Translations under genes and position numbers: made by a program
Assembly (NCBI RefSeq): GCF_002924445.1
Contig: NZ_PIGG01000068.1
Coordinates: 1 to 64,000 of the forward strand
Source of the DNA: Minwuia thermotolerans
Lineage (GTDB): Bacteria; Pseudomonadota; Alphaproteobacteria; Minwuiales; Minwuiaceae
Length of the DNA: 64,000 bases
Direction: 5' to 3'
Notes under the pieces: generated by a model
What the model was told of the DNA's origin: nothing
What the model saw: the letters and a program-made list of their open reading frames with translations, nothing else
Database searches by the model: none
Shown: one piece after another, positions 1 to 64,000 of the stretch
How positions within the stretch are numbered: position 1 is the stretch's first letter
Layout of the letters: the number at the start of each line of letters is the position of its first letter

Positions 1-806
1 AACCAGTCGACCCATTCGAGGGTAGCGAACTCGACGGCCTCGAACGAGCGCCACGGCCCGCGCGGGTGAATGACCTCGGCCTTGTAGAGGCCGTTGATCG
101 TCTCGGCGAGAGCGTTGTCGTAGGAATCACCGACACTGCCCACGGACGGCTCGACGCCGGCCTCGGCCAGCCGCTCGGTGTATTTGATCGAGACGTACTG
201 GCTTCCTCTGTCGCTATGGTGGACGAGCCCGTTGCTCCGCACGGGCCGCCGCTCATGAAGAGCCTGTTCCAGCGCGTCGAGGACGAAGCCGGCATGGGCC
301 GTGCGGCTGACACGCCAGCCCACGATACGCCGGGCAAAGGCGTCGATGACAAAGGCGGCATAGACGAAGCCCGCCCAGGTCGCCACGTAGGTGAAGTCGG
401 AGACCCACAGCCTGTTCGGCGCCGGCGCCCGGAACTGGCGATTGACCCGGTCGAGCGGGCAAGGCGCCGCCTTGTCGCCACTCGTCGTTTTTATCCGCTT
501 GCCGCGGATCGCCCCTTCCAGACCCATCTGGCGCATCAGCCGCGCTACCGTACAGCGGGCAACATCGAAGCCTTCACGCTTCAACTGCCGCCACAGCTTG
601 CGCACGCCGTAGACCCGGAAGTTCTCCTCGTACACGCGCCGTATCTCGACCTTCAAGGCCTCATCCCGCTGCGCCCGAGCGGACAGCCGAGAAGGGTCGC
701 GACGCCGGGCGACATGGTCACGGTAGGTGGACGGGGCGATCGGCAGCACCTTGCAGATCGGCTCGACCCCGTGAGCCTCCCGGTGATCGTCGATAAACGC
801 GATCAT
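1..806 (-). CDS. IS3-family transposase OrfB, DDE integrase domain (3' end outside window)
   Basis: OrfB is the catalytic half of an IS3-family transposase. The reverse-strand translation contains an N-terminal HTH_21-like segment and an rve integrase core. All three acidic residues are visible: Asp in LWVSDFTYV, Asp in [10 protein letters not shown] and Glu in [10 protein letters not shown]. The visible part stops at LEWVDW, where IS3 transposases usually have a few tens of residues left, so only the C-terminal tail is missing. An ATG at 806 overlaps the orfA stop as ATGA. In this family OrfB is normally made as an OrfAB fusion by -1 frameshifting, and the frame here is open for that. Confidence 0.93.
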
Positions 807-1129
807 CGCTTCAGTGGGCGGTCGAGCTCCGCCTGGGCAAAATAGGCGCTCGCCTTGCGCAGGATCTCATTGGCCTGCCTGAGCTCGCGAACCTCGCGCT
901 CCAGCGTCCGTATCCGCTCGCGCTCGTCGGTCGTCGTACCAGCCCGCATGCCGCTGTCGCGCTCGGCCTGCCGGACCCAGCGCCGTAACGTCTCGCCCGT
1001 GCAGCCGATCTTCGCCGCGACCGAGTCGATCGCTGCCCATTGCGAGGCGTGCTCGCCCTGGTGATTCAAAACCAGACGGACCGCCCGCTCGCGAACCTCC
1101 GTCGGATACCGTGTCGATTGTGTTCCCAT
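803..1129 (-). CDS. IS3-family transposase OrfA, helix-turn-helix protein
   Basis: This 108-residue protein is the DNA-binding subunit of the IS3-family transposase. It has an HTH_Tnp_1 domain (about residues 8-60, with [14 protein letters not shown] and [12 protein letters not shown]) followed by a leucine-zipper-like helix (about 68-92, [19 protein letters not shown]) that mediates multimerisation in this family. The ATG at 1129 is preceded by AAGGAG with five bases of spacing. The 3' end overlaps orfB by four bases, and a slippery T-TTT run lies about 35 bases before the stop. Confidence 0.93.
838..844 (-). other. Probable -1 ribosomal frameshift site in the IS3 transposase
   Basis: On the reverse strand the orfA codons Tyr-Phe read TAT TTT GCC. 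Slipping the Phe codon back one base on the T-TTT run puts the ribosome in the orfB frame. That frame has no stop between the slip site and the orfB ATG at 806. IS3 elements generally make the OrfAB transposase this way. The exact slip site is inferred. Confidence 0.5.
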
Positions 1130-1155
1130 AACAGCTCCTTCTTCTCACAAGTCGG

Positions 1156-1182
1156 AGCCTCCGGGAAACTCGGCGCGGTTCA
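1156..1182. repeat. Terminal inverted repeat of the IS3 element (orfA-proximal end)
   Basis: Read from the element inwards (reverse strand) the sequence starts TGAACCGCGCCGAGTTTCCC and continues to GGAGGCT. The TG terminus and position 27 bases upstream of the orfA ribosome site fit an IS3 terminal repeat. The partner repeat is outside the window, so its length cannot be measured. Confidence 0.6.
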
Positions 1183-1230
1183 GAAGAACTAGATTGGCAC
1201 TGCTGGTCTCTGGACAACACAACGCCCTAC

Positions 1231-2766
1231 TTGAGCGATGGCGGACAGTATTTTGAGGCCGAATCTTTCTACGACGATCCAGACGAGCGCCTAGGATTTA
1301 GACTCGTTTTAACTCAGCACCTCAATTCCGCTCATCAAAGGCAGGTTTTCATCAATCAAGACTTTGTAATGGCCTACGGGCTTCTCGAAGAGGGTGATTA
1401 TTGGCTGCGTCCCAATGAAGGATATGAGCAAGTAGTCAGGCTTACACGGAAGGACGACGGAGCCGTTGCACTCGTCGAAATTAGAGCAGAGTATCTCAAG
1501 GATTACCTAGCAGCGAGAAATGCTGCACTTCGCCTATACTATTACCGCCAACGTCGAGCAATCCTGCAGGAAGATCCAAAGTTTGACTGGCCGGAAGACT
1601 GTTCGCTCGTATCAGAGGCGAATGACAGACTGGAAGCCCGGTGCAACGAAATCGACGCATCAGGCGATTTCCCAGGCACCACTTGGGCATTGTTCAAAGC
1701 GTGGAGAACTGACGTCGATCCAGAAGAGGAAGTCCCAGATTTCTCGGGAAACGACGATGAGGCCACCGAGACAGAAAGCACACAGGGTGTTCGTGGCGAT
1801 GATGGCGGGCGGTTTCTCTTGACCGGTGAAATGTGGCGCGGCGAATGGATCGAACCTGCCGCAGAGCCCTGCCGAATTGGATATGAGGAACCGGATGAGA
1901 CACTTACGGTCCAAGTCGACGGTGGTGGAGGAAGGGTTGATCTAAGAACGCTGAATTATGAAGAGATTGGAAAATATCTTTGGTTCAAACCTGAGGTGAT
2001 AAACGATCTCTTATCTCGCCGTGGCGCAATGATGCAGTGGTATACCCGAAACACAGGCGGCGTTTCCCCTTCCCCCGATTCGGCACTACATTTTGGCGTC
2101 AATAAGCTTGGTCTCATCAACGCCTATGCCTATGATGTCGCTCGCCGTCCACTATGGGAGCGACGCATCTGGGTTGCGCATAATTGTCGTCCAGACGGGG
2201 GAGTTTCCGCCGAACTGATGCAGGCTCAAATGGCCTGCCAACCTGCGAGCACGAGATCACCAGAATTCTTGATCCATAACGCTCTTTCGTGGCTCGACAA
2301 TGTATTCCGGGCGAAGTTTGGCGCAACGCTACTTAGGGACCACCACGAGATCGAAGAGTTAGAGGGCAGAGTTCACCGTTTCCGCGCGACGGATGAAAAC
2401 GGGCTACGATCTCTCGCGAAGGACGTAGTGAAGGCTACGATTGAACGGATCAACAAAAAAAGCCTCGTCAGCGCTCTTGAAGAAGGCAAGTCTGATCAAG
2501 GAACGCTCAAGCTGCTCCAGGCACTGCTGGCAAAATACACTGAGGAAACCTACGCATATGAACGAATGACACCACTGTTTGGTGTCTATGACCTGCGCGG
2601 CGCAGATGCCCACCTATCGAGTTCAGACATTGAGGAGTGCTATGCAAGGCTCAGGGTGGACCGTTCAGCGCCGCTTGTTCAGCAGGCGGCGCAATTGATT
2701 GAGAGCGTCGCAGAGGCAATTGGCGTAACAGGCGGTGACTTAAATCGACACGCACCTGATCCCTGA
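1231..2766 (+). CDS. Unrecognised protein, 5' end removed by the IS; C-terminal HEPN-like R-x4-H motif
   Basis: A 511-residue product is read from TTG at 1231, but no ribosome site precedes this codon. The frame stays open back to the exact IS boundary at 1183, so this is probably the remainder of a larger protein interrupted by the element. I do not recognise the family. The middle region is acidic (around residues 140-200). The C-terminal 120 residues are helical, and R456 and H461 (LRGADAHLSS) form an R-x4-H arrangement as in HEPN ribonuclease domains. Composition is clearly AT-richer than the rest of the window and codon use differs, which suggests horizontal transfer. No partner gene remains beside it. 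Confidence 0.6.
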   Translation: MSDGGQYFEAESFYDDPDERLGFRLVLTQHLNSAHQRQVFINQDFVMAYGLLEEGDYWLRPNEGYEQVVRLTRKDDGAVALVEIRAEYLKDYLAARNAALRLYYYRQRRAILQEDPKFDWPEDCSLVSEANDRLEARCNEIDASGDFPGTTWALFKAWRTDVDPEEEVPDFSGNDDEATETESTQGVRGDDGGRFLLTGEMWRGEWIEPAAEPCRIGYEEPDETLTVQVDGGGGRVDLRTLNYEEIGKYLWFKPEVINDLLSRRGAMMQWYTRNTGGVSPSPDSALHFGVNKLGLINAYAYDVARRPLWERRIWVAHNCRPDGGVSAELMQAQMACQPASTRSPEFLIHNALSWLDNVFRAKFGATLLRDHHEIEELEGRVHRFRATDENGLRSLAKDVVKATIERINKKSLVSALEEGKSDQGTLKLLQALLAKYTEETYAYERMTPLFGVYDLRGADAHLSSSDIEECYARLRVDRSAPLVQQAAQLIESVAEAIGVTGGDLNRHAPDP

Positions 2767-3047
2767 TCCACAAGCCGAGGTAGCAGGCTGAGCGCATAAA
2801 GACGCCCCGCGGCCCTGCGCAGTTCTGAATGTCCGCTCCTTTTCGTGATCGCAGAACTCTCGTCGCCGCAGCGAATGACCGGAATCCGCCCGAAATACCG
2901 ACGCCTCCATGTTTGCAGCGAGTTGGCGCATTGTGGACTGAACCGACAGTGTTCCGAAATCCTTCCTTTTTCGGAATGCTTCGGCCTGCGCTTGACCGCC
3001 TCGGCCGCGCTCCGCAGGATCGCCCACAACAGGCAGGGGAGGCCAAG
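2767..3047. other. Non-coding stretch at the end of the acquired segment
   Basis: About 280 bases separate the AT-richer gene from the next housekeeping-like gene. Several short frames are open but none has family-like sequence or a good ribosome site. Composition is intermediate between the acquired gene and the chromosome, so this may be the scarred edge of the acquired segment. I see no tRNA, repeat or clear promoter. Confidence 0.4.
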
Positions 3048-3770
3048 ATGCCCACATTCACGCGCGGGGACGCGGAGATCCATTACGAGGTACACGGCGA
3101 CGGGCCGGCGGCGGTGCTGGCGCTGGCGCCGGGCGGCATGCGCTCGGCCGTGTCCTACTGGCCGAGGATGACCTGGGATCCGATGGCGCGTCTGGCCGAC
3201 GGCTACCGGGTCGTGGCCATGGACCAGCGCAATGCGGGCAGCTCGAAAGCGCCGATCCGTCCCACCGACGGCTGGGCGACGTACCGCGACGACCAGCTCG
3301 GCCTGATGGACCATCTGGGGATCGAGCGCTTCCACGTCGTCGGCATGTGCATCGGCGGTTCCTTCATTGCCGAGCTGGCGCACGCCGCGCCCGAGCGCGT
3401 GGCCTCGGCCGTGATGCTGCAGCCCATCGGCCTGGACGGCGACCACCGGATCTTCTTCGACATGTTCGACGGCTGGGCCGAGGAAGTGAAACCGCAGCAT
3501 CCGGAGGCCAGCGATGACGATTTCGCGGCCTTCCGGCGCAACCTGTTCGGCGGCGACGACTTCCTGTTCAGCCAGGGCGAGGCCTTCATTGCGAAATGTC
3601 CGGTCCCGCTGCTCGTCATGATGGGCAACGACGCCTACCACCCGGAGGCGACTTCGCGGCGCGTGGTCCAGCTCGCGCCCGACGCCATGCTGGTCGAGCG
3701 GTGGAAGGAGCCCGAGCATATAGAGGCCGCGGCGGCCACCATCCGGCAGTTCCTCGACGCGCATTCCTGA
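3048..3770 (+). CDS. Alpha/beta-fold hydrolase with a cysteine nucleophile
   Basis: This 240-residue alpha/beta hydrolase starts at the ATG at 3048, which has GGGGAGG seven bases upstream; longer upstream frames lack such a site. The nucleophile elbow reads GMCIGG with Cys101 where serine is usual, as in dienelactone hydrolase. The acid probably lies near GNDAYHPE, and the catalytic histidine near EPEHIEA in the C-terminal helix. Substrate is unknown. It stands alone between the acquired segment and a convergent DUF486 gene. Confidence 0.85.
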   Translation: MPTFTRGDAEIHYEVHGDGPAAVLALAPGGMRSAVSYWPRMTWDPMARLADGYRVVAMDQRNAGSSKAPIRPTDGWATYRDDQLGLMDHLGIERFHVVGMCIGGSFIAELAHAAPERVASAVMLQPIGLDGDHRIFFDMFDGWAEEVKPQHPEASDDDFAAFRRNLFGGDDFLFSQGEAFIAKCPVPLLVMMGNDAYHPEATSRRVVQLAPDAMLVERWKEPEHIEAAAATIRQFLDAHS

Positions 3771-3835
3771 GACGCGGCGCGGGCCGTCGCCGCCACCGTG
3801 AGAGCAGGGCGGCTTCGTCCCCGCGGCGACCGCGG

Positions 3836-4195
3836 TCAGATCGGCTTGGCGAAAACGAAGAACGCGCCCAGCGCGATCAGGGAAAATCCGGCGCCATGGT
3901 TCCAGGTGATCTTCTCATCGAGATAGAGGACCGCGAAGCCGGCGAAGACGACAAGCGTGATTACTTCCTGGATCGTCTTGAGTTCGGCGGCGCTCCAGAC
4001 CGTGTAGCCGATGCGGTTGGCCGGGACCGCCAGACAGTATTCGAAAAAGGCGATGCCCCAGCTGGCGAGGACGGCGATCCAGAGCGCGGCGCCCTGGTAC
4101 TTGAGATGTCCGTACCAGGCGAAGGTCATGAAGATGTTCGACAGGGACAGCAGGACAAACGGTGCAAGCACCGGCCAGGCGCTGGCGATATGCAT
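3836..4195 (-). CDS. DMT-family small membrane protein (DUF486)
   Basis: This 119-residue integral membrane protein has four predicted helices. Recognisable segments are LLSLSNIFMTFAWYGHLKYQ, SWGIAFFEYCLAVPANRIGY, LKTIQEVITLVVFAGFAVLYL and ALGAFFVFAKPI. The match is to the DUF486 family of drug/metabolite-transporter-like proteins, which are half the length of normal DMT transporters and probably dimerise. The substrate is not known. It converges on the hydrolase gene and is separated from secB by about 90 bases. Confidence 0.85.
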   Translation of the reverse strand: MHIASAWPVLAPFVLLSLSNIFMTFAWYGHLKYQGAALWIAVLASWGIAFFEYCLAVPANRIGYTVWSAAELKTIQEVITLVVFAGFAVLYLDEKITWNHGAGFSLIALGAFFVFAKPI

Positions 4196-4288
4196 GGAGG
4201 GTCTCCGTGGCGCGAAACCGGAGGAGCCTAGCGGCCCGCCGGCGCCGGCGCACGCCGCGTTGCGCGCAGGCCGGTCTGCGTCCGAAGC

Positions 4289-4798
4289 CTAGTTCTCTGC
4301 CTCGCCCTGCTGCTGCTGGGTGGCCTGCTGGCGCTGCTTGTTCTGCTGGTAGAGGCGGACGAAGTCGATCGGGTCGAGCAGCAGCGGCGGGAAGCCGCCG
4401 TCCCGGGTGACATCGCCGATCACGCGGCGCGCGAAGGGGAAGATCATCCGCGGCACTTCGATCAGGCAGGCCGGCTCGATCTGTTCGTCCGGCAGGTTCA
4501 CCATGGTGCAGACCGCGCCATAGGCCAGATCGACGATGAAGACGGGCTGGTCGTCGCGCTTCGCACTGACGTCCAGCTTCAGCACGACCTCGAAGACATT
4601 GCCTTCGATGCGGCGGGCGTCAATGTCGACGCTGATCGAGATCTTCGGCTGTTCGTTCTGCTTCAGGAAGACCTCCGGCGCGTTCGGCGCCTCGAAGCTC
4701 AGATCCTTGACATACTGCACGTTCAGCCGGATCTGCGGCTGCTGGTTCTGTTGCGGGGGCTGCTGGGGCTGCTGGTTGTCGCCTGTTTCCTCGGCCAT
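4289..4798 (-). CDS. secB: Protein-export chaperone SecB
   Basis: SecB is the cytosolic tetrameric chaperone that keeps preproteins unfolded and hands them to SecA. The 169-residue product carries the conserved core, including APNAPEVFL, EVVLKLDVSAK and AYGAVCTMVNL. The segment IEVPRMIFPFARRVIGDVTRDGGFPPLLLDPIDF is typical of proteobacterial SecB. The first 25 and last 20 residues are rich in glutamine (QQPQQPPQQ near the N-terminus, QQATQQQQ near the C-terminus), a low-complexity pattern more marked than usual. The gene heads the conserved alphaproteobacterial secB-fxsA/timA-mltA neighbourhood. Confidence 0.97.
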   Translation of the reverse strand: MAEETGDNQQPQQPPQQNQQPQIRLNVQYVKDLSFEAPNAPEVFLKQNEQPKISISVDIDARRIEGNVFEVVLKLDVSAKRDDQPVFIVDLAYGAVCTMVNLPDEQIEPACLIEVPRMIFPFARRVIGDVTRDGGFPPLLLDPIDFVRLYQQNKQRQQATQQQQGEAEN

Positions 4799-4871
4799 GT
4801 CTCTCGGCTCCGCTCGGTACGTCTCGGGGCCTGTCCGCTAGCATGGCGGGGCCCGCTTGTCACAGCGAAAT

Positions 4872-5369
4872 TCAGGACCTGAGACGGTCGCGGTCGGGCT
4901 CCACGGTCTCGTATTCGCCGTCGATCACCGGGCCGCCCGGATCGCGCCGGGGGCCGCCCGGACCATGGGGGCCATGGGGCGGTTCGCCCGGCCCGAATCC
5001 GCGCGCATTCACCTGCACCTGGATGCGCCGTCCGATCAGCCGCGCGATGGCCTTGCGCAGCGGCGGCAGGAACAGCAGGAACCCGATCGTGTCGGTCACG
5101 AAGCCCGGCGTCAGCAGCAGAAGCCCTGCGGCGAACAGGCACAGTCCCTCGAACATCTCGAAGACCGGCGGGCGGCCCTGGTCCATCTGTTCGCGGATGC
5201 GGCGGACCACGCCATATCCCTGGATCCTGAGCAGCGCCGTGCCGGCAATGCCGGTCAGCAGCACGATGGCGAGAGTGGGCCAGAGTCCGATCCAGCCGCC
5301 GGCTTCGATGAAGACGGCGATCTCCAGGATCGGCATTCCGATGAATAAGGCGAGCAGCAGTAGCGGCAT
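4872..5369 (-). CDS. fxsA: FxsA family membrane protein
   Basis: FxsA is a small inner-membrane protein named for suppression of phage F exclusion in E. coli; its normal role is unclear. The product has an N-terminal hydrophobic region (LLLLALFIGMPILEIAVFIEAGG), a second pair of helices around VLLTGIAGTALLRIQGYGVV and GLCLFAAGLLLLTPGFVTDTIGFLLFLPPLR, and a cytosolic Gly/Pro-rich tail. The ATG at 5369 gives the family N-terminus; a TTG at 5384 also keeps the frame but sits directly on the GGAGG. It diverges from timA. Confidence 0.9.
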   Translation of the reverse strand: MPLLLLALFIGMPILEIAVFIEAGGWIGLWPTLAIVLLTGIAGTALLRIQGYGVVRRIREQMDQGRPPVFEMFEGLCLFAAGLLLLTPGFVTDTIGFLLFLPPLRKAIARLIGRRIQVQVNARGFGPGEPPHGPHGPGGPRRDPGGPVIDGEYETVEPDRDRLRS

Positions 5370-5470
5370 GGCTTGTTCGGGCAACCTCCGAAGCCTATGT
5401 TACGAGAGCAGGCGACGCAGACATTGCGCGCCAGGAACCAAGACCGGCGCCAGACGCCGGAGCGAGTGAT

Positions 5471-6175
5471 ATGGGATCTGACTTTCCGTTTTTCGAGGTC
5501 GTAATCTTCGGCATGATCGCCGCGTTCTTCTTCCTGCGGCTGAAGAACACGCTCGGGCGAAGGACCGGTCATGAGCAGGAAGAGCCGCGTTCGCATGTCG
5601 GCCGGCGCGGCGAAGAGCCCGCCAAGAACGGCCGCCAGGACGATAACGTGATCCGCCTGCCGGGTCAGGACGCGCCGCGGGATACCGATTTCGACATCGA
5701 ACCCGACCACGACGCCACGCCTCTCGACCGCGCGCTCAACGAGATCGGCCGGGCAAGCGGCGGCGGATTCGACCGCGCCAGCTTCGTCGAGGGCGCGAAG
5801 GCGGCCTACGAGCTGATCGTGACGTCCTACGCCAAGGGCGACAAGCAGGCCCTGAAGCCGCTGCTGGCCGGCAAGGTCTACAAGAATTTCACCGACGCCA
5901 TCGACCGGCGGAAGGCCGAGGGCCAGACTCAGGAAACCGAGCTCGTCGGCTTCGACAGCGTCGAGATCGTCGATGCGCGCGTCGTCGACCGCAAGGCCGA
6001 GGTCACGGTCAGGTTCGTCTCCGAGATGATCTCCGTGACCCGCGACAAGGACGGCGAGATCGTCGCCGGCGACGCCGAGGACATTTCGGTGGTTACCGAC
6101 ATCTGGACCTTTGCCAAGGATGCCCGCTCCCGCGATCCGAACTGGGAGCTGATTTCCACCCGCTCCGCGCATTGA
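5471..6175 (+). CDS. timA: Tim44/TimA-domain membrane-anchored protein
   Basis: This 234-residue protein has one N-terminal membrane segment (residues 6-22, FFEVVIFGMIAAFFFLRL), a charged linker and a C-terminal Tim44 domain (about 100-230, from FVEGAKAAYELIVTSYAKGD to NWELISTRSAH). Tim44 of mitochondria links the import channel to Hsp70. Alphaproteobacterial TimA proteins share the fold and are regularly found beside secB, as here. The cellular job in bacteria is not settled. It is followed by mltA after ten bases, so the two are probably co-transcribed. Confidence 0.92.
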   Translation: MGSDFPFFEVVIFGMIAAFFFLRLKNTLGRRTGHEQEEPRSHVGRRGEEPAKNGRQDDNVIRLPGQDAPRDTDFDIEPDHDATPLDRALNEIGRASGGGFDRASFVEGAKAAYELIVTSYAKGDKQALKPLLAGKVYKNFTDAIDRRKAEGQTQETELVGFDSVEIVDARVVDRKAEVTVRFVSEMISVTRDKDGEIVAGDAEDISVVTDIWTFAKDARSRDPNWELISTRSAH

Positions 6176-6185
6176 GGCCCCGCCC

Positions 6186-7340
6186 GTGAAGCACGCCGCG
6201 CCCGTCGCCCTGGCGCTGGCGCTGATGGTGGCGGCGCTGGCCGGGTTCTGGTGGCTGTTGTTCCGCGAACTGGCCGAGCGCCCGCCCGAGAAGCCTCCCG
6301 CCATCGCCTTCGAACAGACCGGCGTGGCTGCGCTGCCCGGCTGGGGGGGCGACAATCTCGAGGGCTTCCGCGCCGCCATGATGCGAAGCTGCGCCCACTG
6401 GCCGCGGCGCGCCAATCCGCTGGGCCCGTATCTGGCCGCGGCGTGCAATGCGATTCCCGGGGACGACGCGGCCCTGAAGGCGCATCTGACCGAAAACTGG
6501 ACAGCCTGGCGCGTGGCCGAAGGCGAAGGCCGGCTCACCGGCTATTACGAGCCCGTCTATCCCGGCAGCCGCGAGCCCTCGGCGCGCTACGATGTGCCGC
6601 TGCACCGCGTGCCCGGCGATCTGGTGACTGCGCGCCTGGCCGACTTCAGCGACGAACTCGACGGTACGATCCGCGGCCGTGTCGATGGTGACCGGCTGGT
6701 GCCCTATCACGACCGCAAGGCGATCCGGCAGGGCGCGCTGGACGGCCGCGGACTGGACCTCCTCTGGCTCGCCGATCCGATCGACGCCTTCTTCCTGCAG
6801 ATCCAGGGGTCGGGACGCATCGCCCTGCCCGACGGCGAGGTCGCCTATGTCGGCTATGCCGGGCAGAACGGCCGCGCCTACCGCGCCATCGGCCGGGATC
6901 TGATCGCCTGGGGCGAAGTGGCTGCGGCGGACATGTCCATGCAGGCGATCCGGAGGTGGCTGGAGGCCAATCCCGGCCGCGTCCACGAACTGCTGGATCT
7001 CAATCCGTCCTATGTCTTCTTCACCGAGCGCGAGACGGAAGGCGCGATCGGCGCCGAGGGCGTCGTCGTCACGCCGGAGCGTTCGATCGCCATCGACCGC
7101 CGGCTCTGGTATTTCGGCCTGCCCTTCTGGATCGAGGCGCCGGGCGTCGAAAGCGAGGCGGCGATCCGGCGGCTGGTCATGGGCCAGGACACCGGCGGCG
7201 CCATCCGCGGCCCGGTGCGGGCGGATCTGTTCCTGGGTCCCGGCGACGAGGCGGGCGAGAGGGCCGGCCGGCTCAACCGGCCGCTCGCCATGTGGCTGCT
7301 GCTGCCCCGGGGCGTCGATCCGACGCTCGCGCTCCGATAG
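6186..7340 (+). CDS. mltA: Membrane-bound lytic murein transglycosylase A
   Basis: MltA cleaves the glycan strand of peptidoglycan to form 1,6-anhydromuropeptides. The 384-residue protein has an N-terminal hydrophobic segment (about 5-25) without a lipobox cysteine, so it is probably membrane-anchored rather than a lipoprotein. The MltA beta-barrel domain runs from about residue 95 (GRLTGYYEPVYPG) to about 270. The 3D domain at the C-terminus contains the catalytic aspartate in MGQDTGGAIRGPVRADLF. It starts at GTG ten bases after timA. The Smr-domain gene that often follows mltA in relatives is absent. Confidence 0.95.
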   Translation: MKHAAPVALALALMVAALAGFWWLLFRELAERPPEKPPAIAFEQTGVAALPGWGGDNLEGFRAAMMRSCAHWPRRANPLGPYLAAACNAIPGDDAALKAHLTENWTAWRVAEGEGRLTGYYEPVYPGSREPSARYDVPLHRVPGDLVTARLADFSDELDGTIRGRVDGDRLVPYHDRKAIRQGALDGRGLDLLWLADPIDAFFLQIQGSGRIALPDGEVAYVGYAGQNGRAYRAIGRDLIAWGEVAAADMSMQAIRRWLEANPGRVHELLDLNPSYVFFTERETEGAIGAEGVVVTPERSIAIDRRLWYFGLPFWIEAPGVESEAAIRRLVMGQDTGGAIRGPVRADLFLGPGDEAGERAGRLNRPLAMWLLLPRGVDPTLALR

Positions 7341-7394
7341 GACAAGCGCGCCGTTCCGCACTATCTTCAACGGCAACAGGGAGGTCCGATCCGA

Positions 7395-9059
7395 ATGTCC
7401 CATCTCCGCCCCCGCGCCGAACTTACGACCCACGAAGTCAGCAACCAGCCGCCGCCGCTGGAGGACTACAATCTCTACCGCTCCGATGCGGCGTTGAAGG
7501 AAGCGCTGCACCGTCATGGCGCAGGCTGGGCCGAGGCGCATGTCGACGCCATGGGTGAGGAACTGGGCCGGGCCGAAACCTTCGAGCATGGCCGGCTCGC
7601 CAATGTCTTTCCCCCGGTGCTGAAGACCCATGACCGCTACGGCCACCGCATCGACGAGGCCGAGTTCCACCCCAGCTACCACCACATGATGGCGCTCGGC
7701 ATGCGCCACGGACAGCATTCGATCGCCTGGGAAGGGCGCAAGGGCGGGCATGCGGCGTACGCGGCGATGCTCTACATGACCTATCAGGTCGAGGGCGGCG
7801 TCTGCTGCCCGCTGACCATGACCTATGCGGCGATGCCGGCGCTGCAGCGCCAGCCGGAAGCGACGGAGACCTGGCGGAAGGGGATCATGAGCCACGAATA
7901 CGATCCGCGCTCCATCCCGCCGGAGCAGAAGACGGGGCTCACCATCGGCATGGCGATGACCGAGAAGCAGGGTGGCTCCGACGTGCGCGCCAACACCACG
8001 CGGGCAAGGCCGCTGGGCGCCGGGGGGCCGGGCGGCGAGTACGAACTGACCGGTCACAAGTGGTTCTGCTCGGCGCCCATGTGCGACGCCTTCCTGACGC
8101 TGGCCTACACGGACGAGGGGCTGTCGTGCTTCCTGATGCCGCGCTGGCGGCCCGACGGGTCGCGGAACGCATTCCAGCTTCAGCGGCTGAAAGACAAGCT
8201 GGGCAACAAGTCGAACGCATCCTCGGAGATCGAGTATCACGGCGCCTGGGCAGTGATGATCGGCGAGGAGGGACGCGGCGTCCGCACGATCATCGACATG
8301 GTGATGCACACCCGCCTGGACTGCACCGCCGGGCCGACGGCGCTGATGCGCCAGGCCGTGGCGCAGGCCGCGCATCACGTCGAACACCGCGTCGCTTTCC
8401 AGAAAAAACTCAGCCAGCAGCCGCTGATGCGCAACGTCATCGCCGACCTCTCGGTCGAGCAGGAGGCCGCGACGGCGATGTTCATGGCTGTCGCCCAGGC
8501 CTATGACGACGGCATGGCGGACGAGGAGGCGGCGGCCTTCGCCAGGATCGCCGTCTCGGTTTCCAAGTACTGGGCCAACAAGCGCGTGACGCCGCTGGTC
8601 GTGGAAGCCATGGAGTGCCTGGGCGGCGCCGGCTATGTCGAGGAGACGATCATGCCGCGGCTTTTCAAGGAAGCGCCGCTCAACGGCATCTGGGAAGGCT
8701 CGGGCAACGTCATCTGCCTGGACGTCCTGCGCGCCATGCAGCGCGAGCCCCATGCGCTGGAGCTGTTCCTGAAGAGCCTCAACGACGCCAAGGGCCGTGA
8801 TACGCGGCTGGACGCGGCAATCGACGACCTGGCGGGTGAGTTCGCCCGGCCCGAGGGGATCGAGATGCGCGCGCGGCGCATCGTCGAGAAAATGGCCATG
8901 ACCTGGCAGGGCGCGTTGCTGACCGCCGCTGCGCCGACGGCCGTCGCCGACGCTTTCCTCGCCAGCCGTCTCGACGGAGACTGGGGCCGGGCCTTCGGGA
9001 CGCTCCCCGACGGCCTGGATCTGCAGCCGATGATCGACCGCGCCATGCCGGCAGCCTGA
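7395..9059 (+). CDS. AidB-like acyl-CoA dehydrogenase
   Basis: This 554-residue flavoprotein belongs to the AidB branch of the acyl-CoA dehydrogenase superfamily. Clear landmarks are the flavin region GMAMTEKQGGSDVRANTT, GHKWFCSAPMCDAFL, and the C-terminal ECLGGAGYVEETIMPRLFKEAPLNGIWEGSGNV with the catalytic-type glutamate. AidB of E. coli belongs to the adaptive response to DNA alkylation and binds DNA. Here it is not near ada or alkB but beside a nitroreductase, so a metabolic or detoxification role is also possible. A good AGGGAGG ribosome site precedes the ATG. Confidence 0.92.
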   Translation: MSHLRPRAELTTHEVSNQPPPLEDYNLYRSDAALKEALHRHGAGWAEAHVDAMGEELGRAETFEHGRLANVFPPVLKTHDRYGHRIDEAEFHPSYHHMMALGMRHGQHSIAWEGRKGGHAAYAAMLYMTYQVEGGVCCPLTMTYAAMPALQRQPEATETWRKGIMSHEYDPRSIPPEQKTGLTIGMAMTEKQGGSDVRANTTRARPLGAGGPGGEYELTGHKWFCSAPMCDAFLTLAYTDEGLSCFLMPRWRPDGSRNAFQLQRLKDKLGNKSNASSEIEYHGAWAVMIGEEGRGVRTIIDMVMHTRLDCTAGPTALMRQAVAQAAHHVEHRVAFQKKLSQQPLMRNVIADLSVEQEAATAMFMAVAQAYDDGMADEEAAAFARIAVSVSKYWANKRVTPLVVEAMECLGGAGYVEETIMPRLFKEAPLNGIWEGSGNVICLDVLRAMQREPHALELFLKSLNDAKGRDTRLDAAIDDLAGEFARPEGIEMRARRIVEKMAMTWQGALLTAAAPTAVADAFLASRLDGDWGRAFGTLPDGLDLQPMIDRAMPAA

Positions 9060-9081
9060 ACCGAAACGCGGAGAACCGAGA

Positions 9082-9645
9082 ATGAAGCCAATCGAACTGG
9101 TCACCAACCGCGCCTCCGTCGGCCCGAAGCTGCAGACCGACGAGGAGATAACGGACGCGGAGCTGGAGACGCTTTACGCGGCGGCGATGACCGCGCCGGA
9201 CCACGGCAAGCTGACGCCGTGGCGGTTCCTCACCATCCGCGGCGAGGCGCGCGGCCGGCTGGGGGACATCTTTGCCGAAGCAGCGGAGAAGCGCGGGGAG
9301 GACGCCGGGGCGGTCGAGAAGGACCGCAAGAAGCCGCTCCGCTCACCCGTCGTGATCGCCGTCATCGCCCGTATCACGCCCGATCATCCGAAGGCCCCAC
9401 CAGTGGAGCAGGTGCTGGCGGCGGGCATGGCCGGCTACAACATGGTTCTGGCCGCGCAGGCGGAGGGCCTCGGCGCCATCTGGCTTTCCGGCGCGCCGGC
9501 CTATGACGGGCACGTGCTGCAGGCGCTCGGCATCGGCCCGGACGAGCAGCTTCTGGGTTTCATCTATGTGGGGCGGCCCAAGCGCGAGTTCGCCGGTCCC
9601 CGCCGCGCCGACTGGCGGCAGTTCGTCAGCGAGTGGACGGGGTAG
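9082..9645 (+). CDS. Nitroreductase family protein (YdjA-like)
   Basis: This 187-residue FMN-dependent oxidoreductase resembles the short YdjA-type nitroreductases. It has the RASVGP start region, the TAPDHGKLTPWRF motif that contacts FMN, and AGMAGYNMVLAAQAEGLGAIWLSG in the dimer core. These proteins reduce nitro compounds or related electron acceptors with NAD(P)H; the physiological substrate is usually unknown. It begins 22 bases after the AidB-like gene with GGAG upstream, so the two probably form an operon. It converges on the pterin dehydratase gene. Confidence 0.93.
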   Translation: MKPIELVTNRASVGPKLQTDEEITDAELETLYAAAMTAPDHGKLTPWRFLTIRGEARGRLGDIFAEAAEKRGEDAGAVEKDRKKPLRSPVVIAVIARITPDHPKAPPVEQVLAAGMAGYNMVLAAQAEGLGAIWLSGAPAYDGHVLQALGIGPDEQLLGFIYVGRPKREFAGPRRADWRQFVSEWTG

Positions 9646-9657
9646 CCGCCGGGCCGC

Positions 9658-9948
9658 CTAACCGGCCGCCTTGTCCATGAATTTCGCCAGCTTGACGTCC
9701 TTGTCCGTCAGCCCGCCGGCGTCGTGCGTCGAAAGCGTGACCTCGACGGTCTTGTAGACATTGAACCACTCGGGGTGGTGGTCCATCTTCTCGGCCTTCA
9801 GGGCGACGCGGCTCATGAAGCCGAAGGCCTCGTTGAAATCCCTGAACTCGAAGGTCCGCTTGATCGCGTCCCGGTCTTCCACCATCGACCAGCCCTTCAG
9901 TTCGGTGAGCGCCTCCTGGCGTTCCTTGTCGCTCAGCTTCTCGCCCAT
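9658..9948 (-). CDS. phhB: 4a-hydroxytetrahydrobiopterin dehydratase (pterin carbinolamine dehydratase)
   Basis: This 96-residue enzyme dehydrates 4a-hydroxytetrahydropterin, recycling the cofactor of aromatic amino acid hydroxylases. The active-site signature [15 protein letters not shown] with the HH pair is intact, and [19 protein letters not shown] follows as in the family. The ATG at 9948 gives [11 protein letters not shown], the normal family length; the frame runs further upstream but without homology. No phenylalanine hydroxylase gene is nearby. It converges on the nitroreductase gene with twelve bases between stops. Confidence 0.95.
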
Positions 9949-10069
9949 CTCGGCCTCCGTTGCCTGCGTTGTCGGTCCCACCGCATGTAGGACACATGGT
10001 GCCGGCTGGTAAGGGCGCTGCTGCGCCAGAGCATTGCCAAACCGTGCCCGCGGAGACAAATAGGAAGTC

Positions 10070-10468
10070 ATGAACCGCGCATTCATGCGAGACGCAGACC
10101 TCGAGACCATCGCCCGGCTGGGCGAGAAGGCGCTGTCGGAGATACCGCCGGAACTCGCGCAGCACTGCGAGGGACTGGTGATCCGCGCCGCGGAGTACGC
10201 CGATGACGAGGTGCTGGACGACCTCGGCATCGACCATCCGCTCGACCTGCTGGGTCTCTATCACGGCGTCGGCCTGCCCTGGAAATCGGTCAACGATCCC
10301 GGCGGCGACCAGGACATGGTCTGGCTCTACCGCCAGCCGATCCTCGATTACTGCCGGGAAACGGGCGAGGACCTCGAGCATGTCGTCCAGCATGTGCTGA
10401 TCCACGAGATCGGCCATCACTTCGGCTTCTCCGACGACGACATGGACCATATAGAAGCCGACGCGTAG
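10070..10468 (+). CDS. Zincin-like metallopeptidase family protein
   Basis: This 132-residue cytosolic protein has a zinc-protease-type helix, [13 protein letters not shown], at residues 112-124, with HExxH ligands and a downstream acidic run. It matches the small bacterial 'metallopeptidase family' of minimal zincins, whose substrates are unknown. The N-terminal half ([21 protein letters not shown] and [19 protein letters not shown]) also fits this family. It is followed 25 bases later by a cupin gene on the same strand. Confidence 0.9.
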
Positions 10469-10493
10469 ATTGGGCGGCGGGAGGAACGCCGCC

Positions 10494-10967
10494 ATGACCG
10501 AGACCTACCGCTTCGACGACCGCACCATTGCCTGGAAGCCCTTCGCCGGATTCGAGGGTCTCTACTACCACCTGCTCAGCGTCGATCACGACGCGCAGGT
10601 GGTCGATATGCTGATGAAATTCGATCCGCACGCCGAGTGCGTGCCGCACCGCCATGTCGGCCCCACGAAGACGCTGGTGCTGCAGGGCGAGCACAGTCTC
10701 TACGATCCCGTGCCGGACCACGGACCTGCCAATACCACCCGCAGGGCTTCGGGTTTCGGCGCCAACCGCGGCGACGAAACCCATATCGAGGGCGGCGGGG
10801 CGGACGGCGCCATCATCCTGCTGATGATGACCGCGCGCGATGGCGTGGTCTACGAGATCCTCGGTGCCGATGGCGGCGTCGAACGCAGGATCACGCTGGA
10901 CGATTTCCAGCGCGGCCTCGAGAAGCAGCAGCGCGATGGCCGGACCCGTCAACGGGTCCAGCAGTAG
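10494..10967 (+). CDS. Cupin-domain protein (acetylacetone dioxygenase/ChrR-like)
   Basis: This 157-residue single-domain cupin has metal-ligand histidines in ECVPHRHVGPTKTLVLQGEHSLY, resembling ChrR-type or acetylacetone-cleaving cupins. The ATG at 10494 is preceded by GGGAGG with ten bases of spacing. The C-terminal part (ITLDDFQRGLEKQQRD) is outside the barrel. Its reaction cannot be assigned. It may be co-transcribed with the metallopeptidase before it, and a strong hairpin follows. Confidence 0.82.
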   Translation: MTETYRFDDRTIAWKPFAGFEGLYYHLLSVDHDAQVVDMLMKFDPHAECVPHRHVGPTKTLVLQGEHSLYDPVPDHGPANTTRRASGFGANRGDETHIEGGGADGAIILLMMTARDGVVYEILGADGGVERRITLDDFQRGLEKQQRDGRTRQRVQQ

Positions 10968-11068
10968 GCGGCCACGACTTGGTTGGCGACGCCATCCGTT
11001 CGAGTAGGCCTCGAGCAGATCGAATCCGTTGCCGTCCTCGGGCCTGACGAGCCTGTCCCGGACCCCTT

Positions 11069-11103
11069 CCCGGCCGGTCGTAGTGCGCGCGGGACCGGCC
11101 GGG
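11069..11103. terminator. Strong hairpin between convergent genes
   Basis: A perfect 11-bp stem (CCCGGCCGGTC paired with GACCGGCCGGG, loop 13 bases) lies in the 150-base gap between the cupin gene and the convergent CoA-transferase gene. There is no long T run on either side, so termination would rest on stem strength. It could serve both directions. Confidence 0.5.
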
Positions 11104-11117
11104 AGAGCACACGCCGG

Positions 11118-12398
11118 TCAGCCGGGCCAGAGGCCCTTTGTCATGTCGTGCCAGGCGTCGCGCAATTCCTCGCGGAAATCGGGCCCCGCGATCTCGATCA
11201 GCGCCTCGGGCCGCTGGTGCACGGGCAGGTTCTTCAGATGGGCCGCGCCATGCTCGGTGACGACATGGTCGATGTCGGTGCGGAGTCCGGTCGTGATCCC
11301 CAGCGGATCGAGGCCGGCGACGATGCGGCTGACCTTGCCGCGCGCGGCGGTGGCGGTCATGGCCAGGATCGCCTTGCCGCCCCGGCTGCGCTGCGCGCCG
11401 CGCATGAAGTCGACCGAACCGCCGGTGCCGGAAATCTGGCGGCCCTTCACGGTCTCGGCGTTGAGCTGGCCGAACAGGTCGACCTCCAGCCCCGAATTGA
11501 TCGAGATGAAATTGTCGATCCGGCCGATGACCGCCGAATCATGGGTGTAGGAGATCGGCCGCCAGGCGATGTCACGCCGCCCGTCGGTCCAGTCGTAGAG
11601 CGCCTGGGAGCCGTTGGGGACGCCGGCCACGTGGAGCCCGGTGTCGATGGACTTGCGCCGGCCATTGGCGTTGCCGTTGTCGATCAGCTCCGGCATGCCG
11701 TCGGCCAGCATGCCCGAATGAATGCCGAGATCATTCTTGGTCCTGAGCGCGCGCAGGAGCGCCACGGGCAGCGTCCCGATCCCGATCTGGATGCAGTCGC
11801 CGTCCGCGATCATGGCGGCGACGTTGTCGGCGACCGCCTGCACGTCCGGCGTGATCTCGCCAATGCCGAGCGTCGGTCCGGGATGGTCGGTGCGGACGGC
11901 GATGTCGATCCGGTCCGCCGGCACCGGCGGGGCGCTGCCGCCGTCGGGCATGCCGGCATTGATCTCCGCGATCACCAGCTTCGCCTTGTCGAGGACCGCG
12001 GACTGGCTGTCCAGGCCGAAGCCGTGGCGGTAGGTCCCGTCCGGCCCCTCGCGCAGCGACACCAGCGCGACGTCGATGTCGAGGTCCTGCTCCAGATAGC
12101 GGTAGAGGGCGTGATACTGCTTGGGGATGAACGCCGTCTTCCCGCTTGCCATGCTGTCGCGGTTGTCCGGCGTGCCGAAGAAGGCGATGGCGCGTGCGCT
12201 CTCGTGCAGCGACGAATAGTCGTTGCGGTTCATCCCCGGTACGGCGACGCCGACGAAGGTGCAGCCGCGGCCCGCCTCCGGGTCGGCGGCGATCGCCGAA
12301 ACCAGATCCGTCGGCTCCCCGGCCGAGCCCTGGATGTAGACCGTGGCGCCGGCGGGAATGCGCTTCACCGCTTCCGCCGCCTCCAGAAATTCCGTCAT
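11118..12398 (-). CDS. Acetyl-CoA hydrolase/CoA-transferase family protein
   Basis: This 426-residue single-chain CoA transferase belongs to the acetyl-CoA hydrolase/4-hydroxybutyrate CoA-transferase group. Conserved parts are the N-terminal AcetylCoA_hydro domain (to about 180) and the C-terminal domain with GIHSGMLADGMPELID, ISINSGLEVDLFGQLNAE and GISGTGGSVDF-like ISGTGGSVDFMRGA. The glutamate in SGLEVDL is the likely acyl-CoA-forming residue. Such enzymes move CoA between small acids such as acetate and a product acid. GGGGAGG precedes its ATG. It diverges from an SDR gene, with which it may form a small catabolic locus. Confidence 0.88.
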   Translation of the reverse strand: MTEFLEAAEAVKRIPAGATVYIQGSAGEPTDLVSAIAADPEAGRGCTFVGVAVPGMNRNDYSSLHESARAIAFFGTPDNRDSMASGKTAFIPKQYHALYRYLEQDLDIDVALVSLREGPDGTYRHGFGLDSQSAVLDKAKLVIAEINAGMPDGGSAPPVPADRIDIAVRTDHPGPTLGIGEITPDVQAVADNVAAMIADGDCIQIGIGTLPVALLRALRTKNDLGIHSGMLADGMPELIDNGNANGRRKSIDTGLHVAGVPNGSQALYDWTDGRRDIAWRPISYTHDSAVIGRIDNFISINSGLEVDLFGQLNAETVKGRQISGTGGSVDFMRGAQRSRGGKAILAMTATAARGKVSRIVAGLDPLGITTGLRTDIDHVVTEHGAAHLKNLPVHQRPEALIEIAGPDFREELRDAWHDMTKGLWPG

Positions 12399-12496
12399 GC
12401 GCTTGCCTCCCCTGATTCCGGCAACAGGTTACAGGCGGAGAAAGAGGGAGGACAGGGAATGGAAGCCAGGGATTACGCTGCCGCGGGTCGCGCCGG

Positions 12497-13198
12497 ATGA
12501 GCCGGCCTCACTGTCTCGTCGTCGGCGTCGGGCCGGGGCTCGGCCTGCACGTCGTCCAGACGTTTCTTGCGGGCGGCTATCGCGTCTCCATGATGGCGCG
12601 CCATGAAGGCCGGTTGGCGACATGGGAAAGCGAGAACCCGGGCGCGACCGGATTCGCCACCGACATCGCCGACATCGAGAGCTACCGCGCCGCGCTGAAG
12701 CGCGTGGTCGAGGCGCAGGGCCTGCCGGACGTTGTCATCTACAACGCGGCGATCGCAGCCTTCGGCGGCTACGAAGACGTGACCGTCGAGCAGTTCGAGG
12801 GCGCATTCCGCGTCAACGCGACGGGGCCGCTGGTCACGGCGCAGGAACTCTGTCCCGCCATGGTCGAGCGCGGAACGGGTCGGCTGATCGTCACCGGCAA
12901 CACCGGCGCACTGCGCGGCAAGCCGGACTTCATCGGCTGGTCGCCGTCCAAGGCAGGCGGGCGGATCGTCGCCGAGGCGCTGGCCCGGGATCTCGGGCCG
13001 CAGGGCGTCCACGTCGCCTATGTCGTGGTCGATGCGCTGATCGACATGCCCTTCGTCCGCAGGCGCTGGCCGGACATCGACGAATCCAGGCTGGCGAATC
13101 CCGCCGACCTGGCCGCAGAGATCTACCGCACCGCGCATCAGCCGGCTTCGGCGCGCTCCTTCATGGTGGAACTGCGTCCAGCTGGCGAACCGTGGTAG
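12497..13198 (+). CDS. Short-chain dehydrogenase/reductase-like protein with Trp in place of the catalytic Tyr
   Basis: This 233-residue Rossmann protein has SDR landmarks: a glycine-rich loop VVGVGPGLGLHV at residues 8-19 (shifted from the usual TGxxxGxG), NAAIAAFGG near 83-91 and NATGP near 107-111. The active-site segment reads FIGWSPSK, with Trp148 where the catalytic tyrosine of YxxxK is expected; Lys152 is kept. The position of the usual serine is Asn/Thr135-136. It is therefore either an atypical SDR or a non-catalytic one. It precedes the hyuA gene by 37 bases and may be co-transcribed. Confidence 0.85.
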   Translation: MSRPHCLVVGVGPGLGLHVVQTFLAGGYRVSMMARHEGRLATWESENPGATGFATDIADIESYRAALKRVVEAQGLPDVVIYNAAIAAFGGYEDVTVEQFEGAFRVNATGPLVTAQELCPAMVERGTGRLIVTGNTGALRGKPDFIGWSPSKAGGRIVAEALARDLGPQGVHVAYVVVDALIDMPFVRRRWPDIDESRLANPADLAAEIYRTAHQPASARSFMVELRPAGEPW

Positions 13199-13235
13199 AG
13201 ATTCACGGTCTCGGATCAGGGGAGGATTGGGGCGC

Positions 13236-15242
13236 ATGCGTGTAGGTGTGGAAGTCGGCGGTACGTTCACCGACCTTGTGGCCATCGGCGAGGACGGACG
13301 ATTGAAGGTGGCCAAGGTGCCTTCGACCCCGTCGCGCCCGGACGAGGGCGCTCTGGCGGCGATCGAGGCGGCAGGCCTGGATCTGTCGCAGGTCGACGAT
13401 CTCGTTCACGGCTCGACGGTGGCGACCAACGCCATTCTGGAGCGCAAGGGCGCCAGGGTGATGCTGGTGACGACGGAGGGGATGCGCGACATCCTGTTCC
13501 TGCAGCGCCACAATCGCCGGCGCATCTACGATCTCGCCTACGCCAAGCCGGAGCCGGTGGTGCGCCGCCGCGATGTGGTCGAGGCGCCCGAGCGCATCGG
13601 CGCCGACGGCAAGGTGGCGACGCCGCTCGATCTCGAGTCGACCATGGAGCGCATCGCCGAGCGCATGGCCGAGGATGACGGCTATGGCGCTGTGGCCATC
13701 TGCCTGCTCAACGCCTATGTCGACCCGGCCCACGAACAGCAACTGGCGGACGCCATCCGGGCGCGCTTCCAGCAACTCAAGGTGACCTGCTCGTCGGACG
13801 TCTGCCGGGAGTTCCGCGAATACGAGCGCGCCTCCACGACGGCGCTTGCGGCCTATGTGCAGCCGGTGATCGACGCCTATCTCGGCCGCTTTTCCGAGGC
13901 GCTGGCGGCACGCGGCCATCGCGGGCGGTTCTCGGTCATGCAGTCGAACGGCGGCAGGCTGCCGGCGGCGGGCATGGCGAAGTCCGCGATCACGGCCCTG
14001 TTCTCCGGACCCGCGGCTGGCGTGGTCGGCGCGGCGCGCCAGGCCGGCCGTTCCGGTATCGGCAACATCATCACCTTCGACATGGGCGGCACATCGACCG
14101 ATGTCTGCCTGGTCCGCGACGGCCAGCCCGACCTCGCGCCGTCCACGGAGATCGACGGGCTGCCCGTGAAGACGCCGGTGATCGACATCGCCACGGTCGG
14201 GGCGGGCGGCGGCTCCGTGGTCTGGATCGACGATGGCGGTCTGTTGCGCGTCGGCCCGGAATCCGCGGGCGCCGAGCCGGGGCCGGCCTGCTATGGCCGC
14301 GGCGGGACGACGCCCACCATCACCGATTGCCACCTGGTACGGGGCACCATCCGCGCCGAGACATTCCTCGGCGGCGACATGATGCTGGACCGCGACGCCG
14401 CGGCGTCGGCGCTGAAGCCGGTGGCGGAGCGCCTGGGCCTGTCGCTGACGGAGGCCGCGGACGCCGCGATCCGCGTGGCCGAGGCCAATATCGTCCGTGC
14501 CATCCAGCGCATCTCGACCGAGCGCGGCCACGATCCGCGCGACTTCGCGCTGGCGCCCTTCGGCGGGGCCGGCCCCATGCTGGCCTGCCGGGTGGCCGAG
14601 GACCTCGGCATCGCCACCGTGGTGGTGCCGCCGGCGGCGGGCGTGCTGTCCGCCTATGGCCTGCTGGCCTCGGATTTCGTCCATTTCGAGAGCGTGACGC
14701 GGCAAACGCGCCTCTCCGCCGATGCGATGGACGAGATCCGCGCGACCATTGACGAAGTTTCCGCCGCCGCGGCGAAGCAGTTGAAGGAACTGGGACTTGG
14801 CGGTCCCATCGAGACCCGGATCAGCCTGGACATGCGCTATGTCGGCCAGGCCTTCGAGATCGCCGTCGACCTGCCGGGCGAAGGCCGCGGGATCGATGCG
14901 GAGACGATCGGCCGGCTGTTCGCGGAAGCGCATCACCGCGTCTTCGAGTTCGACAAGGCGGGCGGCGCGGCCATCGAGATCGTCGCCTTCCGCGCCCGCG
15001 CCGCAGCCTCGCCGGGCGCGCCGCCGGAACTGGAAGGCGATGCCGGCGGCGCGGAGCCGGCGACCGTCACTCTGTTCGAGCGCGGCACGGAACAGCAGGC
15101 GGCCTGCGGTCCGCGCCCCGCGGCTGGCAGCACGCTGGCCGGGCCGGCGCTGATCGAGGACGGCACCTCGACCATTCTGCTGGCCAGCGGCTGGTCCGGC
15201 GCGGTGGACGGGGCGAACAACCTGATCCTGAAGCGTGGCTGA
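13236..15242 (+). CDS. hyuA: Hydantoinase/oxoprolinase subunit A (HyuA) family protein
   Basis: This 668-residue protein is the ATP-binding A-type subunit of the hydantoinase/5-oxoprolinase family. It has the N-terminal Hydant_A_N domain with VGVEVGGTFTDLVAIG, the STVATNAILERKGARVMLVTTEGMRD motif, and the Hydantoinase_A core with ITFDMGGTSTDVCLV and VGAGGGSVVWID. ATG at 13236 follows AGGGGAGG at ten bases. The family hydrolyses cyclic amides such as N-methylhydantoin or 5-oxoproline and usually needs a B subunit. No hyuB is next to it; the following gene is a flavin-linked dehydrogenase. Confidence 0.93.
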   Translation: MRVGVEVGGTFTDLVAIGEDGRLKVAKVPSTPSRPDEGALAAIEAAGLDLSQVDDLVHGSTVATNAILERKGARVMLVTTEGMRDILFLQRHNRRRIYDLAYAKPEPVVRRRDVVEAPERIGADGKVATPLDLESTMERIAERMAEDDGYGAVAICLLNAYVDPAHEQQLADAIRARFQQLKVTCSSDVCREFREYERASTTALAAYVQPVIDAYLGRFSEALAARGHRGRFSVMQSNGGRLPAAGMAKSAITALFSGPAAGVVGAARQAGRSGIGNIITFDMGGTSTDVCLVRDGQPDLAPSTEIDGLPVKTPVIDIATVGAGGGSVVWIDDGGLLRVGPESAGAEPGPACYGRGGTTPTITDCHLVRGTIRAETFLGGDMMLDRDAAASALKPVAERLGLSLTEAADAAIRVAEANIVRAIQRISTERGHDPRDFALAPFGGAGPMLACRVAEDLGIATVVVPPAAGVLSAYGLLASDFVHFESVTRQTRLSADAMDEIRATIDEVSAAAAKQLKELGLGGPIETRISLDMRYVGQAFEIAVDLPGEGRGIDAETIGRLFAEAHHRVFEFDKAGGAAIEIVAFRARAAASPGAPPELEGDAGGAEPATVTLFERGTEQQAACGPRPAAGSTLAGPALIEDGTSTILLASGWSGAVDGANNLILKRG

Positions 15243-15289
15243 GCAGTGCGCCGGATGCGGCCGCAGGCGATCTGCATTACATTGGTCCC

Positions 15290-16714
15290 ATGAACGAGAT
15301 TGCGCGCGGCACGATTGAAAGGCTGATCGCGGTCGTCGGGCCGCAGGGCGCGATCACCGATCCGGACGACATGGCGCCCTATCTGGTCGAGTGGCGCGAC
15401 AAGTGGCGCGGCAAGTCGGCGCTGGTGCTGCGGCCCTCGTCGACCGCGGAGGTGGCGGAGATCGTGCGCATCTGCGCCGAGACCGGCACCGCGATCGTCC
15501 CCCAGGGCGGCAATACCGGACTCGTGGGCGGCTCCATTCCCTTCGAGGGCGGCGACGAGATCGTCCTCTCGCTCGGCCGCATGAACCGTGTGCGCGCGGT
15601 TGACCCGCTGAACGACACCATCACCGTCGAGGCGGGCTGTGTCCTGGCCGACGTACAGGCGGCAGCGGACGAGGCCGGACGGCTGTTCCCGATGCGCATC
15701 GCCTCCGAAGGCACCTGCCAGATCGGCGGCAACCTGTCGACCAACGCCGGCGGCACGGCGGTGCTGCGCTACGGCAACATGCGCGATCTGGTGCTGGGGC
15801 TGGAGGTGGTGCTGCCCGACGGTCGCGTCTGGAACGGGCTGCGCGGCCTGCGCAAGGACAATACCGGCTATGACCTGAAGCATCTCTTCATCGGCGCGGA
15901 GGGAACGCTGGGCGTCATCACGGCGGCGGTGCTGAAGCTCTACCCCAGGCCCGCGGACCGGCAGGTGGCCTTTGCCGCGATCCCGAATCCCGAGGCCGCC
16001 GTCGAGCTGCTGTCGCTGGCCAAGGACGTTTCCGGCGGCCAGGTCACGGGTTTCGAGATCCTGCCCCGGCTCGGGCTCGAACTGGTCATGAAATCCCTCC
16101 CCGACGCGCGCGATCCCTTCGGTGACCTCCATCCCTGGTACGTGCTGATCGAGATGTCCTCGGGCGAGGGCGGGGGCGCCCTGCGCGAGGCGATGGAAAC
16201 GGCGCTGGCGCGTGGTTACGAGAAGGAACTGGTAGCCGACGCCACGATCGCCGAATCCGAAGCCCAGGCGCAGCAGCTCTGGGCGTTGCGCGAAGGACTT
16301 TCCGAATCCCAGAAACTCGCCGGCGGTTCCATCAAGCACGATGTCTCAATCCCGGTGCCGAAGATGCCGGCCTTCATCGCCCGCGCCGACCGCGCGCTGG
16401 AAGAGGTGATTCCGGGTTTCCGCTCGCTCGCCTTCGGCCATATCGGCGACGGCAATGTCCACTACAATCCGCTGCAGCCCGAAGGCGCCGACGCCGAGGC
16501 CTATCTCGCCCGCTGGCAGGAGGTGGCCGACGTGGTCCACGGTATCGTCCACGAAATGGGCGGCTCGATCAGCGCCGAGCACGGGCTGGGCCGGCTGAAG
16601 CGCGACGAGGTGCGGCGCTACAAGTCGGAGGTCGAACTGGAGCTGATGGCCTCGATCAAGCGCATGCTCGATCCGGACAACATCATGAACCCCGGAAAGG
16701 TGATCAGCCCGTAA
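15290..16714 (+). CDS. FAD-linked 2-hydroxyacid dehydrogenase (GlcD/D-2-hydroxyglutarate dehydrogenase-like)
   Basis: This 474-residue flavoprotein has an N-terminal PCMH FAD-binding domain (about 40-220, with VPQGGNTGLVGGS and TNAGGTAVLRYGNMRDLVLGLE) and a C-terminal FAD-oxidase_C domain (GHIGDGNVHYNPLQP and SISAEHGLGRLKRDE). The family oxidises D-2-hydroxyacids such as D-lactate, glycolate or D-2-hydroxyglutarate, passing electrons to an ETF or quinone. The substrate cannot be decided from sequence. It follows hyuA closely, and its last 11 bases overlap the end of the convergent histidine kinase gene. Confidence 0.92.
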   Translation: MNEIARGTIERLIAVVGPQGAITDPDDMAPYLVEWRDKWRGKSALVLRPSSTAEVAEIVRICAETGTAIVPQGGNTGLVGGSIPFEGGDEIVLSLGRMNRVRAVDPLNDTITVEAGCVLADVQAAADEAGRLFPMRIASEGTCQIGGNLSTNAGGTAVLRYGNMRDLVLGLEVVLPDGRVWNGLRGLRKDNTGYDLKHLFIGAEGTLGVITAAVLKLYPRPADRQVAFAAIPNPEAAVELLSLAKDVSGGQVTGFEILPRLGLELVMKSLPDARDPFGDLHPWYVLIEMSSGEGGGALREAMETALARGYEKELVADATIAESEAQAQQLWALREGLSESQKLAGGSIKHDVSIPVPKMPAFIARADRALEEVIPGFRSLAFGHIGDGNVHYNPLQPEGADAEAYLARWQEVADVVHGIVHEMGGSISAEHGLGRLKRDEVRRYKSEVELELMASIKRMLDPDNIMNPGKVISP

Positions 16715-18923
16715 CCGCGTCGGGCAGCGCGGCTGCGGTAGCGCGTTCGGCGGGGAAGATCATGCGCACGCGCGTGCCCCGGCCCTGGGTGCTGTCGATC
16801 AGCAGCGAACCGCCATGCAGTTCCATCAGCCGCCGCGTCAGCGGCAGGCCGAGGCCGGTGCCTTCCGCCGCAATTTCCGAGCGCGCCCGGCCGAAGGGCT
16901 CGAGCACCTGGTGCAGGTCGTCCTGGGGAATGCCCACGCCGTTGTCGGCGATCTCGACAAAGGGCTGTCCGCGGTCGGTCTCCCCGATGCCGATGGCGAT
17001 GCGGCCGTCGTCGCCAGTGTACTTTACTGCGTTGCCGATCAGGTTGATCAGCATCTGCCGTACGGCCCGCCGGTCGGCGCGGACCATGTACGGCCCCTCG
17101 CCATAGGCGCGCACCAGTTCCTTGCTCTCGATATCGACGCCCAGCAGATGGATGATGCGCTCGATCTCCGCCCTGAAGTCGACGTTCTCGTCCTCGATGG
17201 TGTAGCGGCCGGCCTCGACCTTGGAGATGTCCAACAGGTCGTTGACCAGACTGAGCAGGTGCTCGCCGCTGGCGGCGATGTCGACGGCGTAGCCGCGGTA
17301 ACGCTCGTTGCCGATGGGCCCGAGCAACTGGTCCGACATGATGGAGGAGAAGCCGAGAATGGCATTGAGCGGTGTGCGCAGCTCGTGGCTGACATTGGCG
17401 ATGAAGGCCGATTTCGCGGCGTTCGCCTGCTCGGCCCGCTCCAGCGACTTCAGCGCCCGGTTCTGCGCCTGGGTCAGGGCGGTCACGTCGCGGCCGATGC
17501 CGCGATAGCCCTTGAAGGCGCCGTCCGCGTCGTACTGGGGTTCGGCGCTGATGCGTGCGTATTTCAGCTCGCCGCTGGCATTGTAGAACTTGATCTGCCA
17601 GTCGCGGTAGGCCTCGTGACGGCGCCAGACCGCCAGTAGATCGTACCATGCGGCGGCGTCCGCAGGTTCCAGGTCGGCCGTGCGCATTTCGACGATCTCC
17701 GCCCAGGGCCGGCCGACGAACTGTTCCGGCGACACGCCGCCGACGCTTTCGTAGCGGCTCGACAGATAGGTCAGCCGCAGCTCCGCGTCGGTTTCGAAAT
17801 ACCAGTCGGAGGCCATCTCGGTCAGATCGCGGAACCGCTTCTCGCTCTCCTTGAGCGCTTCGGACGCCAGCTTGTTCTCCGTGATGTCGAAATAGATGGC
17901 ATCCAGGTAGTTCCGGCCTTCCCGGTCGACCACCGTCCAGCCGATCTCCCTGATCCAGCGGAACTCGTCCTTGTCGGGGTGACGGAAGCGGAACTCGATG
18001 GCGTAGGGCTTGTCCTCGGGCCGTCGGGCCTTCATGAAGCCGACATAGCGATCCCGGTCGCGTTCATCGATCAGATCGAACCAGGAGAGCTGATCGCCCG
18101 CGCCTTTTCCGGAGGGTCGGCTGTCGGCCAGTTCCAGCGCGCGTGAATCGCCCCAGACCTTCAGATCGCCCTTCTCCAGATCCCGGCGGGAGAACAGGAT
18201 CCCGCGGGCGTTGCGCATGAACAGCTTCATCTGCTGATCGCGTTCGCGGAAGGCGGTGACGTCGTTCAGGAGCTGGAGCGACGAGCCGTCGCCCATGCGT
18301 GTGGTGGTGGACAGCGCCCAGCGGCCCGAGGGCGTCAGGCCGAGCCTCGGCCTGCCGGGTTCGTGAAAGCCGGCCATGAGGTCATCCTTCCAGTCCTGGG
18401 CCGTGCCGACAGGCGGACTGAAGTCATAGCTCTCGATGATTGCGTCGAGCTGTCCCTCGAATGTCTCGCCCAGCCTCGGGAATCCTTCGCGCGGGGGGAA
18501 GTAGTGACGGATGGCGGCGTTGTAGGCGCGCAGCCGGTCGTCGCTGTCGAAGAACAGGATCGCCATGTCGCCGAGCGTGGCGGAGGCGACCCAGTCGGCG
18601 ACGCCGTCGGTCACCGTCCTGGCGGTCTCGCGCTGGGCCTGCCAGAGGGTCAGTCCGTCGCTCACGGGTTTGGCATGGAGCAGCCAGCCGGGCTGACCGG
18701 GGAAGGGATTCCTGTCCCTGCGTCCTTCCGCTGCGCTGAGGACATCGCGCTGGCCGGCCTCGGAATCGGGGAGCAGTTCGCGGAACATCGCGTTGGCGAC
18801 CACGACGCGGATGCCGCTGCCGCTGCCCTCGGTCAGCGCCGCCGGTACGTCCAGCAGCTTGAAGGCCGCTCTCCACATCGCGTCGTCCGGTCGGGTCATG
18901 CTACCCAGCGCCTCGCCCATCAC
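16704..18923 (-). CDS. PAS-domain sensor histidine kinase
   Basis: This 739-residue kinase appears soluble: no membrane helices are seen. It has an N-terminal PAS-like region (about 110-240), two PAS/PAC repeats (about 240-355 and 360-485), a HisKA domain with H513 in NVSHELRTPLN, and a HATPase_c domain (about 615-730) with NLIGNAVKYTG, DNGVGIP and GTGLGLPLTRRLMELHGG. No response regulator or receiver domain adjoins it, so its partner is unknown. Two starts are close together (MMGEAL, and MTRPDD eight residues later). A CtrA-like site lies about 45 bases upstream. Confidence 0.93.
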   Translation of the reverse strand: MMGEALGSMTRPDDAMWRAAFKLLDVPAALTEGSGSGIRVVVANAMFRELLPDSEAGQRDVLSAAEGRRDRNPFPGQPGWLLHAKPVSDGLTLWQAQRETARTVTDGVADWVASATLGDMAILFFDSDDRLRAYNAAIRHYFPPREGFPRLGETFEGQLDAIIESYDFSPPVGTAQDWKDDLMAGFHEPGRPRLGLTPSGRWALSTTTRMGDGSSLQLLNDVTAFRERDQQMKLFMRNARGILFSRRDLEKGDLKVWGDSRALELADSRPSGKGAGDQLSWFDLIDERDRDRYVGFMKARRPEDKPYAIEFRFRHPDKDEFRWIREIGWTVVDREGRNYLDAIYFDITENKLASEALKESEKRFRDLTEMASDWYFETDAELRLTYLSSRYESVGGVSPEQFVGRPWAEIVEMRTADLEPADAAAWYDLLAVWRRHEAYRDWQIKFYNASGELKYARISAEPQYDADGAFKGYRGIGRDVTALTQAQNRALKSLERAEQANAAKSAFIANVSHELRTPLNAILGFSSIMSDQLLGPIGNERYRGYAVDIAASGEHLLSLVNDLLDISKVEAGRYTIEDENVDFRAEIERIIHLLGVDIESKELVRAYGEGPYMVRADRRAVRQMLINLIGNAVKYTGDDGRIAIGIGETDRGQPFVEIADNGVGIPQDDLHQVLEPFGRARSEIAAEGTGLGLPLTRRLMELHGGSLLIDSTQGRGTRVRMIFPAERATAAALPDAVTG

Positions 18924-18966
18924 GCATCCCGCTTCATCGGGAGTCTATATCCTAAGGGGGTGCGGG

Positions 18967-18981
18967 TTAACGAAAAGGTAA
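18967..18981. promoter_or_regulatory. CtrA-like site upstream of the histidine kinase
   Basis: The sequence TTAACGAAAAGGTAA matches the alphaproteobacterial CtrA pattern TTAA-N7-TTAA with one mismatch (GTAA in the second half). It lies 44 bases upstream of the kinase start, in the short gap shared with coq7. CtrA control is inferred from this one site and would need support from relatives. Confidence 0.3.
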
Positions 18982-19014
18982 ACATCGCGTGCGGGGACCG
19001 CGCGGATTCCGGGT

Positions 19015-19554
19015 TCAGAACCGGGTCGACAGCCAGATGGCGAGACGCGAGCCGGCCTTGATGCCGGCAGTCAGCAGATCGTAGCCCGGCGCCCCGGCGG
19101 CGTCGTGGGCGCGCGCCGTGTCGCGGTGTTCCAGTTCGTCGGCGCGAAACCGCTCGATGGTTTCGCGCAACTCCGCCTCGTCGTCGTCCAGCTCCGCGGC
19201 CTGGGCCGCGTAGTGCTCGTCGATCACTTCCTCCACCGCCTCGGTGCAGGCCATGGCCGCTTTCTCGCCCATCAACGCGGTGCCGGCGCCCAGCGCGAAA
19301 CCGGCCACGTGCCAGATCGGCGAGAGCAGGGTCGGGCGGACATGGCGCTCGTTCATGATGCGGTCGAAGGTCTCCATGTGGTGGAGTTCCTGGTCCGCCA
19401 TCTTGCGGATCGTCTCGACCGACTTCGAACGGCCGAGGACGGCGAGCTGGCCGTCATAGATGCGTTTCGCGCCGTACTCGCCGGCCTGGTCGACCCGGAT
19501 GATGCGTGCGATGCGCTCCTCGAGCGGCGTGTCGCCGGGTAGCGGCTTTCTCAT
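19015..19554 (-). CDS. coq7: Demethoxyubiquinone hydroxylase Coq7
   Basis: Coq7 adds the C6 hydroxyl in ubiquinone synthesis using a carboxylate-bridged di-iron centre. The 179-residue product shows the ferritin-like ligand motifs: VDQAGEYGAKRIYDGQL, ADQELHHMETFD, EEVIDEHYAAQ and ADELEHRDTA. The C-terminal part is amphipathic and associates with the membrane. The ATG at 19554 overlaps the dsbB stop as ATGA, so translation is coupled and the two form an operon with yqaA upstream. The family is used in place of UbiF in alphaproteobacteria. Confidence 0.97.
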   Translation of the reverse strand: MRKPLPGDTPLEERIARIIRVDQAGEYGAKRIYDGQLAVLGRSKSVETIRKMADQELHHMETFDRIMNERHVRPTLLSPIWHVAGFALGAGTALMGEKAAMACTEAVEEVIDEHYAAQAAELDDDEAELRETIERFRADELEHRDTARAHDAAGAPGYDLLTAGIKAGSRLAIWLSTRF

Positions 19555-20045
19555 CGGCTCCTCCTGCCGGTTGATCGTACCGCAAGGGTCAGCGCAAGCA
19601 TGGCCGCGAACCCGCCATAGACCACGTTCCAGCCGGCGATCGAAAGGCCGAGAAACGCGAAGGGCACCTGGTCGCAGCGCGCCGGCTGCGTCCCCAGAAC
19701 CTGGGAGCGCAGGGCGTCGAGATCGCCGGGCGTGCCCGCGCCGGTACAGGTCTCCAGACCCTGCCAGAGACCTTCTTCGACGCCGGCATGGAACACGCCG
19801 ACACCTGCGCTGGCCGCAAAGCACAGCGCCGCAGCCGCGGCCAGCCAGCCGCTCCGCCAGCCCAGCGCCCAGGCCGCGGCGCCCAGGACGAGGGCGGCGA
19901 GATAGGGCCAGCGCTGCCAGACGCAGAGCGGGCAGGGCGCCAGGCCGAAGACGTACTGGGCAATCAGCGCCGCGGCCAACGGCAGCGCCGCCAGCACCGC
20001 GATCATCAGTCCCAGGCGGGCGTCCAGACGGTCGAAAAGGCTCAT
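19551..20045 (-). CDS. dsbB: DsbB-family disulfide bond formation protein
   Basis: DsbB reoxidises the periplasmic thiol oxidase DsbA by passing electrons to quinone. The 164-residue protein has four membrane helices, a first redox pair in APCPLCVWQRWPY, and a second pair in the loop LETCTGAGTPGDL...ARCDQVPF. The ATG at 20045 gives MSLFDRLDARLGL; a longer frame upstream has no family similarity. It sits between yqaA and coq7; the link to coq7 may reflect shared dependence on ubiquinone (inference). Confidence 0.93.
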   Translation of the reverse strand: MSLFDRLDARLGLMIAVLAALPLAAALIAQYVFGLAPCPLCVWQRWPYLAALVLGAAAWALGWRSGWLAAAAALCFAASAGVGVFHAGVEEGLWQGLETCTGAGTPGDLDALRSQVLGTQPARCDQVPFAFLGLSIAGWNVVYGGFAAMLALTLAVRSTGRRSR

Positions 20046-20081
20046 GATCAACCCTCTAGCCGGGCTGCTTCCCGCCGGCAA

Positions 20082-20663
20082 TCAGAGAAAATAGCGCACG
20101 GCGACGAAGCCGCCGACAAGGCAGACCATGAAGATCAGGACGAGGATGCCGAGATAGCGCTCGATGAAGCGGCGGATGGGCTCGCCGAACCACCACAGCA
20201 GGGCGGCGACGAGGAAGAACCGCAGGCCCCGTGCGGCGACGCTCGCGGCCGTGAAGGTGACCAGGTTCAGAGCCGTGGCGCCCGAGGCCACGGTGATCAC
20301 CTTGTAGGGAAAGGGCGTGACGCCGAAGAAGAAGACGATCCAGCCGCCCTCCTCGTTGTAACGCAGGCTGAACTCGGCGAACTTGTCGAGCGCGCCGTAG
20401 AATTCCAGCAGCGGCCGGCCCACGGTCTCGAACAGAAAGGCGCCGATGGCGTAGCCCGCCAGCCCGCCCAGCACGGAAAAGACCGTGGCGATGACGGCGT
20501 AGCGGAAGGCCTTGCGGCGGTCCGCAAGGATCATCGGGATGAGAATGACGTCGGGGGGGATGGGGAAGAAACTGGATTCGGCGAAACTCACTCCCGCCAG
20601 GCCCCAGCTCGCCCGCCGATGGGCGGCGAGGCTCATGGTCCAGTTGTAGAGACGCCGCAGCAC
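20082..20663 (-). CDS. yqaA: YqaA-like membrane protein (VTT/DedA superfamily)
   Basis: This 193-residue integral membrane protein is of the YqaA type, a short relative of the DedA/VTT superfamily. It has four to five helices and the conserved SFAESSFFPIPPDVILIPM motif, then NEEGGWIVFFFGVTPFPYKVITVASG. Its role is unknown; VTT proteins include lipid scramblases and transport-linked factors. I chose the GTG at 20663 (VLRRLYNWTMSLAAHRR), which has GGGGAG 11 bases upstream and matches the family N-terminus. An ATG at 20732 would add a non-conserved stretch lying against a terminator hairpin. Confidence 0.88.
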   Translation of the reverse strand: MLRRLYNWTMSLAAHRRASWGLAGVSFAESSFFPIPPDVILIPMILADRRKAFRYAVIATVFSVLGGLAGYAIGAFLFETVGRPLLEFYGALDKFAEFSLRYNEEGGWIVFFFGVTPFPYKVITVASGATALNLVTFTAASVAARGLRFFLVAALLWWFGEPIRRFIERYLGILVLIFMVCLVGGFVAVRYFL

Positions 20664-20737
20664 CTGTTTCGCTTCTCCCCGAATCGCGCCTGGCGAGGAT
20701 GGTCGGCGGGTCCGCAAATGTCCATCGCGCATAGGAA

Positions 20738-20766
20738 AAGGGCGGACCCGCGCGGGCCCGCCCCTT
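20738..20766 (-). terminator. Rho-independent terminator of the ThDP enzyme gene
   Basis: A long GC stem (14-15 paired bases with one bulge and one mismatch) begins about 24 bases after the stop of the ThDP-enzyme gene. On the reverse strand it ends in CCCTTTTCC. It separates that gene from yqaA, which is read in the same direction. Confidence 0.65.
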
Positions 20767-20789
20767 CCGTTTGCCGGTTCGGCGAAGGT

Positions 20790-22448
20790 TCAGATGACGG
20801 CTTCCAGTTCGCCCAGACGCCGGGTCATCTTCACGTTCTCCGAGTAGTCGATCGGCAGCGCGATCAGCGCCGGACCCTTCTGCTTGAAGGCCTCCTCCAG
20901 CGCCGCCGGCAGCTCCTCGGCCGATTCCAGGTTCCTGCCCCAGATGCCGAAGGCGTTGGCCATGGCGGCGAAATCCGGGTTGGTGAAGGCCAGCGCCGAA
21001 TGCTTGCCGTCGAACTGGTTCTGCTGCTTCCACTTGATCAGGCCGTACTCGCCGTCGCACCAGACCATCCAGACGACGTTGATGCCGAGCCGCGCCGCCG
21101 TCTCCATGTCCTGGACGTTCATCATGAAGCCGGCATCGCCGTTGATCGCCAGCACCTTGCTGTCGGGCTTGGCGATCTTGGCGCCGATGGAGCCCGGCAT
21201 CGCGAAGCCCATGGTGCAGAAGCCGTTGGAGATCAGACAGGTATTCGGCGTGTCGCACTGGTAGTAGCGGCTGATCCACATCTTGTGGGCGCCGACATCC
21301 GAAAGCACGATGTCTTCGGGGCCGAGGAACTCGCGCACGTCCCACAGCACCTTCTGCGGCTTCATCGGGAAGGAAGTGTCGTCCTTCTCCATGGCGAAGT
21401 CGTCCAGGATCGTCTGACGCAGCGGCTGCACGTCGTCGATGTTGAACGGAGGCTCCTTGATGCCGCGGGAGTCCAGCTCCTCGTTGATCTGCCAGAGCGC
21501 GTCGGCGATGTCGCCCTGGACGTCGACGGTGACGTCGTAGTCGCTGTCGATTTCCGCCGGCCAGAAGTCGATGTGGACCATGTGCTTGCCGGGCGTCTTG
21601 TTCCAGTGGCTGGGGCTGTACTCGACCAGGTCGTAGCCGACCGAGATGATGGTGTCGCACTTGTCGATGTAGACGTTCGCGTGGTCCTTGCCCTGCAGAC
21701 CCATCGTGAACAGGCAGTACTTCGACGACCGCGGCACCGCGCCCTTGCCCATGAAGGTGTTGATCACGCCGACGCCGAGCTTCTCGGCCATGATCTCGAG
21801 CTGCTTGGCGGCGCGTTTCCGGATGGCGCCGTTGCCGGCCAGGATCATCGGCCGCTTGGCCTTCAGGATGACGTCGACGGCTTCCTTGACCGCCTTGTGG
21901 TCGGCGCCCGGACGGCGGGTGCGGACCGGCTTCAGCGGCGGACGCCCCTCGACCTGGTGCTTGGCCAGATCCTCGGGCAGTTCGATCATCACCGCACCGG
22001 GCTTCTCGGCCTCGGCGGTCTTGAAGGCCTTGCGCACGATCTCGGGGATCGCGCCGGCGTTGGAGACGGTCTGCGCCCACTTGGTGATGGGGCGGAACAT
22101 GGCGATCGAGTCCATGTTCTGATGGCTTTCCTTGTGCAGCCGATAGGTGCCGGCCTGACCGATGATGCCGACGACCGGCGCACGGTCCATGTTGGCGTCG
22201 GCGATGCCGGTAACCAGGTTGGTCGCGCCCGGACCCAGCGTGGCCAGGCAGACGCCGGCCTTGCCCGTCAGGCGGCCATAGACGTCGGCCATGAAGGCCG
22301 CAGCCTGCTCATGACGGCAGAGCACGAATTCGATCTTGCTATCGATCAGCGAGATCATCGTGTCGGCGTTCTCCTCGCCCGGAACGCCGAAAATCCTTTC
22401 GACGCCTTCTTCTTCCAGACATTTCACGAAAAGATCGGATGCTTTCAT
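20790..22448 (-). CDS. Acetolactate synthase-type ThDP enzyme
   Basis: This 552-residue thiamine-diphosphate enzyme has the three domains of the acetolactate synthase/pyruvate oxidase family. The catalytic glutamate is in LCRHEQAAAFMADVYGRL, and the domain-one loop is GPGATNLVTGIADANMDRAPVVGI. The ThDP/metal region starts with INGDAGFMMN and reaches VWCDGEYGLIKWKQ. At the usual Asn metal-ligand position it has Cys (WCD instead of WND or NN). The resemblance is to catabolic AlsS-like enzymes rather than IlvB, and no small regulatory subunit is adjacent. Start ATG at 22448 follows GGGAG; it is monocistronic with a terminator. Confidence 0.87.
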   Translation of the reverse strand: MKASDLFVKCLEEEGVERIFGVPGEENADTMISLIDSKIEFVLCRHEQAAAFMADVYGRLTGKAGVCLATLGPGATNLVTGIADANMDRAPVVGIIGQAGTYRLHKESHQNMDSIAMFRPITKWAQTVSNAGAIPEIVRKAFKTAEAEKPGAVMIELPEDLAKHQVEGRPPLKPVRTRRPGADHKAVKEAVDVILKAKRPMILAGNGAIRKRAAKQLEIMAEKLGVGVINTFMGKGAVPRSSKYCLFTMGLQGKDHANVYIDKCDTIISVGYDLVEYSPSHWNKTPGKHMVHIDFWPAEIDSDYDVTVDVQGDIADALWQINEELDSRGIKEPPFNIDDVQPLRQTILDDFAMEKDDTSFPMKPQKVLWDVREFLGPEDIVLSDVGAHKMWISRYYQCDTPNTCLISNGFCTMGFAMPGSIGAKIAKPDSKVLAINGDAGFMMNVQDMETAARLGINVVWMVWCDGEYGLIKWKQQNQFDGKHSALAFTNPDFAAMANAFGIWGRNLESAEELPAALEEAFKQKGPALIALPIDYSENVKMTRRLGELEAVI

Positions 22449-22485
22449 CGCACTCCCTCCATTGCCCCCCTCGAGACGAGGCTTC

Positions 22486-22707
22486 CTATTTCTTCGACGG
22501 AGCGCCGGCCGTGCCGCCGTCCCCATCACTGTCGTCCGTCAACCGGCCGCCCTCCAGCAGCCGCTCACGCCTGGCCGCCGCGTCCGCGTCGCGGCGTTTC
22601 TCGACGCCGGTGCGGCCGTGACGCACGCGGTTCTCGGCGGCGCGCGCTGCCGCCCTGGCGCGTTCGCGTGTCTTCCGGAAGCGATTGAGGCTGACGATCT
22701 CGGCCAT
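22486..22707 (-). CDS. DUF4169 family protein
   Basis: This small, highly charged cytosolic protein of 73 residues begins MAEIVSLNRFRKTRERARAAARAAENRVRHGRT, the characteristic DUF4169 N-terminus. The family is confined largely to alphaproteobacteria and its function is unknown; in relatives it lies near fumC, sspB and a ribbon-helix-helix gene. Here the ribbon-helix-helix gene is 3.4 kb away, beyond the AsmA gene. The ATG at 22707 is chosen for the conserved start. The C-terminal tail (SDGDGGTAGAPSKK) is low in complexity. Confidence 0.85.
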   Translation of the reverse strand: MAEIVSLNRFRKTRERARAAARAAENRVRHGRTGVEKRRDADAAARRERLLEGGRLTDDSDGDGGTAGAPSKK

Positions 22708-22953
22708 GCTCACCGCCTCGCGGGAAGCGGGCGGCGGCGTGCGCCGCACCCAGGCCATGCAATGTCGTAGAGATCGCCCACCGTGACCCAACCCCTCTTG
22801 ATGCCGGGAAGCTTAGCCGATCATGGCGATGGCGCAAGCGCCGCGGCATCCGCGGTGTCCGCCGTCACTGCGATTGCCTCCCATGGCGGTGCGTGATTTA
22901 ACGGGCGCGCGTTTCCCGACAGGGCAATCCAGAGGAACCGGCAAGGGCGTCAG

Positions 22954-25900
22954 GTGCGTGCATTTCTGATCATTCTGGCCATCCTGGTCGCGCTCGTCTT
23001 CGGGGCCTTGTTCGCCGCGCCGCTGGTGATCGATCCGGAGGACTATCGCGGGGATGTCCAGGCCGGTCTGTCGCGGGCGCTCGGTCAGCCGGTGCGGCTG
23101 GAGGGCGAGCTTGCGTTCCGGATCCTGCCGACGCCCCGACTGACCGCCGGCGGCGTGGTGGTGGAGGGCGGTTCGGCGCGCGACCTCGATCCGATCCTGA
23201 CTGCGCGGCGGGCCGAGATGCGTCTGTCGCTCGGCAGTCTGCTGGCAGGCGAGTTCCTGGCCGAGCATGTCGAACTGGTAGAGCCGGTGATCACGCTGCA
23301 CGCGGACCTGACAGGCCGCACCAACTACGCCGGACTTCGCGCTCCCGACCGGGGGGACGGTCTCTCGATAGGCGTGCTCGGCATTTCCGGCGGCGTCCTC
23401 AACTACCGCGATCAGCCGGCCGGCCGCGTCCTGTCCGCATCGGACCTGTCGGGCGCGATCAACCTGGACGGCAGCGCAGGAAGCGTCACCGGTCATCTGG
23501 CCGGCGTCTGGCAGGGGCGTGACGTCGACGTCAATTTCAGGCTCGGCCAGGGCGCGCGGCCGTCGCTGTTCGTCGAGATGAATCTGGACGACACGGCGAT
23601 GGCGCGGTTTCAGGGCCGTCTATCCGATCCGTCTGCCGGTGTGGCCGAAGGCCAGTTCGAGGCGGATATCGCCGATCTGCGCGCCTTCGAGAACGTCTTC
23701 GCGCTGGTGCCGCCGGGCGAGGAACCGGTGCCGCTGCGCTTCCGTGCCGGTGCCCGGCTGGACGGGTCGGAACTGGTGTTCGACGGCATCAGCGGCATGC
23801 TGGCCGACGCCGCCTTCGGGGGCCGGCTCGGCGCGGATCTCGGTGCATCGCCCGCTCTGGATGTGGCGCTGGCCTTCGACAAGCTGGCCGGCCCGCCGCT
23901 GCTCGCCTCGTTGCGGCACTGGCCCGACGGCGGCGCCACTGCGGCGCGCGCGCTGGATCGTCTGCCAGAACTGGGCGTCGCCATCCGTCTGGATGTCGGC
24001 CTGGTGGAGTTCGGCGACGGATATGTACGCCAGTTCACTCTGGACGCCCGGCTGGCCAACGGCGCGCTTTCGATCGGCCGCGTTTCGGCGCTGCTGCCGG
24101 GTGGATCGGACCTCGCATTTTCCGGCGAACTGCGTCTCGCGGCCGGCGCCTATCGGCTGGACGGCTCGGTCGAGATGGTTTCCGACAATCTGGTCAGCCT
24201 GCTGGAATGGGGCGGGGTGACCGTGCCGCAGGATGCCCGGGGCCGGTTGCGCAATCTCAGCCTGTCCGCTGCGGTGGGCATCACCAGCGACGTCGCCCAG
24301 GTCACGGGAATCGATCTGCGTCTGGATCAGTCGCGGCTGACCGGTGGGGTCGCCATCGCCCTGGTCGAGCGACTGTCCTTCAGCCTCGATGTCGCCGTCG
24401 ATCAGATCAATGCCGACGCCTATGCGGCTCTGTTCGGCCTGCGCGCCTGGCGCTGGGGCGTCCTGATGCCGGATCCGGCGGCCCCGCGGCTGCCGCTGCT
24501 GGACCGCTTCGACACCAACGCCATCATACGTATAGACCGTCTGGTCGCCGGCTCCGAGGTGGCCGAGGATGTCCTGCTGGAGGCGGGCCTGCTGGACGGA
24601 AACCTGACGCTCACGGCGCTGCGCATCGGCGCGCTGCAGGGTGCGGAAGTGTTGATTTCGGGCCGGGTCGACACGCCGGAGAACCCGCGATTCGAGCTGG
24701 AGGCGAATGTCACGGCGCCGGACATGGGCGCGTTTCTGGGCGCGCTGGGCGCCACAGGCGGCGGCATCGCCGGCCGTCTGCGCGATGTGTCGCTGGACGC
24801 CGGGCTGGAGGGCGGCTTCGCTTCGGCCGCGCTGTCCGTGGCGTTTGGTTCGGCGGAACTGGACGGACGGATCGAGGGTGCGGTCGCCGACTGGCTGGCA
24901 GCGCCCGGGTTCGACCTCAGGGTGAGCCTGGAGAGTCCCAGCGCGCCGGCGCTGCGCCGTCTGGCGTTTCCGGACTGGCGGCTGCCCTTCGTGCTGGCGG
25001 GGCCGGTAACGGTCGAGGGGTCGGTGACCGGATCGCCGGAGCGGCTGGGGATTGCAGGCCGTATGGACGCCATGGCGGCGCGGCTGGACCTGATCGGCGA
25101 GGTCGGTGGAAGCGAGGAAGGCGAGACGGCCTACCGCTTCGACGCCCGCCTGCGCCATGGTGATGTCATCGCCCTGATGGAGAGCCTCTGGAGCGGCTAC
25201 CGGCCGTCGGCGGCCGGCGGCGCGGCGCTCGATGTGACCGCGGTGGCGGAAGGCGGGTCCTTCAGCCTGCGCCTGGCGGAGCTGGAGGCGAGGGCCGGCG
25301 ATGATCGCCTGAACGGTGCGGTCGGGATTGACTGGCGCGGCAAGCCGGAAGTGATCGCGAACGTGACCGACGGCCGTCTGGATCTGGGCCCGTACCTGCC
25401 GAAATCCGCGGTGGAGAACGAGACCGGAGGACGGCGCTGGTCGCTCGCTCCTATCGGGACGAGCTGGCTGCGCGGCGTCCGCCTGGACGCCACGGTCGAC
25501 ATGGAGCGGCTGACGGCAGATGGCCTGTCGCTGGCCCCGTTCCATGCATCGCTCGCCATCTCCGACGGTCGGATGGTGGCGGAGGAACTGCGCGGCGGCA
25601 TCGGCGAAGGCGAAATCGGCGGCCGCATGACGTTCGGCGCCGACGGCGTGCCCTTCGTCGAGGCCGAAGTTCAGGGGCGCGGCGTGCAACTGTCTCCGAT
25701 GCTGGCGGTGCTGCTGGGCGAGATCCCCGCGCTGGAAGGCGATGCTGATTTCGAGGCCGCCCTTGAGGGGCGCGGCGTGACCGCCTTCGACATGATCCGC
25801 GCGCTGTCCGGACGTGTCGAGGTCACACGCGCCGATCTGGCCTTCGATCCCGTCGACGAGACGTTGCCCGCGCCCGATCTGGAAGGCCTGGCCGGAACGC

Positions 25901-26103
25901 TCGAGGCCACGCGCGGGGTGCTGCGCACGACCAGACCGTTCGCTGCTGCCGAGGGCCCGGCAACGATAATCGGCAGCGTCGACCTGCCGCGTTGGCGGCT
26001 CGATCTCGAGTTGAGAGGTCTGGAGGGTGCGGGCGGGGCCGAGCCGGGGACACTGTCGATTGCAGGGCCCGTGGATGCGCCCCGGTTGAGCGTCGCGCCC
26101 TGA
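22954..26103 (+). CDS. AsmA family protein
   Basis: This 1049-residue protein is anchored by one N-terminal membrane helix (residues 3-22, AFLIILAILVALVFGALFAA), with the remainder in the periplasm. It has an AsmA N-terminal region (DYRGDVQAGLSRALGQPVRLEGELAFRILPTPRLTAGGVVVE) and repeated beta-rich segments, ending in an AsmA_2 region near the C-terminus. AsmA-like proteins act in phospholipid delivery to the outer membrane and in outer-membrane assembly. The start is a GTG at 22954. The gene sits between DUF4169 and a ribbon-helix-helix gene, both on the opposite strand. Confidence 0.93.
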   Translation: MRAFLIILAILVALVFGALFAAPLVIDPEDYRGDVQAGLSRALGQPVRLEGELAFRILPTPRLTAGGVVVEGGSARDLDPILTARRAEMRLSLGSLLAGEFLAEHVELVEPVITLHADLTGRTNYAGLRAPDRGDGLSIGVLGISGGVLNYRDQPAGRVLSASDLSGAINLDGSAGSVTGHLAGVWQGRDVDVNFRLGQGARPSLFVEMNLDDTAMARFQGRLSDPSAGVAEGQFEADIADLRAFENVFALVPPGEEPVPLRFRAGARLDGSELVFDGISGMLADAAFGGRLGADLGASPALDVALAFDKLAGPPLLASLRHWPDGGATAARALDRLPELGVAIRLDVGLVEFGDGYVRQFTLDARLANGALSIGRVSALLPGGSDLAFSGELRLAAGAYRLDGSVEMVSDNLVSLLEWGGVTVPQDARGRLRNLSLSAAVGITSDVAQVTGIDLRLDQSRLTGGVAIALVERLSFSLDVAVDQINADAYAALFGLRAWRWGVLMPDPAAPRLPLLDRFDTNAIIRIDRLVAGSEVAEDVLLEAGLLDGNLTLTALRIGALQGAEVLISGRVDTPENPRFELEANVTAPDMGAFLGALGATGGGIAGRLRDVSLDAGLEGGFASAALSVAFGSAELDGRIEGAVADWLAAPGFDLRVSLESPSAPALRRLAFPDWRLPFVLAGPVTVEGSVTGSPERLGIAGRMDAMAARLDLIGEVGGSEEGETAYRFDARLRHGDVIALMESLWSGYRPSAAGGAALDVTAVAEGGSFSLRLAELEARAGDDRLNGAVGIDWRGKPEVIANVTDGRLDLGPYLPKSAVENETGGRRWSLAPIGTSWLRGVRLDATVDMERLTADGLSLAPFHASLAISDGRMVAEELRGGIGEGEIGGRMTFGADGVPFVEAEVQGRGVQLSPMLAVLLGEIPALEGDADFEAALEGRGVTAFDMIRALSGRVEVTRADLAFDPVDETLPAPDLEGLAGTLEATRGVLRTTRPFAAAEGPATIIGSVDLPRWRLDLELRGLEGAGGAEPGTLSIAGPVDAPRLSVAP

Positions 26104-26133
26104 CGTCCTCGGCCAGGCCCGACGCGGGTCCGG

Positions 26134-26448
26134 TCAGTGGGTACTGCCGCCGCCGGCTTCGGTGCGCGGCGCGCTGCCGCCGGCGCCAAGGGCCTGCCTG
26201 TATGTTTCCAGCAGATAGACGCGGATGGCGCTCGAAAGGTTCTGGCTTTCGCGGTTCGCGTCGATCTCCTCGACCAGTTCGCTCAGCTTGATTTCCCGGC
26301 CTTCCGCCAGTTCGCGCAGCGCGTCCCAGAAAGCGTCTTCCAGGGAAATGCTGGTCGGGTGGCCGGCGATGCGGACCGACCTCTTGTGGACGGCCGTGCC
26401 CGGAACGCGGGGGCGTCGCCCGCCTGGTGTCTGAGAATGTTCTTTCAC
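26134..26448 (-). CDS. Ribbon-helix-helix domain protein (RHH_4 type)
   Basis: This 104-residue protein carries the alphaproteobacterial RHH_4 domain at about residues 22-87, with VHKRSVRIAGHPTSISLEDAFWDALRELA and LSSAIRVYLLETYRQ. The domain should bind DNA as a dimer, but no target is known; the family often sits near fumC and DUF4169 genes. The N-terminal 20 residues and the C-terminal Gly-rich tail are variable. The long AT-rich gap upstream (26449-26954) presumably contains its promoter. Confidence 0.88.
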   Translation of the reverse strand: MKEHSQTPGGRRPRVPGTAVHKRSVRIAGHPTSISLEDAFWDALRELAEGREIKLSELVEEIDANRESQNLSSAIRVYLLETYRQALGAGGSAPRTEAGGGSTH

Positions 26449-26954
26449 AACGCTACTCTGCTTTTCATGGCGTGGTCTTTCCGATGCGTCCTGGCGCTGA
26501 TATCGACATATTGGCAGGATACTTAATTTTCAACGCACTTGCCTGGTCAACAAACCGGTCGGCATGCTTCGCCCCTGCATTGGGGTAGATGCGGTGACGC
26601 GGTGAATGCGCTTGTTCCCATGGGTTCTTGTTTGAAATGGGGCGAGAAGAGCACAATTCTATGCTCCCCCGGCAAGGTTGATTACTATTCTTTGTTGCGC
26701 TCCCGCTGTGATTTTGCGAAGTATCTTGTTACCATCCAAGGTTGATCCAGCATGCTGGTACCACGTCTAGGTCGAATCGGGAAGAGCAATACTTCATGTA
26801 GTATTATGGTAGCGCGAAAACATGAATGCCTTTACATGGGAGTTGTCGTTTGGCGGGACGTTCGCCTTGTGCCGCACCCGGCCGTGACCAATCAGTGATC
26901 ATCGGCCCGGGCCGGTTCGGCCCCTTCGGTTCAGCCGCAGCGGCCGCCTTCCTC
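26449..26954. other. 506-base AT-rich intergenic region with several palindromes
   Basis: No convincing gene is present. Most of 26480-26850 is much AT-richer than its surroundings. It contains CCAGCATGCTGG (26747-26758, perfect), an adjacent TGGTACCA (26756-26763) and AATACTTCATGTAGTATT (26788-26805, six-base arms). A GGGCCG/CGGCCC hairpin at 26909-26923 lies just after the stop of the fused monooxygenase gene. The only gene that could read from here is the ribbon-helix-helix gene. The region may hold its promoter or be a remnant of a lost gene. Confidence 0.5.
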
Positions 26955-29291
26955 TCAGTCGGCGGAAAGACGGGTCATCTCCGGTCGTGCGGCCCGCGCC
27001 TGCCGGCGAAGTTCCGCCAGTTCCTCGCCGTCGCGCCGGGCGACGGCGTAGAGCTGATCGCGGCCGGCCAGATACGGGTCGGGCCAGTGCTGCCGGCCAT
27101 GGCCGTAACGCGCTGCCGCATGGAGGGTGAAGTACGGGTCGGCGAGATGGGGGCGGGCCAGGGCCACCAGATCGGCGCGCCCGGAGAGCACGATCGTGTT
27201 CACCTGGTCGGCGGTGGTGATGTTGCCGACGGCCATGGTGGGGATGCCGAGGTCCTGGCGGACCGCATCGGCGAAGGGTGTCTGGAACATGCGGCCATAG
27301 ACCGGCTTCTGGTCGGGCACCGTCTGGCCCGCCGAGACGTCGACCAGGTCGACGCCCGCGTCCTTCAGCATCGCCGCCGCGGCGAGAAAATCCGCTTCGG
27401 TCAGCCCCTCCGGCATCCAGTCGGTGGCCGAGAGACGTACCGACATGGGCTTGTCCGCTGACCAGGCCTCCCTGGCGGCGCAGAACACCTGCAGGGGAAA
27501 GCGCATGCGGTTCTCGATGGACCCGCCATGTTCGTCGGTCCGCCTGTTTGTCAGCGGCGAGATGAACGACGCCAGCAGGTAGCCGTGCGCCATGTGGATC
27601 TCCAGCATGTCGAAGCCGGCCCGGTCGGCCCGTCGTGCGGCGGCCGCGAAGTCCTCGACCACCCGGTCCATATCACCGGCCGTCATTTCCTTCGGCACCT
27701 GGCTGTCGGGGAAGTAGGGGATGGGCGAGGCCGAGACGATCGGCCAGTTGCCTTCTCTTAGTGGCCGGTCCATCGCCTCCCAGCCGAGCTGGGTCGAACC
27801 CTTGCGCCCGGCATGGCCCAGCTGCATGGCGATCTTCGCCGCCGAGCGCGCATGCACGAAGTCGACGACCCGCTTCCACGCGGCCTCCTGCTCGTCGTTC
27901 CACAGGCCGGTGCAGCCAGGCGAGATCCGCGCGTCCGCCGAGATGTCGGTCATTTCCGTGAAGATCAGCCCGGCCCCGCCGATGGCGCGGCTGCCAAGAT
28001 GCACGAGATGCCAGTCGTCGGGCACGCCGTCGCTGGCCGAATACTGACACATGGGCGAGACCACAACCCGGTTGGCGAGCGTCATGCCGCGCAGCCGGAA
28101 GGGCGTGAACATCGGCGGCGGCGTCTCGTTTTCCGGCACGGGCAGGCCCTTCGCGCGGCAGTCGTCGACGAACCAGCGCCCGGCGGCCTCGACCATGGCC
28201 GGGTCGCGCATCATCAGGTTGTCGTAGGTGATCTGCTTGGAGCGCGAGAGCATGGAGAAGTTGAACTGCAGCGGCGGCAGACGGAAGTTCCGCTTCACGT
28301 TCTCGAACCATTGCAGCGATACGTTTGCGGCGTGCTGGGTCTTCTCCACCTCTTCGCGGCGCGTGGCGTCGTAATGGGCCAGCGCCGCCTTGACGTCATC
28401 GCCATGGCCGAGCACCGATCCCGCGAGCGCGATGGCGTCCTCCATGGCCAGCTTGGTGCCGGAACCGATGGAGAAATGCGCCGTGTGCGCCGCATCCCCC
28501 AGTATGACCACGTTCTCGTGCACCCAGCTCTCGCAGCTCACGGCGGGGAAACGGCGCCAGACGGAACGGTTGGTGAGCAGCGGGTGGCCCTGCAGTTCCT
28601 CGCGGAACAGCGCCTCCAGATAGCGGACCGAGCCTTCTTCGTCGTCCTCGCGCAGCCCGGCCGCCTCGAAGGTTTCCGGCGTCGTCTCGACGACCCAGGT
28701 CGCCGCCTCGCCGCGGAAGCGGTAGGCGTGGATCATCCAGTGGCCGTGCCGGTTCTCCTTGAAGTGGAAGGTGAAGGCCTTGAGCGGGGCGGTGGAGCCC
28801 ATCCAGGCGAACCTGTTGCGCTTCAGGTCGACCGTCGGGCGGAACCTCCCGGCATAGGCCGAGCGCACGGTCGAGTTGACGCCGTCGGCGCCAACCAGCA
28901 GGTCGCAGTCGCGAAGGGCTTCCACATCCGTGACATCGGCTTCGAAGATGGTTCGGACGCCCAGTTCCTCGGCCCGCTGGCGCAGGATGGTCAGCAGCTC
29001 CAGGCGGCTGATGCCGCAGAAGCCGTGGCCGGTGGAGCGGATGACCTCGCCGCGATAGTGGGTGTCGATCTCTTCCCAGTAGGCGAAGCGCTCGATGATC
29101 TGCTCGTAGCTGACAGGATCGGCGTCGCGGAAATGGCCCAGCGTTTCGTCGGAGAACACGACGCCGAAGCCGAACGTGTCGTCGGGACGATTGCGTTCAT
29201 GCACCGTGACGTCCAGATCGCCGCGCGCCTTGCGCAGCAGGATCGCGAGATAAAGCCCGGCCGGCCCCCCGCCTATCACGTTGATCTTCAT
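26955..29291 (-). CDS. Fused aryl-CoA monooxygenase/oxidoreductase (salicylyl-CoA 5-hydroxylase or 2-aminobenzoyl-CoA monooxygenase type)
   Basis: This 778-residue fusion has an N-terminal FAD-dependent hydroxylase (about 1-390; [30 protein letters not shown] and [24 protein letters not shown]) and a C-terminal old-yellow-enzyme domain (about 398-770; [41 protein letters not shown]). The architecture is that of 2-aminobenzoyl-CoA monooxygenase/reductase and of bifunctional salicylyl-CoA 5-hydroxylase. These enzymes hydroxylate, and in some cases also reduce, an aryl-CoA with NAD(P)H. No aryl-CoA ligase is in the window. It diverges from a hotdog thioesterase across a palindromic operator. Confidence 0.93.
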
Positions 29292-29320
29292 CGGCCATTC
29301 TCCATCGCGGGAGATATTTT

Positions 29321-29333
29321 ATACTTAAAGTAT
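29321..29333. promoter_or_regulatory. Palindromic operator between the aryl-CoA monooxygenase and thioesterase genes
   Basis: ATACTTAAAGTAT is a perfect palindrome around a central A, set in an AT-rich patch 30 bases upstream of the monooxygenase start. The position within the divergent promoter region suggests a binding site for a repressor of MarR, TetR or similar type. No regulator gene is adjacent, so the binding protein is unknown. Confidence 0.5.
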
Positions 29334-29458
29334 TTTGGAGGCCAGTGGCGCGCGGGGGCGGCCGCCGCCGCTCTCCGTTCAGGACTTTGCAAGGCGGCCG
29401 CCCCCTGCTTATCTGTGCGCCGGGTTCGGGAGGCAACCGCAATGGGGGAGGAGCCGGC

Positions 29459-29896
29459 ATGGACGCGCGCGCATCGGAACTGACGCTGACGGAAGCCCGC
29501 CGCGGCGCCGAGGAGTGGTTCGCCCCCTGGGTGAAGGATCTCGGCCTGGTCGTGGAGGAGATCGGGCGCGGCCGCGTGCGACTGCGCATCCCGAAGAACG
29601 ACCGGCTGAACCGCATGGGCGGGATCCTGTCGGGACAGGCCATGATGGCCGTCGCCGACACCGCCATGGTCTTCGCCATCCGGTCCTGCCTGTCGGGCGG
29701 CGAGAACATCGCCACGGTGCAGCAGTCGACCAGTTTCTTCCGCGCGGTGGCCGACGCCGACCTGATCTGCGAGGCCCGCGTGGTCAAGGAAGGCCGGACG
29801 ACCATGTTCGGCGACTGCCTGCTCCACGCCGACGGACAGGCGGAGAAGCCCGCCGCCCAGGCCACGGTGGTCTATGCCGTCATCCCCAACAGATAG
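29459..29896 (+). CDS. PaaI-type hotdog-fold thioesterase
   Basis: This 145-residue hotdog protein has the PaaI-like active-site stretch NRMGGILSGQAMMAVADTAMVFAI with the conserved aspartate, and QQSTSFFRAVADADLICEARVV further on. Such enzymes hydrolyse aryl- or acyl-CoA esters and often release CoA from dead-end intermediates of aromatic degradation. The ATG at 29459 is preceded by GGGGGAGGAG. Divergence from the aryl-CoA hydroxylase makes a role in the same pathway likely. It overlaps the following hprK gene by 23 bases. Confidence 0.85.
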   Translation: MDARASELTLTEARRGAEEWFAPWVKDLGLVVEEIGRGRVRLRIPKNDRLNRMGGILSGQAMMAVADTAMVFAIRSCLSGGENIATVQQSTSFFRAVADADLICEARVVKEGRTTMFGDCLLHADGQAEKPAAQATVVYAVIPNR

Positions 29897-30347
29897 CGGC
29901 GTCTCGATCCTTCACGCCACCTGCGTCGAGGTGGATGGTGTCGCGGTGCTGTTCGAGGGGCCGTCCGGCAGCGGCAAGTCCGACCTCGCCCTGCGGCTGG
30001 TCGCGGAGGGGGCGCGGCTGATTGCGGACGACCGCACGGCGCTGTCGGCCGCCGGGGGACGGCTGAGGGCCCGTGCGCCGGAGCCCATCCGGGGATTTCT
30101 CGAGGTGCGCGGCCTGGGAATAGTGCGGCTGGAGCCATCCGAATGCGCCGCCGAAGCGGCGGTGGCGGCGCTGATCGGGCTCACCGCCAATCGCATTGTC
30201 GTGAAACGTATGCCCGATCCGGCCGAAAGGCCTGTTCTCGGCTTCAACCTGCCCTTCCTGGAGCTATATCCATTCGAGGAATCGGCGACTGCGAAGCTGC
30301 GCATGTTCCTGCGCACGCTCGCGGATCCGGAGAAGCTGGTCGAATGA
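29874..30347 (+). CDS. hprK: HPr kinase/phosphorylase, short alphaproteobacterial form
   Basis: HprK phosphorylates and dephosphorylates the regulatory serine of HPr. The product is 157 residues, about half the length of the Firmicutes enzyme, and lacks the N-terminal domain, as is usual in alphaproteobacteria. It has the P-loop GPSGSGKSD and the LEVRGLGIVRL stretch of the family. The start ATG at 29874 lies within the end of the thioesterase gene. The stop overlaps the rapZ start as ATGA, so hprK, rapZ, the EIIA gene and ptsH form one unit. Confidence 0.93.
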   Translation: MPSSPTDSGVSILHATCVEVDGVAVLFEGPSGSGKSDLALRLVAEGARLIADDRTALSAAGGRLRARAPEPIRGFLEVRGLGIVRLEPSECAAEAAVAALIGLTANRIVVKRMPDPAERPVLGFNLPFLELYPFEESATAKLRMFLRTLADPEKLVE

Positions 30348-31261
30348 ACGACGGGAACGGAGAACGTATTGCAGACAGCGGCCGGGTGCTGCTGGTCAGC
30401 GGCATGTCGGGCGCAGGCAAGAGCTCGGCCCTGAAGATCCTCGAGGACATGGGCTGGGAGGTCGTCGACAACCTGCCGCTCAACCTGCTGGAGCGGCTGC
30501 TGGAAGCCGAGAATGTTTCCGCGGACGAGACGCCGCCGCTCGCCGTCGGGATCGACACCCGCACCCGCGGCTTCGACGCCGGTCATCTGGTCGATATGCT
30601 GAAGACGCTGCGGACCGGTTCACGCCGGTCGGTGGAACTCTGCTTTCTGGATGCCGATCCGGACGTCCTGCAGCGGCGCTTCACCGAGACCCGCCGTCGC
30701 CACCCGCTGGCCGCCGACCGCACCGTGATGGACGGCATCCGCATGGAGCGGCGCATGCTGGAGGTGCTGCGGGAACGGACCGACGAGATGATCGACACGT
30801 CGGAGTTCGCCCTGCCTGATCTGCGCCGGGTGCTGGGCGCGCGCTACAGTCCGGAACGGCCGGCCGGGCTGCAGGTCTTCGTTACGTCCTTCTCCTATCG
30901 CCACGGCCTGCCGCGGGACGCCGATCTGGTGTTCGACGTCCGCTTCCTGCGCAACCCGCACTATGTGCCGGCGCTGAAGCCCGGAACCGGCCTCGACGAG
31001 GATGTCCGCGCGCACATCCGCGCCGACGAAGCCTGGGAGCCGTTCGTGGAGAAAACGACGGATATGCTGGCGCTGCTGCTGCCCCGCTACGGCTCGGAGG
31101 GAAAGTCCTACCTGACGATCGCCTTCGGCTGCACCGGCGGGCGGCACCGTTCCGTCTACGCGGCGAGCCTGTTCGGCCAACGCTTGCGCGGACTGGCCGA
31201 TCATGTGACCGTTCGTCACCGGGACCTTGACCGGCCGGGCGTGATTCCCTCCCCGGCCTGA
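30344..31261 (+). CDS. rapZ: RNase adapter/nucleotide-binding protein RapZ
   Basis: This 305-residue RapZ (YvcJ) family protein has a P-loop (GMSGAGKSS) and a C-terminal domain with IAFGCTGGRHRSVY. In E. coli RapZ guides RNase E to the small RNA GlmZ and so controls glucosamine-6-phosphate synthase. In alphaproteobacteria it lies in the PTS regulatory cluster, as here, and its RNA target is not established. ATG at 30344 overlaps the hprK stop. A 28-base gap separates it from the EIIA gene. Confidence 0.96.
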   Translation: MNDGNGERIADSGRVLLVSGMSGAGKSSALKILEDMGWEVVDNLPLNLLERLLEAENVSADETPPLAVGIDTRTRGFDAGHLVDMLKTLRTGSRRSVELCFLDADPDVLQRRFTETRRRHPLAADRTVMDGIRMERRMLEVLRERTDEMIDTSEFALPDLRRVLGARYSPERPAGLQVFVTSFSYRHGLPRDADLVFDVRFLRNPHYVPALKPGTGLDEDVRAHIRADEAWEPFVEKTTDMLALLLPRYGSEGKSYLTIAFGCTGGRHRSVYAASLFGQRLRGLADHVTVRHRDLDRPGVIPSPA

Positions 31262-31289
31262 TGAAAACGGAATCGGAGAAATCGCTACA

Positions 31290-31697
31290 ATGATCGGCAT
31301 GGTGTTGGTCACGCACGGCCGGCTGGCGGAGGAATTCATCGCCGCCACCGAACACGTCGTCGGCGCCCAGCAGAACGTCCGCGCCATCTCCATCGGCCCC
31401 GATGACGACATGGACCAGCGGCGGACCGACATCATGGACGCGGTCGGCGACGTCGACGAGGGGGAGGGCGTGATCGTTCTGACGGACATGTTCGGCGGGA
31501 CGCCGTCGAACCTGGCGATTTCGATCATGGACCAGGGGCGGCTGGAAGTGATCGCCGGCATGAACCTGCCGATGCTGATCAAGCTCGCGACGGTGCGCGA
31601 ACACAGTTCGCTGAAGGAGGCCGCCGAGACGGCGCAGGAATACGGGCGCAAGTACATCAACATCGCGTCCGCCGTGCTGGCGAGCGGGAGCCAGTGA
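31290..31697 (+). CDS. PTS EIIA component, mannose/fructose family
   Basis: This 135-residue EIIA-Man-like domain begins MIGMVLVTHGRLAEEF, with the phosphorylated histidine at residue 9, and contains VIVLTDMFGGTPSNLAI. No EIIB, EIIC or EIID permease subunit is nearby. As in other alphaproteobacteria it probably serves a regulatory phosphorelay rather than sugar uptake. Its stop overlaps the ptsH start. The local set lacks enzyme I, which must be encoded elsewhere. Confidence 0.93.
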   Translation: MIGMVLVTHGRLAEEFIAATEHVVGAQQNVRAISIGPDDDMDQRRTDIMDAVGDVDEGEGVIVLTDMFGGTPSNLAISIMDQGRLEVIAGMNLPMLIKLATVREHSSLKEAAETAQEYGRKYINIASAVLASGSQ

Positions 31698-31984
31698 GCG
31701 CGTCCTCCCCGCCGGTGATTCGGGAATCCCTTACCATCTGCAACGAAAAGGGGCTGCACGCCCGCGCCGCGGTCAAGTTCGTGCACTGCGCCAAGCAGTG
31801 GGAGGCCCATATCACGGTGGAGAAGGACGGCGTCGCCGTCGGGGCCGATTCCATCATGGGTCTGATGCTGCTGGCTGCGGCCAAGGGCACCGCGATCCAG
31901 GTCACGGCCGAGGGCGAGGACGCCGAGGAGGCGGTGGCGGCGCTGGGCCGGCTGGTCGCCGACCGTTTTGAAGAACCCCGCTGA
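31694..31984 (+). CDS. ptsH: Phosphocarrier protein HPr
   Basis: This 96-residue HPr has the active-site histidine in NEKGLHARAAVKF, which accepts phosphate from enzyme I. The regulatory serine region ADSIMGLMLLAAAKG is the target of HprK encoded three genes upstream. Translation starts at GTG 31694, four bases inside the EIIA gene. The last 17 bases overlap the start of meaB. Confidence 0.94.
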   Translation: MSASSPPVIRESLTICNEKGLHARAAVKFVHCAKQWEAHITVEKDGVAVGADSIMGLMLLAAAKGTAIQVTAEGEDAEEAVAALGRLVADRFEEPR

Positions 31985-32930
31985 CAGACCGGGCGCGGAC
32001 GACGCGCCACCCGAGTGGCTGGACGACTGGCTGGCGGGCGAGCGCCGCGCGCTGAGCCGCGCGATCACGGCGGTCGAGAACGAGAACCGCGAGGCGACCG
32101 CGGTGCTTCGGGCGATGCAGGGCCGCCTGGGCCGGGCCATCTCGGTCGGCTTCACCGGGCCGCCCGGCGCGGGCAAGTCGACCCTGGTCAATGCCTTCGT
32201 CCGGGAACAGCGCGAGCGCGGCCGCACGGTCGGCGTCATCGCGGTCGACCCCTCCAGTCCGATCTCCGGCGGCGCGATCCTGGGCGACCGCATCCGCATG
32301 ACCGGCCATGCCGGCGACGACGGGGTGTTCGTGCGGTCGCTGGCCAGCCGCGGCCACCTGGGCGGACTGTCGCGCAGCGCCGTCCGCGTGATGGACTGCA
32401 TGGACGCCGGCGGCCGCGACGTCATCGTCATCGAGACCGTCGGCGCCGGCCAGTCGGAGGTGGAGATCGCCGATGTGGCCGACGTCAAGGTTGTGGTTGC
32501 CGCGCCCGGCCTGGGCGACGACGTGCAGGCGATCAAGGCTGGCATCCTGGAGATCGCCGACATCCTGGTGGTCAACAAGGGCGACCACCCGCTGGCGGTC
32601 CAGACGCTCCGCCATCTGAAGACGATGGCCGGCATGCGGCCCGAGGGGACGCGGCCGGCAGTGCTGAAGACCACGGCGCTGAACGGGGAAGGGGTGGCGG
32701 AACTCGCAGCCGCGGTGGACGCGCTGGGACGGGAGCGTCGTCACGCCGCGCCCATGGCCCGTGCCCGGCGTCTGCTCCGGCGCGCGGCGCTGGATCTGGC
32801 GTCGCGGCGTCTCTCGGCGGTCGACAGCGCCGAAGTGGAGCGGCTGGCAAGGGCATTGACGACCGGGGACGCGACAGTGGAAAAGGCGGCCCTCGACCTC
32901 CTGCGACTGGCCATGAAGGACGACCGATGA
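31968..32930 (+). CDS. meaB: Methylmalonyl-CoA mutase-associated GTPase MeaB
   Basis: MeaB (ArgK) is the G-protein chaperone that loads and protects adenosylcobalamin in methylmalonyl-CoA mutase. The 320-residue product has the P-loop GFTGPPGAGKSTLVN, VGVIAVDPSSPISGGAILGDRIRM, IVIETVGAGQSEVEIADVAD and the NKGD base-recognition motif. It starts at TTG 31968 inside ptsH, an overlap of 17 bases that implies coupled translation. No mutase gene is in the window. Its place behind the PTS genes is unusual. Confidence 0.93.
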   Translation: MKNPADRPGADDAPPEWLDDWLAGERRALSRAITAVENENREATAVLRAMQGRLGRAISVGFTGPPGAGKSTLVNAFVREQRERGRTVGVIAVDPSSPISGGAILGDRIRMTGHAGDDGVFVRSLASRGHLGGLSRSAVRVMDCMDAGGRDVIVIETVGAGQSEVEIADVADVKVVVAAPGLGDDVQAIKAGILEIADILVVNKGDHPLAVQTLRHLKTMAGMRPEGTRPAVLKTTALNGEGVAELAAAVDALGRERRHAAPMARARRLLRRAALDLASRRLSAVDSAEVERLARALTTGDATVEKAALDLLRLAMKDDR

Positions 32931-34093
32931 GCCGCACGCCCCCCGAAGTCCGCGACCTGATCCGCGACCTGCCCGATTCGCAGATCCGCGAGGTGGCGCT
33001 GGACTACATCGGCAAGCCCGGCCTGATCGCGCTCTGGTTCGGCGAGTCGGACGAGGAGACGCCTGACTTCATCCGCGACGCCGCCAAGGCGGCGCTGGAC
33101 GCGGGCGAGACCTTCTACGCTCCCAATGCCGGCATCGGGCCGCTGCGCGCCGAGATCCAGGCCTACATGACGCGGATCTACGGCCGCGACTTCGCGCGCG
33201 ACCGCTTCACGGTCACGGCCTCCGGCATGAACGCGATCATGCTCGCCTTCCAGGCGCTGGTGGACCCGGGCGACAACGTGCTGGTGATCAGCCCGGTCTG
33301 GCCCAACTGCGCCGAGACCGTGAAGATCCTGAGCGGCGAGGTGCGCCGCGTGCTGCTGGACGAGCGCGACGGCCGCTGGTCGCTGGACCTGGACCGGCTG
33401 TTCGACGCCGCCGACGAGCGCACGAAGGCGGTCTTCATCAACTCGCCGGGCAACCCGACGGGCTGGATGATGCCGGAGGATCAGCGCGACGCGATCATGG
33501 AATGGGCGCGCAGGCGGGGCATCTGGCTGATCGCCGACGACGTCTACGCCAGGCTGGTCTACGACCGCCACCACGCGCCGTCCTTCGTCGAGGTCGCAGA
33601 CCCCGATGACCGGGTGATCGCCATCAACAGCTTCTCCAAGAGCTGGTCGATGACCGGGTGGCGGCTGGGCTGGATCACGGCGCCGGCCAGCATCGGCGGC
33701 GCGCTGGCCAAGTTGAACGAATACAACATGGCGGCGCCGACGACATTCGTGCAGCACGCCGGCGTCGCCGCGCTGCGGGACGGCGACCCCTATGTCGACG
33801 GGCTGGCCGAGCGGCTGCACCGCCGCCGGGACCTGATCACCCAGTCACTCGGCCGCTTTTCGCGCGTGCGCTACACGCCGCCGGACGCGGCCTTCTACGC
33901 CTTCTTCGCCGTCGAGGGGATGGCCGAGGGCAGCCTTGCCTTCTGCCGCAGGCTGCGCGACGAGGCAGGCGTCGGCCTCGCACCCGGCAGCGCGTTCGGT
34001 CCGGGCGGCGAGGGCTATCTCAGGCTCTGCTTCGCCAGCTCCGAAGCCGCCCTGTCGGAAGCCATGGAGCGGCTGCAACCGTACCTGGATTGA
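32927..34093 (+). CDS. Pyridoxal-phosphate aminotransferase, class I/II
   Basis: This 388-residue fold-type I aminotransferase has the PLP lysine in INSFSKSWSMTGWRLGW, the NSPGNPTGW motif and a typical C-terminal arginine region near GGEGYLRLCFAS. The amino donor and acceptor cannot be told from sequence; it is of the aspartate/aromatic aminotransferase type. The ATG at 32927 overlaps the meaB stop as ATGA. It is the last gene of the hprK-to-aminotransferase operon and is followed by a strong hairpin. Confidence 0.92.
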   Translation: MSRTPPEVRDLIRDLPDSQIREVALDYIGKPGLIALWFGESDEETPDFIRDAAKAALDAGETFYAPNAGIGPLRAEIQAYMTRIYGRDFARDRFTVTASGMNAIMLAFQALVDPGDNVLVISPVWPNCAETVKILSGEVRRVLLDERDGRWSLDLDRLFDAADERTKAVFINSPGNPTGWMMPEDQRDAIMEWARRRGIWLIADDVYARLVYDRHHAPSFVEVADPDDRVIAINSFSKSWSMTGWRLGWITAPASIGGALAKLNEYNMAAPTTFVQHAGVAALRDGDPYVDGLAERLHRRRDLITQSLGRFSRVRYTPPDAAFYAFFAVEGMAEGSLAFCRRLRDEAGVGLAPGSAFGPGGEGYLRLCFASSEAALSEAMERLQPYLD

Positions 34094-34129
34094 GAGCAGG
34101 GAGACGGAAATCCAGCTAGCCAGTCAAGA

Positions 34130-34166
34130 AGGCGCGCGAGCCGGCCATGCCATCCCTCGCGCGCCT
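34130..34166. terminator. Bidirectional hairpin between convergent genes
   Basis: A perfect 11-bp stem, AGGCGCGCGAG with CTCGCGCGCCT and a 15-base loop, lies midway in the 84-base gap between the aminotransferase and enoyl-CoA hydratase genes. No strong T run follows, but it is well placed to end both transcripts. Confidence 0.6.
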
Positions 34167-34177
34167 GGATCGACTGC

Positions 34178-34954
34178 CTACCGGTTCTTGAAGGCGGGCT
34201 TGCGCTTCTCGGCGAAGGCGGCCATGCCCTCGTTCTGGTCTTCGGTCGCGAACAGCGAGTGGAAGACGCGACGTTCGAACATGATGCCGTCGCGCAGCAT
34301 GGTCTCGTAAGCCTTGTTGACGGATTCCTTGGCGATCATCACCGACGGGCGCGAGAGCTCGGCGATCTTGGTCGCCGTGCTGACGGCCTCCTCGACCAGG
34401 TCGTCGACAGGCACGATGCGGCTCACCAGCCCGGAGCGCTCGGCCTCCTCGGCGTCCATCATGCGCGCGGTGAGCACCATCTCCATCGCCTTGGACTTGC
34501 CGACGAAGCGGGTCAGGCGCTGGGTGCCGCCGGCGCCCGGGATGACGCCCAGGTTGATCTCCGGCTGGCCGAACTTGGCGTTCTCGCCGGCCAGGATGAA
34601 GTCGCACATCATGGCCAGTTCGCAGCCGCCGCCCAGCGCATAGCCCGCCACCGCGGCGATGACCGGCTTGCGCACCTTGCTCGCGGTCTCCCAGTTGGCG
34701 GTGATGAAGTCCTCCATGTAGACGTCCATGTAGGACTTGGGCTGCATCTCCTTGATGTCGGCGCCGGCCGCGAAGGCCTTGGACGAGCCGGTAATGACCA
34801 TGGCGCCGATGGCGTCGTCGGCCTCGTACTTCATCAGCGCGTCGGTCAGTTCGTCCATGAGCTGCTTGTTCAGCGCATTGAGCGCGTCCGGTCGGTTGAG
34901 CGTAATCAGCCCGACGGGTCCCCGCGTGTCGGTGAGGATGCATTCATAGGCCAT
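34178..34954 (-). CDS. Enoyl-CoA hydratase
   Basis: This 258-residue crotonase has both catalytic glutamates: one in [11 protein letters not shown] and one in [20 protein letters not shown]. The oxyanion-hole segment [11 protein letters not shown] is also present. It should hydrate 2-enoyl-CoA in fatty acid or amino acid breakdown (FadB1/ECHS1-like). It is probably the third gene of an operon with mutM and a small exported protein, the gap being 32 bases. Confidence 0.93.
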
Positions 34955-34986
34955 GTCCGGTCTCCCCGTATGTCGGTCGCCGCCGT

Positions 34987-35328
34987 TCAGCGCGGCGCCA
35001 GCCTGAAGGTCACGGCGGTCTCGCCGCCCTGGCCCCTGATTTCCAGTTCCATGCGCTCCCCGTCGCGCAGGAGCCCGCCGCCGGGTCCGGCGTTCCAGCC
35101 GAGACCGGGCAGGGCCGAGGCGTAGTAACTTTCAACGGCCTCGCGCGCAACAGGTCCGGCTGCACGTACCACGACGACACGGCCCTCGGCGGTCTCGAAC
35201 ACGGTCTCGCTGTCGGCGTTGACCACCAGGCCCGGCATCAGCGGAATGTCCAGGGTCTCGATCCAGCCGTCGGCCCGCACCAGCAGTGGCGCGAGGCAGA
35301 GTGCGGCGATGGCGGCCAGGCGCCTCAT
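34987..35328 (-). CDS. Small exported protein of unknown function
   Basis: This 113-residue product has a clear signal peptide ([21 protein letters not shown], cleavage probably after the alanine near residue 20). A mature part of about 90 residues follows ([32 protein letters not shown] and later [15 protein letters not shown]). I do not recognise the family. The ATG at 35328 overlaps the mutM stop as ATGA, so it is translationally coupled to mutM. Genes of this kind next to mutM may be conserved in relatives, but nothing shows a DNA-repair role. Confidence 0.75.
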
Positions 35329-36155
35329 CGCTGGCAGGTCCCGCAATGAAACGTCGAACGGCCGGACTGCACCAGCCGCCCCACTGCGCCCCTGCAGCCG
35401 GGCTTCCGGCAGGGCTCGCCCTCACGGCCATAGACCCGGAAGTCGTGCTGGAAATAGCCCAGCTCGCCGGAGGCCTGGACATAATCGCGCAGCGTGGAGC
35501 CGCCGGCGGCGATGGCTTCCTCCAGCACGGTCTTGATTTCCGGGACCAGCCGCTCTGCACGCCGGCCGGCGACGGTGGCGGCGATCCGCTTTGGCGAGAT
35601 GCCGGCGCGGAACAGCGCTTCGCAGACATAGATGTTGCCCAGGCCGGCGACGATCCGCTGGTCCAGCAGCGCGGCCTTGATCGGCGTCCGCTTGCCGGCG
35701 AGGCGACGGCTCAGCTCGGCGCCGTCGAAGGCGGCGTCCAGCGGTTCCGGTCCCAGCGAGGCGAAGAACCGGTGGCTTTCCAGCGCACTCGTCTCGGCCA
35801 GGTCGAAGAAGCCGAAACGGCGGTGGTCCTGAAATGTGACCGCGGTGCCGTCGTCGGCGACGAAGACGATGTGCTCGTGCGGGCGTTGCGCGTTCGGCAG
35901 GGCGTCGTGGATGTGCATCCTCCCCGACATGCCCAGGTGCCCGATCAGGGTCTGGCGGTCGTCGAGATCGAACAGAAGGTATTTGGCGCGGCGGCGCAGG
36001 GCCTCGACGCGGCGGCCGGTCAGGCGTTCGGCCATGTTCTCGGGCAAGGGAAAGCGCAGGTCCGGCCGGCGCACCTCGACCCGAGAGAACACGCGCCCCT
36101 TCAGGCGGCGCTCCAGTCCGCGACGAACGGTCTCGACTTCGGGCAGTTCCGGCAT
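35325..36155 (-). CDS. mutM: Formamidopyrimidine-DNA glycosylase (Fpg/MutM)
   Basis: MutM removes 8-oxoguanine and ring-opened purines and cuts the abasic site. The 276-residue protein begins [13 protein letters not shown], with the catalytic proline at position 2, which fixes the start at 36155. It also has the beta-elimination lysine in RRRAKYLLF and [11 protein letters not shown]. The C-terminal zinc finger has four cysteines (EPCRKPGC and FHCGTCQR). It diverges from ubiE with about 50 bases between starts, the standard alphaproteobacterial arrangement. Confidence 0.97.
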
Positions 36156-36205
36156 GGGCCGCAATGTAGCGCGGCCCTCGGGCCTCCGCTATGGTCCATC
36201 CCGCC

Positions 36206-36958
36206 ATGACGGACAGCGATGAAGAGAAGGCAAGCTTCGGCTTTTCGGAGGTCCCCGCGGCGGAGAAATCCGCACGCGTGGGCGAAGTCTTCCGCTCGGT
36301 CGCCGGCCGCTACGATCTGATGAACGACCTTATGTCCGGGGGCGTCCACCGCCTCTGGAAGGAACGCTTTGTCGCCGCCCTCCGGCCCCGGCCCGGGGAG
36401 CGCATCCTCGATCTGGCCGGCGGGACCGGGGATATCGCCCGGCGCATCCTGGAACGCACCGGCGGCACGGCGAAGGTCACGCTCTGCGACATCAACGAAG
36501 CCATGGTGGCGGCAGGGCGCGACCGGCTGATCGACCGGGGCATGGTCCGCGGCATCGACTGGGTCGTCGGCGACGCCGAGGCGCTGCCCTTTCCCGATCA
36601 CCGCTTCGACGCCGTGACAATCGCCTTCGGCATCCGCAACGTCACCCGCATACCGAAGGCGCTTGCGGAGATGCGGCGTGTGCTGAAGCCGGGCGGGCGT
36701 TTCTACTGCCTCGAATTCTCCAGCGTGCGTGCGGCGCTGCGTCCGGCCTACGACGTCTATTCCTTCCAGGTGCTGCCGCGCCTGGGCCGCCTCGTCGCCG
36801 GCGACGAGGCCGCCTACCGCTATCTTGCCGAGAGCATCCGCCGGTTTCCCGATCAGCGGGCCTTCGCCGCGATGATCGAGGAGGCCGGGTTCCGCCGCGT
36901 GGCCCACGAGGACCTGACCGGCGGCGTTGCCGCCATTCACCACGGCTGGCGGATCTGA
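36206..36958 (+). CDS. ubiE: Ubiquinone/menaquinone C-methyltransferase UbiE
   Basis: UbiE methylates the benzoquinol ring (C2) in ubiquinone synthesis and demethylmenaquinone where present. The 250-residue SAM-dependent enzyme has [24 protein letters not shown], motif [44 protein letters not shown] and the C-terminal [12 protein letters not shown]. The ATG at 36206 is chosen, giving MTDSDEEK. ubiB follows on the same strand. Confidence 0.97.
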
Positions 36959-37010
36959 CCCGGATGGCTTCCGGGGACCGATCGCTTCGCGCCCGCGGTG
37001 CAGGCCGGCC

Positions 37011-38591
37011 ATGATCGGGTCGGTCGCGATGTTCCGGAAGCTCCGCTATCTCGGTCGGCTGATCGTCATCGCGCGCACCCTGGCGCGTCACGACGCGTTG
37101 TTCCCCCTGCAGCAGTTCGACGCCCCGCCATTGGTCATGCGGCTGGCCCGGCTGTTCGCGCTGCGCAGCCGCAAGAACCGGAAACGGCGGCCAGGTGAAA
37201 GGCTGGCCGCTGCCTTCGAGGATCTGGGACCCTCCTTTATCAAGCTCGGACAGGCGTTGTCGGTGCGCGCCGACCTGCTGGGCGAGGACATTGCCCATGA
37301 CCTCGACCGTCTGCGCGACCGGCTGCCGCCCTTCCCGTTCGTGAAGGCGAAGGAAAAGATCGAGGATCAGCTGGGCCGCCCGCTGGAGGAGCTGTTCGAG
37401 AGCTTCGACGAAAAGCCGGTGGCGGCCGCTTCCATCGCTCAGGTTCATTTTGCGACCGTGCGCGACGGCGAGACGATCCGGGAGGTGGCGGTCAAGGTCG
37501 TCCGGCCCGGCATCGCGGAAATGATGGAACGCGACCTTGGGCTGTTCTACTGGCTGGCCGCGATGGCCGAGCGGGCCGAGCCCGAGCTTCGCCGCCTGAA
37601 GCCGACGGAGGTCGTGCGGACCCTGCAGGAAACCGTCGAGCTGGAAATGGACTTCCGGCTGGAGGCGGCGGCCGCCGACGAAATCGGGGAGATGTTCGAG
37701 AGCGATCCCGATTTTGAGGCGCCAGCGGTGGATTGGGAGCGCACCAGCGAGTCGGTGCTGACCATGGAGCGGGTGCGCGGCATCTCCATGGGCGACCGGG
37801 CGGCGCTGGAAGCGGCGGGCATCGACCTGAAGGAAGTCGCGGTCCGCGTCATCCGCATCTTCCTGCGGCAGGCGATGAACCAGGGGCTGTTCCACGCCGA
37901 CATGCATCAGGGGAACCTGTTCGTGAAGCCCGATGGCGTCATCGTCGCAGTCGATTTCGGCATCATGGGCCGGTTGGACCGGCCAACCCGCATATTCATG
38001 GCGGAAATGCTGGGGGCCTTCATCGCCGGCGATTACCGCCGGGCGGCGGAGGTGCATTTCGCCGCCGGCTACGTGCCGCGTCACAAGTCGGTCGACGCCT
38101 TCGCACAGGCCTGCCGATCCATCGGCGCGCCGATCCGCGGCAAGCCGGTGAGCGAGATTTCCGTCGGCCGGTTGCTGGCGCAGCTCTTCCGCATCACCAA
38201 GACCTTCGACATGGAGACCCGGACCGAGCTTCTGCTGCTGCAGAAGACGATGGTCACGGTGGAAGGCGTGGCCCGTGATCTGGACCCGGAGATCAACTTC
38301 TGGGAGGCGGCGCAGCCCGTCGTCGAAGGCTGGGCCGAGGAGAATCTGGGGCTGGAGGCGCGCGTCGTTGACGGTCTCGGCACGGCGCTCGACATGATCG
38401 ACCGGGTGCCCAGGCTGCTGGCGCGGACGGAGATCGCCATCGACCGGCTGTCGGCGCTGCCCGTGATGGCCTCCGAGACCCTGGATGTCACCGCGAAGCG
38501 GCGCAAGCGCACAGCCTGGCTCACGGCGGGCGCCGCGGTGCTGGGCGGCCTTGCCGGCGCCGTGATCATGGCGCTGGTGCTGAACGGTTAG
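37011..38591 (+). CDS. ubiB: Ubiquinone biosynthesis kinase-like protein UbiB
   Basis: UbiB is an atypical kinase (ABC1/ADCK/COQ8 family) needed for ubiquinone synthesis. The 526-residue protein has the signature KxGQ region in GPSFIKLGQALSVRADLL, AAASIAQVH, the FHADMHQGN catalytic loop and VAVDFGIMGRL. Two C-terminal membrane helices probably lie in LTAGAAVLGGLAGAVIMALVL. ATG at 37011 is used; ATG at 37029 is also possible. The stop overlaps the convergent hydrolase stop in the tetranucleotide TTAG. Confidence 0.96.
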   Translation: MIGSVAMFRKLRYLGRLIVIARTLARHDALFPLQQFDAPPLVMRLARLFALRSRKNRKRRPGERLAAAFEDLGPSFIKLGQALSVRADLLGEDIAHDLDRLRDRLPPFPFVKAKEKIEDQLGRPLEELFESFDEKPVAAASIAQVHFATVRDGETIREVAVKVVRPGIAEMMERDLGLFYWLAAMAERAEPELRRLKPTEVVRTLQETVELEMDFRLEAAAADEIGEMFESDPDFEAPAVDWERTSESVLTMERVRGISMGDRAALEAAGIDLKEVAVRVIRIFLRQAMNQGLFHADMHQGNLFVKPDGVIVAVDFGIMGRLDRPTRIFMAEMLGAFIAGDYRRAAEVHFAAGYVPRHKSVDAFAQACRSIGAPIRGKPVSEISVGRLLAQLFRITKTFDMETRTELLLLQKTMVTVEGVARDLDPEINFWEAAQPVVEGWAEENLGLEARVVDGLGTALDMIDRVPRLLARTEIAIDRLSALPVMASETLDVTAKRRKRTAWLTAGAAVLGGLAGAVIMALVLNG

Positions 38592-39685
38592 TCCGCCAGG
38601 AAGTCGAGAAGTGCGCCGACAACCGCCTCGGGCCGTTCCTGCTGGACCCAGTGGCCGGCGCCATCGATCAGCGTCGTCCCGCGCCAGTCAGCGCAGGCGC
38701 GCTCGGCCATAGCCTGCAACGCGCCCGGGCGCTGGTGGATGCCCCAGTCCCGCGCCCCGGCGATGAAACAGGCTGGTACGTCCAGTCGCCGGCCGGCGAA
38801 GACCCGCATGTCGGCCAGATAGGCGGGGTCGGTCATGTTGCGGTACCAGTTGAGCGCGCACTGGAACCCGGTCCGGCGGAAGGCCTCGACATAGACCGCC
38901 AGCTCCGCGTCCGTCAGCCAGCCGCAGGCGGCGATCTCTTCCGGCGTCGGCATGTCGGGCGCCACGGTCTCCGCCATGCCGGCATCACGGTCCATGACGT
39001 AGTAGGCCGGCAGTTTCGCCAGTTCATCCGCGCTCCACGCCGCCAGTTCCCGGGGCCGGTTGCCCGGCCAGTCGCCGCTCTTCGCGTGATAGTAGGCGCG
39101 CAGGAAGTCGTGCAGGCCCTGCGGCGCATCCAGCATGTCGCGGTCGGCTTCGGGTGTGACGTAGTACCACTGATAATGCTTGCGCGGGCGGGGCAGTGCG
39201 GCGAGGTCAGCGTGGATATCGCCGCTCCCGCGTCTCGCTTCCAGCGGCGGCGGCCCGCCGAAGGGGGCGCTCATCAGCGCCGCGCGCCGGAAGATGTCGG
39301 GCCGGATCAGGGCGCAGTGAGCGGCCACTGGCGAGCCGAAATCGTGTCCGACGACCGCCGCGGCCTCCCGGATGTCGAGCGCCTTGAGCAGACCCAGCGC
39401 GTCCGTCGCCAGATTCAGCATGCGGCAGGCCCGTTCCGGGTCCTCGAAGCCGGGGTTCCAGCCGGTGGTCCGGCCGTAGCCGCGCTGGTCGGGCGCGATG
39501 ACCCGGTAGCCGGCGGCGGCCAGCGGCGTCATCACCTTGCGCCAGGAAAAGCCGAGTTCGGGAAAGCCGTGGAGCAGCAGGAGGACCGGCGCGTCGGGTG
39601 AACCGGCCTCCAGGTAGAACATCTCCAGCCCGTTCAGATTGTCCACGCGCCCGGTGCGGACGCCCGACGGCAACAGGTCTTCCAT
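38588..39685 (-). CDS. Alpha/beta hydrolase, epoxide hydrolase type
   Basis: This 365-residue hydrolase has the HGFPELGFSWR oxyanion motif, an aspartate nucleophile in VVGHDFGSPVAAH, a cap region with aromatic residues (ALNWYRNMTD), and the catalytic histidine in GAGHWVQQERPE. The Asp nucleophile and two candidate lid tyrosines point to a soluble epoxide hydrolase rather than an esterase. It stands alone; its end overlaps ubiB by four bases with no terminator between. Confidence 0.88.
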   Translation of the reverse strand: MEDLLPSGVRTGRVDNLNGLEMFYLEAGSPDAPVLLLLHGFPELGFSWRKVMTPLAAAGYRVIAPDQRGYGRTTGWNPGFEDPERACRMLNLATDALGLLKALDIREAAAVVGHDFGSPVAAHCALIRPDIFRRAALMSAPFGGPPPLEARRGSGDIHADLAALPRPRKHYQWYYVTPEADRDMLDAPQGLHDFLRAYYHAKSGDWPGNRPRELAAWSADELAKLPAYYVMDRDAGMAETVAPDMPTPEEIAACGWLTDAELAVYVEAFRRTGFQCALNWYRNMTDPAYLADMRVFAGRRLDVPACFIAGARDWGIHQRPGALQAMAERACADWRGTTLIDGAGHWVQQERPEAVVGALLDFLAD

Positions 39686-39772
39686 GATGCGGCTCCTCTC
39701 GCGGCGGTCCGGGCTTCAGCGTAGTGCCTCATCCGTTGCCGACGAAGACCTTCCGGGCCGCGCAGGCCGCAC

Positions 39773-39991
39773 TCAGGGCCGCATGAAGGCGTACTGCTCG
39801 TCCGGGTCGAGATTGTCGATGATGTAGCGCAGTTCCTCGGCGATCTCCTCGATCGGCCGGTTCTCGCGGTAAATCTGCATGACGAAGGACATCATCGAGC
39901 GCGCGACTTCCTCGCGGGAATAGCCGGTTTCCGCGGCCTCGGCGACGGCGGCTTCGACGTGCTTCTTCACGATGGTCGAGATCGAGGCCAT
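39773..39991 (-). CDS. Unknown 72-residue protein behind an FNR-type promoter
   Basis: This small soluble protein (MASISTIVKKHVEAAVAEAA...) is predicted to be largely helical, acidic near the C-terminus and free of cysteine. I do not recognise its family. The ATG at 39991 has GGAGGGG upstream. An FNR/FixK-like box (40056-40069) is centred about 71 bp before it, with a TATGCT -10 sequence at the spacing expected of a class II activated promoter. It diverges from pta-ackA, which has an equivalent box, so it is probably expressed in low oxygen. Confidence 0.75.
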   Translation of the reverse strand: MASISTIVKKHVEAAVAEAAETGYSREEVARSMMSFVMQIYRENRPIEEIAEELRYIIDNLDPDEQYAFMRP

Positions 39992-40055
39992 TGACGCCCC
40001 TCCATGCGTTGTTCCCAGAATGGTGCGAGCATAGCGGCGGCGGCGGCCGGCGATC

Positions 40056-40069
40056 TTGATCTGGCTCAA
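40056..40069 (-). promoter_or_regulatory. FNR/FixK-like box for the 72-residue protein
   Basis: TTGATCTGGCTCAA matches the TTGAT-N4-ATCAA pattern with one mismatch. Its centre is 71.5 bp upstream of the leftward start codon at 39991. If the transcript starts 41.5 bp from the centre, a -10 hexamer TATGCT falls at exactly the expected place (40033-40028 on the reverse strand). It shares 16 of 17 bases with the second box 43 bp away. Confidence 0.65.
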
Positions 40070-40098
40070 TTGTGCGAACCACACTGGCCCCGGCGGTC

Positions 40099-40112
40099 TT
40101 GATCTGGCGCAA
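40099..40112 (+). promoter_or_regulatory. FNR/FixK-like box for pta-ackA
   Basis: TTGATCTGGCGCAA is a near copy of the neighbouring box and matches TTGAT-N4-ATCAA with two mismatches in the right half. The centre is 70.5 bp upstream of the pta ATG. A start site at -41.5 spacing puts CATGCT (40135-40140) at the -10 position. This mirrors the leftward promoter. Confidence 0.6.
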
Positions 40113-40175
40113 TGCCTCTCCGGCGCGCCGCGGTCATGCTGCGCATGGCACGGACAATTCGGGCGATCGGGAACA

Positions 40176-41117
40176 ATGGCTGACATCTTCTCCGCACTGG
40201 TGGCGCGCGCCGCCGGCTATCCGTCGGCGCCGACGGCGGTCGTTCATCCCTGTGACGCGCCCTCCCTGCAGGGCGCCGCGGACGCTGCGCGCGCGGGCCT
40301 CATCGAGCCTCTGCTCGTCGGGCCGCGGCACCGCATCGACGATGCGGCGGCGGCGCTCGGTCTCGACATCTCGGCCTGGCCCCGGATCGACACCCGCCAC
40401 AGCCACGAGTCGGCGGAGATGGCGGTGGCGGCCGTCCGTCAGGGCCGCGCGGAGGCGCTGATGAAGGGCAGTCTGCACACCGACGAACTGCTCCATGCCG
40501 TGCTCGCAAGAGAGACCGGCCTGCGCACGGAGAAGCGCCTCAGCCACGTCTTCGCCCTGGAGATTCCGGGCCAGGACCGCCTTCACTTCATCACGGACGC
40601 GGCCATCAACATCTATCCCGATCTGCTGGCCAAGGCGGATATCGTCCAGAATGCGATCGACTGCGTGCGCGCCCTGGGGATCGAGCGGCCCAAGGTCGCA
40701 ATCCTGTCGGCGGTCGAGACGGTCACGCCGAAGATCCCGTCCACGGTGGACGCCGCCGCCCTCTGCAAGATGGCGGACCGCGGCCAGATCACCGGGGCGG
40801 ATCTGGACGGTCCACTGGCCTTCGACAACGCCGTCAGCGTGGAGGCGGCCGAGATCAAGGGCATCCACTCTCCGGTCGCCGGCCGCGCCGACATTCTGGT
40901 CGCACCCGACATGGAGGCGGGCAACATGATTGCCAAGCAGCTCACCTTCCTCGCCAATGCGCGCGCTGCCGGCGTGGTGATGGGCGCACGTGCGCCCATC
41001 ATCCTGACAAGCCGTGCGGACGACGCGGCCGCGCGCCTCGCCTCTGCCGCCGTCGCCGCGCTGGTCGCCCATGCGCGGCGCATCGCGGCTGCCGCGGCGG
41101 TGATGGGGGAAGACTGA
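40176..41117 (+). CDS. pta: Phosphate acetyl/butyryltransferase
   Basis: This 313-residue enzyme of the short PTA/PTB family transfers the acyl group of acetyl- or butyryl-CoA to phosphate. It has ALMKGSLHTDELLHAVL, TDAAINIYPDLLAKADIVQNAID and VGRADILVAPDMEAGNMIAKQL-like conserved parts. Unlike some proteobacterial homologues it lacks an N-terminal MaoC domain. The following ackA overlaps it by one base (TGATG), so the pair makes acetyl phosphate and ATP or runs acetate activation in reverse. FNR-like control is suggested by the box at 40099. Confidence 0.92.
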   Translation: MADIFSALVARAAGYPSAPTAVVHPCDAPSLQGAADAARAGLIEPLLVGPRHRIDDAAAALGLDISAWPRIDTRHSHESAEMAVAAVRQGRAEALMKGSLHTDELLHAVLARETGLRTEKRLSHVFALEIPGQDRLHFITDAAINIYPDLLAKADIVQNAIDCVRALGIERPKVAILSAVETVTPKIPSTVDAAALCKMADRGQITGADLDGPLAFDNAVSVEAAEIKGIHSPVAGRADILVAPDMEAGNMIAKQLTFLANARAAGVVMGARAPIILTSRADDAAARLASAAVAALVAHARRIAAAAAVMGED

Positions 41118-42295
41118 TGGCGGGCGATCTGATCCTTGCGGTGAACGCCGGTTCCTCGACCGTCAAGTTCGGGGCGTTCCGTCTGCCGTCGCTGGAAAGG
41201 GTCGCCGCCGGCCATGTCGACGCGCTGGGGTCTGACGCTTGCGCCTTCCGCGCCGAAGCGGCGGGCGAAACCCGTTCGCAGGAACTGCCGGGCGCCGACC
41301 ACGAGCGCGCCATGGATGCGCTGGTGACCTGGATTGGCGAGGCTTTCAGCGGAGACACGATCGTCGCCTGCTCCCATCGCATCGTTCACGGCGGACCCGA
41401 CCATGTCTGGCCGCTGCTGGCGGACGGGGCGGTGGTGCGCGAACTGGAGGCCTTCATTCCGCTGGCGCCGCTTCACCAGCCGCATAACCTGGCCGGCATG
41501 GTGGCGCTGGCCCGGGCGCTGCCGGGGACGCCGCAGGTCGCCTGCTTCGATACCGCGTTTCACCGCGATCATCCGAAAGTGGCCGAGGTCTATGCCCTGC
41601 CGCGCGAAATGACCGAAGCCGGCGTCCGCCGCTACGGCTTTCACGGCCTTTCCTACGAATACATCGCCCGGCGGCTCCGCAATCTCGATCCCGAACTCGC
41701 CTCGGGACGGGTCATCGTGGCCCATCTCGGCGCAGGCGCCAGTCTCTGCGCCATGCGCGACGGCCGCAGCGTCGACAGCACCATGGGCTTCACCGCCCTG
41801 GACGGCCTGCCCATGGCGACGCGGACAGGGCAGCTCGATCCGGGCGTGGTCCTGCATCTGTGGCGGGAAGGCCGCCCGCTGGCCGAGGTGGAGCACATGC
41901 TCTACCGCGACAGCGGCCTGAAGGGACTGTCGGGGCTGAGCGGCGACATGCGTGAACTGCGGGCAGCCGGCACGCCCGAGGCGGCCTTCGCGATCGAGTA
42001 TTTCTGCTATCGCGTCGCCCGCGAGATCGGCGCGCTGGCGGTCAGTCTCGGCGGTCTGGACGGGCTGGTCTTCACCGCCGGGGTGGGGGAGAACGCGCCG
42101 GCGATCCGCACCGACATCTGCAGCCGGCTCGGCCTGCTTGGCGCCGTGGTGGACGAGGCCGCGAACGCCGCAGGCGCGGAGCGTTTCGACGCGGCAAGCA
42201 GCCGGATCAGGCTGCTCCGCCTGCCGACGGACGAGGAGAAGATGCTGGCCATACATGCCGCCCGCTGCATCGGCGCGTCGATCGGAGCGTCATAG
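41117..42295 (+). CDS. ackA: Acetate kinase
   Basis: This 392-residue acetate/propionate kinase converts acetyl phosphate and ADP to acetate and ATP. Conserved features are LAVNAGSSTVKFG at the N-terminus, CSHRIVHGGP, RYGFHGLSYEYIARRL, VIVAHLGAGASLCAMRDGRSVDSTMGFT and FTAGVGENAPAIR. The start codon overlaps the pta stop. The 3' end overlaps the end of the convergent APH/AAA gene by six bases. Together with pta it forms a fermentation or acetate-overflow pair. Confidence 0.96.
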   Translation: MAGDLILAVNAGSSTVKFGAFRLPSLERVAAGHVDALGSDACAFRAEAAGETRSQELPGADHERAMDALVTWIGEAFSGDTIVACSHRIVHGGPDHVWPLLADGAVVRELEAFIPLAPLHQPHNLAGMVALARALPGTPQVACFDTAFHRDHPKVAEVYALPREMTEAGVRRYGFHGLSYEYIARRLRNLDPELASGRVIVAHLGAGASLCAMRDGRSVDSTMGFTALDGLPMATRTGQLDPGVVLHLWREGRPLAEVEHMLYRDSGLKGLSGLSGDMRELRAAGTPEAAFAIEYFCYRVAREIGALAVSLGGLDGLVFTAGVGENAPAIRTDICSRLGLLGAVVDEAANAAGAERFDAASSRIRLLRLPTDEEKMLAIHAARCIGASIGAS

Positions 42296-43849
42296 CCGGG
42301 ATCGGCCTTGTGGGGCGCCGGAATTGTCCTCGTTCAGCGCGGCGCGGATCAGCGCGACAGTGTCCTCCGGGCTTCCGGACGCGTCGATGAGCCGCCAGCC
42401 CGCAGGCCGTTCCAGATTGCCCAGCTGCTTCGCCAGCACCCGCTCGTCGGCGTCGGAGGCATCGTCACGGCGACCGCCGACACGTTCGCGCAGGATCGCC
42501 GGGTCCGCGTCAAGCCAGAAGCCTTCCAGGCTCACGCCCTCAACGGCCAGAGCCGCGCTGAGCGGATCGATGTTCCTGGCATGGCCGAAGACGGCGTCGA
42601 CGACCACCGGCCTGCCGGCCTCGATCACGGTCCGCGCTTCCTCGGCCAGGGTGTGAAAGACGCGACGGGAAACCGCCGAGCTGTAAGCGCTCTCGCCCAG
42701 TTTCTCCTCGGGCCTTCGGCCTTTCAGGCGCTTGCGGATGACGTCGCTGCGCAGGTGCACCGCGCCCGCGGCCTCGCCCAGCGTCGGGGCGAGCATGGCC
42801 GCGGCCGTCGACTTGCCCGTGCCGCTGGCCCCGCCGATGGCGACGGCGCGTGGGTGGTCGGGCTCCAGCATCGCCAGCGCAAGGTCGAGATAGGCCTGCG
42901 CTTCCCCGGCCTTCTCCCGGTCCCCGGGCCCCTTGGCCGCCGAGGCGGTGGTGTGCGCCCGGATTCCGGCCCTGAGCGACAGGTAGAGGGGAAGCAGGCC
43001 CACGCCGCGATAATCGCCGCCGCGCGCCAGATATCGGTTCATCACCAGATTGGCTTCCCGTTTCAGGTCGCGGTGCAGCAGGTCCATGAGCAGGAAGGCC
43101 AGGTCGTAGAGAACGTCGATGTCGCTTAGGCCCGGATCGAACTCGATGGCGTCGAACAGGGTCGGGCGTCCATCGAGCAGGACGATGTTGCGCAGGTGCA
43201 GGTCGCCATGGACATGGCGCACAGCGCCCCCCGCGGCCCGCTGGCGCAGCAGGCTCCGCCCGGATTCGATGGCCTGCCGCGTGCGCTCTTCGAGCAGGTC
43301 GATCGCGCGATCCTCGAAAACCGCCTCGCCGTGACGCCGGAGCTCGGCGATGTTGCCGTCCGCCACCGCGGCCATGTCGGCGGCGGCGTCGCGCCCGGCG
43401 CGCGTCTCGGATTGCTGGTGGAAGTCGAAGATGACGTCCGACGCGTCGCGGCAGATCCGGTCGGTCAGCTCGCCCCGCCGCGCCAGGCGGTCGAGCAGCT
43501 TGCCGTCGTCGAAGCGCTTCATGCGCACGACCCACTCAACCGGTTCGCCGGCGCCGTCCAGCGCCAGCGCTCCCCCGCGCTCCCGCGTCAACGGAACGGC
43601 GTCGATATAGATCTCCGGTGCGGTGCGGCGGTTGATCTCGACCTCCGCCTCGCAGAAGCGCCGCCGCCGCTCCGGCGTGCCGTAATCCAGATAGGGATAG
43701 CGGACGGCCTTCTTCATCTTGAAGGCCAGTTCGGGACCCAGAAAGATCACGTTGGCGTGGGTTTCGACGACCTCGACCTTGCCGCCGCCGTGGGTCGCCG
43801 GGTCGGCCAGTAGGCGGCGCGCCTCGTCCTGCGTTTCGTCTTCGGCCAC
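42290..43849 (-). CDS. Bifunctional aminoglycoside phosphotransferase-like/AAA kinase
   Basis: This 519-residue fusion has an APH-fold kinase (about residues 30-310; catalytic loop VHGDLHLRN with DAIEFDP) and a C-terminal P-loop kinase (about 335-510; GGASGTGKST, then VVVDAVF). Such fusions are common beside low-oxygen and phosphotransferase genes in proteobacteria, but the substrates are unknown. I place the start at GTG 43849, which has GGAGGG nine bases upstream; the ATG at 43900 has no ribosome site and lies against a perfect FNR-type box. With GTG 43849 the box is 72.5 bp away, as in the neighbouring pta promoter. Confidence 0.85.
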   Translation of the reverse strand: MAEDETQDEARRLLADPATHGGGKVEVVETHANVIFLGPELAFKMKKAVRYPYLDYGTPERRRRFCEAEVEINRRTAPEIYIDAVPLTRERGGALALDGAGEPVEWVVRMKRFDDGKLLDRLARRGELTDRICRDASDVIFDFHQQSETRAGRDAAADMAAVADGNIAELRRHGEAVFEDRAIDLLEERTRQAIESGRSLLRQRAAGGAVRHVHGDLHLRNIVLLDGRPTLFDAIEFDPGLSDIDVLYDLAFLLMDLLHRDLKREANLVMNRYLARGGDYRGVGLLPLYLSLRAGIRAHTTASAAKGPGDREKAGEAQAYLDLALAMLEPDHPRAVAIGGASGTGKSTAAAMLAPTLGEAAGAVHLRSDVIRKRLKGRRPEEKLGESAYSSAVSRRVFHTLAEEARTVIEAGRPVVVDAVFGHARNIDPLSAALAVEGVSLEGFWLDADPAILRERVGGRRDDASDADERVLAKQLGNLERPAGWRLIDASGSPEDTVALIRAALNEDNSGAPQGRSRL

Positions 43850-43912
43850 GGCTGTCGACCCTCCGGATGCCTTGTGCGCCGACAGATAGGTGACACACAT
43901 GGCGCTCGCCAG

Positions 43913-43930
43913 CCTTGACGCAGGTCAAGG
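43913..43930 (-). promoter_or_regulatory. Perfect FNR/FixK-type palindrome
   Basis: CCTTGACGCAGGTCAAGG is a perfect 18-base inverted repeat with seven-base arms. Its TTGAC-N4-GTCAA core is the usual alphaproteobacterial FnrL/FixK variant. The centre is 72.5 bp upstream of the preferred start of the APH/AAA kinase. With the two boxes at 40.06-40.11 kb it suggests one small regulon. Confidence 0.7.
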
Positions 43931-43942
43931 GCCGGAACGCAA

Positions 43943-43971
43943 CGGGCCGCCCCGGTTACCGGCGCGGCCCG
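43943..43971 (-). terminator. Terminator hairpin of the solute-binding protein gene
   Basis: CGGGCCGC pairs with GCGGCCCG across a 13-base GC-rich loop, about 35 bases after the stop of the solute-binding protein gene. The reverse strand continues GTTCCG, with only a short T run. It separates that gene from the FNR-type promoter of the APH/AAA kinase. Confidence 0.45.
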
Positions 43972-44004
43972 CCCGCATGCTTCGCTCGTCGGGAGACGGT
44001 CAGA

Positions 44005-45582
44005 TCACTTGAACCACCAGCGCTCCATCCAGCGCTCGCCGTCCAGGTCCCAGTTCGAAGCGAACTCGCCATGGCCGACCTTGTCGGTTGTGGCGAAGAC
44101 CCATGAGGCGAACATCGGGATTATGGCGCCGCCGTTCTGGTTCAGGATCGCCTGCATCTCGTAGTACATCTCCCGGCGCTTCGCCTCGTCCAGTTCGGCG
44201 CGGGCCGCGATCAGCAGTTCGTCGAAGCGCTCGTTCGACCAGAAGGTGTCGTTCCACGCCGCGTCCGTCTGGTAGGCAGTGGAGAACATCTGATCCTCGA
44301 CCGGACGGCCGCTCCAGTAGACGGCGCTGAAGGGCTTCTTCATCCACACGTCCGACCAATAACCGTCATTCGGTTCGCGGACGACGTTGATGTCGATGCC
44401 GGCCTCCTTGGCGGAGTTCTGGAACAGCACGGCAGCATCGACGGCGCCGCCGAAGGCCGCGTCGGAAGCAGACAGGCTGACCTCCAGGCTGTCCATGCCG
44501 GCCTGCTTCAGGTGGTACTTCGCCTTGTCGGGATCGTAGCTGGTCTGCGCCATCTCGTCGTTGTAGTAGCGCTGGCCGCGGCCGATCGGATGATCGTTGC
44601 CCACGGTGCCATAGCCGAACAGGATCTTCTCCACCAGTTCCTCGCGGTTCACCGCGTGCTTCAGGGCGAGACGGACATTGTTGTCGGTGTAGGGATCGTG
44701 ATTGGTCGACATGGCGAAGGTGTAATGCTGGTTGCCCGCCACCGAGTGGATGTCGACCCCGGGCCGGCGGCCCAGCAGCCCCACCGTCTTCAGGTCCAGC
44801 CGGTCGATGGCGTCGACATCGCCGGAAACCAGCGCCGTGGTGCGCGCATTGAGATCGACCAGGCAGAGCATCTCGATCTCGTCGAAAAAGCCGCGGCCAT
44901 CGTCCCAGAAATCCGCAAACTTCTCGAACTCCGCGGCGACGCCGGGGTCGAAGCGGGTCAGCCGGTAGGCGCCGCAGCCGTCCCCCGATTTCCAGTCCAG
45001 CTTGCCGTCCTTCGCCGGTCCGATGACAAGGTGGTAGTCGCTCAGCACGAAGGGAAAGTCGGCATTGCCGGCTTCGAGTTCGAAGACGACGGTCATGTCG
45101 TCGGGCGTCCTGATGTCCTTGATCGGCTTGACGATCGGTCCGGCGGCGGAGGTGGACTCCTCACCGCGATGGTGGTTGACCGAGGCGACCACGTCGCTGG
45201 CATCCAGGGTCTTGCCGCTGTGGAAGATCACGCCGGGACGCAGCTTGAAGGTCCAGACCTTGGCATCGGGCGACGCTTCCCAGCTCTCTGCGACGCCGGG
45301 TCGGAGCGAACCGTCATCGCCGACCTCGGTCATGAAGCCGTGCACGCCATAGAGCAGAGCCGTAGTGAAACCGTTCTCCGCCGTGCCGGGATCCAGCGTA
45401 TCCGTCGTCTGACCGTGCGCCTTGCCCATGCGCATGGTGCCGCCCTTCTTCCGGGCCTGCGCCTGGGGGGCTGCCAGCACACTCGCGGCGCCCAGCGCAC
45501 CGACGGCGGCGGCGCCCTGCAGGAAGGACCGGCGGTCGAGCCGGCCAGTTTCGTAACGTCGCTTGAGTTCCCTGTATGTCAT
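44005..45582 (-). CDS. Periplasmic ABC-transporter substrate-binding protein, family 5, Tat-exported
   Basis: This 525-residue protein is of the SBP_bac_5 peptide/nickel/opine-binding group. The signal carries a twin-arginine motif (DRRSFLQGAAAVG, R17-R18) and an AQA cleavage region near residue 43, so export by Tat is likely. The binding domains include GVAESWEASPDAKVWTFKLRPGVIFHSG and NVRLALKHAVNREELVEKILFGYG. No permease or ATPase genes adjoin it, so its transporter is elsewhere or it works alone. Ligand unknown. It diverges from an enoyl-CoA hydratase gene across a 243-base gap with no recognisable operator. Confidence 0.92.
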   Translation of the reverse strand: MTYRELKRRYETGRLDRRSFLQGAAAVGALGAASVLAAPQAQARKKGGTMRMGKAHGQTTDTLDPGTAENGFTTALLYGVHGFMTEVGDDGSLRPGVAESWEASPDAKVWTFKLRPGVIFHSGKTLDASDVVASVNHHRGEESTSAAGPIVKPIKDIRTPDDMTVVFELEAGNADFPFVLSDYHLVIGPAKDGKLDWKSGDGCGAYRLTRFDPGVAAEFEKFADFWDDGRGFFDEIEMLCLVDLNARTTALVSGDVDAIDRLDLKTVGLLGRRPGVDIHSVAGNQHYTFAMSTNHDPYTDNNVRLALKHAVNREELVEKILFGYGTVGNDHPIGRGQRYYNDEMAQTSYDPDKAKYHLKQAGMDSLEVSLSASDAAFGGAVDAAVLFQNSAKEAGIDINVVREPNDGYWSDVWMKKPFSAVYWSGRPVEDQMFSTAYQTDAAWNDTFWSNERFDELLIAARAELDEAKRREMYYEMQAILNQNGGAIIPMFASWVFATTDKVGHGEFASNWDLDGERWMERWWFK

Positions 45583-45825
45583 GTCTCGCTGTCTTTCCTG
45601 TTGCGCGGACCCCTCGTCGGAAACCGGCGGCGCCTGACGCGGCCATGGCGTCGGACGTTGCGCCGGCGGCGGTCTCTTGGGGACGTGAGGGCGGTGCCCT
45701 CTCCATTCGGTCGGCGTCCCGCATGGTACCCCATTGGCGGGGCAGGACAAAGAAACGGGCCGGATGCGCCGGCGGCCCGCACGCGGTAGTCTCGCCGCCG
45801 GGCAACGGAGAAGGGGGCGCTCGAC

Positions 45826-46620
45826 ATGGATAATGGCACGCTGATCGTCGATGACCGGGCGACTTCGGTCTGGGTGACGCTGAACCGCCCGGACAAGATG
45901 AACAGCATTTCGGCGGGCATGCTGGCCGATCTGGAGAACCTCATGGCCCTGCTTGCCGCCCGGCGCGAATTGCGTGCGCTGGTCTTCACCGGCGCGGGCC
46001 GCGCCTTCTGTGCGGGCGTCGACCTGAAGGCGGCGCAGGAGCGGGTCAGCGGCGACGACGGTCCGGCCGCGAATGCCGCATTTCTCGAACGGCTTCGGGA
46101 CGTGCTGGTGAAGGTGGAGCGGTTCCCCCGGCCGGTGATTGCCGCGGTCAACGGCCTCGCCCTGGCCGGCGGCCTGGAACTGGTGCTCTGCTGCGACCTG
46201 GTCGTCGCGGCGGAGAGCGCGCGGCTGGGTGATGCCCACGCCAATTACGGCCTGGTCCCCGGTGGCGGCTCTTCGGTCCGCCTGCCGCGCAAGGTCGGGC
46301 CCAACCGTGCCAAGCAACTGATCTTCTCCGGCGACTTCCTGCCCGCCGCGACGCTGGCCGAATGGGGGCTGGTCAACCGCGTCGTGGCCGACGCCGAACT
46401 GTTGAACGCGACGGCGGAGATGGTCGAGCGGCTGGCCGGGCGCAGTCCCGTCGGCCTGGAGCGCATGAAGCGCATGGTCGACAATGGTCTGGAGCAGCCG
46501 CTGGACGCCGCCCTGTCCTACGAACTGGCGCTCAACGCGCTGCACGCCCGCTCTGCCGACCGCGCCGAGGGACTGGCCGCCTTCAACGAGAAGCGCACGC
46601 CGCGATTTACCGGGCGCTAG
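45826..46620 (+). CDS. Enoyl-CoA hydratase/isomerase family protein
   Basis: This 264-residue crotonase-fold protein has the oxyanion segments AFCAGVDLKAA and LAGGLELVLCCDLVVAAE. The first catalytic glutamate (GGLE) is kept, but the second is replaced (LGDAHANYG instead of PE). It is therefore more likely an isomerase or another crotonase-type enzyme than a simple hydratase. GGAGAAGGGGG precedes the ATG. The stop is shared with the convergent MFS gene in the tetranucleotide CTAG. Confidence 0.88.
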   Translation: MDNGTLIVDDRATSVWVTLNRPDKMNSISAGMLADLENLMALLAARRELRALVFTGAGRAFCAGVDLKAAQERVSGDDGPAANAAFLERLRDVLVKVERFPRPVIAAVNGLALAGGLELVLCCDLVVAAESARLGDAHANYGLVPGGGSSVRLPRKVGPNRAKQLIFSGDFLPAATLAEWGLVNRVVADAELLNATAEMVERLAGRSPVGLERMKRMVDNGLEQPLDAALSYELALNALHARSADRAEGLAAFNEKRTPRFTGR

Positions 46621-48149
46621 GTCGCCTTCCGGCGCTTCACGCGCATCAGCAGGATCAGCGGCACCGCGGCTGCGCTGGTCAGGGAATAGAGATAGAAGGC
46701 GTTGACGTAGCCGATCAGCGCCGCCTGACGGGCGACCTCGTTCTCCAGCCGCGCCAGGCCGCCCTCCGGCGCCGCGCTCCAGCCGCCCATGATTTCCGGC
46801 ATCCGCAGCAGCTCGTTGAAGGGATTGATGAATTCAGTGAGGTCCGCGTAGTTCATGGCGCCGGTGACGATCACGATCGTGACCGAGAGGGAGATGAAGA
46901 CCGAGCTTCCCAGATTGCGAAGCAGGTGGAAGACGGCGGAGCTTTCCGCCAGATGCCGCGGGTCGAGGGTGGAGAATGTCGCGACCGTGAGCGGCACCCA
47001 GATGATGCCGACGGCGAGACCCTGGAAGATGCTGTGAATGGCGACGTCGGTGATCGTGATCTCCAGACCGAATTCGGCCATGAACCAGCCGGAGACCGCC
47101 TGCATCGAGTAGCCGAGGCACATGCCGACGCGCGGGTCGAGCTTCGACAGCCACATGGCGGCGAAAAAGCCGCCCACCGCGCCGACGCCGCGAAAGCCCA
47201 GAATCAGGCCGATGGCCGAATCCGGGAACCCGAGCAGGTCCTGCAGCATGGGCGGCAGCAGCACCATCGGCGTGAAATTCAGCATGCCGTAGATCGTGAC
47301 CACCACCAGCCCGACCGCGTAGTTCCGGTCCAGCAGCAGCTTCGGGTTGAGGAAGGGCCGACGGGCCGTGAACGTGTGCGCGGCGAAGACGTAGAAGGCG
47401 AGGACGGCCATCGCCGCCTCGATTACGATCTCGGGGCTCTCGAACCAGCCCTGGCGCTGGCCGCGGCTGAGCATGAGCTGCAGGCAGATCACCGCCACGG
47501 AAAGGGCCAGGAAGCCGGTCCAGTCCAGCCGCGCGTCGTCTTCCTTCCCCTTGTCGGTGAGAAACAGCGCCAGGCCGAGCAGCGCCATCAGGCCCAGCGG
47601 CACGATCATGTAGAACGCCCAGCGCCAGTTGTAGAGCTCGGCCAGGTAGCCGCCAAGCGCCGGTCCGATGACCGGTCCCACCACCACGCCCATGCCGAAG
47701 ATCGCCGTGACCTTGCCGTGCTGCTCCCTGGGGAAGGTGTCGAGGATCACGGCCTGGCCCAGCGGCACAAGCGGCGCGCCGCAACCGCCCTGCACGATGC
47801 GCCACAGCACCATGGTCAGCAGGCTGTCGGACAGGCCGCAGCCGAGCGTCGCCAGGGTGAATCCGCCCGTGCTCCAGAGCATGACCGGGCGCCGGCCGAA
47901 GCGCGCGGTGAGCCAGCCCGTCATCGGCGTGACCACGGCGGTGGCCAGGATGTTGAATGTCATCGCCCAGGAGATCTGGTCCTGGGTCGCCGACAGGCTG
48001 CCCTGCATCTGCGGCAACAGGACCGAGACGACCAGGATGGCCAGGCTGTAAAGGGTGCCGGACAGGACGATGCAGGCCAGGATGGCCCAGCGCTGGACCG
48101 CGGTCAGCCCGGGCCCCCCTTCCGCGGCTGGGTTTTCGGATAGTGCCAT
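46617..48149 (-). CDS. DHA2-family multidrug efflux MFS transporter (EmrB-like)
   Basis: This 510-residue inner-membrane protein has about 14 predicted helices and the DHA2 features QDQISWAMTFNILATAVVTPMTGWLTARFGRRPVM (motif A) and GMGVVVGPVIGPALGGYLAELYNWRWAFYMIVPLG (motif C). The family exports drugs by proton antiport, usually with an EmrA-type membrane-fusion protein; none is adjacent. The ATG at 48149 is preceded by GAGG and gives MALSENPAAEGG. It ends by overlapping the convergent crotonase stop. Confidence 0.92.
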   Translation of the reverse strand: MALSENPAAEGGPGLTAVQRWAILACIVLSGTLYSLAILVVSVLLPQMQGSLSATQDQISWAMTFNILATAVVTPMTGWLTARFGRRPVMLWSTGGFTLATLGCGLSDSLLTMVLWRIVQGGCGAPLVPLGQAVILDTFPREQHGKVTAIFGMGVVVGPVIGPALGGYLAELYNWRWAFYMIVPLGLMALLGLALFLTDKGKEDDARLDWTGFLALSVAVICLQLMLSRGQRQGWFESPEIVIEAAMAVLAFYVFAAHTFTARRPFLNPKLLLDRNYAVGLVVVTIYGMLNFTPMVLLPPMLQDLLGFPDSAIGLILGFRGVGAVGGFFAAMWLSKLDPRVGMCLGYSMQAVSGWFMAEFGLEITITDVAIHSIFQGLAVGIIWVPLTVATFSTLDPRHLAESSAVFHLLRNLGSSVFISLSVTIVIVTGAMNYADLTEFINPFNELLRMPEIMGGWSAAPEGGLARLENEVARQAALIGYVNAFYLYSLTSAAAVPLILLMRVKRRKAT

Positions 48150-48248
48150 ACGGACCTCATGATCCGTGCCCCGCACGGCATGCGCAACCGGGCCTGACGC
48201 ATGGGCGGGCCGCGCCGCCGGGGCCGGTTCGGTCCGGCGCCGGAGGGC

Positions 48249-48323
48249 TGGCTGGGGCGGCAGGATTCGAACCTGCGAATGGCGGCACCAAAAGCCGCTG
48301 CCTTACCACTTGGCCACGCCCCA
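48249..48323 (-). tRNA. tRNA-Gln (anticodon TTG)
   Basis: The reverse strand folds as a full cloverleaf. The acceptor is TGGGGCG paired with CGCCCCA, and the D arm is in GGCCAAGTGGTAAGGC. The anticodon stem GCGGC/GCCGC encloses the loop TTTTGGT, with anticodon TTG. The T arm is CGCAGGTTCGAATCCTGCG-like. Discriminator G and a genomically encoded CCA end at 48249. A single tRNA gene, not flanked by an integrase. Confidence 0.97.
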
Positions 48324-48377
48324 ATCCGATGCGGAAACTAGGCGCTCCGCCGGCGGCGCGCAAGCGCGCGGCGGAGG

Positions 48378-49148
48378 TCAGATGGTGCCGAAATCGCCGC
48401 CGCGGCCCTTGCCGTCCCGGAACCGGGCCGCGCCCTTCGCCGTCTCCTCCATCAGCGGTTTCAGCCCGCCGCGGCCTTCGTTGTTCAGCGCCTCGCTCAG
48501 GTCCAGACCCCATTGTTCGTGGGCCGAACGGCGGTCGGCGCGCATGCAGACCTCGGGGAAGCGCGCGATCTCCCGGGCCAGTTCCGTCGCCGCCTCGTGC
48601 GCCCGCCCTTTCGCCACCACCCGGTTGGCGAGGCCCCAGGCCATCGCCTCTTCGGCGCCGACCGCACGGCCGGTCAGGATCATGTCGAGCGCCCGCGACT
48701 GGCCGATCAGCCGCGGCAGGCGCACGGTGCCGCCGTCGATCAGCGGCACGCCCCAGCGCCGGCAGAAGACGCCGAAGGTGGCGTCCTCCTCCATCACGCG
48801 CATGTCGCACCACAGCGCAAGCTCCAGCCCGCCGGCGACCGCGTAGCCGTCCACCGCGGCGATCACCGGTTTGTCGAGCAGCATGCGTGTCGGGCCCATC
48901 GGGCCTTCGCCCTCCGGTTCGTAGTTGAGCGCGCCGGCGCCGTCCGCGGCCTCCTTCAGGTCGTAGCCTGCGCAGAAACAGCCGCCGACGCCGCCCAGCA
49001 CCGCAATCTTCTGGCTGTCGTCCTCGTCGAACGCGCGGAATGCCTTCCGCAGTTCCAGCGCGGTCTCGTGGTTGACGCAGTTCCTGACCGCCGCCCTGTC
49101 GATCAGGATGGTAGTGATCCCGTCCTCGCGGGTCGTGATGATCGCCAT
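48378..49148 (-). CDS. Crotonase/enoyl-CoA hydratase family protein
   Basis: This 256-residue crotonase-fold protein has GCFCAGYDLKEAA and AVAGGLELALWCDMRVMEE. The first glutamate (GGLE) is present, but the usual second one is missing (FGVFCRRWGVPLIDGG). This pattern is seen in many uncharacterised crotonases, so the reaction is open; it should act on an acyl-CoA. A Gly-rich C-terminus (DGKGRGGDFGTI) follows. It lies between tRNA-Gln and the Fur-box gene. Confidence 0.88.
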   Translation of the reverse strand: MAIITTREDGITTILIDRAAVRNCVNHETALELRKAFRAFDEDDSQKIAVLGGVGGCFCAGYDLKEAADGAGALNYEPEGEGPMGPTRMLLDKPVIAAVDGYAVAGGLELALWCDMRVMEEDATFGVFCRRWGVPLIDGGTVRLPRLIGQSRALDMILTGRAVGAEEAMAWGLANRVVAKGRAHEAATELAREIARFPEVCMRADRRSAHEQWGLDLSEALNNEGRGGLKPLMEETAKGAARFRDGKGRGGDFGTI

Positions 49149-49203
49149 CGCCGATGTCCTCCCTCAGCCGGCCGCCCCGGGCCATTGTCCGCATGATAAT
49201 GCA

Positions 49204-49225
49204 GCTTCCCAAGCGGCAGGGAAGC
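49204..49225 (-). terminator. Hairpin after the Fur-box gene
   Basis: GCTTCCC pairs with GGGAAGC across an eight-base loop, 18 bases after the stop of the leftward Fur-box gene. The T run after it is weak (GCATTATC). It would separate that gene from the crotonase gene read in the same direction. Confidence 0.4.
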
Positions 49226-49242
49226 GGGAGGAGGGCGACCTG

Positions 49243-49755
49243 TCAGGCCACGTCGTTGCCGGGTGCGCTGCGGCGGCCGCGGCGGTCGTCGCCGGTCCGG
49301 TCGGCCCGGCCCTCCGGCTGTGGCCAGTCGCAGGCGTCGAGCCCGGCGGAACGGAAGGACTCCGCCAGCGCCCAGAGGCGCTGCATCGCCGCGGCCCTTC
49401 CCGGTTGATGTACCAGAGGCGCCAGCAGCGCGTCGCCCAGTTCAGGCAGGCCCAGGAAGCCAGCGCGCAGGGCGCGAAGGAGGCGGATCTCGTCGCCGCT
49501 CAACTCGGTCGCGCGGCGGATGCGGATGTCGACGGTGCCGCTGGCATGGGCCGCGATCTGGCGCATAAGGCCGTCGATCTCGGCCGCCGCGGGCTCCAGG
49601 CGATGGGCAAGCAGGGCCAGACGCAGGTCCTCTGAGCTGGTGCGGCGGAAGGCGGCGTGCACCCAGCTTCGCACGCACCAGAGAAACAGACGCTCGCATT
49701 CGCCGAGCCGGGCGGTGTCGATGCGCAGGGACGGGGGCTGCATGGCGAGAATCAT
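49243..49755 (-). CDS. Unknown protein with a Fur-box promoter
   Basis: This 170-residue protein (MILAMQPPSLRIDTARLGECERLFLWCVRSW...) is predicted helical, with two cysteines near the N-terminus and an Arg/Asp/Gly-rich, probably disordered tail. I do not recognise the family. The ATG at 49755 has GAGAGGAGC upstream. The frame continues upstream through a near-consensus Fur box at 49782-49800, which shows that the later start is right. It is probably expressed under iron limitation. No TonB receptor, siderophore or haem gene adjoins it. Confidence 0.75.
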   Translation of the reverse strand: MILAMQPPSLRIDTARLGECERLFLWCVRSWVHAAFRRTSSEDLRLALLAHRLEPAAAEIDGLMRQIAAHASGTVDIRIRRATELSGDEIRLLRALRAGFLGLPELGDALLAPLVHQPGRAAAMQRLWALAESFRSAGLDACDWPQPEGRADRTGDDRRGRRSAPGNDVA

Positions 49756-49781
49756 GATGATGCGCTCCTCTCGATTGATAT

Positions 49782-49800
49782 GAAAATGATAATCATTATC
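49782..49800 (-). promoter_or_regulatory. Fur box
   Basis: GAAAATGATAATCATTATC agrees with the classical 19-base Fur consensus GATAATGATAATCATTATC at 18 of 19 positions. It lies 27 bases upstream of the leftward unknown gene and about 78 bases before the rightward acetyltransferase start, so it may act on either or both. Iron-dependent repression is the usual effect. Confidence 0.8.
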
Positions 49801-49877
49801 AAATTGGAATTGCAAGCGCCGCTTGGGAACCGATGGCATCGGCGTTATCTACGGCGCGGCTGAAACGGGGGTGGCGG

Positions 49878-50369
49878 ATGGACGAGGGCAAGTGGACGAT
49901 CAGGCGGGCGGCGCCGGACGATGCGGCGCGTCTGGCGGAACTGGCGAACGCGCTGGATTTCGAGGACCTGGGCGCAGAGGCGCTCTGTCCCTTCGATGCC
50001 TCCGTCATGATACGGGATTTCATCGGCGATAACGCGATCCTGGCGACGGAAGTCGCCGTGGCCGGCGGGATCGTCGTCGGCTACGCGGCTCACAATCTGG
50101 CCTATCACGCCGAAACGGCGCAGCCCGCTCGGTGGCTGGAGAATCTCTATGTCACGCCGGAGTGGCGGGGCGGCGGCGTCGCCCGAAGCCTGATGGCGGC
50201 CGTGGCGCTGCATGCCCTGGCGACAGGCTGCGACGCGGTCTTCTGGGGCGTGCGGCGCGACAACGCCCGTGGCCGGCGATTCTACGACAAGCTGGGCGCA
50301 GGCGACGAGGCGGCGGACATCCGCGTGCTGTACGGCGACGCTCTCGAGGGTCTTGCGGGCGAGGGCTGA
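49878..50369 (+). CDS. GNAT-family N-acetyltransferase
   Basis: This 163-residue GNAT protein contains the acetyl-CoA-binding stretch LENLYVTPEWRGGGVARSLMAAVALHA and the downstream VRRDNARGRRFYDKLGA. The ATG at 49878 gives MDEGKWTIRRAAPDD, typical for the fold; an upstream ATG at 49833 is possible. Substrate unknown. It shares its upstream region, including the Fur box, with the divergent unknown gene. Confidence 0.87.
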   Translation: MDEGKWTIRRAAPDDAARLAELANALDFEDLGAEALCPFDASVMIRDFIGDNAILATEVAVAGGIVVGYAAHNLAYHAETAQPARWLENLYVTPEWRGGGVARSLMAAVALHALATGCDAVFWGVRRDNARGRRFYDKLGAGDEAADIRVLYGDALEGLAGEG

Positions 50370-50376
50370 ACCGGCG

Positions 50377-50886
50377 CTATTCGCGGCAGTCGTTCCGCCG
50401 CGTCATGCCGCCGATCTTCAGCAGATAGGCCTCGACCCGCTCCTGCGTGGCAGGATCGCAGATATGGCCCTTGGACTTCAACTCGTCCCGGAAGAGCGCC
50501 ATGGCGAGGCCGTGAGTAACCGAGATCAGGGCGAGCTGCCGCGGGTTCCAGCAGCCGCTGTTCTGCTCCCGCTCCATCAGCGGCAGGAAGGAGCGTTCGC
50601 CCCACTCGAAGCCGCAGTGATCGGCCCAGGCGGAGCCGGCGCCGCGCCGGATCGCGTCCGCCGTCATGTTGCCGGTAATCACGCCGCGGCGCTTCTCGGC
50701 GGACGTCGCCGGCTGGCAGTTCCTTTCCGGGGCGCACTGGCCCAGATGTATGTTGTCCAGCGCACGGTTGCCGATCGCGTCGATCAGCCCCGGATCGAGT
50801 TCGCCCACCAGGCTGGGGTCCGCGGCGTGCGCGCCGGCGGGGACGAGAAGCATCAGTCCGAGGCAGAACGCTAAGAGATGTTTCAT
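50377..50886 (-). CDS. Exported cysteine-containing protein of unknown function
   Basis: This 169-residue product has a signal peptide (MKHLLAFCLGLMLLVPAGAHA, cleaved before ADPSL). The mature part has six cysteines, in GQCAPERNC, DHCGFE, SGCWN, HICDP and the C-terminal NDCRE. The even number suggests three disulfides in a periplasmic domain. I do not recognise the family. Its ATG overlaps the stop of the sulfurtransferase gene (ATGA), so the two are translationally coupled. Confidence 0.75.
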   Translation of the reverse strand: MKHLLAFCLGLMLLVPAGAHAADPSLVGELDPGLIDAIGNRALDNIHLGQCAPERNCQPATSAEKRRGVITGNMTADAIRRGAGSAWADHCGFEWGERSFLPLMEREQNSGCWNPRQLALISVTHGLAMALFRDELKSKGHICDPATQERVEAYLLKIGGMTRRNDCRE

Positions 50887-51752
50887 GACCGATCGCTCTC
50901 CATGGGCAGTTCGGGGTGGACACACCATTCGCTGAGGGAATTGTCGTAGAGCGAGACCTCGTCCTGGCCCATCAGGGCCATAACGAAGGCCGGTGTCGTG
51001 GCGGCGATGCCGCCGCCGCAATAGGTGACGACCCGCTTGGACTCGTCGGCGCCGGCCTCGTCGAGGAGCTGTCGCAATTCGGACAGAGGCCGGAAGGTGC
51101 GGTCAGGCCGCACCATCTCCCGCGCGGGCGCATTGGCCGAGCCTGCAATCCGGCCGGGCCGGCCGTAGTGCGTGCCACCGCCCTCGTGCTGCTCACGGGA
51201 AAGGGCGTTGACCACGACCGAGCCCTTGTCCGCCAGTGCGGCGAGCACCTGCTCGCGGTCGTAGACAAGTTCCGGCCGGGGCGCGGGCGTGAACGTCGCC
51301 GGCGGATAGCTGTTCGCCCCCTGCTCGATCGGCCGTCCCTCGGCCTCCCACTTGTCGATGCCACCGTCGAGCACGGCCGCGTTGTCGAAACCGAAGGCGC
51401 GCAGCATCCACCAGACGCGGGTGGCCCACATGGGATGGTGGCGGCTGTAGAGCACGACCCGGCTGCCGTCGCCGATGCCCAGCGCCCCCGCGCCGCGGGC
51501 GAAGGCGTCCGCATCGGGGAAGGTGAAGCGCAGCGTCGGATGGGGCCTGCAGAGATCCTGCTGGATGTCGATGAACGCGGCGCCGGGAACATGGGCGGCC
51601 TCGTATTCGTCGCGGCAGGGCACGACGCGGTAGGTGCTCTGCGGATCGGGCTCCAGCCGCGTGGTGCAATCGAAGATGCGGAGATCGGGATCGGCTAGGC
51701 GATCCTGCAGATCGGCGGCGCTGATCAGCCAGCGCTGGACGCGTTCGTTCAT
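50883..51752 (-). CDS. Sulfurtransferase with two rhodanese domains
   Basis: This 289-residue protein has two rhodanese domains. The C-terminal one bears the active cysteine in VVTYCGGGIAAT; the N-terminal one ends near VVLYSRHHPMWATRVWWMLRAFG with no cysteine, as expected for the inactive domain. The family transfers sulfane sulfur from thiosulfate or 3-mercaptopyruvate to a thiol or cyanide. The catalytic loop CGGGIAA resembles thiosulfate-type enzymes. It precedes and overlaps the exported unknown gene. Confidence 0.92.
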   Translation of the reverse strand: MNERVQRWLISAADLQDRLADPDLRIFDCTTRLEPDPQSTYRVVPCRDEYEAAHVPGAAFIDIQQDLCRPHPTLRFTFPDADAFARGAGALGIGDGSRVVLYSRHHPMWATRVWWMLRAFGFDNAAVLDGGIDKWEAEGRPIEQGANSYPPATFTPAPRPELVYDREQVLAALADKGSVVVNALSREQHEGGGTHYGRPGRIAGSANAPAREMVRPDRTFRPLSELRQLLDEAGADESKRVVTYCGGGIAATTPAFVMALMGQDEVSLYDNSLSEWCVHPELPMESDRS

Positions 51753-51825
51753 TCGGGCGGTCTCCCGGTCGCCATGGGTCCGGGGAGAGTAGTGCGCCTT
51801 CGATGCAGGGGGAACCCGTTGGCAG

Positions 51826-52050
51826 TCAGCCTCCGGCGAAGCGCCATTTCTCCCGGTAGGCGCGCATGGCTTCCTGGGCGCTGCGGAGGTCGTCTTCCTC
51901 GATCGGGCTCATTGCGCTGATTTCGATCCCCCGGCTGGTCTCCCGGATGTAGACGGTGTCTCCCGCCATCAGATGCAGCCGCCGGGCGATGTCGTCCGGC
52001 AGGACGACCGCCTTGCTGCCCTTCACCGTCGCAATTTTCGCGCGCGCCAT
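51826..52050 (-). CDS. AbrB/MazE/SpoVT-type DNA-binding protein, probably an orphan antitoxin
   Basis: This 74-residue protein has an N-terminal swapped-hairpin domain (KIATVKGSKAVVLPDDIARRLHLMAGDTVYI) and a C-terminal helix (RSAQEAMRAYREKWRF) of the kind that binds a toxin of the Doc or MazF type. No toxin gene follows: the next gene in its direction is the sulfurtransferase, 73 bases on. It may be a solitary regulator or a relic of a toxin-antitoxin pair. An imperfect inverted repeat upstream could be its own operator. Confidence 0.82.
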   Translation of the reverse strand: MARAKIATVKGSKAVVLPDDIARRLHLMAGDTVYIRETSRGIEISAMSPIEEDDLRSAQEAMRAYREKWRFAGG

Positions 52051-52060
52051 CGAATTTCCA

Positions 52061-52105
52061 CTTGCAATTTGTACTTAGTTACCATCTCCAGAGTGAATTT
52101 GCAAG
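52061..52105. promoter_or_regulatory. Inverted repeat upstream of the AbrB-type gene
   Basis: CTTGCAATTT at 52061-52070 and AATTTGCAAG at 52096-52105 form inverted arms matching at nine of ten positions, 35 bases apart, in an AT-rich promoter region. The location suits autoregulation by the AbrB-type protein, or control of the divergent CoA-transferase genes. The assignment is inferred. Confidence 0.35.
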
Positions 52106-52197
52106 AGAACACAGGGGTTTGTCGGACTTCGTGACTGTTTTGCATCACTGGAACATGATATGTCTGTAAGAGATGCGTTTCCGGGGAGACAAGTGAC

Positions 52198-53034
52198 ATG
52201 GCTGACGCGATCCGCTCATCCGCCGAGGAACTGGCCGCGATGGTGCCCGACGGGGCCCAGATTGCGGTGCCGCCCGACTATTCCGGCGTTTCCATGGAGC
52301 TCACCCGGGCGCTGGTGCGGCGCGGGGTGAAGAACCTGCATCTGGTCTGTGTGCCGGTCACCGGCCTGCAGGGCGACATGCTGATCGGCGCCGGCGCGGT
52401 ATCGACCATCGAGACCTCCGCGGTGACCCTGGGCGAGTTCGGCGGCGCGCCGCGGTTCCAGGCGGCGCTGAAGGCCGGCACCCTGAAGGTGAAGGACGCG
52501 ACCTGTCCGGCGGTTCACGCGGCCATTCAGGCCGGCCAGAAGGGCATTCCCTACATGCCGCTGAGGGGCATGATCGGCTCCGACATCCTGGCCAACCGCG
52601 ATGACTGGCTGGTGCAGCAGAACCCGTTCTCGGCCGACGAGGACCCGATCGTCCTGCTGCCGGCGCTGCGCCCCGATTTCGCGATCTTCCACGGGCTCAA
52701 GGCCGACCGGCAGGGCAATGTCTATCTCGGCATCCGTCGGGAATTGTTCGCCATGGCCGGCGCAGCGAAGCAATCGCTGGTGACGGTCGAGGAAATCGTC
52801 GAAGGCAATCTGCTGGAAGACGACGCCACTGCCGCAGGCACGCTGTCATCCATCTATGTGGGCGGCGTCGCCGAAGCCCGGCACGGCGCCTGGCCGCTGC
52901 CGTTCTGGAACGAATACGCCACGGACGACGCGCACATGCAGGGCTATGTCGCTGCAGCCCGCTCCGACGAAGGGTTCGCCGAGTATCTCCGCGCCCATGT
53001 CCTGGGCGAGAGCGCTCAGGCGGCCGCGGAATGA
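52198..53034 (+). CDS. CoA-transferase subunit A (glutaconate CoA-transferase type)
   Basis: This 278-residue alpha subunit of a family I CoA transferase has VRRGVKNLHLVCVPVTGLQGDMLIGAGAVSTIETSAVTLGEFG and PYMPLRGMIGSDI. The closest type is the GctA-like alpha subunit. Paired with the next gene, it should move CoA between dicarboxylic or related acids. The ATG follows GGGGAGAC. It diverges from the AbrB-type gene and overlaps subunit B by four bases. Confidence 0.88.
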   Translation: MADAIRSSAEELAAMVPDGAQIAVPPDYSGVSMELTRALVRRGVKNLHLVCVPVTGLQGDMLIGAGAVSTIETSAVTLGEFGGAPRFQAALKAGTLKVKDATCPAVHAAIQAGQKGIPYMPLRGMIGSDILANRDDWLVQQNPFSADEDPIVLLPALRPDFAIFHGLKADRQGNVYLGIRRELFAMAGAAKQSLVTVEEIVEGNLLEDDATAAGTLSSIYVGGVAEARHGAWPLPFWNEYATDDAHMQGYVAAARSDEGFAEYLRAHVLGESAQAAAE

Positions 53035-53795
53035 ACCCGGCGCGGCCCTCCCCGGACGAGGTCAAGCCGGAAGAGCTGCTGATCGCCATCATCGCACGCC
53101 TGCTGGAGGGCTGCCGTCTGGTGGCGGCCGGCGCGTCCTCGCCCATTCCGGGCGGTGGCTGCCTGCTGGCGCGGCGACAGAGCGGCGGCGCGATGCACGT
53201 CAACATTCTCGGCAGCCGCGCCAACAACCTGATGACAAATGGCGGTGTGGAACTGTTCGACTGGGCCGGCCAGGGCCGGCTGGACGCCTTCTTCCTGGGC
53301 GGGGGGCAGATCGACGGTCAGGCCAACATCAACCTGGTGGGGACCGGCGACTATCCGAACAACGACATCCGCTGGCCGGGTTCCTTCGGCAGCGCCTATC
53401 TCTACTATCTGGTGCCGCGGGTGATCCTGTTCCGGGAGGAGCACAGCCGCCGCGTCTTCGTACCGAAGGTGGATTTCGTCTCCACGCCGGGCACCAGCGG
53501 CAAGGACATCTACCGCACCGGGGGGCCCTACGCGATGGTTACGCCACTGTGCCTGATGGGGTTCGACACGGCGCGCGCGCGCTTTCATCTGAAAAGCGTC
53601 CATCCCGGCCATACGGTCGAGGAGGTGCGCGACAACACCGGCTTCGATTTCGACGTGCCCGATGACGTGCCGGAGACCGTGCTGCCCGACCGGGCGACGC
53701 TGGACGAAATCCGCCGTCACGTTTCGCTGGAGATCGCCGAAACCTATCCGCGCTTCGCCCAGCGTGTCTTTCCCGAGGCGATGCAGGCCGCCTGA
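53031..53795 (+). CDS. CoA-transferase subunit B (glutaconate CoA-transferase type)
   Basis: This 254-residue beta subunit overlaps subunit A (ATGA), so the two are made in equal amounts. It contains NGGVELFDWAGQGRLDAFFLGGGQIDGQANINLVGTGDYP and VDFVSTPG, as in GctB-like beta subunits. The beta subunit carries the catalytic glutamate in this family; I cannot fix which residue it is here. Likely substrates are dicarboxylic acyl-CoAs. Confidence 0.88.
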   Translation: MNPARPSPDEVKPEELLIAIIARLLEGCRLVAAGASSPIPGGGCLLARRQSGGAMHVNILGSRANNLMTNGGVELFDWAGQGRLDAFFLGGGQIDGQANINLVGTGDYPNNDIRWPGSFGSAYLYYLVPRVILFREEHSRRVFVPKVDFVSTPGTSGKDIYRTGGPYAMVTPLCLMGFDTARARFHLKSVHPGHTVEEVRDNTGFDFDVPDDVPETVLPDRATLDEIRRHVSLEIAETYPRFAQRVFPEAMQAA

Positions 53796-53804
53796 GCAGG
53801 CCGC

Positions 53805-54407
53805 TCAGCCTCCCTTGCGGAAGGTGATCACACGGTAGAGGTACCAGATCACGAGCAAGGCCACGACGGCGTTCGATACCGGGTTGGCCCAGCCGGCGAC
53901 GCGCTGGTACTGGTCTTCCAGAAGGAAGCCCGCCCCCGAAAGCAGCGCAGTCCAGATCACCGTGCCCAGCGCCGAGTAGAGCGTGACGCGGGCCAGGGAC
54001 ATGCGGGCCACGCCGGCCGGCACGGAAATGAACGTCCGCACGGCAGGCACGAGGCGGCCGAGGAAGACCGCCTTGCCGCCATGGCGTTCGAACCAGTCGC
54101 GGGCCCGGTCGATCTCCTTCGGCGTCAGGGTCAGCCAGCGTCCGTGGCCTTCGGCGAAACGCTTCAGCCGTTCGTGCTCGCCCAGCCAGCGTCCGATGCC
54201 GTACCAGAACAGCGCGCCCAGCAGGGAACCGGCCGAACCGGCGAGGGTCGCCAGAACGATGTCCAGCTCCCCGCGGGCAGCACTGAACCCGGCGAGCGGC
54301 ATGATCAGCTCCGAGGGGATGGGCGGAAAGACGTTCTCCGCAAACATCAGGAAGGCGATGCCCGGATAGCCGCCCTGTTCGATGACGCCCGTGATCCAGT
54401 CGAAGAT
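53805..54407 (-). CDS. DedA-family membrane protein, apparently starting at ATC
   Basis: DedA/VTT proteins are inner-membrane proteins involved in envelope lipid transport and proton-motive-force homeostasis. The product has ENVFPPIPSELIMPLAGF, the FLGRLVPAVRTFISVPAG motif with its conserved Arg, and four to five helices. The first ATG (54347) lacks a ribosome site and would cut the conserved front. In frame with it, 20 codons upstream, ATC-TTC-GAC-TGG gives the family start FDWITGVIEQGGYPGIAFLM. A GGAGGAG lies seven bases before this ATC. No ATG, GTG or TTG is in frame there, so initiation at ATC is inferred. Confidence 0.85.
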   Translation of the reverse strand: MFDWITGVIEQGGYPGIAFLMFAENVFPPIPSELIMPLAGFSAARGELDIVLATLAGSAGSLLGALFWYGIGRWLGEHERLKRFAEGHGRWLTLTPKEIDRARDWFERHGGKAVFLGRLVPAVRTFISVPAGVARMSLARVTLYSALGTVIWTALLSGAGFLLEDQYQRVAGWANPVSNAVVALLVIWYLYRVITFRKGG

Positions 54408-54448
54408 GACACAGCTCCTCCGTCAGGCGGCCGGCCGGATGGGGCGTT

Positions 54449-55012
54449 TCAGCCCTCCCATTCGGGCAGGTTCTCGATCTCGGCCTTCGGCAGGCGGGTC
54501 ATGTAGTCGCCCCTGGCGTATTCGAGCTTCTCCAGAGACATGATTACCTCACGGTCGCCCATGCCGAGAAAGCCGCCGACCTCGACGACCAGCGCGGATA
54601 CCTGGCCGGAGCGGTCGACCAGCGCTCTCTCGATCTCGCCGATCTCGTGGCCGTTGACGTCGACGACGTCCATGTCATCGATCTCGCGGTCCCATTCGAT
54701 CAGCGCCTCGGCCTCCGCTTCGGTGATGTCGGTGACGAAGCCGTCGGGGCTGTAGTCCAGTTCGTCGAGCGTCATCAGCACCTCGCGGTCGTCCAGGTCG
54801 AAGAAATCGCCGAACTCGACCACGACGCCGACCACGCGGCCGGTGCCGTCGATGATGGCTTCCTCGATCTCGCCGATCTCCTCGCCGCCAACGCTGAGGA
54901 CGTTGGCGCCCTCGAGTTCCATGTGGCTTTCGCCGGCAGGCTGGGCGCCGGCTGCGGTGACGCCGGCTCCGAGGGCGAGGGCGGCGGCGATTGCGGTCAT
55001 TCGATTGCGCAT
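54449..55012 (-). CDS. Exported protein with two PRC-barrel domains
   Basis: This 187-residue protein has a signal peptide (about residues 1-24, ITAIAAALALGAGVTAAGA-like, ending AQPAG) and two PRC-barrel-like repeats. One is NVLSVGGEEIGEIEEAIIDGTGRVVGVVVEFGDFFDLDDREVLM; the other is VVDVNGHEIGEIERALVDRSGQVSALVVEVGGFLGMGDREVIM. PRC barrels occur in RimM and photosynthetic reaction centre H subunit; the exported doubles are of unknown function. The repeats clearly arose by duplication. Many acidic residues make it strongly negative. Confidence 0.87.
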   Translation of the reverse strand: MRNRMTAIAAALALGAGVTAAGAQPAGESHMELEGANVLSVGGEEIGEIEEAIIDGTGRVVGVVVEFGDFFDLDDREVLMTLDELDYSPDGFVTDITEAEAEALIEWDREIDDMDVVDVNGHEIGEIERALVDRSGQVSALVVEVGGFLGMGDREVIMSLEKLEYARGDYMTRLPKAEIENLPEWEG

Positions 55013-55130
55013 CGTTCTTGTTCTCCAGATCGGTTCTTCTGCGCCAGCGGTTCCCGCAGGAACCGCCTGAAAAGGCCATGTCGGTATCTGGAAGCCGGTT
55101 GTCCACACCGCAGCGGCGGTGCGGCAGCGT

Positions 55131-55517
55131 TCAATAATCGGAGAAGACCAGCTCCATCTTCTCCTTGAGCGTCTGGGCCGTGAAGGGCTTGACGATGTAG
55201 TTGTTCACGCCCGCCTGCTTGGCGGCGATGACGTGTTCGGTCTTGCTCTCCGCGGTGACCATGATGAACGGCAGATCGTGCAGTTCCTCGTCGGCGCGGA
55301 TCTCCTCCAGCAGCTGGTAGCCGGTGATCGGCTCCATGTTCCAGTCGGAGATGATCAGGCCGTAGTCGTTCTCGCGCAGCTTGCGCAGGGCGGCGGCGCC
55401 GTCCATCGCGGTGTCGATGTTGGTGAAGCCGATCTGGCGGAGCAGGTTGCCGATGATCCGCAGCATCTGCAGGTAATCGTCCACGATCAGGATCGGCATG
55501 TTCTGGTCGATACGCAT
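55131..55517 (-). CDS. Single-domain response regulator (CheY-like)
   Basis: This 128-residue receiver domain has the acidic pair in LIVDDYLQM, the phosphoacceptor aspartate in LIISDWNMEP, the threonine in MVTAES and the lysine in YIVKPFT. There is no output domain. It resembles CheY proteins of chemotaxis, but no che or kinase genes are adjacent, so its partner is unknown. ATG at 55517 is used; MPILIVDD at 55499 is a possible alternative. Confidence 0.93.
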   Translation of the reverse strand: MRIDQNMPILIVDDYLQMLRIIGNLLRQIGFTNIDTAMDGAAALRKLRENDYGLIISDWNMEPITGYQLLEEIRADEELHDLPFIMVTAESKTEHVIAAKQAGVNNYIVKPFTAQTLKEKMELVFSDY

Positions 55518-55677
55518 TACTCACCGCACGGGGGATGCAGAGGCCGGCCCCCACCATCGCCGGTTTTCCTGAATTTTGCGTAAACCGGGCCGTGCGCCGG
55601 CCGTCTTGTCGCCTCCGGGACGCGCGCCTATAGTCCGCGCGCGCCGGCGGGCAACGGCGCAGGGGAAAGGGGAAGCG

Positions 55678-56121
55678 ATGCCGGCAATCACCGAAAAGGG
55701 CACGACCTACTATCTGGAGGACATCTCCGTCGGCATGGCCGCGGAGTACACCCGCGAGGTCACCGGGGATCTGATCCAGTCCTTCGCCGACGCTTCCGGC
55801 GACGACAACCCGCTGCACCTGGACGAGGACTACGCGAAGACAACCATGTTCAAGGGCCGCATCGCCCACGGCATGCTCTCGGGCAGCTTCCTGTCGACCA
55901 TCTTCGGCACCATATTCCCGGGGCCGGGTGGCATCTATCTCGGTCAGAATCTGAAGTTCGTGGCGCCCGTGCGCATCGGCGATGTGGTCACCGCCCGCGC
56001 CGAGGTCGACGAGGTGCTGGCCGACAAGGGCCGGGTGCACTTCACCTGCACCTGCACTGTCGGCGGCAAGAACGTCATCGTCGGCGATGCCTGGATCATG
56101 CCGCCGCGCCGCGGCAAGTGA
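55678..56121 (+). CDS. MaoC-like (R)-specific enoyl-CoA hydratase
   Basis: This 147-residue hotdog-fold hydratase has the catalytic pair in DASGDDNPLHLDEDYAKTTMFKGRIAHGML (Asp and His as in PhaJ/MaoC). It should hydrate trans-2-enoyl-CoA to (R)-3-hydroxyacyl-CoA, as needed in polyhydroxyalkanoate supply or acyl-CoA breakdown. GGGGAAGCG precedes the ATG at 55678. The stop overlaps an upstream GTG of ribF, so the genes are probably co-transcribed. Confidence 0.92.
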   Translation: MPAITEKGTTYYLEDISVGMAAEYTREVTGDLIQSFADASGDDNPLHLDEDYAKTTMFKGRIAHGMLSGSFLSTIFGTIFPGPGGIYLGQNLKFVAPVRIGDVVTARAEVDEVLADKGRVHFTCTCTVGGKNVIVGDAWIMPPRRGK

Positions 56122-56132
56122 CCCGGCGGTCC

Positions 56133-57092
56133 ATGCGGCTCGTACGGCTCAACACCCCGGCCCCGCAGAGTCTCCGCGGCGCCACCGTCGCCATCGGCAA
56201 TTTCGACGGCGTCCACCGCGGCCACCGGGTGCTCATCGGCATGGCCCGCGATCACGCCCGGGCGCGTGGCGCGCCGTCGGGCGTGCTCACGTTCGAGCCT
56301 CACCCGCGGGAATACTTCGCGCCCAAGGCGCCGCCCTTCCGCCTGACCAATTTCCGCGCCCGCGTCGTCGGGCTCTGCGAGACCGGCATCGACATGATGG
56401 CCGTGTCGCGTTTCGACGAAGCGGTCGCGCGCATGTCGGCGACGGACTTCATCGAGGATGTGCTCTGCCGCCGTCTGGGTGTCGGCCACATCGTCGTCGG
56501 CTACGATTTCGCCTTCGGGCACAAGCGCGCGGGAAATGTCGCGCTGCTCCGTCATGCGGCGGTCGAGCGGGGCTTCGGCGTCAGTGTCGTCGAGCCGGTG
56601 CATGAGGGCCAGGAAGTGATTTCGTCGACACGTATCCGCGATGCGCTCTGGCAGGGCGAGCCCCGCCGCGCGGCCGAACTGCTGGGCCACTGGTGGGAGG
56701 TCCACGGCCGCGTTCGCCGGGGCGACCAGCGCGGCCGCACCATCGGCTTCCCGACGGCCAACATCTCGCTCGGCGGCTATCTGGAGCCGCAGTTCGGCGT
56801 CTACGCGGTCCAGATCGGCTGGCCCGAGAACGGCCGGGTGGTCTGGCGCGACGGCGTCGCCAACCTGGGCCGGCGGCCGACCTTCGAGAAATCCGACGTG
56901 CTGCTGGAAGTGCATGTCTTCGACTATTCGGGCGACCTCTACGGCAAGCGCGCCGAGGTGCGCTTCATCGACTTCCTCAGGCCGGAACGGAAGTTCGACG
57001 GGCTGGAAGCGTTGAAGGCGCAGATCGCCGCCGATGCGGCGCAGGCGCGCGAAGTGCTGCGCAACCTGCCTGTCCTCGAAGCGGGAGACTGA
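56133..57092 (+). CDS. ribF: Bifunctional riboflavin kinase/FAD synthetase RibF
   Basis: RibF phosphorylates riboflavin to FMN and adenylates FMN to FAD. The FAD-synthetase domain (about 1-175) has VAIGNFDGVHRGHRVLI and the conserved EVISSTRIRDAL. The riboflavin-kinase domain (about 185-315) has GRTIGFPTANISLGG and GVANLGRRPTF. The ATG at 56133 gives the normal N-terminus MRLVRLN; a GTG at 56118, which overlaps the maoC-like stop, would add five residues. Length (319) is normal. Confidence 0.96.
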   Translation: MRLVRLNTPAPQSLRGATVAIGNFDGVHRGHRVLIGMARDHARARGAPSGVLTFEPHPREYFAPKAPPFRLTNFRARVVGLCETGIDMMAVSRFDEAVARMSATDFIEDVLCRRLGVGHIVVGYDFAFGHKRAGNVALLRHAAVERGFGVSVVEPVHEGQEVISSTRIRDALWQGEPRRAAELLGHWWEVHGRVRRGDQRGRTIGFPTANISLGGYLEPQFGVYAVQIGWPENGRVVWRDGVANLGRRPTFEKSDVLLEVHVFDYSGDLYGKRAEVRFIDFLRPERKFDGLEALKAQIAADAAQAREVLRNLPVLEAGD

Positions 57093-57095
57093 GCC

Positions 57096-57995
57096 ATGAC
57101 GGAAACGATCGGTTTCATCGGCCTGGGCGCCATGGGCGGCCCTATGGCGGCGAACCTGGCGCGCGCCGGCCACAATCTTGTGGTCTTCGACGCGGACCGC
57201 TCGAAGGAAATCGAGGTCGCGGAACTGGGGGCCGCGGTGGCCGGTTCCGTCGCCGAGGTGGCCGGGAAGGCCGACATCATCGTCACCATGCTGCCGGATT
57301 CGCCGGACGTGGAGGAAGTGGCGCTGGGCGCCGCGGGGGTGCGCGCCCACGGGCGGCCCGACCAGCTTCTGATGGACATGTCGACCATCGCGCCGGCAAC
57401 GACCGACCGGCTCTGCCGGGAACTCAACGAGGCCGGCATCGGCTTCGTCGACGCACCGGTCGGCCGCCTGGTCGCCCATGCCATCGCCGGCGAGTCGCTC
57501 TTCATGGTGGGCGCTTCGGGCAACGACTTCGGCCGCGTGAAGCCTCTGCTGGAAGCGATGGGATCGACCATCCACCATTGCGGCGGTCCCGGCGCCGGCA
57601 TCCGCACCAAGCTGGTCAACAACCTGATTGCGATCGCGGTCTGCCAGATCGATGCGGAGGCGATTTCCCTGGCTCAGGCCTTCGGGCTAGACATCGCCAC
57701 CACGCTGGACGTGATCAACGGCACCACGGCCACCAACGGCCATCTGGTCAGCGCCTGGCCCAACAAGGTGCTGAAGGGCGACACCGAGCCCGGCTTCCGC
57801 ATTGCGCTGGCCCACAAGGACGTCAGCCTGGCGCTGGAGGCGGCGCGGGAGGCCGGCATCCCCATGTTCGCGGGCGCGGCGGTGCGTGAATCGCTGGCGC
57901 TGGCCAAGGGCGACGCGGCCTTCGCGGGCCGGGATTTCTCAGCATTGCTCGACCATGTCTGTTCGCTGGCCGGGCTGAAACCGCCACGGACGTGA
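57096..57995 (+). CDS. NAD(P)-dependent 3-hydroxyisobutyrate dehydrogenase-family protein
   Basis: This 299-residue beta-hydroxyacid dehydrogenase has a Rossmann domain with IGFIGLGAMGGPMAANLARAGH, the substrate motif VDAPVGRLVAHAIAGESLFMVGA and the catalytic lysine in RTKLVNNLIAIAVCQ. Family members act on 3-hydroxyisobutyrate, tartronate semialdehyde or related acids; the substrate here is not certain. Only three bases separate it from ribF, so it ends the maoC-ribF-dehydrogenase unit. The next gene starts 205 bases on, behind an operator array. Confidence 0.9.
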   Translation: MTETIGFIGLGAMGGPMAANLARAGHNLVVFDADRSKEIEVAELGAAVAGSVAEVAGKADIIVTMLPDSPDVEEVALGAAGVRAHGRPDQLLMDMSTIAPATTDRLCRELNEAGIGFVDAPVGRLVAHAIAGESLFMVGASGNDFGRVKPLLEAMGSTIHHCGGPGAGIRTKLVNNLIAIAVCQIDAEAISLAQAFGLDIATTLDVINGTTATNGHLVSAWPNKVLKGDTEPGFRIALAHKDVSLALEAAREAGIPMFAGAAVRESLALAKGDAAFAGRDFSALLDHVCSLAGLKPPRT

Positions 57996-58012
57996 ACCCG
58001 ATATCGCGGTTC

Positions 58013-58073
58013 ATGTAATATCATTACATATACAACGTAATAATATCACGCTCTCCATGTAACAGAGTTACGT
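58013..58073 (+). promoter_or_regulatory. Three evenly spaced palindromic operators upstream of the cyclase gene
   Basis: Three 17-base sites begin at 58013, 58035 and 58057, exactly 22 bp apart. Site 1 is ATGTAATATCATTACAT (a perfect inverted repeat). Site 2 is ACGTAATAATATCACGC. Site 3 is ATGTAACAGAGTTACGT. The common pattern is GTAAY-N3-RTYAC. The 22-bp phasing puts the three on one face of the helix. They lie in AT-rich DNA 127 or more bases before the cyclase ATG. The protein that binds is unknown. Confidence 0.7.
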
Positions 58074-58199
58074 GACGCAAGAAATTCCTTGCAATGTTGG
58101 CGAGTGACTTCCGATCATTCCTCCCGTGACCTTCCCAACAAGGGGGGCTGGCGCCGGCTATCGGGCGGCGTCGCAAGAAGACAAGGAGGAGACGTCACC

Positions 58200-59144
58200 A
58201 TGAAGAGACTGCTGATTGGCGCGACACTTGGGCTCGCGCTCGCCGCCGGCCCGGTGCTGGCGCAGGAATGCCAGCCGTCGAAGTACGGCGCGGACGACGA
58301 GATCGGCGCCGCCAACCTGATCACGACGGAGCGGGTGAAGGCCGCCGCGGGCCTGGTCAAACAGGGCATGACCCATCCGCTGGGCATCGTCATCGATCCC
58401 AACATGCCGGCCTTCCCGCCGCGCGGGATGATGCTGCAGGTCGTCTCGCCCGGACAACAGGGCGGCCGCGATCTGGCGCAGGACTTCGGCTGGAGCTCGA
58501 TCTACAACGACGACGTGGCCCAGCTCTGGTTCGGTATCGGCCCGCAGCTGGACGGCCTCGGCCATCTGGGCGAGGGCACCTACTACAACTGCAACTCGCC
58601 TGCGGATATCGCCTTCGTCACCGGCCTGAAGAAGCTGGGTATCCACAACGTCCCGCCGCTGGTGGGCCGTGGCGTGATCATCGACATGGCCAAGCACAAG
58701 GGCGTCGAAACGATGGCCGCCGGCGAGGCGATCACGCCGGAGGATCTCGAGGCCGCCTCCAAGGCGCAGGGCGTCACCTTCAAGGATGGCGACATCATCC
58801 TTGTGCACACCGGCTGGACCGACGCCAAGCTGGAAAGCGATCCCAAGGCCTGGGTCAGCGGTGAGCCGGGCCTGAACAACGCTGCCGCCGTCTGGCTGGC
58901 GGACAAGAACCCGGTCGCGGTCGGCGCCGACACCTGGGGCGTGGAAGCCGTGCCGCCGGCGAAGGGCGACAAGATCTTCTACGGCCATGTCACCTTCCTG
59001 AAGGAGAACGGCATCTACATCCTGGAGACCATGAACACCGGTCCGCTGGTGTCCCAGGGCGTGCAGGAGTTCATGTTCGTGCTCGGTCAGGCGCGCGTGA
59101 AGGGCGCGGTCCAGATGATCATCAACCCCGTCGCCCTGTGGTGA
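58200..59144 (+). CDS. Exported cyclase-family protein (kynurenine formamidase-like)
   Basis: This 314-residue protein has a signal peptide (MKRLLIGATLGLALAAGPVLA, before QECQPS). Its mature domain is of the cyclase family (PF04199 type), with IGPQLDGLGHLGEG replacing the usual metal motif HxGTHxDxxxH, and GVIIDMAKHKGVE further on. The altered first ligands belong to a sub-branch that keeps DG-x2-H. Likely chemistry is metal-dependent amide or lactone hydrolysis in the periplasm. AAGGAGGAG precedes the ATG. It is monocistronic, with a strong terminator after it and the triple operator before it. Confidence 0.87.
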   Translation: MKRLLIGATLGLALAAGPVLAQECQPSKYGADDEIGAANLITTERVKAAAGLVKQGMTHPLGIVIDPNMPAFPPRGMMLQVVSPGQQGGRDLAQDFGWSSIYNDDVAQLWFGIGPQLDGLGHLGEGTYYNCNSPADIAFVTGLKKLGIHNVPPLVGRGVIIDMAKHKGVETMAAGEAITPEDLEAASKAQGVTFKDGDIILVHTGWTDAKLESDPKAWVSGEPGLNNAAAVWLADKNPVAVGADTWGVEAVPPAKGDKIFYGHVTFLKENGIYILETMNTGPLVSQGVQEFMFVLGQARVKGAVQMIINPVALW

Positions 59145-59182
59145 CGGACGGCCCGATCTGACGCATCATGCCGGATGACGGG

Positions 59183-59204
59183 GAAGGGGGCTTCGGCCCC
59201 CTTC
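59183..59204 (+). terminator. Rho-independent terminator of the cyclase gene
   Basis: GAAGGGGG and CCCCCTTC pair perfectly across the stable loop CTTCGG, and TTCATT follows. It lies 38 bases after the cyclase stop and ends about 20 bases before the next start codon. Confidence 0.85.
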
Positions 59205-59226
59205 TTCATTCGGGGGAGGGGCAGAC

Positions 59227-60819
59227 ATGACGACATTCGCCGAGGCGCTGGTGGGCGCGCTGCGGGCGCGGGGGACGCGGCACCTGTTCGGGGTCCCCGG
59301 CGGCGGCTCCAGCCTGGACCTGATCGAGGCCTGCGGGAAGCTGGGCGTGCGCTTCGTGCTGACGCGGACCGAGACGGCGGCGATGCTGGCCGCGGCGGCG
59401 ACCGCGGAGATCACCGGCGCACCGGGCGCGGCGCTCGCCGGCGTCGGGCCGGGGGCGGCGAGCGCCGTCAACGGCATGGCCTACTGCGCGCTGGAGCGCG
59501 CGCCGGTGATGCTGTTCACGGACCGGGTGCCCGAGGATCCGAACCGGCCGAGCTGGCACCAGAAATTCGACCAGCCGGCGATGTTCCGCCCCGTCGCCAG
59601 GGCGGCGGCCTGGCTGACCCCGTCGACGCCGGGGGCGGAGATCGCGGCTCTGATGGACATTATGACCGCCGATCCACGGGGGCCGGTCCATGTCGACATG
59701 ACGGCGGCCGAGGCCGGCCTGCCCTTCGAAGACGCGGTGCCGGGGCCGGCGGAGCAGGATGCCGCGCCGCCGCCGGAACTCGCCCGCATCGCCGAACGCC
59801 TCGACGGATCGTGCAGGGTGGCGATGATCGTCGGCCTGCAGGCGCGCCATGCGGGCGAGCCGGTGCGCGCGCTGGCCCGGGCGCTGAACGCAGCCTGCCT
59901 GACCACCTACAAGGCCAAGGGCGTCATCGCCGACGACGACAGCCATTTCGTCGCCACTTTCACCGGCGGCACGGCGGAGGCGGCGGTGCTGAACGACGCC
60001 GACCTGATCCTGCTGGTGGGCCACGACCCGGTCGAGGCCATTCCCGGCCGCTGGATGTACGACGCGCCGGTGCTGGCGCTCTCGGCCTGGGACTGGGCCG
60101 CGGCCGGCGGGCATCCGGCGCCGGAAGTCATGGCCGTCGGCGACATCGGCCGGATGGCCGCGGAGCTTGCGCGGACGGCGCGCGGCGCGGACTGGGACGA
60201 GGCCATTGCCGGTCATCGCGCGGCCTATCGGGCGCGCGTCGCCTATCCGGCGGTCGAAGGCGTCTCCCCCGACGATGCGGTCCGCATGATCCAGGCCGCT
60301 TCCGACACTTCGGCCCGGCTGACGGTCGATGCGGGCGCGCACATGATCCCGACCCTGGCGCAGTGGATCGCCCGCGAGCCCGCAGGCGTGCTCAAGTCGA
60401 ACGGGCTGTCCACGATGGGCTACGCCCTGCCGGCGGCGATCGGCAGCGCCTGCGCCGAACCGGACCGGCCGGTGGTCGCGATCACCGGCGATGGCGGCGC
60501 GATGATGTGCCTGGGCGAACTCGCCACCGCCGCCGAACTGAACGCCGACATCACCTATGTGATCCTGAACGATTCCGCGCTGTCGCTGATCGACGTCAAG
60601 CAGCGCAATCAGCAGCGCCCGCGCTCGGGCGTCGCTTCGGAGACATTCGATTTCGCGGCGATGGCCCGCGCCTTCGGCTGGGCCGCGGCGACGGTCGACC
60701 GGCTGGACAGGCTGCAGCCGGCGCTGGATCTGCTGGCGACCTACGATCTGCCGAAGCTGATCGATATCAGGATCGACCCGTCGGGCTATGGCGGTCAGTT
60801 CGAGGCGATGCGGGGATGA
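59227..60819 (+). CDS. Acetolactate synthase-like ThDP enzyme
   Basis: This 530-residue thiamine-diphosphate enzyme has the catalytic glutamate in RTETAAMLAAAAT (the His usual before it is Thr), the loop AGVGPGAASAVNGMAYCALERAPVMLF, and the cofactor motif ITGDGGAMMCLGELATAAELNADITYVILNDSALSLIDVKQ. It is of the acetolactate synthase/benzoylformate decarboxylase group; the reaction cannot be fixed. Sequence is distinct from the first such enzyme in this window. GGGGGAGGGG precedes the ATG directly after a terminator. Confidence 0.88.
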   Translation: MTTFAEALVGALRARGTRHLFGVPGGGSSLDLIEACGKLGVRFVLTRTETAAMLAAAATAEITGAPGAALAGVGPGAASAVNGMAYCALERAPVMLFTDRVPEDPNRPSWHQKFDQPAMFRPVARAAAWLTPSTPGAEIAALMDIMTADPRGPVHVDMTAAEAGLPFEDAVPGPAEQDAAPPPELARIAERLDGSCRVAMIVGLQARHAGEPVRALARALNAACLTTYKAKGVIADDDSHFVATFTGGTAEAAVLNDADLILLVGHDPVEAIPGRWMYDAPVLALSAWDWAAAGGHPAPEVMAVGDIGRMAAELARTARGADWDEAIAGHRAAYRARVAYPAVEGVSPDDAVRMIQAASDTSARLTVDAGAHMIPTLAQWIAREPAGVLKSNGLSTMGYALPAAIGSACAEPDRPVVAITGDGGAMMCLGELATAAELNADITYVILNDSALSLIDVKQRNQQRPRSGVASETFDFAAMARAFGWAAATVDRLDRLQPALDLLATYDLPKLIDIRIDPSGYGGQFEAMRG

Positions 60820-60873
60820 CCGGCCGGCGCGCCGCGCAGGACGCCGGGTGATTCAGTCCCTTCGTACAACGAT

Positions 60874-61329
60874 CTAGCTCAGCTCCGACTTCATGGTCTT
60901 GCTGGCCTCGCCCATGTCGATGCGGCCGGCATAGCGGTCCTTGATGACGCCCATGCAGCGGCCCATGTCCTTCAGCCCCGAGGCGTTGAGTTCCGACTTC
61001 ACCTGGCTGCAGACCTGCCGGATCTCGGCGGCGTCCATCTGTTTCGGCAGATAGCCCTCGATGATGGCGATCTCGCCCTGTTCCTGCTGGGCCAGGTCGA
61101 CGCGGCCGCCCTCCTCGTAGAGGCGGATCGACTCGCGGCGCTGTTTCACCATCTTCGACAGGATCTGGATGATGGCCTCGTCGGACAGGCCCTGGCTGTC
61201 GGCCTCGCCGCGGTTGCTGATTTCCTGCTCCTTGATCGCGGCGGCGATCAGGCGGAGCGTCGCGACGCGGCGCGAATCCCTGGCGCGCATTGCGTCCTTC
61301 AGATCGTCATTCAGCTTCTGTTTCAGCAT
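60874..61329 (-). CDS. yqeY: GatB/YqeY-domain protein
   Basis: This 151-residue helical protein of the YqeY family resembles the tail domain of GatB, which binds tRNA. It has LKQKLNDDLKDAMRARDSRRVATLRLI and VSGLKDMGRCMGVIK-like NASGLKDMGRCMGVIKDRYAGRIDM. Its job is unknown; some members are proposed to act with tRNA-dependent amidation. ATG at 61329 gives the usual MLKQ start; a GTG three codons earlier is possible. It diverges from carA, an arrangement common in alphaproteobacteria. Confidence 0.93.
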   Translation of the reverse strand: MLKQKLNDDLKDAMRARDSRRVATLRLIAAAIKEQEISNRGEADSQGLSDEAIIQILSKMVKQRRESIRLYEEGGRVDLAQQEQGEIAIIEGYLPKQMDAAEIRQVCSQVKSELNASGLKDMGRCMGVIKDRYAGRIDMGEASKTMKSELS

Positions 61330-61449
61330 TCCTGCCACCCACGCCCAATGTGAGGGCGCGCAACATAATCGAAATACGGGGGTGTGGCAAAAAGTAAATC
61401 CAAGAACTAAGTTATTGATTTTAAAATATTTTTACATTCGGGGCGCGGC

Positions 61450-61478
61450 TTGACCCCTTTGCCGCGAAACATTAAGTT
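61450..61478 (+). promoter_or_regulatory. Possible carA promoter with AT-rich UP region
   Basis: TTGACC at 61450-61455 is followed 17 bases later by TAAGTT, a weak -10. Directly upstream (61400-61437) lies a nearly pure A/T tract that would serve as an UP element for RNA polymerase. No attenuator or leader peptide is seen. The same AT tract may also belong to the divergent yqeY promoter. Confidence 0.35.
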
Positions 61479-61548
61479 CCCGGCAATTTGCGCGTCGGCG
61501 GACCCTCTGCGGGCGCGCCTTACCTCCGACTTATCAAGCCGTAGACTC

Positions 61549-62739
61549 ATGGCAGACAATGAAAAAATGACCGCGCCGCCGACACCGACCGGCGGGGCGT
61601 CGTCCAGCACGGCTGCGCTGGTGCTGGCCGACGGCACCGTGACGTACGGCATCGGAATCGGCGCCGCGCGCACGGCGGTGGGGGAGCTCTGCTTCAACAC
61701 CTCCATGACCGGTTACCAGGAGATCGTCACCGATCCTTCCTATGCCGGCCAGATCATCGCCTTCACCTTCCCCCACATCGGCAATGTGGGCGCGAATGAG
61801 GAGGATCTGGAAAGCACCACGCCTGCGGCCCGCGGCGTGATCCTGCGCATGGACATCACCGAGCCGTCCAACTGGCGCGCGACGCGCCATCTGGACCAGT
61901 GGCTGAAATCCTACGACCTGCCCGGCATCGCCGGCGTCGACGTGCGTGCGCTCACCCGCCGGATCCGCGACGGCGGCCCGCCCAACGGCGTCGTCGCGCA
62001 CAGCCCGGACGGGAAGTTCGACATCGACGCGCTGGTCGAACAGGCGCGCGGGTTCCCGGGCCTGAAGGGCATGGACCTCGCCCGCGACGTCACCTGTCAC
62101 CAGACCTATCGCTGGGAAGAGGGCGGCTGGACGCTGGGCCGGGGCTACGCGAAGTCGGCGCCCGCCACGCGCAAGGTCGTCGCCATCGACTACGGCACCA
62201 AGCGCAACATCCTGCGCTGCCTGACCGATCTCGGCTGCGAGGTCACCGTCGTGCCCGCCACCGCCACGGCGGAGGAGGTGCTGGGGCACGAGCCCGACGG
62301 CGTCTTCCTGTCCAACGGACCGGGCGATCCGGCGGCCAGCGCCGGTTACGCGGTGCCGGAAATCAGGAAGATCGTGGATGCGGGCAAGCCGGTCTTCGGC
62401 ATCTGCTTCGGCCATCAGCTGCTGGCCCTGGCGCTTGGCTGCGAGACCGAGAAGATGAAGCTCGGCCACCGCGGCGCCAACCAGCCGGTCAAGGACTTCA
62501 CCACCGGCAAGGTCGAGATCACCAGCCAGAACCACGGTTTCCGTGTGATCCGCGAAAGCCTGCCCGAGAATGTCGAGGAGACGCATCGGTCGCTGTTCGA
62601 CGGCACGCTGGAGGGCATCCGGCTGAAGGATCGGCCGGTCTTCTCCGTCCAGTACCACCCGGAGGCGAGCCCGGGACCGAAGGACAGTCACTACCTGTTC
62701 CGCCGCTTCACGGACTTCATCGACGGAAAGGAAGGCTGA
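61549..62739 (+). CDS. carA: Carbamoyl-phosphate synthase small subunit
   Basis: CarA is the glutaminase that supplies ammonia to CarB for arginine and pyrimidine synthesis. The 396-residue protein has an N-terminal CPSase_sm domain (LVLADGTVTYGIGIG, GYQEIVTDPSYAGQII) and a class I glutamine amidotransferase domain with FLSNGPGDP, the nucleophile in VFGICFGHQLLALALG and the His/Glu of SVQYHPEASPGP. ATG at 61549 gives MADNEKMTAPPTP; the frame is open further upstream without conservation. carB follows after six bases. Confidence 0.97.
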   Translation: MADNEKMTAPPTPTGGASSSTAALVLADGTVTYGIGIGAARTAVGELCFNTSMTGYQEIVTDPSYAGQIIAFTFPHIGNVGANEEDLESTTPAARGVILRMDITEPSNWRATRHLDQWLKSYDLPGIAGVDVRALTRRIRDGGPPNGVVAHSPDGKFDIDALVEQARGFPGLKGMDLARDVTCHQTYRWEEGGWTLGRGYAKSAPATRKVVAIDYGTKRNILRCLTDLGCEVTVVPATATAEEVLGHEPDGVFLSNGPGDPAASAGYAVPEIRKIVDAGKPVFGICFGHQLLALALGCETEKMKLGHRGANQPVKDFTTGKVEITSQNHGFRVIRESLPENVEETHRSLFDGTLEGIRLKDRPVFSVQYHPEASPGPKDSHYLFRRFTDFIDGKEG

Positions 62740-62745
62740 CCGCCG

Positions 62746-64000
62746 ATGCCCAAACGCACCGACATCGAATCGATCATGATCATCGGCGCGGGTCCGATCA
62801 TCATCGGCCAGGCCTGCGAGTTCGACTATTCCGGCACCCAGGCGTGCAAGGCGCTGCGCGACGAGGGTTACCGCATCATCCTGGTCAACTCGAACCCGGC
62901 GACGATCATGACCGATCCCGAGTTCGCCGACGCGACCTATGTGGAGCCGGTCACCCCGGAGGTCGTGGCGCGCATTCTTGAGAAGGAGCGCCCGGACGCG
63001 ATCCTGCCCACCATGGGCGGTCAGACGGCGCTGAACACGGCGCTGGCGCTGGCTGCGGACGGCACGCTGGAGCGCCTCGGCGTGGAACTGATCGGCGCCG
63101 ACCGGGAAGCCATCGCCATGGCGGAGGACCGCGATCTGTTCCGCGCCGCGATGAACCGGATCGGCCTCGAGATGCCGCGTTCGGAGATCGCGACGACGCT
63201 GGAGGAAGCACGGGCGGCGCTGGAGATCGTCGGCCTGCCGACGATCGTGCGGCCGTCCTTCACCCTGGGCGGCCAGGGCGGCGGCATCGCCTATAACCGC
63301 GACGAGTTCGACGCCATCGTCACCAGCGGCCTCGACGCCTCGCCGGCCAAGCAGATCCTGATCGAGGAATCGGTGCTCGGCTGGAAGGAATACGAGATGG
63401 AGGTGGTCCGCGACCACGCGGACAACTGCATCATCATCTGCTCCATCGAGAACGTCGATCCGATGGGCGTGCATACCGGCGATTCCATCACCGTCGCGCC
63501 TGCGCTGACGCTGACGGACAAGGAATACCAGATCATGCGCGACGCCTCGATCGCGGTGCTGCGTGAGATCGGCGTCGACACGGGCGGCTCCAACGTGCAG
63601 TTCGCCGTCGATCCCCAGTCAGGCCGTCTGGTGGTGATCGAGATGAACCCACGCGTCAGCCGCTCCTCGGCCCTGGCGTCCAAGGCGACGGGCTTTCCCA
63701 TCGCCAAGGTCGCCGCCAAGCTGGCGGTGGGCTACACGCTGGACGAACTGCAGAACGACATCACGAAGGTCACGCCGGCCAGTTTCGAGCCGACGATCGA
63801 CTATGTCGTGACCAAGATTCCGCGTTTCACCTTCGAGAAGTTCCCCGGCGCCGAGCCGGTCCTGACCACGGCGATGAAATCGGTGGGCGAGGTCATGGCC
63901 GTCGGCCGCAGCTTCCACGAAAGCCTGCAGAAGGCGCTCCGCTCGATGGAAACCGGGCTCGACGGCCTGGACGACATGCCTCTCGACAGCGATGACGAGG
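62746..64000 (+). CDS. carB: Carbamoyl-phosphate synthase large subunit (5' part, cut by window edge)
   Basis: CarB makes carbamoyl phosphate from bicarbonate, ATP and ammonia. The first 418 residues are present: the N-terminal pre-ATP-grasp domain ([29 protein letters not shown]) and the first ATP-grasp domain with [17 protein letters not shown] and [39 protein letters not shown]. No frameshift or stop is seen up to the edge. The second half lies beyond the window. It is in an operon with carA. Confidence 0.98.

Follow-up and report, generated by a model that had tools for sequence, protein, structure and literature searches.

Which regulator acts on the three regularly spaced palindromes that precede the gene of a putatively exported cyclase-family hydrolase of Minwuia thermotolerans, and does it switch this gene off or on? 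The question arises from a window (the whole stretch of DNA analysed, 64,000 nt) in which an earlier note had placed three copies of one motif at 58013, 58035 and 58057. These positions were confirmed in the sequence, with the array ending at 58073. The array consists of three GTAAYNNNRTYAC 17-mers, set in steps of exactly 22 bp, and is flanked by a hydroxyisobutyrate-dehydrogenase-like gene (57096-57995) and by the cyclase gene (PF04199), whose ATG is located at 58200; the distance from the array to this start is 127-187 bp. The features of the locus are presented in Table 1.

The individual sites are less regular than had been claimed. Site 1 had been described as a perfect 17-base palindrome; its 7-bp arms are indeed perfect, but the middle triplet (ATC) is not self-complementary. 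All three copies are present, although one arm of site 2 (ATCAC) is imperfect. Similarly, the steps are equal, but 22 bp is slightly more than the two helical turns with which it had been equated.

Table 1. Predicted features of the array and the cyclase gene (window coordinates).
Feature	Position	Strand	Description
Predicted Zur box 1	58013..58029	.	ATGTAATATCATTACAT; core GTAATATCATTAC at 58015-58027; exact GTWAYNNNRTWAC match; rank 1
Predicted Zur box 2	58035..58051	.	ACGTAATAATATCACGC; core at 58037-58049; one imperfect arm base; rank 2
Predicted Zur box 3	58057..58073	.	ATGTAACAGAGTTACGT; core GTAACAGAGTTAC at 58059-58071; exact GTWAYNNNRTWAC match; rank 3
Best (weak) candidate promoter	58089..58118	+	TTGCAA-18-GATCAT; 8 of 12; tentative
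Putative exported cyclase-family metal hydrolase	58200..59144	+	314 aa, PF04199; N-terminal signal peptide by eye (MKRLLIGATLGLALAAGPVLA)
Stable hairpin behind cyclase gene	59180..59207	+	12-pair stem, UUCG loop; likely transcript end

The region 58000-58099 contains only 37% GC in a window of 67% GC, and AT-rich intergenic DNA may generate palindromes by chance. It is scarcely credible that the array arose in this way: all five strand-wise matches of GTAAYNNNRTYAC in the window fall within the three array sites, and none of 100 window shuffles reached this number (mean 0.10, maximum 2). The 22-bp repetition is exact, and the changes in the array of the sister genome (described below) are confined to the spacers. 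The 17-base pattern RYGTAAYNNNRTTACRY, with up to 3 mismatches, gave 16 matches in the window, no excess over the 14.72 expected, but with 0 or 1 mismatch it detected the three sites of the array only. Two adjacent sites at a 22-bp step (up to 2 mismatches) were found in two of the nine genomes searched, i.e. the genome of the window and its sister (G003), and in both solely at the place of the array; the reversed control of this search matched once, in the own genome. Folding of the array as RNA revealed no structure beyond that of shuffled sequences (z -0.95).

The earlier note regarded numerous random copies of the motif in the genome as an argument against an operator. Copies are in fact few: besides the array, the 4.9-Mb genome contains three further GTAAYNNNRTYAC matches, each of them single, and the 13-bp pattern GTWAYNNNRTWAC occurs exactly at six places in total. 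The location of these six is informative: three are at znuA, one is at znuC-znuB-zur and the remaining two are array sites 1 and 3. In the sister genome, these six places recur, together with one more. The numbers of exact copies do not exceed those obtained with the reversed pattern (6 vs 9 in the own genome, 7 vs 11 in the sister), so that the argument depends on the positions of the copies and not on their number. A one-mismatch search with a pattern narrower than GTWAYNNNRTWAC yielded 11 (own) and 8 (sister) forward matches, compared with 5 and 7 in the reversed controls. Besides the array, the two genomes have in common two overlapping sites on contig C40, a third site approximately 8.6 kb away and one site on contig C26. 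The C40 sites directly precede znuA and znuC-znuB; at znuA, boxes overlap at a 5-bp offset and are placed immediately before the start codon. The best NCBIfam matches of the znuA, znuC and znuB products are zinc transporter models (ZnuB above the cut-off, ZnuA and ZnuC just below it). The gene that follows znuB encodes a 135-aa Fur-family protein, for which the best NCBIfam match is PRK11639, a model of Zur (96.8 bits, where the cut-off is 167 and thus not reached), and the best solved structures are 7dh7 (a Fur-family regulator) and 4mtd (a zinc uptake regulation protein); its name, zur, is supported by its position behind znuB.

We also inspected eight other genomic matches (ORF context and third-position G+C content): four lie in coding-like frames, one (C26) precedes an ORF and three are elsewhere. 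The C26 site is a one-mismatch sequence, GCGTAACGAAGTTGCGC, kept in both genomes (G000:C26:117369-117385 and G003:C1:1399953-1399969) and located 186 bp before the ORF. Behind znuA (L054:6027-6824, on the own contig C40) is a gene whose 266-aa product begins like a signal peptide and contains a His-rich stretch; it matched no NCBIfam or Pfam family and may be another protein that handles zinc.

The array has the frame of known Zur boxes. The boxes of Paracoccus denitrificans listed in Table 7 of PMC5387054, where several of the promoters were tested by EMSA, share its 13-bp frame (GTWAY-N3-RTWAC), as does the search motif given for Caulobacter Zur (GTTA-N5-TAAC; PMC4176598). Sites 1 and 3 fit exactly, and site 2 fits with one arm mismatch. 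In scans with Zur matrices built without the array, from (i) five P. denitrificans boxes alone, (ii) four own znu boxes alone and (iii) eleven boxes together, the sites of the array ranked 1, 2 and 3 among 63,988 window positions (the table in PMC5387054 lists six sites, of which the weak norC site was omitted). Thus the motif, which the earlier note could attribute to no specific regulator, matches the Zur boxes of the same genome and of Paracoccus, and the three palindromes are in all likelihood Zur boxes, as predicted from their sequence.

The TetR-, GntR- or MarR-type regulator originally envisaged is replaced by Zur, a zinc sensor of the Fur family. A search for the motif near genes of those types had been recommended; the motif does occur elsewhere in the genome, but the GTWAYNNNRTWAC places outside the array are at the znu genes and zur, and with the discovery of the znu sites nothing spoke for a TetR/GntR/MarR operator any longer. 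The observation that no regulator gene adjoins the array stands, zur being located on another contig, behind znuC-znuB. It is very unlikely that the array serves such a regulator, or another member of the Fur family, and resembles Zur boxes by coincidence. The genome does contain two further Fur-family genes besides zur, and the arms of sites 1 and 3 are cleaner than those of some znu boxes; however, matrices that had not included the array placed its three sites first, the own genome has no exact match outside the znu genes and the array, and zur and the array are jointly absent from genus mates.

The intergenic region of the sister differs from that of the window at ten bases (one extra base at the edge of the alignment is an artefact of the stretch chosen). 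Three of the differing positions (58020, 58022 and 58044) belong to the array, and all three are in N3 spacers: site 1 has two spacer changes, site 2 has one and site 3 is unchanged, while the arms and the 22-bp steps are kept. Since the spacers make up 9 of the 57 bases of 58015-58071, random placement would produce this result with a probability of about 0.003 (hand calculation). Within the genus, zur was found in the own genome, the sister, G001 and G002, and was absent from the other five members (G004-G008), one of which (G007) is only 89% complete. In all four zur-less members with readable DNA upstream of the cyclase gene, the array was absent too, i.e. both are missing together. G002 carries the cyclase gene but has no box upstream of it, although two Zur-like proteins were detected there (in one of them, the matching region is interrupted by a stop); in G001, zur is present, but no cyclase match was obtained at E 1e-40.

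A wider set of cyclase orthologues comprised 74 upstream loci, in two sets of 45 and 29; a few of these loci may come from one species present in two collections. L019 (a fragment lacking upstream DNA) and L138 (the same locus as L031) were left out before counting, and the upstream stretches of L030 (248 bases) and L100 (287 bases) were shorter. An exact box was present at four loci (window, sister, L031 and L139), compared with 0.1 loci on average in shuffled upstream sets; the 70 loci without a box include that of G002 and five with a one-mismatch site only (L024, L028, L032, L110 and L148). With the window and the sister set aside, the count is 2 of 72; of 300 shuffle sets, 3 attained this value. 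The expectation that spacing and arms would be conserved in relatives is borne out in the sister, the sole close relative possessing zur, but not at these 70 loci; exact boxes occur at the distant orthologous cyclase genes L031 and L139, but the triple array is limited, among the 74 loci, to the window species and its sister.

L031 has GTAATGTTATCACGTAAC, in which an exact box and a box with one mismatch overlap, shifted by 5 bp as at znuA. The L139 cyclase is 82% identical to that of L031, and its box, GTTATAACATAAC, lies within the first codons of the likely coding region (about +8 to +20, with the start codon chosen by us). The GTTATAACATAAC 13-mer is also present in the L031 genome, between znuA and a zur-like frame of 110 aa, which had no Pfam match and was named by its appearance alone. 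DUF1826 genes are usual targets of Zur. The L031 genome contains 15 exact sites (37 in the reversed control), including two overlapping sites at cobW, one each at the znuA, DUF1826 and ZrgA genes and one at the cyclase gene, while the nine exact sites of the L139 genome (control, 36) include those at the cyclase gene and at the start of a cobW gene. A plasmid search yielded 12 records, all below 60% identity.

Zur is usually a repressor. Under zinc sufficiency, zinc-loaded Zur dimers would sit next to one another on the three sites, facing almost the same side of the DNA, and the cyclase gene would be repressed; when zinc is scarce, Zur would leave the array and the exported PF04199 hydrolase would be made. 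Within a zinc-starvation response, such an enzyme might function with little zinc or help to supply it. Cooperative binding of Zur, suggested by the 22-bp phasing, is plausible. A standard scan detected no promoter upstream of the cyclase gene and, as no clear promoter was found, repression by zinc-loaded Zur is a mode that we infer, and the likeliest one. A sigma-54 activator array was considered and rejected: GG-N10-GC occurs at 58145 and 58156, neither of them judged to be in a good -24/-12 context.

Zur might instead act as an activator, with zinc-loaded dimers upstream of the promoter assisting RNA polymerase, so that the cyclase would be made when zinc is plentiful, e.g. because the enzyme needs it. 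We regard this as rather improbable. Among the top three candidate promoters, one is 15 bp downstream of the array, but this call is weak and two other pairs have the same score, including the pair at 58015-58044, within the array itself. The distance of the array from the cyclase start corresponds to positions at which Zur activates some genes elsewhere, while the znuA boxes abut the start; those boxes, and the L139 box inside the coding region, suit repression, though they belong to other promoters. The Streptomyces zitB gene is activated through a Zur box just upstream of the -35 region, from which Zur oligomers extend further upstream, and the same article mentions activation proposed for an alcohol dehydrogenase gene of Neisseria (PMC5472717). 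In Caulobacter, itself an alphaproteobacterium, an operon for export is cited as another case of activation (PMC9827704), and mutation of the box of this operon is reported to lower expression (PMC4176598). Taking both sides together, we consider it fairly probable that the array is composed of Zur boxes at which zinc-loaded Zur represses the cyclase gene, with induction by zinc starvation.

The match of the cyclase to the PF04199 profile is clear (85.5 bits vs a gathering score of 23.1), and no NCBIfam model matched at E 0.001. Its AlphaFold model is of modest confidence (pLDDT 68.9; the residues scoring under 50 include 65-115 and 119-125), and the assignment of metal ligands therefore rests on the alignment. 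The closest structures are 5ibz, followed by a Ruegeria cyclase, isatin hydrolases and KynB; 5ibz, isatin hydrolase and KynB share the PF04199 family and fold with the cyclase. In KynB, zinc is bound by His50, His54, Asp56, His161 and Glu173, and His60 is the proposed base (PMC4243253). The metal motif of the cyclase reads GIGPQLDGLGH, which differs from the isatin hydrolase motif HxG[T/A]HxDxPxH. Judged by motif and spacing, KynB His50 and His54 correspond to Gly112 and Gln116; as both first-site histidines are replaced, a KynB-type binuclear zinc site appears to be lacking. Asp118, His122, His263 and Glu276 are invariant in all 12 aligned sequences, and we infer from the sequence that the enzyme has a one-metal site. 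The paralogues in the same genome (four genes, five placements) carry Q-x-D-x-x-x-H or H-x-D-x-x-x-H, and thus the copy predicted to be controlled by Zur is not alone in having lost the first-site histidine.

With -24.1 kcal/mol (z -3.98), the hairpin behind the gene is very stable, but a clear run of T is missing and the terminator scan did not score it, which tempers the strong terminator claimed earlier. Behind it, starting 82 bases past the cyclase stop, is a gene for a thiamine-diphosphate enzyme of the acetolactate-synthase type (59227-60819). The central proposal of the earlier note, a dedicated multi-site operator before an exported cyclase, is supported.

Compared with known systems, the array (three non-overlapping boxes in 22-bp steps, before an enzyme gene) differs from the zur/znuA promoter of Paracoccus, for which two boxes are described. 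Promoters with two Zur boxes are known (PMC6103462, PMC9827704), and in open-licence papers all matches to phrases for two or more boxes read "two Zur boxes". Streptomyces zitB resembles the present locus in that Zur would cover an extended stretch upstream of the promoter, but there a single box is followed upstream by DNA in which no feature is recognised, and its product is a zinc exporter (PMC5472717). Searches of open-licence papers listed none that links the PF04199 family (kynurenine formamidase, "cyclase family protein", or cyclase with zinc starvation and periplasm) to Zur, and none of the matches listed for Zur plus isatin hydrolase contained the latter term. The word "cyclase" is absent from the main texts of the Paracoccus (PMC5387054) and Caulobacter (PMC4176598) papers and of a review.

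A precedent for a hydrolase of zinc starvation is ShyB. We know of no kinship between it and PF04199 enzymes. ShyB is Zur-regulated and is reported to function in low zinc, and it differs from the cyclase in being a cell-wall endopeptidase (PMC6381278).

The regulator of the locus would be an ordinary one, whereas the operator is unusual and the target seems to be new; the cyclase gene would be a new member of the Zur regulon, and the locus is not a new kind of system. On sequence grounds, the exported PF04199 hydrolase very probably belongs to an apparently very small set of Zur genes, the exact-motif regulon comprising zinc uptake, zur itself and the cyclase only. A bolder reading, which we offer as a tentative possibility, is that the zinc response has an arm not reported before, in which several alphaproteobacterial lineages (more than one) have brought an exported one-metal PF04199 hydrolase under Zur control, with the three phased dimers forming a cooperative switch sharper than that at zinc transporter genes. 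Zinc status would then be the physiological setting of an uncharacterised exported enzyme, and the array would offer a natural three-site phased operator for studying the cooperation of Zur dimers.
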